This document shows positions 1-23,426 of a stretch of 23,426 bases of DNA, piece after piece; positions within the stretch are counted from its first letter, which is position 1, and the number at the start of each line of letters is the position of its first letter. The notes under the pieces are model-generated. The model ran no database searches and was not told the DNA's origin. It was given only the letters and a program-made list of their open reading frames with translations. This stretch comes from a virus. Made by a program: the position numbers and the translations under genes. The stretch covers positions 1 to 23,426 of IMG/VR virus record IMGVR_UViG_3300032278_000120; one strand, written 5' to 3'.

Positions 1-1484
1 TAAATCGAGGTGTCCCGATTCATACCGTTTCCAACTAGAGGACGGTACTTAACATTACTCATGTTAATACCAAGAATATTTACATTGCTTCTATCGAGAG
101 CAATATTCCTTGTCACATTCATGTCACCCAAGGGTGTACTGATTGTTGTCATATCAAGCCCCATAACCTTCTTCCTGCCAGTAATCGCTAAATCAGCTCT
201 AAAGCCTGAGTCGGCTGCGCCAATTTTTAAATTCTGACTAAAGTATCCACCTAGCTTATGTAGCCAGTTGTATACTGCTGTACTGCAAAAGTACACGGTT
301 GCTTTTTGACTATTGTAACGTGGGTCAACATATGAACTCATGTCATCCATAAAACTGTCAACAGTTTTACTTGTGTCCCATGAGAATACATTACCATAAT
401 TAACAATATAGTCAACTGCACCCTGTGTATAATTTACACCTGCGGAAGTGTCGGAATACTGAGAGCCAAACAATCCTGTTTGTTCGATTTCCCACTTATG
501 TTCGATTAACTTATCACGCCAAACACGAGCCCATTCATTGGGTTCATATTTAAGGACAGTTGCACGAGCAGTATTGGTCATACCAAATTCAGACCTAAAA
601 ATCTGAGTTTGTCCATAACCAGTACTATATGGGTTGTCTTTCCAGGTTCTTCCCATCAGGGATGAGCCTTCTTCGTAAGCATTACCTACGACATAACATC
701 TCTTAGCTTCTAAATCGCTAGAGATTACTTTGTCATAAGCTTGAAGCACGGGTACGTCAGAAGCAAAGGAAGTTAAATCTCCCGATGCCGCTTTAATAAC
801 CTTGCACTCTACTAACTTGGCTTCAACGCAGCCAGCTAATGTTTGTGCTCCTTCAGTGTTGCTTCCAGACGTTACGTCTGTCTGCGCCCCAACTGAGACA
901 ATCTTAGCCAAAACATAATCACTAACAGCAGTCGCTCCACCGCTAGCTGCGGCAGAAAGATTGATTTGGATTATTTGATTCGGTAAGAAAAACTCAGGTG
1001 CGGTTCCAAGAGCCCCAATACCTATAGCCCCAGTAGATTGTCCACTAATATTCTGAATATTGCCAGCTGATTCATAATCAGTTGCCATCCACAATTTTAG
1101 AACACTATCTACAGCTATAACGTATGGAGTACTTGCACCATTGTGCCTCAATCCTGCTTCATCAAAGATGTCTTGCGGTGCTGCTAATTGATAACCAACA
1201 ACATACGCATATCTCTTCATCCAGGATTGACGTTTTTCAGTAAACTTGAACGACGGGTCATCAGTTGGTTTTTTCGCTACCTTAGAAACCAAACGAAAAA
1301 ATGGTGTTTGGTCAATAGCTAACTCACTAAACCTTTCGGCAAAGTTGTACTTCCTCCGAAGGTCACCTGTGCTAAGTGCTGAACCAGCGAATGGTCCTGT
1401 TCCACCTTCATCTAGTTCCGAGCTATGTTTTAAATATAACTGGGAGTCTACTGCGGTGGGATAACTTGCATCTGATTGTGCCAT
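1..1484 (-). CDS. Major capsid protein, partial (3' end beyond left edge)
   Basis: An open frame runs from ATG at 1484 to the window edge without a stop, giving about 494 codons. An AGGAGA ribosome site lies about 6 bases upstream. The start reads MAQSDASYPT, and near the edge it contains RNIALDRSNVNILGINMSNV followed by KYRPLVGNGM. That layout recalls the DUF5309/SU10-type HK97-fold capsid proteins (my recollection of the family, not a search). It is long, rich in G, S, T and A, and lies downstream of terminase, portal and scaffold-like genes, the standard place for the capsid gene. Its product would assemble the icosahedral head shell. The C-terminus is missing only because the window ends. 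An alternative is another abundant head protein. Confidence 0.75.
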   Translation of the reverse strand, partial: MAQSDASYPTAVDSQLYLKHSSELDEGGTGPFAGSALSTGDLRRKYNFAERFSELAIDQTPFFRLVSKVAKKPTDDPSFKFTEKRQSWMKRYAYVVGYQLAAPQDIFDEAGLRHNGASTPYVIAVDSVLKLWMATDYESAGNIQNISGQSTGAIGIGALGTAPEFFLPNQIIQINLSAAASGGATAVSDYVLAKIVSVGAQTDVTSGSNTEGAQTLAGCVEAKLVECKVIKAASGDLTSFASDVPVLQAYDKVISSDLEAKRCYVVGNAYEEGSSLMGRTWKDNPYSTGYGQTQIFRSEFGMTNTARATVLKYEPNEWARVWRDKLIEHKWEIEQTGLFGSQYSDTSAGVNYTQGAVDYIVNYGNVFSWDTSKTVDSFMDDMSSYVDPRYNSQKATVYFCSTAVYNWLHKLGGYFSQNLKIGAADSGFRADLAITGRKKVMGLDMTTISTPLGDMNVTRNIALDRSNVNILGINMSNVKYRPLVGNGMNRDTSI

Positions 1485-1531
1485 AGTTCTATCTCCTATG
1501 TGTGTCTACTACGGCGGCTAGTTCGACCTGC

Positions 1532-2425
1532 TTAGCCAAGTAGACGGTTTATGTCTTCACCGCCTAATAGCTTGTCAAACACTTTGTCGTCTGGGGATTG
1601 TTCTAATGGAGGGGCTCCTCCTGCCGATGCTAGAGATTGGGGTCGCGACTGTACGTTTCTTACTTGTTTCGCTACTTCCTCTTGTGCATTACGATGGATA
1701 TTCTGTTCTCTACCCTGCCTGTTCTTTAAATAATAAATGTCTTCTAAATCAAGTTTCTTTTCCTTGGCAAATCCAACTAAATCTTCCCATTCTTCCTGAG
1801 ATAATTCGTGTTTTTCCCGAAAGGAGCTTTCCCTGCTTAGACGCTGATTCTCAGATGATTGTTTGGATGCGTAATCCGATAACCTTCTTTGTACCAGCCC
1901 ATCTATCGTTGCATTAAGAACTTTAGCAGAATCAGAACTTGGATTATCAAAAGCCTCGTTGCCATCGAATATAAAATCCTCATTTAACTGTAACTGTTCT
2001 TTCATACTATTAGGGGTGTTTCCACCACCCTCAAAATAATTTCTAACGTGAGAAATTAAATTAGGGTCGTCTCTCATTGCGTCTAGGATAGGTACATACG
2101 GTTCCAATTCGGTGAGGCGACCATTAAGACGCTTCGCCTCCCTACTAGAAGCCGAATACCTTTGCTGAAGATTATCCGCTCCCTTGTTATCGGATGGATT
2201 CATCTCAGCTCCTTTTGCAGGGCTCTGTACTTGTTTGTTATCACCTGTACCCTCGGAGGTTATCTGCATGGGGTTATCGAACACGGCGCCATTCGTCTGG
2301 TGGTCTAAAGCATTAAAAAACGCTTCAGAGTCATCAGGTGCGGTGCCTGCCGATGTTTCATCTAAGTTCAAGATGTCAACGTCAGGGGACTCTTGTTGAG
2401 TGTTACCTGTTTGTGCATCTGCCAT
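1532..2425 (-). CDS. Putative capsid scaffolding protein
   Basis: A 297-aa acidic, low-complexity protein between portal and capsid genes, the usual position of a scaffold. The N-terminal third is rich in D, E, S, N and Q and looks disordered. A helical, charged middle follows (SASSREAKRLNGRLTELEPY, about residues 91-110). The C-terminus contains a Q/S/G-rich linker and ends in a short helix with LLGGEDINRLLG. Disordered acidic sequence plus a terminal helix is typical of scaffolds that bind the inner capsid surface and leave the prohead. A GGAGTT site precedes the ATG. No enzymatic motif was seen. The call rests on composition and position, since scaffold sequences diverge widely. Confidence 0.6.
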   Translation of the reverse strand: MADAQTGNTQQESPDVDILNLDETSAGTAPDDSEAFFNALDHQTNGAVFDNPMQITSEGTGDNKQVQSPAKGAEMNPSDNKGADNLQQRYSASSREAKRLNGRLTELEPYVPILDAMRDDPNLISHVRNYFEGGGNTPNSMKEQLQLNEDFIFDGNEAFDNPSSDSAKVLNATIDGLVQRRLSDYASKQSSENQRLSRESSFREKHELSQEEWEDLVGFAKEKKLDLEDIYYLKNRQGREQNIHRNAQEEVAKQVRNVQSRPQSLASAGGAPPLEQSPDDKVFDKLLGGEDINRLLG

Positions 2426-2479
2426 AGTTTAACTCCTTTTCTTTAATTTAAATATTTTCATCTGTTAAATACAATAAGA

Positions 2480-4750
2480 TTATTCTGCTTTTGCATTACT
2501 TTTTGCTTCATCTTTTGCCTTGTCCATCTCTCTGCGCATATCTTTTTTGAAGCCGTCAAACTCACTTTTCATCATACCTCGCAATAATTTCTGCTGCGCT
2601 TCTGTATCTAACACGTCTTTTCTAACTTCCATTTCGCCAGTTCTAACCTTATCCTTTATACCTGCTTGTACTAACTGGCGTTCCAATGTTTCCACAGTTC
2701 CTTCAGAATCTTTTATTTGTTCTTCCATTTGAGCAATTTGTGATTGAAGCTGAGAATATAATGATTTCCTTTTGGCTATATTTTTCTTACCTCTTACATC
2801 CGTTTCAGCTAACATAGCTATATCATCTATTAACCCAGCCTGGAACCATCTGAAATATTCCTCTAATAATGCCCATCTATTCATAGGCATAGAAGCTCCC
2901 GCCACTACTCTTACGTCAAATCTTGATGATTCATAATCCATCCATTTACCAATTGCTTCTCCATAATCGTTATATATTGGAATGTTTATTTCAACATCTT
3001 TTTCCTGTGCTTGTTCTACAGATTGACCAGCCTCTGGCTGGACTATCCTAAATACTTTATTAACAGTATATGTTTTCTGAGCAACCTCTTTAAATACTCT
3101 ACCTAAATGCTCTAAGCAAGGTTCAACAATATTGGTCATCCAAGCCTTAATTCTTCTTGTACCGTATTCATCATTAGCGAGTAATCCTCTATAAGTTTCA
3201 GGTTGCTCCTTAGTATTTCCCATCATAGAAGAGTAAATACCGCTAATATACTCCATATCTTGTTTACCCTCTTGGGTAATTGTATAAAATGCATTATTAA
3301 TAGCAGCTGGCTGAACTGGTGTGGGTGGCTCAAAACCTTGTCGATATTTCAAGAGTGCCCCAGCCGAAGAGGAATATTGTTCCCATTCTTCCTCAGGGAT
3401 AGAGCCCTCTTGATAAATCCATCTCAAATTAGAAGCTAGATTAGCATTGTGAATCATTATTTGATGAGCTTTATTAACTTCCTGTTGTTTACCTATTAAG
3501 GGAACAACTGCTGACATAGCATATGGAGTTCCAGTATACATATACGGAAACGGTATTAATGGATACTCTGGAATAGGAAGTATATACTCGTATAAAAATG
3601 TTTCTTCACCTAGGCTGCATGTTAATTCAATTCTTGTTTGAAAAAACTTATTAGCCTCTACTATCTGACTCTCAACTTCAGGATTTTGTATAAGAATTTT
3701 ATATTCTGCTTCACTTACAATACTTGTTTCAGTTCTAGAAGCAGCTTCCTGCATTTGAGAAGTAAGCTGCATCTCCATTTGAGCAATAGATTCTTGAGCT
3801 TCTTTCTGAGATTTTTGTTTTTCTAACTCAGCTCTTTCCTGTATTATTTCCCCTCTTTGTACAGCTTCATCTAACTCTGCAATCTTTTCTTGAATCTGAA
3901 CAGCTACTTCTGCTTGAAATTCTTGTAATTGCTGCTGAACATCTTTCTGAATCTGTTTCATCTCCTCTTTAGAAGGAGGCACTAGCATTAATATATTATA
4001 GAATGGTACTCGAATCTTTTTATAACATTCATAGAATGGTAATATTTCATCGTCTTCACCACTAGTTGTAAAAGTACTTTCAACGTCTTCAGTTATAACA
4101 CTATCCCTATCTCCAAAATCTGTTCTTGAAAAATTTAATGAATCCTTTTGACCTGCTGACTTATCTATCTTTGCTTTATACTCTGGCAGAAGAAGCTTTA
4201 ATTGTGTCTTAGACATATTTTTTCTAATCATGAGAAAGGCTGCATCCCTAAATAGAAAATCTCTACTCATTGGGTCTACAAATACATCAAAAGGCTCTAC
4301 TCTTCTAAAACTTACCTCTCCCTTACCCATATCAGCATTTTGGTCTACATCTAACATAAAATAACCAATACCCTTTGTTAGAGAATCAAGGATTACATTA
4401 CTATAGAGAGACTTACCATTAGAAAGATACCAGCAATATTCAGCAATATCAGAGTGAACTTGAGCAACATCCGTATCACTACCCTCAGCACCAACTGCTT
4501 TCCACTTAGGATTATTAGCAGTAACGAAATATTTCATAATCTCTATTACTGGAGTAATCCTATTTATAATAAAACTAGGCATCCCAGCATCTCTTAGAGA
4601 ATCTTTTTCTTGAGTAGACAGTTGTTCGTTTAGATAAAAATCATAACCCTGCTGCGATACGTACTGCCACTTATCACGCTGAGCAGTATTTGCCCTATTC
4701 CATAACTGGTGATTCTCTTGAGCTTTTATTTTATTACTTTTTCTTGCCAC
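2480..4750 (-). CDS. Portal protein (P22-like, large)
   Basis: A 756-aa protein that would form the dodecameric ring through which DNA is packaged and ejected. The N-terminus (QLWNRANTAQRDKWQYVSQQ, then FYLNEQLS, and PSFIINRITPVIEIM around 58-72) resembles P22-type portals. VEPFDVFVDP at about 151-160 is the typical portal wing segment. Residues about 260-342 form a very long Q/E/K-rich predicted coiled coil inside the body, which is unusual. A second helical, charged region makes up the last 100 residues, as expected for the barrel. The start is GTG at 4750, because that frame begins MARKSNK and overlaps the preceding mini-gene by 17 bases. The scaffold-like and capsid genes follow it. Confidence 0.85.
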   Translation of the reverse strand: MARKSNKIKAQENHQLWNRANTAQRDKWQYVSQQGYDFYLNEQLSTQEKDSLRDAGMPSFIINRITPVIEIMKYFVTANNPKWKAVGAEGSDTDVAQVHSDIAEYCWYLSNGKSLYSNVILDSLTKGIGYFMLDVDQNADMGKGEVSFRRVEPFDVFVDPMSRDFLFRDAAFLMIRKNMSKTQLKLLLPEYKAKIDKSAGQKDSLNFSRTDFGDRDSVITEDVESTFTTSGEDDEILPFYECYKKIRVPFYNILMLVPPSKEEMKQIQKDVQQQLQEFQAEVAVQIQEKIAELDEAVQRGEIIQERAELEKQKSQKEAQESIAQMEMQLTSQMQEAASRTETSIVSEAEYKILIQNPEVESQIVEANKFFQTRIELTCSLGEETFLYEYILPIPEYPLIPFPYMYTGTPYAMSAVVPLIGKQQEVNKAHQIMIHNANLASNLRWIYQEGSIPEEEWEQYSSSAGALLKYRQGFEPPTPVQPAAINNAFYTITQEGKQDMEYISGIYSSMMGNTKEQPETYRGLLANDEYGTRRIKAWMTNIVEPCLEHLGRVFKEVAQKTYTVNKVFRIVQPEAGQSVEQAQEKDVEINIPIYNDYGEAIGKWMDYESSRFDVRVVAGASMPMNRWALLEEYFRWFQAGLIDDIAMLAETDVRGKKNIAKRKSLYSQLQSQIAQMEEQIKDSEGTVETLERQLVQAGIKDKVRTGEMEVRKDVLDTEAQQKLLRGMMKSEFDGFKKDMRREMDKAKDEAKSNAKAE

Positions 4751-4829
4751 TCTTCTTACCTTTTTTAGATTTCTTCTTTTTAGAAGGTCTTCCTCTTTTT
4801 TTACCGTATGTGCCCTTACCGCTTGGCAT
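4734..4829 (-). CDS. 31-aa lysine-rich basic peptide
   Basis: A tiny gene between endolysin and portal. Its ATG shares one base with the endolysin stop (TAATG at 4831-4827), and its TAA lies inside the first codons of the portal. The product begins MPSGKGTYGKKRGRP and continues as almost pure K, S and G; about half of all residues are Lys. There is no membrane segment or motif beyond an AT-hook-like GRP flanked by basic residues. Such a peptide could bind DNA or RNA, or a capsid component, but the function is unknown. The tight coupling on both sides is the main support. An AAGG stretch about 11 bases before the ATG is a weak ribosome site. Confidence 0.6.
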   Translation of the reverse strand: MPSGKGTYGKKRGRPSKKKKSKKGKKSGKKK

Positions 4830-5302
4830 TATACTATTGCCCTTCTAAACCAACCAAACCAATACTTTTCCATTTTTCTACTCTTCAAAACTATCTTAGA
4901 AAATCTTAAGACCCTATAAGCTCTCAGCCTATCAGGTTCTAAATTCTTACAAGCCTTAATTGTTTTAGGTCCTATTCTACCATCCTCAACTAACGTATCA
5001 GATTTCTTACCATTCACAGCCTGTTGAAGAACTCTACATGCACCCCTCATTCCAAAATTAACACACATATCAAAATATATACCACAAAGACGTGATGGAA
5101 GTTTATCAGACTTACTTTTTAACCAGTAATCATTATAATATATCTTCTTAGCCTTCTCAACAGTAAGATTCTTAATATTAACATCAGGGTACTGTCTCTT
5201 ACTTATACCAAAATTAGTTTCGCCACCAGGGTCAACACTGTCGTTACTGTATCCGCCTTCGTGAGCAAGTACGCTATCTATTACCCTATCAAAAGCTCGC
5301 AT
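4829..5302 (-). CDS. Endolysin, glycoside hydrolase family 108
   Basis: A 157-aa peptidoglycan-cleaving lysis enzyme. The N-terminus has the GH108 signature LAHEGGYSNDSVDPGGETNF around residues 12-31, with the presumed catalytic Glu at position 15 in HEGGY. NFGIS follows. A C-terminal stretch around 106-118 (EDGRIGPKTIKA) matches the peptidoglycan-binding region that usually ends these proteins. Length is close to normal for the family. There is no signal peptide, so a holin is presumably needed for export. The ATG overlaps the stop of the large terminase gene by one base (TAATG) and lacks a clear ribosome site, so it is probably translated by coupling. A lysis gene between terminase and portal is an uncommon order. 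Confidence 0.88.
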   Translation of the reverse strand: MRAFDRVIDSVLAHEGGYSNDSVDPGGETNFGISKRQYPDVNIKNLTVEKAKKIYYNDYWLKSKSDKLPSRLCGIYFDMCVNFGMRGACRVLQQAVNGKKSDTLVEDGRIGPKTIKACKNLEPDRLRAYRVLRFSKIVLKSRKMEKYWFGWFRRAIV

Positions 5303-6870
5303 TAGGCAACAATCCAGTGTTTTGCTTTACGTTTTGGCTTATACCACTCTTTTTCTTTGTTTTGCGAGTAATTCGGAGGATATGAGTACAGATTAGCGTA
5401 ATAAAGTGTTTCAATAGTGTCGTCATGAGCCATTCTCGGACCAAAAGTAACGATTTCGTTAATCAAATCAAACATATTCTCCCTTAAATGCACTGTTCCC
5501 ATGCTGAATCTACCACTTAAACCGCTATAAATTCTGTTTCTTTTCTGTGTTCCACCTGGTTTTTGTGGAATTACAGCTATATCGAACCTATTCAACCTTC
5601 TCCTCTCATCATTTAACGCCTGAAAGATAGAACGGTTCATTGCTACATCTTCCACTGTTGCTGATGCACAAAAATACTTATTATATAATTCAATTATAAA
5701 ATCCACTACGCCTTTCTTATCCATGAGTGAACCGTCTGGTCTTTTTGCTCCGATTGTGGGGATACTTCTATGTCTTTCATATTCGAGAACATATAAATTA
5801 TTATCAATATCGACAGCAACAACCATAATAACAGAAAAATCAGACTCCTTAGTATCAATATCTGTCGCTGGGTCGCAGCCAATGAACGTGTTAACAGGAG
5901 TAGCCTCGCCACCAATGACAAGGTAGTTGATTCCCTCTTCATTTTTGTAGTAACCTTCCCATTCCTTGATATGTTCCCTCAACCATACAGAGTCTTCTGC
6001 CGATTGAACCTCCATCATATACTCCTGGTAAAATTTTGAAGGAGTCCCAGAATCTTGATAGAATTTCTTTTTTTCGTCTAGTTTCTTTATTGGAAACCAT
6101 GAATCCCATAATGGAGCACCATTTGGTTGAATTGCTTTGTAGGTTATTACTTTCCACGAAAAATCTTTGAAATCCTTTGATTTTTTAACACGCTCATAAT
6201 TAATGATGAGATTATTAATAAAGCTATCATAGTGAACTGGAGTACCATTAACCCTAAGACGACCAGTGTGAGGCTCAAGGGCAGGATAAACAACAGCGGT
6301 AACGAGATTAGCATTTTTAGACCTGGCTTCATGTGTAATTGTGTTTTGTTCATGCTCAAAATCATCAAGTATTATTAGGTCGTATCTTCTGTGTAGCTTT
6401 GCGCCACCTCGAATTCCTGCGACGTTTGACTTTGATATTAGCTTGCATCCGTTTGAAGTTTCTATGTCTTCCTCTGTCCATTTTCTGCCTTTTAAACTGC
6501 CAAAATAATACTTTATGCTTTCATTGTATTCTAAATGATACTTGATATAATCCATATTACCAACAGAAAGCTTCTGAGTAGCAGCTACCCAAGCGTAGAA
6601 ATGCATATCATCTTCAGGGCAAAATACAAAATCTTTTATAATGGAACACTTAGTAAGGACTGTCTTACCATGACCTCTAGGTAGAATTATAGCTAATTGC
6701 TTTGCTTTATGGTCATCAATAGCATCAGCCATCTCATAGTGAAATGGAGGAGTCTCACTGCGCAAAAAGTCATCTGGGAGAAATAATTTCCCAAATGCTA
6801 TCAAATCATTTTTTGCTAGTCTTAGAGTCGTTTCCGCTTGGCTTATCTTCTGGCTGTTGATATTTGCCAT
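5302..6870 (-). CDS. terL: Terminase large subunit
   Basis: A 522-aa packaging motor: an N-terminal ATPase that translocates DNA into the prohead and a C-terminal nuclease that cuts the concatemer. Walker A is PRGHGKT at 64-70. Walker B is LIILDDFE at about 165-172. The RNase H-like nuclease has an Asp in IGCDPATD (about 333), an acidic residue in TVEDVAMN (about 407) and a terminal AHDDTIE (about 481-487). Length is normal and all key residues are present. The ATG at 6870 has GGAGA about 9 bases upstream and overlaps the previous gene by 65 bases. No in-frame Met follows until about residue 47, so a shorter start would remove conserved sequence. Confidence 0.95.
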   Translation of the reverse strand: MANINSQKISQAETTLRLAKNDLIAFGKLFLPDDFLRSETPPFHYEMADAIDDHKAKQLAIILPRGHGKTVLTKCSIIKDFVFCPEDDMHFYAWVAATQKLSVGNMDYIKYHLEYNESIKYYFGSLKGRKWTEEDIETSNGCKLISKSNVAGIRGGAKLHRRYDLIILDDFEHEQNTITHEARSKNANLVTAVVYPALEPHTGRLRVNGTPVHYDSFINNLIINYERVKKSKDFKDFSWKVITYKAIQPNGAPLWDSWFPIKKLDEKKKFYQDSGTPSKFYQEYMMEVQSAEDSVWLREHIKEWEGYYKNEEGINYLVIGGEATPVNTFIGCDPATDIDTKESDFSVIMVVAVDIDNNLYVLEYERHRSIPTIGAKRPDGSLMDKKGVVDFIIELYNKYFCASATVEDVAMNRSIFQALNDERRRLNRFDIAVIPQKPGGTQKRNRIYSGLSGRFSMGTVHLRENMFDLINEIVTFGPRMAHDDTIETLYYANLYSYPPNYSQNKEKEWYKPKRKAKHWIVA

Positions 6871-7039
6871 CTAAGTAATCTCCAAATTTATCCATGTCCT
6901 TCTTGTATTCAATATAATCACCAACTATTCTATCCATATCATCCAATCTACCTGAGAGTAGCTGAGTATGATTAATAAGACCCTTTATTGCTCTAACTAG
7001 GTCGTGTTTTGATAATGACCTCGCTTGTGGACTTTTCAT
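6806..7039 (-). CDS. Small helical protein upstream of terL, function unknown
   Basis: A 77-aa charged protein with no family that I recognise. The middle (LINHTQLLSGRLDDMDRIVG, then DYIEYKKDMDKF) would form amphipathic helices or a short coiled coil. The tail is polar (KPSGNDSKTSKK). It begins with an ATGA overlap with the 41-aa basic gene, has GAGG a few bases upstream, and its 3' end overlaps terL by 65 bases. That tight coupling suggests a product used in packaging or head assembly, but this is inference from position. It does not look like a small terminase subunit, which is better matched by the gene at 8331-9101. Confidence 0.7.
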   Translation of the reverse strand: MKSPQARSLSKHDLVRAIKGLINHTQLLSGRLDDMDRIVGDYIEYKKDMDKFGDYLDGKYQQPEDKPSGNDSKTSKK

Positions 7040-7161
7040 CCCTGACCTCTTTTCTTTTTACGGTAGTATTTTTTACTACCCTTATTCCCAGACTTAGAAC
7101 CTCTCCCGTCTCCTTGCCTAGTCTTCTTTATTCTTTTTCTTGGCTTATAATCATCACTCAT
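7036..7161 (-). CDS. 41-aa Lys/Arg/Gly-rich basic peptide
   Basis: A mini-gene filling the gap between two small genes. It overlaps the stop of the upstream gene by 8 bases and ends in a TGA that forms ATGA with the next start. The product begins MSDDYKPRKRIKKTRQGDGR, then has alternating G, S, K and N, and ends KKYYRKKKRGQG. It is strongly basic with no hydrophobic core, so it is probably unstructured and could bind nucleic acid or an acidic partner. It resembles the 31-aa peptide at 4734-4829 in composition and setting. The ribosome site is weak, and translation is probably coupled. Confidence 0.6.
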   Translation of the reverse strand: MSDDYKPRKRIKKTRQGDGRGSKSGNKGSKKYYRKKKRGQG

Positions 7162-7357
7162 CAGTCATTCTTTCTGGAGCTTCCATACCCTCTATGATAG
7201 CCATCATCCTTCTTAAGTAATTAACCTGCCTAGACGATAATGAATACAAATTATATGGCAACGATTTTTTATATTTCTTTAAATCTGATATTGCTGTATC
7301 CAATGGTAATTCTATCTTATTTGGTATCATCGGGTCTCTCCAGTCTCCTTCGTTCAT
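7154..7357 (-). CDS. 67-aa protein of unknown function
   Basis: A small protein starting MNEGDWRDPMIPNKIELPLD, followed by a helical segment (ISDLKKYKKSL, then SSRQVNYLRRMMAIIEGMEA). No family is recognised. The ATG directly follows the phosphoesterase stop (TAA then ATG) and has GGGAGA six bases upstream, a good ribosome site. It sits between the two terminase subunit genes. Small helical proteins here may be head or packaging accessories, but nothing in the sequence shows that. Confidence 0.7.
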   Translation of the reverse strand: MNEGDWRDPMIPNKIELPLDTAISDLKKYKKSLPYNLYSLSSRQVNYLRRMMAIIEGMEAPERMTDE

Positions 7358-8242
7358 TTAATTCTCCCAGCACCTGATGCCATCTTTCGTCAATTCAGTA
7401 GTGACCCAGCCAGTCCTTATGATAGGAAACATAGAGTAACGAGCGTAATCGGCATATCTAAGAAAAGAGCCTCCCCTCACGTACCACCTTCTCCTAAGAG
7501 CTTCCTCACCGTCAACTATTTTTATCGAATCCACTGGTTTTGCATATAATTGATGATTATGCCCAAGAATAAATACATCACCATCTGAGTATACTGATGA
7601 AAGTTTATCTAATTCTAAATCTCCATTCTTAGCACCACTCTTGCCATGACCAGAAACTATATTCCAAACAGAACCTGCTATATCTACCGAGGTATACCCT
7701 GGATATTGAAAATATGGAACATTCATTTCAGCAGCTAATGTCTTACAGACATCAAAATCTAATATAGTATAACTTCTAAGGAAATCGTGGTTCCCACCTC
7801 GAATGAAAAGACATTTGTCTTTTATTGGCTCTACGAGCCTCAAGAAAGCAAGGTATTGCTCATCAGGTGGGATATTTTGTCCGCGCTGATTTATAGCCTT
7901 ATAGCCAGGCGGAATTAGCTCTAACAGGTCTCCATTACCGAACCATCGAGCGTTTTTATCTCTTTTTATTATTCTTACAGCTTCTTTAAACTTTTTTAAG
8001 TCAAACTCAACAGCACCTACATGAATATCAGTCAGGCAATGGATACGAAGCTTTTCTTTTGATTTTATAGTGCATATTTCCCCTGGCTTTACAGTTGGAA
8101 AAGCATCTGCTATAAAAGACTCAATCGGCATTGAAAAATTCTTTGAGCAAGAATTACATTTGAATTTCTGATTTGTCTTACTCTTATTGAACTTTTTACC
8201 GTCCTTTTTAACATACATGCTAGTACAATGTGGACAAACCAT
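7358..8242 (-). CDS. Metallophosphoesterase with N-terminal zinc ribbon
   Basis: A 294-aa protein fusing a small zinc ribbon (CPHC at 3-6, CNSC at 29-32, like the InsA/transposase type) to a calcineurin-like phosphoesterase. All metal-binding motifs are present: TDIHVG (D72, H74), GNGD (D105), GGNHD (N151, H152), SGHG (H199) and GHNH (H228, H230). Such enzymes hydrolyse phosphomono- or diesters using two metal ions; known relatives include nucleases and cyclic-nucleotide enzymes, and the substrate here is unknown. The zinc ribbon suggests binding of nucleic acid or a protein. AGGAGA precedes the ATG. The gene lies between the terminase subunit genes, so a role in packaging or DNA end processing is possible but unproven. 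Confidence 0.88.
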   Translation of the reverse strand: MVCPHCTSMYVKKDGKKFNKSKTNQKFKCNSCSKNFSMPIESFIADAFPTVKPGEICTIKSKEKLRIHCLTDIHVGAVEFDLKKFKEAVRIIKRDKNARWFGNGDLLELIPPGYKAINQRGQNIPPDEQYLAFLRLVEPIKDKCLFIRGGNHDFLRSYTILDFDVCKTLAAEMNVPYFQYPGYTSVDIAGSVWNIVSGHGKSGAKNGDLELDKLSSVYSDGDVFILGHNHQLYAKPVDSIKIVDGEEALRRRWYVRGGSFLRYADYARYSMFPIIRTGWVTTELTKDGIRCWEN

Positions 8243-8244
8243 AA

Positions 8245-8334
8245 TTATTCTCCTATAAGAGCTAAATAATAACCAAATACTATTAGTATACTAGCGGAGC
8301 CTAGTAAAACCCATCCTAAATCAATGCAAATCAC
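8245..8334 (-). CDS. 29-aa single-span membrane peptide (possible holin-like)
   Basis: A mini-gene in the gap between terS and the phosphoesterase. Its GTG overlaps the terS stop (GTGA), and its TAA lies two bases before the next ATG. The product starts (V/M)ICIDLGWVLLGSASILIVF and ends GYYLALIGE, one hydrophobic helix of roughly 20 residues with almost no charge. It could be a pinholin-like or other membrane peptide working with the endolysin of the same operon. The peptide has no positive tail, which is unusual for a holin. The main doubt is whether so short a frame, with only a weak GGCGG upstream, is translated. Confidence 0.45.
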   Translation of the reverse strand: MICIDLGWVLLGSASILIVFGYYLALIGE

Positions 8335-9101
8335 TTATCGCCGCCTTTGCCAATCATTTTCCTTTCTACATTCTCGATTTGTTCAGGACTGAATCCCTGG
8401 AATAATCCGACTACCCCACTCTCTATACGCTTAACTCCTCCCCCTAGAGTACCTATAGCCTTACCCATCTCTTTTAAAGATTGTAAAGCAATGTTCTCAT
8501 CAGCAGATGTTTCTGCTAAAAGTTTTAAGCTTCTAAATATATATTCATGGTCTATGCCTAACTCTTTGGCAATATCCATTACGCTTTTTTCTACTTCTTT
8601 CATAACCCTATCCTGTTTTAATAATATTGCAGCCTTATTTTTTGCCTTATCATGGCTTAACTCACCATATGCATCTATATAAGATTTAACAGCCCCCATC
8701 CCCACAGCAACATTAGTAGCAAAGATTTTCTCCTTTTTAGTGACCTTCTTTCTATCTTTGACCCTAGAATTAGTGTCCTTTATCTTCTTACTGAATGTGT
8801 ATCTGTTAGGATGAGAGCCGAAATCTGTGTCCATCTTTGTATTTTTATGGATTAGAAAAGTACCCACTACCGTCCTTACCCAACCATGTGCATATTTATA
8901 ATTTTTACTGTCAGAAGGATGTTTTATATCTTTTGATACTTTTAATAATTGAATAACCTTGTTATCATCAGAGAGTACCCAATCCCCCTCATTTCCACTC
9001 CTCCAGTCGAAGAATATATTGGTATCTGGCATCTCCTTTTGAAACTCATCTAAATCGTCATATACGGAATGAGTTATTCCCTTAATCTTTTTTGACTGCA
9101 C
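8331..9101 (-). CDS. terS: Terminase small subunit
   Basis: A 256-aa protein whose middle has the small-terminase HTH pattern: KEKIFATNVAVGMGAVKSYI, then DAYGELSHDKAKNKAAILLK, with later IDHEYIFRSLKLLAE and LKEMGKAIGTLGG. This subunit recognises phage DNA and recruits the large subunit. The first 110 residues (with GNEGDWVLSDDNKVIQLLKV) form an extra domain not usual in minimal small subunits. The start is GTG at 9101, because an in-frame stop lies immediately upstream; the next Met is at about residue 24. The 5' end overlaps the preceding gene by 20 bases. It lies one module upstream of terL, separated by four other genes. Confidence 0.75.
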   Translation of the reverse strand: MQSKKIKGITHSVYDDLDEFQKEMPDTNIFFDWRSGNEGDWVLSDDNKVIQLLKVSKDIKHPSDSKNYKYAHGWVRTVVGTFLIHKNTKMDTDFGSHPNRYTFSKKIKDTNSRVKDRKKVTKKEKIFATNVAVGMGAVKSYIDAYGELSHDKAKNKAAILLKQDRVMKEVEKSVMDIAKELGIDHEYIFRSLKLLAETSADENIALQSLKEMGKAIGTLGGGVKRIESGVVGLFQGFSPEQIENVERKMIGKGGDK

Positions 9102-9288
9102 TTATTTCTTCTTTTTCCTGAAGCTGTAACCATAGCGAATCTATAAGACCAATCACAGGCGATGGTACATGATACACGGTACCGTCAACCTCAATAGGAC
9201 TTAATTCCTCTGTGTTAGCAAGTGATTGTAATACTTTTTCTTGCTCTGACAGCGGGAGGTTAGCTAACCATTCGATAGAAATTGACAT
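9082..9288 (-). CDS. 68-aa protein of unknown function
   Basis: A small acidic protein (MSISIEWLANLPLSEQEKVL at the start, then a short beta-like VDGTVYHVPSPV and a helix). No family is recognised. The end overlaps the small terminase start by 20 bases, so the two are probably translated together. The only upstream ribosome site is a weak AAGG 9 bases before the ATG. It may help the small terminase subunit, judging from position only. Confidence 0.7.
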   Translation of the reverse strand: MSISIEWLANLPLSEQEKVLQSLANTEELSPIEVDGTVYHVPSPVIGLIDSLWLQLQEKEEISAVKKD

Positions 9289-9302
9289 AAAAAGGAGCCT
9301 TA

Positions 9303-9524
9303 TTAGTTCTTACTAGCTGCAACTGTCTTCTTCTTTCTTTTTTCTTTCTTTATATTACTTTCTTTCTTTTGTCTTTCTTCTTCTACGATTTGTGCAGCCA
9401 TTTGTTTAGCCAATTTTAGAGCATTCTCCTTTTTCTCAGCAGCAGCTTTTGCTTCAGTTCGAGCCACCCCTGTGTGAGCCTCATTCCCAGATAATTGCTT
9501 AGATGTGATATATCCGTCACTCAT
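9303..9524 (-). CDS. 73-aa Lys/Ala-rich helical protein, first gene of the leftward operon
   Basis: The product has a polar N-terminus (MSDGYITSKQLSGNEAHTG) and then one long charged helix rich in A, E and K that ends in a basic tail (KKEKRKKKTVAASKN). It is probably a coiled coil that binds nucleic acid or another protein; no family is recognised. No Shine-Dalgarno sequence precedes the ATG at 9524. A -10-like TATTAA ends only 9 bases upstream, so the message may be nearly leaderless. A GTG at Val20, with GAGG about 11 bases upstream, is an alternative start. Confidence 0.6.
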   Translation of the reverse strand: MSDGYITSKQLSGNEAHTGVARTEAKAAAEKKENALKLAKQMAAQIVEEERQKKESNIKKEKRKKKTVAASKN

Positions 9525-9533
9525 TAAGCAAAA

Positions 9534-9560
9534 TTAATACAATGCCCAGGTGCTTTCCAA
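9534..9560 (-). promoter_or_regulatory. Candidate promoter for the leftward head/packaging operon
   Basis: On the minus strand TTGGAA (9560-9555) is followed after 15 bases by TATTAA (9539-9534). Transcription would start about 3 bases before the ATG at 9524, giving a leaderless or near-leaderless message. That agrees with the lack of a ribosome site there. The short spacing makes the call tentative. Confidence 0.3.
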
Positions 9561-9593
9561 GAAAAAATGTAGTATTTTGAAGTGCCCTCTTGT

Positions 9594-9617
9594 TTTAATG
9601 GGGGTATACCCGTTAAA
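9594..9617. promoter_or_regulatory. Inverted repeat in the divergent region (possible operator)
   Basis: Arms TTTAATGGG (9594-9602) and CCCGTTAAA (9609-9617) are complementary at 8 of 9 positions around a 6-base centre. A perfect palindrome GGGTATACCC lies within, at 9602-9611. Its place between the candidate promoters suggests a repressor or activator site, for example for the phage AbrB-like or HTH proteins. It could instead form an RNA hairpin in the rightward transcript, but it lies upstream of the -10 box. Confidence 0.4.
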
Positions 9618-9643
9618 GGGTTTTTCCTATATAGGATTTGGGT

Positions 9644-9649
9644 TATAAT
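9644..9649 (+). promoter_or_regulatory. Candidate -10 box of the rightward operon
   Basis: A perfect TATAAT 55 bases before the first rightward ATG. No good -35 hexamer lies 16-18 bases upstream (the 17-base position reads TTTTTC), and there is no extended -10 TGn. It may depend on an activator or on phage-modified polymerase. Confidence 0.4.
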
Positions 9650-9704
9650 TCATTTTTATATCCATATTGAGTAAGTTAATTATTAATCTAACGTAGGAGT
9701 TCAC

Positions 9705-9959
9705 ATGAGCATACGAGTAACGGGAGGCAGAGACTTCCCACAACGAATCAACCTCAGTAACATGAAGACTGTTAAGGCAGAGACAGAGAAAGCTTTATCA
9801 GCCATCATGCTAGCCAAGGCTGCATCACAAGGTAGCTTTGAAGATGTGTCAGCTCTATGGGCAGGCGTCAACAGCAACGCTACTATAGCTGAACCTATAG
9901 CAGAACTAACTGCTACCATTGCTGCACTGATGAAGGTCTTGTCACCTGATGAAGAGTAA
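9705..9959 (+). CDS. 84-aa protein of unknown function, first gene of the rightward operon
   Basis: An Ala-rich, mostly helical protein starting MSIRVTGGRDFPQRINLSNM, with a long helix pair (AEPIAELTATIAALMKVLSP) and an acidic end. No family is recognised and no Cys or membrane span is present. GTAGGAG lies eight bases before the ATG, a strong ribosome site. As the first gene after the divergent region it is likely to be expressed early. It is followed by a hairpin at 9979-10000, so it may be transcribed partly on its own. Confidence 0.7.
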   Translation: MSIRVTGGRDFPQRINLSNMKTVKAETEKALSAIMLAKAASQGSFEDVSALWAGVNSNATIAEPIAELTATIAALMKVLSPDEE

Positions 9960-9978
9960 CAATTGAATGTGGTTGACT

Positions 9979-10000
9979 GGGAGCACTAGCTGCTGCTCCC
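9979..10000 (+). terminator. Hairpin after the first rightward gene (possible weak terminator)
   Basis: GGGAGCA and TGCTCCC form a perfect 7-bp stem around an 8-base loop, starting 20 bases after the stop. The following tract is TTTCATCCTT, short of a proper U run, so it may attenuate rather than terminate, or may stabilise the upstream mRNA 3' end. Confidence 0.45.
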
Positions 10001-10065
10001 TTTCATCCTTGTTATAGCTATACGGGCAGATAATAGTGTAATACTAAGCAATCTTTTCAGACGAA

Positions 10066-10094
10066 TACACATGAGGCTTAAAAGACTCTATAAT
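10066..10094 (+). promoter_or_regulatory. Candidate promoter before the 79-aa gene
   Basis: TACACA (10066-10071, 4 of 6 to TTGACA) and a perfect TATAAT (10089-10094) are 17 bases apart, 58 bases before the next gene. A palindrome TATAGCTATA lies upstream at 10013-10022. The 9960-10151 gap otherwise holds only the hairpin at 9979. This is a hexamer match in an AT-rich gap, so confidence is limited. Confidence 0.4.
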
Positions 10095-10151
10095 GCATTT
10101 AAAGTATTAATATCACTATAACCTGGGTATAAACATGAAAGGAGTCAGATA

Positions 10152-10391
10152 ATGCATAGTTATCTAGTTTTCATCAATACTCCCAGTACTGCACCGTTGT
10201 TCGGTGAGGATGGGCTCAACACCAACAGGAAGATAAGATTGCTTGCCAAAGTTAAGGCAAATAACTCTTCATCTGCTTGTGATAAGGCATCTAAAAGGCT
10301 TGATGTACCTTATAATAAACTAAAAGCTCTATTGGTTAAGTATGAAGATGGTCATACGTTGATGGAAAGTCATAAGAAGGCTAAACAATAG
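10152..10391 (+). CDS. 79-aa basic protein of unknown function
   Basis: It starts MHSYLVFINTPSTAPLFGED with a beta-like segment, then a charged helical part (IRLLAKVKANNSSSACDKAS, LKALLVKYEDGHTL). The net charge is positive and no family is recognised. AAAGGAG lies 8 bases before the ATG, a strong ribosome site. A possible promoter lies upstream and an ORF-less folded stretch lies directly downstream. It is probably one of the small early host-takeover genes common in such operons, by inference only. Confidence 0.7.
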   Translation: MHSYLVFINTPSTAPLFGEDGLNTNRKIRLLAKVKANNSSSACDKASKRLDVPYNKLKALLVKYEDGHTLMESHKKAKQ

Positions 10392-10529
10392 TTTTAAGCA
10401 TCCACTAGCTGTCGAAGGGCAACCCTGCCAATCCAGGAGCATCCTATCGCATTAGTTGATGATTTGTGTTGAATGGGGTAAATGACTTCGGTTGTTTGCC
10501 CTGTTTAACGAATATTTAATTAGGAGAGT
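10392..10529 (+). ncRNA. Non-coding gap with bulged long stem (possible leader or small RNA)
   Basis: About 140 bases without a credible ORF between two overlap-poor genes. AGGGCAACC (10416-10424) pairs with GGTT (10490-10493) and GCCCT (10498-10502), a 9-bp stem with a 4-base bulge around a 65-base loop. CGAAG (10414-10418 region) could instead pair with CTTCG at 10485-10490, so two folds compete. It could be a 5' leader of the next gene or a processed small RNA. The stem is only moderately beyond chance in a stretch this long. Confidence 0.35.
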
Positions 10530-10532
10530 ATG

Positions 10533-10769
10533 ATGAAAGAACCAAGACACCAAGTAAAGAAATGGTCAAAGGATGACTATGTTAAGTATCATGTTCAACG
10601 TCTATCTGATGTAGTTGATAAAATAGCTACTACTAATTTCAATGAGATGGGTATGAGAGTTAATGACCAGTTAGATGATGAAATGCATCTTAAGGTGGTT
10701 ACAGATAGAAATAAGGACATGAGCAAGTGTATCAAAATAGTTAATAAGCTGCGAGAGTTAGTGCTATGA
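10533..10769 (+). CDS. 78-aa charged helical protein, unknown function
   Basis: A helix-rich protein (MKEPRHQVKKWSKDDYVKYH at the start, ending IVNKLRELVL) with no recognised family. Two ATGs are adjacent, at 10530 and 10533. AGGAG ends at 10526, so the second start has the better 6-base spacing and was chosen. Its TGA overlaps the next ATG (ATGA at 10766), so the next gene is probably coupled. Role unknown. Confidence 0.65.
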   Translation: MKEPRHQVKKWSKDDYVKYHVQRLSDVVDKIATTNFNEMGMRVNDQLDDEMHLKVVTDRNKDMSKCIKIVNKLRELVL

Positions 10770-10912
10770 TAAAAAATATAATAAGTACAATTAAATGGTT
10801 ATTTAAAGACTATGTACCAAAACATCAACGCACTGAACCGCATCATGATTCACAGCCTTATTCACACTATCAAATATGCCAGAAGGAATTAAAAGATAGG
10901 AGGCTTAAATGA
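10766..10912 (+). CDS. 48-aa small protein, unknown function
   Basis: A short gene joined at both ends by ATGA overlaps, with the upstream gene (10766-10769) and with the AbrB-like gene (10909-10912). The product starts with an amphipathic or weakly hydrophobic helix (MIKNIISTIKWLFKDYVPKH) followed by a polar His-rich part (EPHHDSQPYSHYQ) and a basic end. It might associate with the membrane, but no clear span is present. Its 3' end carries the AGGAGG ribosome site for the next gene. Support comes from spacing rather than homology. Confidence 0.6.
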   Translation: MIKNIISTIKWLFKDYVPKHQRTEPHHDSQPYSHYQICQKELKDRRLK

Positions 10913-11103
10913 TGTATTTAGCAAAATGTAAGATAGATGATAGAGGTAGGTTAACTCTGCCTAAATCATTTATTAAGGCTAACAACCTTGACAGTTATAC
11001 CAGAGTGTACATCCAAACAATGTATAATACTGAGAACTGTGTTAAATTAGTATTTCGTGGTAAACCAGGAGAAGAAGATGAGAAGAAGCAGGAAGGTGGC
11101 TGA
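10909..11103 (+). CDS. AbrB/MazE-like DNA-binding regulator
   Basis: A 64-aa protein. The first 35 residues match the swapped-hairpin AbrB fold: K-I-DDRGRLTLPKSFIKANNL, the classic pattern of a short strand, a D-x-x-G-R-[LIV]-x-[LIV]-P-K turn and a helix. Such dimers bind DNA as repressors or as antitoxins. No toxin gene of a known family lies beside it, so a phage transcription regulator is more likely. The C-terminus is charged (GEEDEKKQEGG). AGGAGG precedes a double ATG (10909 and 10912). Dyads at 9594 and 13811 are conceivable targets. Confidence 0.7.
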   Translation: MMYLAKCKIDDRGRLTLPKSFIKANNLDSYTRVYIQTMYNTENCVKLVFRGKPGEEDEKKQEGG

Positions 11104-11278
11104 GAACCATAATAATAAGCCAGGACCAAGAGTGGTGAGGATTAGAGCTATGGTAGCTTTAAGAAAAGAAATGAATGAGATTCTTAGTACTTATGTATGG
11201 AGATACTTCAGAACAAGAGACATTGAGAGTCTAAAAAGATTTAACAACAAATTCAAAAAATGGATGAAGGAGCAATGA
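11078..11278 (+). CDS. 66-aa basic protein, unknown function
   Basis: A very basic N-terminus (MRRSRKVAENHNNKPGPRVV) leads into a helical aromatic end (YVWRYFRTRDIESLKRFNNK). It probably binds nucleic acid, but no family is recognised. A GTG at 11057 extends the frame, but ATG at 11078 has AGGAGAAGAAG directly upstream and was preferred. It overlaps the AbrB-like gene by 26 bases and ends with TGA just before the next start, so translation is likely to be coupled. Confidence 0.6.
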   Translation: MRRSRKVAENHNNKPGPRVVRIRAMVALRKEMNEILSTYVWRYFRTRDIESLKRFNNKFKKWMKEQ

Positions 11279-11280
11279 TT

Positions 11281-11451
11281 ATGGACAACAACACATATAA
11301 ATATCTTTGGGATGATGGTAAGTTTATTGATAGACAAGGCAGACCAATAGGTGAAAATATAATCAAAGCAGATGTTATTTTATCTGCATGGTTAAATTAT
11401 TGTAAAGAGTCGAGAATTTATAGATTACTTGAATTCTTTGGACTAAGATAA
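11281..11451 (+). CDS. 56-aa protein, unknown function
   Basis: It starts MDNNTYKYLWDDGKFIDRQG and ends in a hydrophobic/aromatic helix (SAWLNYCKESRIYRLLEFFG). No family is recognised. Earlier in-frame ATGs exist at 11260 and 11275, but AAGGAG ends at 11272, so 11281 has the right 8-base spacing. AGGAGG of the next gene follows the stop closely, consistent with one operon. Confidence 0.6.
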   Translation: MDNNTYKYLWDDGKFIDRQGRPIGENIIKADVILSAWLNYCKESRIYRLLEFFGLR

Positions 11452-11460
11452 GGAGGCAAC

Positions 11461-12225
11461 GTGTCGCAAATCAAACGAAGCAAAGACTATGGTATGTTCC
11501 ACCTCATTGACTGGAATAGAGATGAGACTAAGTATAACTCTCATACTGCTAATCTGCTTAAGTCGATGGAGGTAGTTGGGAACGCAACTGACCTAATGCC
11601 AATAGTCGTTAAACCACTAGATAAGGAATATGCTGATGAGGAATATCCTAAAGGCAAGTATCCTATCTATAACGGTCAGTTTAGGTTCATAAGTGTCAAA
11701 CTTAAGAACGATTGGATATATTACATTGTTGATGTAAAGGATAAGTTAAAGCCTGAGCATCTTCATTGGATTAATGTATCCAAGAGCTGGACATATGATG
11801 ACTATATGAATTATTACACTAAACTTGGATTTAAAGAGTACGCCGTGTACGCTGGATTCAAGAAAAGAAGCAGATGGAGTCATAATTCAGTAATGACTTT
11901 ACTTGCTGGTAATACTAAAGGTATTGCCTCTGCATTTAAAGCTGGTACATTTATGATGTTACGCAGCGTAGCTGAAGCTAATGCAATAGTTGAGATGATT
12001 AACGAATTTAGTATTCATTTCAAGTATTATAAGGCTCGAAGCTTTATTCTAGCCATGCTCAGAATCATTGAGAACGTGGAAGATTATAGCCAAGACAGAA
12101 TGATGCAGAAAATGGACTATTTAAGTGAGCGTCTTGTCCGTTGTCCAGATACGGAGTCTTACATTAGGTTGCTAGAGAAGATATATAACTTCAAGGCAAC
12201 TGGTACATATGTGAGATTCATTTGA
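11461..12225 (+). CDS. ParB-like nuclease/partition-fold protein
   Basis: A 254-aa protein. The N-terminal part resembles a ParB/Spo0J N-terminal domain: LMPIVVKP at 45-52, and YPIYNGQFRFISVKL at about 67-81, the counterpart of the conserved I-D-G-x-H-R motif, here with NGQFRF, so the usual His is a Phe. A helical C-terminal half follows (WTYDDYMNYYTKLGFKEY, LAMLRIIENVEDY) that could be an HTH or dimer region. ParB-like phage proteins include CTPases and nucleases as well as partition proteins; there is no ParA beside it. The start is GTG with AGGAGG seven bases upstream. The large non-coding gap follows its stop at once. Confidence 0.65.
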   Translation: MSQIKRSKDYGMFHLIDWNRDETKYNSHTANLLKSMEVVGNATDLMPIVVKPLDKEYADEEYPKGKYPIYNGQFRFISVKLKNDWIYYIVDVKDKLKPEHLHWINVSKSWTYDDYMNYYTKLGFKEYAVYAGFKKRSRWSHNSVMTLLAGNTKGIASAFKAGTFMMLRSVAEANAIVEMINEFSIHFKYYKARSFILAMLRIIENVEDYSQDRMMQKMDYLSERLVRCPDTESYIRLLEKIYNFKATGTYVRFI

Positions 12226-12228
12226 CCA

Positions 12229-12661
12229 TCACAAGGGGGCTGTATTTAATGCAGTCCCCGAAAATTTATGAGTGAGCTGAGGCTTTATCCATGCATAGAT
12301 AGAGCTAAAGTTATCTTGTGAAACCTGTGGACTTTACTCGGCAAGGGTACGCAGGTAGATTGTTGCACCGTTGGGTGTTTATTTACTTTAAATGGAGTGG
12401 GTAATGGCGATAACAAGCCTAACAATCGTAGTGGGTGACATAAACGATTAAGAGAGAACCTCTTGTCGCGGTATTATTACAGGTTAAGGAGTAGACAGGC
12501 TCCAACTGTGATGTATTGATAGTGTAGTGCTTGGCGTGATGTAAGCGGTTAGCTATCGGCTTATAAGCGTGCGTACCGACAGGTATTCAATACAATATCG
12601 TGAGGTCGAAAGACCCAAAACAACTGCCACCACACTTGCGGGTAATCTCTAATCCTGCCAC
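12229..12661 (+). ncRNA. Candidate large structured non-coding RNA (about 430 nt)
   Basis: The 463-base gap after the ParB-like gene has no credible ORF but many stems. Local ones include GGGGGCTG/CAGTCCCC (12235-12242, 12252-12259), GCTTTATC/GATAGAGC (12282-12289, 12298-12305) and GGTC-GAAA-GACC (12604-12615, a GNRA tetraloop). AATCGT/ACGATT (12424-12429, 12444-12449), AACCT/AGGTT (12457-12461, 12481-12485) and GCGGG/CCTGC (in 12637-12659) are further candidates. TCACAA/TTGTGA (12229-12234, 12316-12321) closes a three-way junction. Hand-counted G+C is 130 of 300 bases at 12301-12600, above the roughly one-third seen in nearby genes, as expected for an RNA gene in an AT-rich genome. It does not match tmRNA, RNase P or group I intron landmarks. 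It could be a distant GOLLD/ROOL-like RNA or a new class. Strand is inferred from the operon. Confidence 0.5.
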
Positions 12662-12688
12662 ACACTCATTTTATTAATAGGAGGCAAT

Positions 12689-12907
12689 ATGCCAAAGAAT
12701 AAATGTAGTATATGCAATGAAGTAATCTTTCCAACTAAGTATTGGAATGGTACACATAATGCACAACCTGTAAATGACGGTGTATGCTGTCGTAGTTGTG
12801 ATATTAATGTAGTTATGCCAGCTAGGTTATCAGAACATGGTTTTGGTGACCTTGAGATTAGAGAAATAATCAAATTAATGACAAAGGAGAACAATCATGG
12901 GATTTGA
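12689..12907 (+). CDS. 72-aa zinc-finger-like protein
   Basis: Contains CSIC (6-9) and CRSC (34-37), plus another Cys directly before the second pair, with a His/Trp-rich loop (YWNGTHNAQPVNDGVC). Two CxxC knuckles 25 residues apart suggest a treble-clef or rubredoxin-like zinc site. Similar small zinc proteins with the AQPVNDG-type motif occur in many phages without known function (from memory). GGAGG lies seven bases before the ATG. It is the first gene after the structured gap and overlaps the next by 11 bases. Confidence 0.75.
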   Translation: MPKNKCSICNEVIFPTKYWNGTHNAQPVNDGVCCRSCDINVVMPARLSEHGFGDLEIREIIKLMTKENNHGI

Positions 12908-13499
12908 CTTATATGGAATAGAACCACATAACCCAACAAATGCAGTTAGACCAGAACATTTAGATTGGTCTGAAGACCATACACAAGAAGAGAAGGATAC
13001 ATATTTTAAAGATGTTGATGACTATGAAAATACAGTAATAGGTTCATATTTTAGAAATAATGTATGGTGGTGGAGACCGTTATGGCAGTTTGTAACGATG
13101 ATATGTGATGATATACTGACAGAAACTGATATAAATGAAGGTGGTTTCAATGGTGGACATAGAATAAGTAAAACTAAATCAAAAAGAATAGCTGCAAGGA
13201 TAAGAAGAGCAGACAAAGAAGGTGTAATTGACACATTTCAAGCTGTACATGATGACAGAAGAGATAAGGCAAATAAACATAACAAAAAAGTCCGTAAAGA
13301 GCTTGATGCCTTGAGTGATAAAGTAAAGAAAGAACTTGGAAGTGATATGGTGCCAATGGACTACCCTGAACCATATAAAACTCAATGGGATGCTATTTAT
13401 GCTAAAGAAGAATGGGAAGGTCATTATCCATTTAATGCAGATAATGTAAGAGAGTTTGGAAAGTTCAGTGATAATTCAGGAGGATTTGAAATATGTTAG
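12897..13499 (+). CDS. Conserved phage hypothetical protein (FRNNVWWWRPLW type)
   Basis: A 200-aa protein with the striking GSYFRNNVWWWRPLWQFV at about 49-66. Its start, MGFDLYGIEP, is also seen in a widespread family of phage proteins with no known function (from memory). Residues 85-100 contain GGFNGGHRISKTKSKR, and a charged helical part (HDDRRDKANKHNKKVRKELD) follows. No membrane span or nuclease motif was seen. AAAGGAG lies upstream inside the preceding gene. The next gene starts inside its last codons (7-base overlap). Confidence 0.8.
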   Translation: MGFDLYGIEPHNPTNAVRPEHLDWSEDHTQEEKDTYFKDVDDYENTVIGSYFRNNVWWWRPLWQFVTMICDDILTETDINEGGFNGGHRISKTKSKRIAARIRRADKEGVIDTFQAVHDDRRDKANKHNKKVRKELDALSDKVKKELGSDMVPMDYPEPYKTQWDAIYAKEEWEGHYPFNADNVREFGKFSDNSGGFEIC

Positions 13500-13726
13500 A
13501 AGCAGGCAGATATAATAATAGTCAGAAAAATAATGTACTTGAACATTTAAGACGTGGTAACAATATTACACCATTAGATGCTCTTGAACAGTATGGTTGT
13601 TTTAGATTAGCTGCTATAATCCATATGCTGAGACAGGAAGGACATAAGATTAAGACTAAAAAGATTACAAGGCGAGGTAAAACATTTGCTTCATATAAAT
13701 TAGAGGCGAGAGTCTCTAACATCTGA
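13493..13726 (+). CDS. Helix-turn-helix DNA-binding protein
   Basis: A 77-aa protein whose whole length fits a winged HTH of the HTH_39 type: QKNNVLEHLRRGNNITPLDA, then LEQYGCFRLAAIIHMLRQEG and a K/R-rich wing (KIKTKKITRRGKTF). Such proteins bind DNA, probably as small regulators of phage transcription or replication. GGAGG is in the upstream gene's end, nine bases before the ATG. A palindrome overlapping a -35-like box lies 85 bases downstream of its stop and is a plausible target, though nothing proves the link. Confidence 0.75.
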   Translation: MLEAGRYNNSQKNNVLEHLRRGNNITPLDALEQYGCFRLAAIIHMLRQEGHKIKTKKITRRGKTFASYKLEARVSNI

Positions 13727-13800
13727 TGCGATTAACCTTCGCACAGTGTGTGGATGCACGGGGGGATGAGTCTATTTCATTCCGAGGTAGCTTGTCCCCT
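13727..13800 (+). ncRNA. Hairpin-rich non-coding segment after the HTH gene
   Basis: Directly after the stop, TGCGA/TCGCA (13727-13731, 13739-13743) forms a hairpin with a 7-base loop. GGGG/CCCC (13760-13763, 13796-13799) can close a larger element that holds GGATGA paired with TCATTCC (13764-13769, 13777-13783, one bulge). No ORF of note is present. It may be a terminator-like 3' end (no good U run), a leader or a small RNA. Strand follows the operon. Confidence 0.35.
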
Positions 13801-13809
13801 TAGATTTCC

Positions 13810-13838
13810 TTGACATTATGTCATAGCTTCTTTAAGTC
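13810..13838 (+). promoter_or_regulatory. Consensus -35 box overlapped by a perfect palindrome
   Basis: TTGACA at 13810-13815 is a perfect -35, though the -10 at 17 bases (TAAGTC) is poor. TGACAT-T-ATGTCA (13811-13823), a 13-base perfect dyad, overlaps it, a good operator geometry. Another -10-like TACAAT lies at about 13873-13878, close to the nuclease gene start. The site could control the recombination cassette that follows. Confidence 0.45.
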
Positions 13839-13893
13839 TTTGATGTATGTGTAAGAATAACTAAATTTATAGTACAATTATAGGGGTAATTAA

Positions 13894-14610
13894 ATGATAA
13901 ATATTGAAGAAATCTATCATGAATTTTTGCTGGGAGAGAGTGGTAAACACAAACAGAAGTATGAGAAATACAAAGGTTGGTTTAGTGCCTCATCTGCTGG
14001 TTCATGTCATAGAAAGCAGTGGTATAAAATAAATGATTATGAAGAAGTAGAGCACGCCATAAAACCTCTACGAGTAATGAGATTAGGTACAATAGTACAT
14101 AAAGATATTGAAAAAGCTATTAACAAGTATGTAACATTTCATGATTTAGAATATCAAGTATATACTGAACATAGAATAGAGCTGCCTAAGATTAAAGTTG
14201 TTGGACATTTAGATGTAGCAGTAAGTGCTACTGATAAAATCTATGTTTATGACTTAAAGACAGCGCATAGTTTTAAATGGAAGAAAGTATTTGGTAGAAA
14301 TGTAGACCCGAATCCATCTGTTAACTATCAGTTACAGTTAGGTACATACGGTCTTGGTATGATAAATCAATTAGACAGAAGAGATGCTGAAGTTGAATTA
14401 GGACTTATATGGTATAAGAAAGATGATAGTATGATGAAAGTTCAATTAATAAACAGTGAATGGATAGATAATGCTTTCTTTTACTGGGTTGAATTGAATG
14501 AAGCATTAGAAGATGATAAGATGCCTAAAGTGGGAGATTACAATACTCCTATTTATAATTGGGAATGTAAGTACTGTCCCTATCACAGGATTCATTGTGA
14601 AGGGGTATAA
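13894..14610 (+). CDS. PD-(D/E)XK nuclease, Cas4/RecB-like, with Fe-S-type cysteines
   Basis: A 238-aa exonuclease of the Cas4/AddB-like type. H70 (GTIVHKDIE), D107 (GHLDVAV), D120 and K122 (YDLKTAHS) and Q146 (NYQLQLGTYG) fit the RecB-like active site. One Cys near the N-terminus (C38, AGSCHRKQWY) and three at the C-terminus (C225, C228, C234 in WECKYCPYHRIHC) fit a 4Fe-4S cluster. It would resect DNA ends to give single strands for the annealing protein encoded next. TATAGGGGTAATTAA precedes the ATG. The following genes are a likely recombination cassette with it. Confidence 0.88.
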   Translation: MINIEEIYHEFLLGESGKHKQKYEKYKGWFSASSAGSCHRKQWYKINDYEEVEHAIKPLRVMRLGTIVHKDIEKAINKYVTFHDLEYQVYTEHRIELPKIKVVGHLDVAVSATDKIYVYDLKTAHSFKWKKVFGRNVDPNPSVNYQLQLGTYGLGMINQLDRRDAEVELGLIWYKKDDSMMKVQLINSEWIDNAFFYWVELNEALEDDKMPKVGDYNTPIYNWECKYCPYHRIHCEGV

Positions 14611-14631
14611 TACGTTAATAAAGGAGAGATA

Positions 14632-15207
14632 ATGAGTAAACAATCAAGTGAGTACAAGTTTGGTGTACTGGATTCAATAAACGTAAATGAGTATACTGAG
14701 AAAAAAGGTCAGTTTACTTATCTTAGTTGGGCATGGGCAGTTAGAGAATTACTAAAAGTTTCACCTAACGCTACATGGATAGTACATAAGTTTGGAGAAT
14801 TAGAGAATCAACAACCTTATATGAAAACAGATGCAGGATGTTTTGTCCAAGTGACAGTTCATGTTGATGATGTCGGGAGAACTCAGGTGCATCCAGTTCT
14901 AGATAACAGGAACCAAACTATCCAAGAGCCTAATGCATTTCAGATAAATACATCTATTCAAAGATGCCTAGCAAAAGCTATAGCATTACATGGATTAGGT
15001 TTATATATCTATGCAGGTGAAGACCTACCACATACCACACCATTAACTTCTGAACAGGGTAATGCTCTGTTAAAAATTGCTTCTAAGATAAGTAAGGATA
15101 AGCATAAAGAAGTAGCAGATGGTATTGATAACCAAGTAGTTCATGCAGATAACTACGCTGTGACTCTTAAATCATTAGAAAGAAGAGCCAAAGATGCAGC
15201 TGCATGA
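14632..15207 (+). CDS. Single-strand annealing protein, DUF1071/Sak3-like
   Basis: A 191-aa protein. The N-terminal 130 residues carry the DUF1071 pattern: LDSINVNEYTEKKGQFTYLS (13-32) with YLSWAWA at 30-36, KTDAGCFVQVTVHV (65-78), then INTSIQRCLAKAIALHGLGL (105-124). DUF1071 proteins include the Sak3 group of phage recombinases, which promote annealing and strand exchange. The C-terminal 60 residues are helical and variable. It lies between the nuclease and an SSB-like protein, the usual partners. AAAGGAG precedes the ATG, and the next gene overlaps its end by 14 bases. Confidence 0.85.
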   Translation: MSKQSSEYKFGVLDSINVNEYTEKKGQFTYLSWAWAVRELLKVSPNATWIVHKFGELENQQPYMKTDAGCFVQVTVHVDDVGRTQVHPVLDNRNQTIQEPNAFQINTSIQRCLAKAIALHGLGLYIYAGEDLPHTTPLTSEQGNALLKIASKISKDKHKEVADGIDNQVVHADNYAVTLKSLERRAKDAAA

Positions 15208-15424
15208 TGATGGAATCCTCGAAATAGGGAACTCATATACTGTTGGAACAAATGACGGCAGAGAAATCAGCAACATTCGTTTCACAGGATATAAGTTATT
15301 AAATGGTAAACCAATGATGGTCTTTAAGACTGTCTTTAACAAAAAAGTATCTATAAATCCTAGTTTCTACACTTTTGTTCTTGAAGGAGAAAAGAATGAT
15401 GAACCTAGATTTGTGGATGAATAA
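15194..15424 (+). CDS. 76-aa beta-rich protein, unknown function
   Basis: Starts MQLHDDGILEIGNSYTVGTN and alternates strands with polar turns (SNIRFTGYKLLNGKPMMVFK, VSINPSFYTFVLEG), then a charged tail. It could be a small barrel, but no family is recognised. Its ATG is within the annealing gene's end, so it is probably coupled. An AGAGCC stretch is the only weak ribosome site. It sits in the recombination cassette. Confidence 0.6.
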   Translation: MQLHDDGILEIGNSYTVGTNDGREISNIRFTGYKLLNGKPMMVFKTVFNKKVSINPSFYTFVLEGEKNDEPRFVDE

Positions 15425-15437
15425 AATAGGAGAAGTC

Positions 15438-15716
15438 ATGGGAAAATTGACAGTTGCAGAAGCAGAACAGCTTAAAAAAGAAGGTGTTCTCACAGATAAT
15501 GCAATTAAGGAAATGCAGGACTCAGGTCTTGTTAGTAGCCGTCAACGTAACACTCGCAGGTATATGAAAACTGCAAATGGTACGTGGGTATGTCCTCAGT
15601 TGTATTTTCAAGGCTTAAACGGTAAGGAATACAGCAAAAAGATGACTGAATTCCGAACTAAGTTTAATACGTTACTTAGCGAGTATACTACAGTTAGAAA
15701 AACAACAAGCAAATAA
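15438..15716 (+). CDS. 92-aa basic protein, unknown function
   Basis: Chosen start ATG at 15438, which has AGGAG six bases upstream and leaves 13 bases after the previous stop; the longer frame from TTG at 15375 lacks a good site. The product begins MGKLTVAEAEQLKKEGVLTD and continues with a basic part (SSRQRNTRRYMKTANGTWVC) and a helical end (TEFRTKFNTLLSEYTTVRKT). No family is recognised. The basic middle and neighbours suggest a DNA-binding recombination or replication accessory, by inference. Confidence 0.65.
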   Translation: MGKLTVAEAEQLKKEGVLTDNAIKEMQDSGLVSSRQRNTRRYMKTANGTWVCPQLYFQGLNGKEYSKKMTEFRTKFNTLLSEYTTVRKTTSK

Positions 15717-15725
15717 GGAGTTATA

Positions 15726-16298
15726 GTGAAGAAACTAGAGAGTGCTAGAATAGGTAAAGGTGACGAAAGAAGCCTACCTATTATACCTGGAACTTATCCA
15801 GCTCATGTTAGCGATGTAAATGTAAATGATTATAATGACAGTTTTGTCTATAATATTACATTTCTAATTGCCCCTGAAGTTGAAAAAGTACAAATAAACA
15901 AAATGACCAGAGAAAATGGTGAATTAGTTCAAGTACTTGATGCTGATGGTAATCCGATAAAAATAAATGCCTCTTATCTAGCAGGTAAGACATTTAGAGG
16001 TGGTGGTGTATGGCTAACACCTGAACCTGGAGATGAGAAATGGAAGAACAGGAAATACAAACAGTACTTTGAATCATTAGGTATTGTATTTGATTCTGAT
16101 GAGAATGGAGATACAATATTGGGACAAGTAGAAGAGACTGATGTTCTTGGTCAGCCATGTTTAATAAAGATTGCTCAAGATGAGTATGTCGATAAACAAG
16201 GTCTACCTAAACAAGCATGGAAGGTATTTAATATCTATCCGTGGAGCAACGGTTCTAAGATTGACCCAGATGAGTTAACCTCAGACGTACCGTTCTAG
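15726..16298 (+). CDS. DUF669/SSB-like single-strand DNA-binding protein
   Basis: A 190-aa protein. PGTYPAHVSDVNVNDY (about 22-37) is like the start of DUF669 phage proteins, and FVYNITFLIAPEVE follows as a beta strand. A GG-rich loop (KTFRGGGVWLTPEPGD) and WKVFNIYPW fit an OB-type or similar beta fold. The C-terminus ends in an acidic tail and PF (DPDELTSDVPF), as bacterial SSBs do with D-D-[IL]-P-F, a peptide that recruits partner proteins. It follows a nuclease and an annealing protein. The start is GTG with AAGGAG seven bases upstream. DUF669 membership is recalled, not checked. Confidence 0.6.
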   Translation: MKKLESARIGKGDERSLPIIPGTYPAHVSDVNVNDYNDSFVYNITFLIAPEVEKVQINKMTRENGELVQVLDADGNPIKINASYLAGKTFRGGGVWLTPEPGDEKWKNRKYKQYFESLGIVFDSDENGDTILGQVEETDVLGQPCLIKIAQDEYVDKQGLPKQAWKVFNIYPWSNGSKIDPDELTSDVPF

Positions 16299-16570
16299 AA
16301 TAATACTGAGAGGCTAGGTAGTGCCAAATAAGTTATTAACTTTTGGGTTGTATAATTTGTTGTTATGGCTCTAGCCTCTTTATTATTATATTATAGGGAG
16401 CGGTTAGCAATCTTACTCCTCTACTCACCCCTAACCCGCATACCTAGCAAAGATGTTAGCCGCTCAAAATATTATGGGACAAAAGTGCTATATAAAATTT
16501 CGGCTGGTAAAGCTGATAGTTGGCTTGGAGGAAGCTGCCATGTCCCAAAAATTTATTAAAAGGAGTTATT
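16299..16570 (+). ncRNA. Second structured non-coding region (272 nt)
   Basis: No credible ORF. Three stems tile it in order: AGAGGCTAG/CTAGCCTCT (16309-16317, 16371-16379, 9 bp) with inner GCCA/TGGC (16323-16326, 16366-16369); GAGCGGTTAGCA/TGTTAGCCGCTC (16398-16409, 16454-16465, 12 bp with two G-U); and TGGGACA/TGTCCCA (16475-16481, 16541-16547). The 12-bp stem is unlikely to be chance in so short a span, while the 7-bp one could be. The first stem may act as a terminator, since TTTATTATTATATT follows. The stretch then ends in AAAAGGAG, the ribosome site of the next gene. It could be a processed small RNA or a regulatory leader. Confidence 0.5.
16309..16379 (+). terminator. Stem followed by T/A-rich tract (possible terminator)
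   Basis: AGAGGCTAG pairs with CTAGCCTCT over a 53-base loop (with inner GCCA/TGGC), ending in TTTATTATTATATT. The loop is too long for a textbook intrinsic terminator, but the stem ends the recombination cassette. A dyad AAGTTATTAACTT (16330-16342) and a TATAAT (16351-16356) lie inside the loop. Confidence 0.3.
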
Positions 16571-16879
16571 ATGCAATCAGAAGAAGTATTGAACAGACTT
16601 GATAATCCACCAGTAATAGACGGTAGAGATAAACCAATAGATTTAAGCGATATGCCAGAGGATATGGATTCAGAGTTAGCAAAAGTAGCAATATTTGAAA
16701 TAGTAGAGGAATCTCTATCAAATTTTAAAGATTCAAATTTAGAAAGCAAATCAGCTAGAACAAATATAGCTAATCAAATATTTAAAAGTATAATCAATGA
16801 AGGTTTTATTTATAGAGTTGTAGATAAAGAAGCAACTACTGCTGATGAACATAATGAAAAATGGTTAGGAGAACAATGA
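16571..16879 (+). CDS. 102-aa acidic helical protein, unknown function
   Basis: Starts MQSEEVLNRLDNPPVIDGRD, and is acidic and helical (SELAKVAIFEIVEESLSNFK). No family is recognised. An upstream in-frame ATG at 16520 would lie in the structured gap; ATG 16571 has AAAAGGAG eight bases upstream and was chosen. Its TGA forms ATGA with the next gene. Confidence 0.7.
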   Translation: MQSEEVLNRLDNPPVIDGRDKPIDLSDMPEDMDSELAKVAIFEIVEESLSNFKDSNLESKSARTNIANQIFKSIINEGFIYRVVDKEATTADEHNEKWLGEQ

Positions 16880-17145
16880 TGAGTAATACAGTTGGAACAG
16901 CGTTAATAAAATTTACTGATAGTGAAATACAGTTACTTGTAAACAGTTTACATATGTCTATATCTACTGTTATTCCATGTGTCGATGATGGTGAATGGAA
17001 AAGACCTTATAAAACTATAAAAAAAGATTTAGAGGAGATACTACATACATTTAAAGAAAAACAAAGAGAAATGAGAGTAGATGTTAGAGATGCGAACCCG
17101 AAAAAAGAATATATCAACAAAATTACTGGCAAAGAGAGCACTTAA
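16876..17145 (+). CDS. 89-aa protein, unknown function
   Basis: The product starts M(M)SNTVGTALIKFTDSEI, with helical and polar parts (LLVNSLHMSISTVIPC, a charged helix LEEILHTFKEKQREM and a basic tail). No family is recognised. Starts at 16876 (ATGA overlap) and 16879 are adjacent; AGGAG at 16867-16871 fits either. Its 3' end overlaps the next gene by 65 bases. Confidence 0.65.
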   Translation: MMSNTVGTALIKFTDSEIQLLVNSLHMSISTVIPCVDDGEWKRPYKTIKKDLEEILHTFKEKQREMRVDVRDANPKKEYINKITGKEST

Positions 17146-17365
17146 AAAGGGACCTAAGTGGGGACCTGCTAAAGGATATAAATATTTAGAAAACCTTAGT
17201 CCTGGTTCAATGTTCCACACAGGTAGTGGAATGAAAGGTGTCCTAATCGAATGTGATGCTAATGCCAGAGTAATAATCATGGATGTTAATGTTCACCCTG
17301 ATGATAAAGATTATTATCTAGGCAAGCATATAATAGCAGCTAAAACAGAAGTAAAGGAGCTATAA
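17081..17365 (+). CDS. 94-aa protein with SH3-like beta end, unknown function
   Basis: A basic N-terminus (MLEMRTRKKNISTKLLAKRA) then a beta-rich part from about residue 40: LSPGSMFHTGSGMKGVLIEC and ANARVIIMDVNVHP, which looks like a small barrel. No family is named. The ATG at 17081 has a weak GAGAG site; 17090 is another ATG. It overlaps the preceding gene by 65 bases, and its TAA shares one base with the next ATG (TAATG). Confidence 0.65.
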   Translation: MLEMRTRKKNISTKLLAKRALKKGPKWGPAKGYKYLENLSPGSMFHTGSGMKGVLIECDANARVIIMDVNVHPDDKDYYLGKHIIAAKTEVKEL

Positions 17366-17538
17366 TGAGTAAAGTAAGTAAACAAAGCCGTTCGATTGAT
17401 GATTGGCGAAAATGGAAAAGCGGATGGAAATATAAGACTGATGCTCCACAAAACAGAGAGTGGAACAAAAATAGAACAGAATTATTCCAAAAAAATGGTA
17501 ATGGATGGTGGTGGTTACAAGAGGAGGATGAAGAATGA
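17365..17538 (+). CDS. 57-aa Trp-rich protein, unknown function
   Basis: A short gene linked at both ends: TAATG with the previous stop and ATGA with the next start. The product begins MSKVSKQSRSIDDWRKWKSG and contains seven Trp, including WWW near the end, and ends in an acidic tail (LQEEDEE). AAAGGAG lies seven bases before the ATG, a strong ribosome site. Trp-rich small proteins can be membrane- or protein-binding, but the function is unknown. Confidence 0.7.
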   Translation: MSKVSKQSRSIDDWRKWKSGWKYKTDAPQNREWNKNRTELFQKNGNGWWWLQEEDEE

Positions 17539-17726
17539 ATTTCGTTGATTATAGAATAGACCCGATGAAAAAAGATATACTAAAATTAATAGATAAGACA
17601 GAAGACCTAGAGCAAATGATTTTTAACTGTAATGCTAAACGTAGAGATGAGTATAAATTGATAAATGATAGAATAAATGAATTGCTTGAAAGAATAGTAG
17701 TAATAGAAAGAGAGATGAGAGAATGA
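17535..17726 (+). CDS. 63-aa coiled-coil protein, unknown function
   Basis: It starts MNFVDYRIDPMKKDILKLID and is mostly one predicted coiled coil with heptad-like spacing (EDLEQMIFNCNAKRRDEYKL, then INDRINELLERIVVIEREMR). It overlaps the genes on both sides by ATGA. GAGGAGG lies upstream in the preceding gene. It is followed by a small membrane protein, and the two could pair, as in spannin-like or regulatory sets; this is speculation. Confidence 0.7.
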   Translation: MNFVDYRIDPMKKDILKLIDKTEDLEQMIFNCNAKRRDEYKLINDRINELLERIVVIEREMRE

Positions 17727-17854
17727 TAGATGGATTAATAAAAGTAGCAGGCAGCCTATTTATAGGAGGTATAGGATTATGTATGATAGTAGCTGCCTTG
17801 TTAGTAATAGTAGTTATTGGAAAAGAATTATTAGATAGATTTAGCAATGAGTAA
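17723..17854 (+). CDS. 43-aa single-span membrane protein
   Basis: Starts MIDGLIKVAGSLFIGGIGLC, then MIVAALLVIVVIG, a hydrophobic stretch of about 25 residues with a glycine-rich face, then a charged end (KELLDRFSNE). This is one clear transmembrane helix, probably with the N-terminus outside or the short tail inside. It overlaps the previous gene (ATGA) and the next by 8 bases. It might be an early membrane protein, such as a superinfection or lysis regulator, but no family is recognised. Confidence 0.7.
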   Translation: MIDGLIKVAGSLFIGGIGLCMIVAALLVIVVIGKELLDRFSNE

Positions 17855-18065
17855 AAAAGAATCAACAAGTAATGTAATGGGAAAAAGAAGTTCTATTGAA
17901 TTCTATGAAACACTTATTAGATGGGGAAAGATAAAAAAGGGTGGAGCAGCATACGAAAGATACTTAGTTTTAAAAGGCTTAACAGAGCAAGATAGAATTA
18001 ATAGATTAAATAAATTTTTAAGAAAAAGGAGAGCTAAAAATGAGCAAAATGGGAGAGTTACATAG
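17847..18065 (+). CDS. 72-aa basic helical protein, unknown function
   Basis: The protein (MSKKESTSNVMGKRSSIEFY, KKGGAAYERYLVLKGLTEQD, and a K/R-rich end) is basic and probably binds nucleic acid. No family is recognised. Its ATG is inside the previous gene's end. It overlaps the next gene by 26 bases, with AAAGGAG there as ribosome site. Confidence 0.65.
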   Translation: MSKKESTSNVMGKRSSIEFYETLIRWGKIKKGGAAYERYLVLKGLTEQDRINRLNKFLRKRRAKNEQNGRVT

Positions 18066-18252
18066 TCTTGTGCAAGATGCCTATCATTTAGGAGAACATA
18101 CTGCATTAGAGAATACATTAAAAGATTATGGATTTAAAAATCCTAAATTAGCAGCAAATGAATTTGTAAGAGCATACACTGATTTACAAGAAAAAGCAGA
18201 GAAAGTTGGTATAGTAAACGACCCTGACGATGGTAGCTGGAGAGGTAGATAA
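18040..18252 (+). CDS. 70-aa helical protein, unknown function
   Basis: A helical protein (MSKMGELHSLVQDAYHLGEH, FKNPKLAANEFVRAYTDLQE) with an acidic end. No family is recognised. AAAGGAGAGC precedes the ATG by about 8 bases, a good ribosome site. It is one of a run of small genes whose ends overlap, and is likely to be translated in series. Confidence 0.7.
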   Translation: MSKMGELHSLVQDAYHLGEHTALENTLKDYGFKNPKLAANEFVRAYTDLQEKAEKVGIVNDPDDGSWRGR

Positions 18253-18253
18253 A

Positions 18254-18667
18254 ATGAAATGTGCTGCATGCGGTTATGAATATGAAAGTGGAGATAAACA
18301 ATCTGCCATTAGAGAAATCTTATTCATGCGTACTAATAAAACCAGAAGATTGTTAACTAAAGCTGGCGATAATATTATGAAGCATGTACCTTCTGATAAC
18401 AAGAAGTATAAGTTCTATGCTTTTTTATATGGTCTTAGCAAAATAGATGATGATATTATTAATTGGGCAACCAATATATATCTAAACAGAAAAGAGTATA
18501 AAACTGGTAAAGGCTTTGCATATTTAAGAGGTATGATATATAACGCTAGTAAAGATTATAAGAAAAATATGGAAGCAGAGTTAAGAATATTAGGTAAAAC
18601 ACCCAAATCACTTAAAGAAAAAAGGAAGGAGTTAGGTTATGCTAACAGAAACAATATTTCCAGTTAA
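18254..18667 (+). CDS. 137-aa protein with N-terminal CxxC, unknown function
   Basis: Starts MKCAACGYEYESGDK, with a CxxC at 3-6 but no second pair visible, so any zinc site may be shared across a dimer. A helical charged body follows (FAYLRGMIYNASKDYKKNME, LRILGKTPKSLKEKRKELG). The frame extends to ATG 18230, but 18254 has GAGG nine bases upstream and follows the previous stop by one base. Its 3' end overlaps the DUF932 gene by 29 bases. Confidence 0.65.
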   Translation: MKCAACGYEYESGDKQSAIREILFMRTNKTRRLLTKAGDNIMKHVPSDNKKYKFYAFLYGLSKIDDDIINWATNIYLNRKEYKTGKGFAYLRGMIYNASKDYKKNMEAELRILGKTPKSLKEKRKELGYANRNNISS

Positions 18668-19421
18668 GGAAGTTCCTGCAATTGGAAGTCCAATAGAAAT
18701 TGATGATAAAGAGATAGATTCCACTGGATATAAATTCATAGTAAGAGAAGATACAGGTCAGATTCTAAGCTGTATGACAGATGAATATAAATTGATTACA
18801 AATGAACAGGTTATAAAAACAGCTGAGCCAATACTAAAGAAATGTGGAGCAACAATAAGAGAAGCTAAGGTTTTACAAGATGGTAAAAAGACTCAATGGA
18901 AATACACCATTAGAGGAATTAAAGTTCCTATAAGTGCAGGTGATTCTGTATGTCCTGAAATTGTTATAAAGAATTCTTATGACGGTAGCTGGGAATTAGG
19001 AATTATGGCTGGTGCATTTAGACTGGTATGTGATAATGGCATGGTAGTAGGAATCATTCTTGATAAGAAATCGAATAGACATAGTATATACAATCCTAGA
19101 ATAGATGACTTAGAATCGATGATAGTTGATACTATTGAAAACACATCAAAAGTATTTGAGCAAGACTTTACTATGCTATGCGATACAAAAGTAAAAAAGG
19201 TTCATGTTAAGAAACTTATTGAAATGGTGCCAACAAATGTTATGGACGGTTTTGTACAATATTTATGTGCGCATAAACCATACACCTATTGGGACTTATT
19301 CAACGCTGCTACATATGTTAATACACATCATATGAACAGAAACAATACTACTACTCATAAATTCGAGCAAAAGATATATCCAACAATAAGCAACTGGGCT
19401 AAATCAGCAGCTCAAGCTTAA
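18639..19421 (+). CDS. DUF932 family protein
   Basis: A 260-aa protein with the DUF932 pattern: an early VREDTGQILSCMTDEYKLI (about 34-52), IVIKNSYDGSWELGIMAGAF (about 108-127), RLVCDNGMVVG (128-138), and a C-terminal NAATYVNTHHMNRNNTTTHK. DUF932 proteins occur on phages and plasmids near replication genes; their activity is unknown. AAGGAG precedes the ATG by about 8 bases. It abuts the methyltransferase gene with no gap. The family name is from motif memory. Confidence 0.8.
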   Translation: MLTETIFPVKEVPAIGSPIEIDDKEIDSTGYKFIVREDTGQILSCMTDEYKLITNEQVIKTAEPILKKCGATIREAKVLQDGKKTQWKYTIRGIKVPISAGDSVCPEIVIKNSYDGSWELGIMAGAFRLVCDNGMVVGIILDKKSNRHSIYNPRIDDLESMIVDTIENTSKVFEQDFTMLCDTKVKKVHVKKLIEMVPTNVMDGFVQYLCAHKPYTYWDLFNAATYVNTHHMNRNNTTTHKFEQKIYPTISNWAKSAAQA

Positions 19422-20276
19422 ATGTCAGACACTAGATGGAAGGACTGTCCCGTCGTTATTCCTTATTACGGCGGGAAGTTCGAATTGAGTAGAAAACTGG
19501 TGCCTAGACTTCCACAACATTCAAGATACATAGAAATGTTTGCAGGTGGATTGTCTATGTATTTCAGAAAAAAGAAATGTGAATGGAATGTTCTAAATGA
19601 TAAGGATAATAATCTTGTCAATCTATATATGACAATAGCAGAAGAATTTGATGCCTTTTGTCATCATATAAAATGGTATATAAAAAATCGTACACAGCAT
19701 CAGTTGATGAAAGAGTATATATCTAATTACAAACCTACAGTAGAACCTGTGGATATTCCAGATGTAAGAAGAGCTGCTAGATATTATTATTTAGTAAAAT
19801 GTTCCTTTAACAATAATCCACAAGGAACCTTTAGTAAAAACTCTTCTGACTGGAATACAGAACTTTTTATTAAGGACTTAGCAATATCTAGAAAACATTT
19901 AGAAAATGTGGTAATAGAAAATCTAGACTTTAGAGAACTAGTAAATAAATATTACCCACGGATAGATGACTTATGGTATTTAGACCCACCGTATATGATA
20001 GCTACAAAACGAAAAGATTATTATATACATACTTTGGATTTTTATGACCATTTGGATTTGCTAGAGATTTGTAATATTATCAATAGTGCTGGCGGTATGT
20101 TTATGGTTAGTTATGATGATGATGAAAAAGTACACGAATTATATGCTGAATATAATATAGAAATGATACCAGTGATTTATGCAGGACAAACCAGAAAACG
20201 AGAATATAAGAACGAATTAGTAATAACAAATTACAAACAGCCAGCAATTCAAGAACAACTGTTTGAGGGAGATTAA
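19422..20276 (+). CDS. DNA adenine N6-methyltransferase (Dam/D12 class)
   Basis: A 284-aa enzyme that methylates adenine in DNA using S-adenosylmethionine. Motif X is PYYGGK (14-19), motif I is FAGGLSM (40-46), the SAM acidic motif follows in LNDKDNNLVN (58-67), and the catalytic DPPY is at 188-191. Order and length fit D12/Dam (M.DpnII-like) enzymes. No restriction nuclease gene is nearby, so it probably protects phage DNA or marks it. ATG directly follows the DUF932 stop, so translation is coupled. The recognition sequence cannot be read from the protein. Confidence 0.9.
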   Translation: MSDTRWKDCPVVIPYYGGKFELSRKLVPRLPQHSRYIEMFAGGLSMYFRKKKCEWNVLNDKDNNLVNLYMTIAEEFDAFCHHIKWYIKNRTQHQLMKEYISNYKPTVEPVDIPDVRRAARYYYLVKCSFNNNPQGTFSKNSSDWNTELFIKDLAISRKHLENVVIENLDFRELVNKYYPRIDDLWYLDPPYMIATKRKDYYIHTLDFYDHLDLLEICNIINSAGGMFMVSYDDDEKVHELYAEYNIEMIPVIYAGQTRKREYKNELVITNYKQPAIQEQLFEGD

Positions 20277-20277
20277 T

Positions 20278-21588
20278 ATGAAAAAAATAGATGATATTAA
20301 GCTGCCACCAACAGATATAGATGCAGAAGAAAACTTGTTAGCCGAAGTTATGAGCGGAGGCTGGAACGGTTTTGATGAGGCGGAAAGAATCATCCAAGAC
20401 GATGATGCGTTCTATAATCCCAATTGCAAACATCTGTGGAAGGCTCTTAGAAGATTAAGAAGAGAAGAAGAAGAGTACCATGTGGTTACTATCAAAGATG
20501 AAGCAAAGAAAAAGAACAATGCAATAACAGCATATTGGTTAACTGGTTTAAATGAGAAATCAATTGGAGCATCATTCATACCAAGTCACGCTAAAATAAT
20601 TTGGGAGAAATATATACAGAGGCAGGTTAATAGAACTGCCACTAAATTATTAAACGCAAGTTATTTACCAATAGATAAAACCAAACAGATACTAGAAGAA
20701 CATGGCAGATACGTTGATACGCTAAGAGGCTTAATGCCTACTAAAAAGGTAGACATAGGTTCGATTGCTAAAGAGACAGTAGATAAGATTATTAAGGGAA
20801 ACTCATTAATATCTTATAATTTTAAGCCATTAGACGAATTTGCTGGTGGAATGACAAGAGGTGAGGTTACTGTTATCGGTGGCAGACCAGGGCATGGCAA
20901 AACTACTCTAGTAGTTAACCTAGTACAGAAGTTAATCGAAGACGGAAGAAAGGTATTGCTTATAAATCGTGAAATGAATAATACCGAAATGATGCGAAAA
21001 CTAATTGTTCTAGAATCTGATGATATTACATACGATGATATAAGAGAAAATGAAGTTAAAGAAGAAAATCAAGAAAAGTTAAAGAATGGAGTAGTAGACA
21101 CAATAGCACTTAAATACAAAAAGCTAAAGATGTTTGATAAACTTCGTTATTTAGAAGATTCATTAGGAGAGATAACTAAATTCAAACCTGACGTAGTTAT
21201 TGATGATTACATACAACTTATTCAAATGCCAAGTAATCTGGAACGGAGATTCCAACTTGAGAACATTATGAACGAATATAAGTGGATATGTAAAAAAGAG
21301 AACTGCTCAGCAATATTAGTATCTCAATTAAACAGAGAAATAGAAAGAAGGTATGACCCTAAACCTAAACTATCTGATTTTGCTGAAAGTGGTGTAATCG
21401 AACAAACAGCAGAGGCTGCAATATTTGTTTATTATCCATATCAGTATGATGATGAAAAGTTCAGCCCATACTCTGTTAGTATTATATCAGCTAAGGCTAG
21501 ATATGGACTAACTGGGGAGAGCACAGTTGGGTTTAACGGTAATAAATGCAAATTCTATAACACTGAAACTGATGCATTGAATGTATAA
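20278..21588 (+). CDS. DnaB-like replicative DNA helicase
   Basis: A 436-aa enzyme that would unwind the phage replication fork as a hexamer. The N-terminal domain fits DnaB (PTDIDAEENLLAEVM at about 11-25; CKHLWKALRRLRREEEEYHV). Walker A is GRPGHGKTT (202-210), the catalytic Glu lies in NREM (about 232), Walker B is DVVIDD (305-310), and SQLNR (349-353) is the conserved motif H4-like part. No primase fusion or primase gene is seen in the window. Start at ATG 20278 (GAGGGAG about 5 bases upstream) rather than TTG 20263. Confidence 0.9.
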   Translation: MKKIDDIKLPPTDIDAEENLLAEVMSGGWNGFDEAERIIQDDDAFYNPNCKHLWKALRRLRREEEEYHVVTIKDEAKKKNNAITAYWLTGLNEKSIGASFIPSHAKIIWEKYIQRQVNRTATKLLNASYLPIDKTKQILEEHGRYVDTLRGLMPTKKVDIGSIAKETVDKIIKGNSLISYNFKPLDEFAGGMTRGEVTVIGGRPGHGKTTLVVNLVQKLIEDGRKVLLINREMNNTEMMRKLIVLESDDITYDDIRENEVKEENQEKLKNGVVDTIALKYKKLKMFDKLRYLEDSLGEITKFKPDVVIDDYIQLIQMPSNLERRFQLENIMNEYKWICKKENCSAILVSQLNREIERRYDPKPKLSDFAESGVIEQTAEAAIFVYYPYQYDDEKFSPYSVSIISAKARYGLTGESTVGFNGNKCKFYNTETDALNV

Positions 21589-21776
21589 TGGGGAAAGTGA
21601 ATGGCTGTCGTAACTGTTACTTTTACAGTGGCGGCAGCTGTTTATGGTTTAAGACATACGGTAAAGAAAAAAAAGAAAAAACAATACCAGCGCATGTGCT
21701 GGATAAAGGATGCAAATATTATACGACCAAATTAGTCGGATATTTGATAGATAAATTTGATGGAGAGTTTTTATGA
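21588..21776 (+). CDS. 62-aa Cys-rich protein, probable metal binding
   Basis: CRNC (7-10), C18 and C42 give four Cys, enough for a zinc site or Fe-S cluster. The start is MGKVNGCRNCYFYSGGSC. The ATG shares one base with the helicase stop (TAATG), and the stop forms ATGA with the resolvase start. Function unknown; it is probably a replication or regulatory accessory judging from neighbours. Confidence 0.7.
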   Translation: MGKVNGCRNCYFYSGGSCLWFKTYGKEKKEKTIPAHVLDKGCKYYTTKLVGYLIDKFDGEFL

Positions 21777-22255
21777 AATCATTTATTGGAATTGACCCAG
21801 GCGTTAATGGGGCATTGTGTGTTATGTGGACAGATGGAACTGTAGACGCATATAAATGTCCTCAATCAGCAATGAAAATGGCAGACTTATTTAGAACTAC
21901 CATAAATCATTGTACAGTAGAAAACTATGAACCTGTTGTAGGAATAGAAAGAGTATGGACTATGCCCAGAGATGGTAGAAAAGGAGCATTTACATTTGGA
22001 ATGAACTATGGAATGTGGCATGGTATAATGAATAGTTTTAATATTAATCCAATCATAATAATGCCTAAAGAATGGCAGAGCATGCTAAAGAGATATAAGA
22101 TACCTAAAGACTACCTAGATAAAAAACGGAAATTTAAACTGATAGCTCAAAAATATGTAGACTTTAAAGTTACATTAGCTACGGCAGATGCTATCTTAAT
22201 AACTAAATACCTAAAGGAGAACTATAATGATAAGCGATTATCGACTAAAGCCTAA
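21773..22255 (+). CDS. RuvC-like Holliday junction resolvase
   Basis: A 160-aa RNase H-fold nuclease. SFIGIDPGVNGALCVMW (3-19) carries the first catalytic Asp (D8), VGIERVW (56-62) has E59, and LATADAILI (135-143) has D139, giving three of the usual four acidic residues. KEWQSML and a basic region lie between them, as in RuvC. It would cut Holliday or other branched structures in replicating phage DNA before packaging. Length is normal for phage RuvC-like enzymes. ATGA overlap with the previous gene. Confidence 0.85.
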   Translation: MKSFIGIDPGVNGALCVMWTDGTVDAYKCPQSAMKMADLFRTTINHCTVENYEPVVGIERVWTMPRDGRKGAFTFGMNYGMWHGIMNSFNINPIIIMPKEWQSMLKRYKIPKDYLDKKRKFKLIAQKYVDFKVTLATADAILITKYLKENYNDKRLSTKA

Positions 22256-22406
22256 AGAAAGAGAATTAATACTTAAAAGTACAGAAAAATTATATGATAA
22301 AATTGTAAAAGTAAAGAGATGGTCAGATATTATTTGGGCTGTTACTGGAAATGCTAAATACGTTACTAAAATACTAGAAAATAGAAATAATAATAAATAC
22401 AACTAG
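22227..22406 (+). CDS. 59-aa basic helical protein, last gene of the rightward operon
   Basis: AAGGAG lies seven bases before ATG 22227, inside the end of the resolvase gene. The product (MISDYRLKPKERELILKSTE, then LYDKIVKVKRWSDIIWAVTG and a polar Asn-rich end) is basic and helical; no family is recognised. Its TAG and the TAG of the convergent minus-strand gene share the palindrome CTAG at 22403-22406, so both genes end there. Confidence 0.7.
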   Translation: MISDYRLKPKERELILKSTEKLYDKIVKVKRWSDIIWAVTGNAKYVTKILENRNNNKYN

Positions 22407-23426
22407 ATTGTATCTAAAAATGAAAGCGACTCCATTATGTTTTTATAGGGTTTTGGAAATGAACTCCTCTTCCTCTTCCTCTTTTTCTTACGAAGAACCT
22501 CTAATGGAGTTGCTTCACCTCTTATATAATCAATACTTCCCATTATATCATTCATTTGCATAGCAGATAAATCCTTATTAGTTCCTTTTGGATACTGTAC
22601 AAGAGATAGCTTATCTCTGGTTCTATGTGACATACCTGACATTCTAGCTTTATCAATGAAGAATTTTCTAGCCATACCCTTACCAAACAAGCCAAGTTCT
22701 AGCCTAGCAGCATCCCATAAGCCTCTTTTTACAAATATAGGATATGTGTATTGTGAAAATCTTGCTACCTGAGTATTTATTAAAGAAAGACTCTTAAATT
22801 TCTGCTCTCTAGTAAAGTTTTCATTTCCTTCTACAACTCTATGATTATTGAATAAACTGTTATCTCCAAGATTCCAAAGACCAGCCACTTCGCCTATATT
22901 AGCACCCCATAATATATTAGGACCTGTAAAAGACATCCATCCTTGTCCATACGTAGCTTCTTCAAATTTCTTTTTACCTTCTTCTGACTCTCTATCGGCT
23001 GAATAAGCTTTAAATAAGTTGACACCTGTTTCAATAACATCATTCTGAGCTAATTGAGCAAGATTCATATTGAAGCCTAAACCCATTGCCCACACAGATG
23101 ATTGTAGGATGCCAAGTCTATACATTTTGAAAGCTTCCTGTGATGTTACATCTCCAGCTGCTACTGACCTCATTCCATCTTTAAACCATTTCATCATAAG
23201 GTCAAACATAGACATACGATAATGCATAAACTGACCCACTACCTGACCAGCTGGTCCCTTGAACGGTTTTGCCTTTGCCCATTTAGAATATTCAAAATGT
23301 AAATCAGTCGTCATATTATAAGCTATTTGACCAGCAGTAGCCTCAGTCCAAGCTTGAATTTGTTTATTTGAAGGTGCTTCAACAATTTGTTTTCTACCTT
23401 CATTATACATCTTAGATTTCCATTGC
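22403..23426 (-). CDS. Large probable virion protein, partial (5' end beyond right edge)
   Basis: The frame is open to the right edge (the ATG at 23410 is internal, preceded by QWKSK in frame), so the N-terminus is missing. The visible 340 residues are helical with Gly/Met/aromatic-rich parts (VVGQFMHYRMSMFDLMMKWF, GWMSFTGPNILWGANIGEVA) and end with a strongly basic cluster (RKKKRKRKRSSFPKPYK). No enzymatic motif is seen. The size, composition and orientation with the head operon suggest an internal or ejection protein, or a polyvalent protein carried in the virion. It converges with the early operon at CTAG. Confidence 0.5.
   Translation of the reverse strand, partial: QWKSKMYNEGRKQIVEAPSNKQIQAWTEATAGQIAYNMTTDLHFEYSKWAKAKPFKGPAGQVVGQFMHYRMSMFDLMMKWFKDGMRSVAAGDVTSQEAFKMYRLGILQSSVWAMGLGFNMNLAQLAQNDVIETGVNLFKAYSADRESEEGKKKFEEATYGQGWMSFTGPNILWGANIGEVAGLWNLGDNSLFNNHRVVEGNENFTREQKFKSLSLINTQVARFSQYTYPIFVKRGLWDAARLELGLFGKGMARKFFIDKARMSGMSHRTRDKLSLVQYPKGTNKDLSAMQMNDIMGSIDYIRGEATPLEVLRKKKRKRKRSSFPKPYKNIMESLSFLDTI

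Follow-up and report, generated by a model that had tools for sequence, protein, structure and literature searches.

A gene-free interval in the genome of an uncultured phage carries a conserved structured RNA, a conclusion that we regard as close to certain, with transcription of the interval as a discrete RNA remaining an inference. The best reading is that this RNA represents a new class within the large ornate phage RNAs; that it works in the manner of GOLLD or ROOL is inferred. The window analysed here is the entire 23,426-nucleotide stretch of IMG/VR record IMGVR_UViG_3300032278_000120, and coordinates refer to this window unless another locus is named. We judge the structured RNA to be real because homologues exist, because base pairs change in a compensatory manner, and because a covariance model built from one subfamily detects members of the others. 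The same findings support the proposal, made in a preliminary description drawn from this DNA alone, that the interval is a candidate large phage RNA. Our analysis is limited by the absence of transcript data and by a family of only ten members.

The interval (12226-12688, + strand, 463 nucleotides) is bounded on the left by the stop codon of a 254-amino-acid gene (11461-12225) and on the right by the start codon of a 72-amino-acid gene (12689-12907). As first described, it lacks open reading frames (ORFs), with none of at least 50 amino acids within its bounds. The accompanying remark that all neighbouring gaps are only a few bases was slightly overstated, given that the next longest gaps are 221, 192 and 180 nucleotides, but the 463-nucleotide gap is indeed the longest in the window. 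Its G+C content is 43.6%, compared with 37.1% and 34.2% for the flanking genes and 36.0% for the window, which agrees with the enrichment noted earlier, and the hand count of 130 G+C residues in 12301-12600 proved exact. Stop codons occur 7, 10 and 12 times in the three + frames of 12268-12669. The existence of a conserved protein frame in relatives, an outcome proposed in advance as a refutation of the RNA, is excluded because indels of 1 and 2 nucleotides between the window and a homologous tract (L001, see below) break the reading frame. A protein-coding interpretation was rejected on the basis of these indels and the stops in all frames.

The suggestion that the gap is foldable holds for the + strand only. 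This strand is predicted to fold at -153.3 kcal/mol (z = -4.7; 0 of 100 dinucleotide-shuffled sequences fold as well), whereas the - strand folds no better than shuffled sequences (z = -0.55). An Rfam scan, which the preliminary description had recommended, returned no match for the gap in Rfam 15 at gathering thresholds and, at E-values up to 10, only four chance-level matches, none near the cut-off of its family. Models for group I and group II introns, RNase P, tmRNA and pRNA were not matched, and ARAGORN predicted neither a tRNA nor a tmRNA anywhere in the window, in keeping with the earlier statement that landmarks of tmRNA, RNase P and group I introns are missing. Searches for a clear promoter or terminator for the gap RNA were likewise negative, and we found no prior description of it in open-licence PubMed Central papers.

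Nine homologues were identified in IMG/VR, which together with the window give ten members from at least ten uncultured phages, all of them uncultured viral contigs (the window, L001, L112, L179, L181, L182, L183, L184, L188 and L189). The homologues are 43-72% identical to the window and the members fall into three subfamilies: A (the window, L001 and L112), B (six members) and C (L183). L001 (contig IMGVR_UViG_3300008629_000010) was reached through a relative of the upstream 254-amino-acid gene, and its gap is alike over 417 nucleotides at about 72-73% identity. L112, whose RNA carries inserted extra hairpins, was found among loci around related terminases (E = 4.7e-41, 65% identity to the window). 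A degenerate pattern scan of IMG/VR yielded 14 stretches, and a profile that separated true members from chance accepted L179, L181, L182, L183, L184, L188 and L189. Because the pattern required UGUGAAACCUG..GA..CAGGUA, conservation at this site in the later finds is partly an effect of ascertainment; the discovery of L001 and L112 did not depend on this pattern. Six matches from a pattern scan of genome contigs were unsupported by the family profile or by aligned context and were taken as chance, and patterns around ACCGACAGGUAU and GUAGUGGGUG yielded only the known locus L088 plus chance matches. No homologue of the gap RNA was found by blastn among named phages. The phage is itself only distantly related to named phages, as its terminase shares about 23-25% identity with the best of the matches listed.

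Compensatory changes are abundant in both subfamilies that were folded separately. In subfamily A, 33 of 120 pairs have changed on both sides while 95.2% of cells remain paired; shuffled controls gave 13.2 +/- 2.6 double changes, with 0 of 500 reaching 33, and slid controls gave at most 5. For subfamily B, 32 of 127 pairs have changed on both sides and 98.9% of cells are paired (shuffled controls 16.1 +/- 2.6; 0 of 500 reach 32). A lack of covariation among homologues, also named beforehand as grounds for refutation, is therefore not what the alignments reveal. These shuffle tests take no account of relatedness, however, and each structure was tested on the very alignment from which it had been inferred. 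For this reason the strongest evidence is independent detection by model R1, a covariance model built solely from the 5' 150 nucleotides of subfamily B, which matches homologous places in L001 (E = 1.6e-9), the window (2e-7), L183 (3.8e-6) and L112 (1.5e-5), with the next match at an E-value of 0.45. When R1 was run over 49 related records and another 100 loci, no additional members emerged, and two weak matches (E = 0.017) were taken as chance.

RNAalifold analyses of subfamilies A and B, folded separately, predict the same nested plan. The RNA core (12268-12669), supported by the nine homologues and by the R1 match, is closed by P1, in which AUGAGUG (12268-12274) pairs with CACUCAU (12663-12669). 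Across the family this helix takes four different sequences, with GAGUG/CACUC in the window and UUGAG/CUCAA, UUAGG/CCUAA or GUAAU/AUUAC elsewhere, and yet 49 of 50 cells are still paired. Next come the P2 arm (12275-12312) and the helix P1b (UGUG at 12317-12320 with CACA at 12659-12662), the latter seen in both independent consensus folds. The P3 arm (12323-12356, ACCUGUG...CGCAGGU) is the most conserved element, its conservation in subfamily B reflecting in part the search pattern, and the P4 multibranch domain (12358-12427), closed by GAUUGUU/AACAAUC, keeps 67 of 68 pairs in ten members. The long-range domain P5 (12430-12636; 12430-12435 with 12631-12636) encloses P6, P7, P8, P9 and a GNRA-capped hairpin, with the same nesting in subfamily B. 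This last hairpin (GGUC-GAAA-GACC, 12604-12615) was among those reported initially, and it is kept in L001 and L112 with compensatory change. The final hairpin, P10 (12638-12658, GCGGG/CCUGC), adjoins P1b and is found in members of all three subfamilies. Just 5' of the core, a G+C-rich hairpin (GGGGGCUGuauuuaauGCAGUCCCC, 12235-12259) is predicted from the fold, and an unrelated strong hairpin occupies the same place in L001. A search for pseudoknots in those unpaired columns that all sequences conserve gave no convincing candidate.

Two loops suggest how copies of the RNA might contact one another. The 8-nucleotide loop of P2, L2 (12290-12297, CAUGCAUA), is a proposed self-kissing site that carries the 6-nucleotide palindrome AUGCAU in the window and in L001, and UGAUCA in five of the six subfamily B members, with L112 (GUGCAU) and L182 capable of self-pairing if wobble pairs are allowed. 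A second palindrome, UAGCUA, caps P9 (12540-12565; loop L9 at 12549-12556, UUAGCUAU) in the window and L001 only; the L9 loop of L112 has no palindrome. Palindrome switching of this kind in OLE and GOLLD loops has been interpreted as covariation evidence for symmetric intermolecular kissing loops (Kretsch et al., PMC12286853). The loop evidence is nevertheless only suggestive, because a random 8-nucleotide loop contains a 6-nucleotide palindrome in 4.6% of cases, or 14.6% with wobble. Self-association through palindromic loops, an inference with indirect loop support, is in our estimate an even proposition.

The principal alternative is that this conserved RNA stays monomeric and either binds a protein, as HEARO does with IsrB, or acts alone, as raiA does, such that the palindromes are incidental. 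All of the fold evidence fits such a molecule equally well, the palindromes are only mildly improbable, and L183 lacks one. Set against these points, the 6-nucleotide self-complementarity of L2 (wobble allowed) is kept in all nine members of subfamilies A and B despite complete sequence change, and GOLLD, the equivalent RNA in the same genomic slot of related phages, is a homo-oligomer in vitro (PMC12286853). We therefore view the monomeric alternative as unlikely, but not so unlikely that it can be set aside.

The genes adjoining the RNA bear on whether it could instead be a cis-acting leader, either riboswitch-like or protein-binding, that controls the gene just downstream. The ribosome-binding site of the downstream gene in the window begins within about 15 nucleotides of P1. 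This gene (12689-12907, +) encodes a 72-amino-acid Cys-rich protein with a CxxC...CC pattern, and small Cys-rich genes that look alike by eye directly follow the RNA in L179, L182 and L188, giving four of ten members; a search for relatives of the 72-amino-acid gene found none. However, the downstream genes differ in L001, L112, L181, L184 and L189, a closed domain of about 400 nucleotides is large for a leader, and no alternative terminator or anti-SD arm was seen. A leader function is thus improbable. Nor is the upstream neighbour a fixed partner: the product of the 254-amino-acid gene (11461-12225, +) distantly resembles a ‘ParB-like partition protein’ of Flavobacterium phage lillamy9, with 22% identity, but the adjacency of this gene to the RNA is not conserved. 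The preliminary description had proposed collecting homologous gaps behind ParB-like genes, and this anchor is wrong, since the order is reversed in L001, where the ParB-like gene follows the RNA, and no such gene adjoins the RNA in L112. Upstream of the RNA in L112, about 1 kb (L112:6190-7200) is devoid of ORFs of at least 50 amino acids and possibly contains another RNA or a 5' extension. In L189, an 82-nucleotide match to the Rfam tmRNA model (907-988, - strand, 56 bits) lies just upstream of the RNA; most of the model is deleted, and the match is perhaps a tRNA-like remnant.

The true anchor of the RNA is the interval between two other genes. Wherever both markers fall on the stretch examined, the RNA sits between a TerS-like gene, on the far side of a divergent region (8331-9101, - strand; PHROG terminase small subunit, E = 2e-7), and an MGFDL-type gene (12897-13499, +; MGFDL...YFRNNVWWWRPLW), a conserved early gene. 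Patterns of this gene matched IMG/VR stretches in which 567 relatives were confirmed, and 80 of these were kept. GOLLD occupies this same slot in related phages, exceeding the Rfam cut-off in L004 and L008, and occurring as diverged versions below the cut-off, but with highly significant E-values, in L043, L052, L054 and others. These diverged representatives score 106-141 bits (E ~1e-31 to 1e-41) against the 150-bit Rfam cut-off, and thus are missed at that threshold. A search of 49 records with the GOLLD model gave matches in ten. These ten belong to the 40 records without the new RNA, and the nine that carry it gave no match; the sample is non-random and many records are fragments. A single phage lineage therefore seems to employ giant RNAs that are unrelated to one another at one genomic position.

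The shared slot raises the prospect that the new RNA is a GOLLD or ROOL that has diverged too far for the Rfam models to recognise, particularly as the molecules are similar in kind and a tRNA-Met lies upstream of GOLLD in L008 and upstream of the new RNA in L181 and L188 (there is none in the window). However, neither model matches the window at E-values up to 10 or L179 and L183 at up to 0.5, and GOLLD has no match in the nine member records at up to 0.001, whereas the same GOLLD model detects sub-threshold representatives in relatives. The nesting of helices in the new RNA also differs from the consensus order of the GOLLD 3' domain. By eye, P10 shares an 8-mer with the final hairpin of GOLLD; other members lack this 8-mer, and the resemblance was put down to chance. 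Because the covariance-model test fails for both classes, and because the helix order disagrees for GOLLD, membership in either class is very improbable. The initial suggestion of ‘a relative or a new class’ thus resolves toward its second half, and we hold with high confidence that this is a new class outside Rfam. A self-splicing intron, another ribozyme or a packaging RNA of the phi29 type, which would suit a large phage RNA with kissing-type loops, is scarcely credible given the lack of any Rfam intron, ribozyme or pRNA match, the absence of any sign of a split gene in any member, and the ordinary terminase genes of this phage.

Other records suggest that the TerS-like/MGFDL slot is a hot spot for large RNAs. 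Among the slots of L117, L130 and L132, those of L117 and L132 have in common an RNA-like element of a third kind, which is shorter and is closed by AAAATACGGC...CGTATTTTAA; it belongs neither to GOLLD nor to the new class and has no Rfam match (the L132 tract has z = -3.2 on the + strand). Long noncoding tracts without Rfam matches also occupy this slot in L108 (719 nucleotides, z = -7.2), L035 (440 nucleotides, z = -4.5) and L102 (873 nucleotides, z = -1.6).

As a whole, the explanation that we moderately favour is a free-standing RNA of about 400 nucleotides, of a new class, that works like GOLLD or ROOL. Such an RNA would be co-transcribed within the rightward (early-side) transcription unit and then folded, with its ends joined by P1 and P1b and with the arms P2, P3 and P4, the long-range domain P5-P9 and hairpin P10 inside. 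Through the self-complementary loop L2, and through L9 as well in two members, copies might then assemble into a homo-oligomer made of RNA alone. This particle may act in the course of infection, where it perhaps encloses or retains a component of the host or of the phage. A GOLLD-like role, which is inferred, can be advanced only tentatively, and the core of about 400 nucleotides counts against it when the studied ROOL and GOLLD RNAs exceed 600. More speculatively, the RNA could be an undescribed self-assembling homo-oligomer that is functionally interchangeable with GOLLD, in a lineage that swaps unrelated giant RNAs within a slot reserved for them, with function defined by the slot and not by the sequence; this remains possible but doubtful.

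GOLLD and ROOL build RNA-only cages, for which no function is known. A sequence-unrelated RNA in the GOLLD slot of close relatives offers a natural comparison, because any activity that both RNAs share in this gene neighbourhood probably represents the function. In addition, the new RNA is a shorter candidate for structure work, and the L2 palindrome constitutes a covariation-based prediction that can be tested by one mutation.

Several known systems invite comparison. The phi29 packaging RNA is also a phage RNA and multimerises through loops, but it is far smaller, is tied to a different packaging machine, and its Rfam model has no match here. OLE is an elaborate bacterial RNA that forms a symmetric dimer through a palindromic loop contact with switching palindromes; however, there is no Rfam match, OLE is not known to be phage-borne, and it has known protein partners. 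ROOL, like the new RNA, is a large ornate RNA of phages and prophages whose function is unknown, and it often resides near tRNAs, but the new RNA is shorter and does not match its model at E-values up to 10. GOLLD (RF02032) often exceeds 800 nucleotides and forms an RNA-only 14-mer cage, whereas the new RNA lacks a GOLLD 3' region, has another helix order and no covariance-model match, and has only its palindromic loops as indirect support for assembly. Nevertheless, both are large ornate phage RNAs that occupy the TerS-like/MGFDL slot, both have a tRNA-Met upstream in some phages, and both carry palindromic loops of the symmetric-kissing-loop kind.
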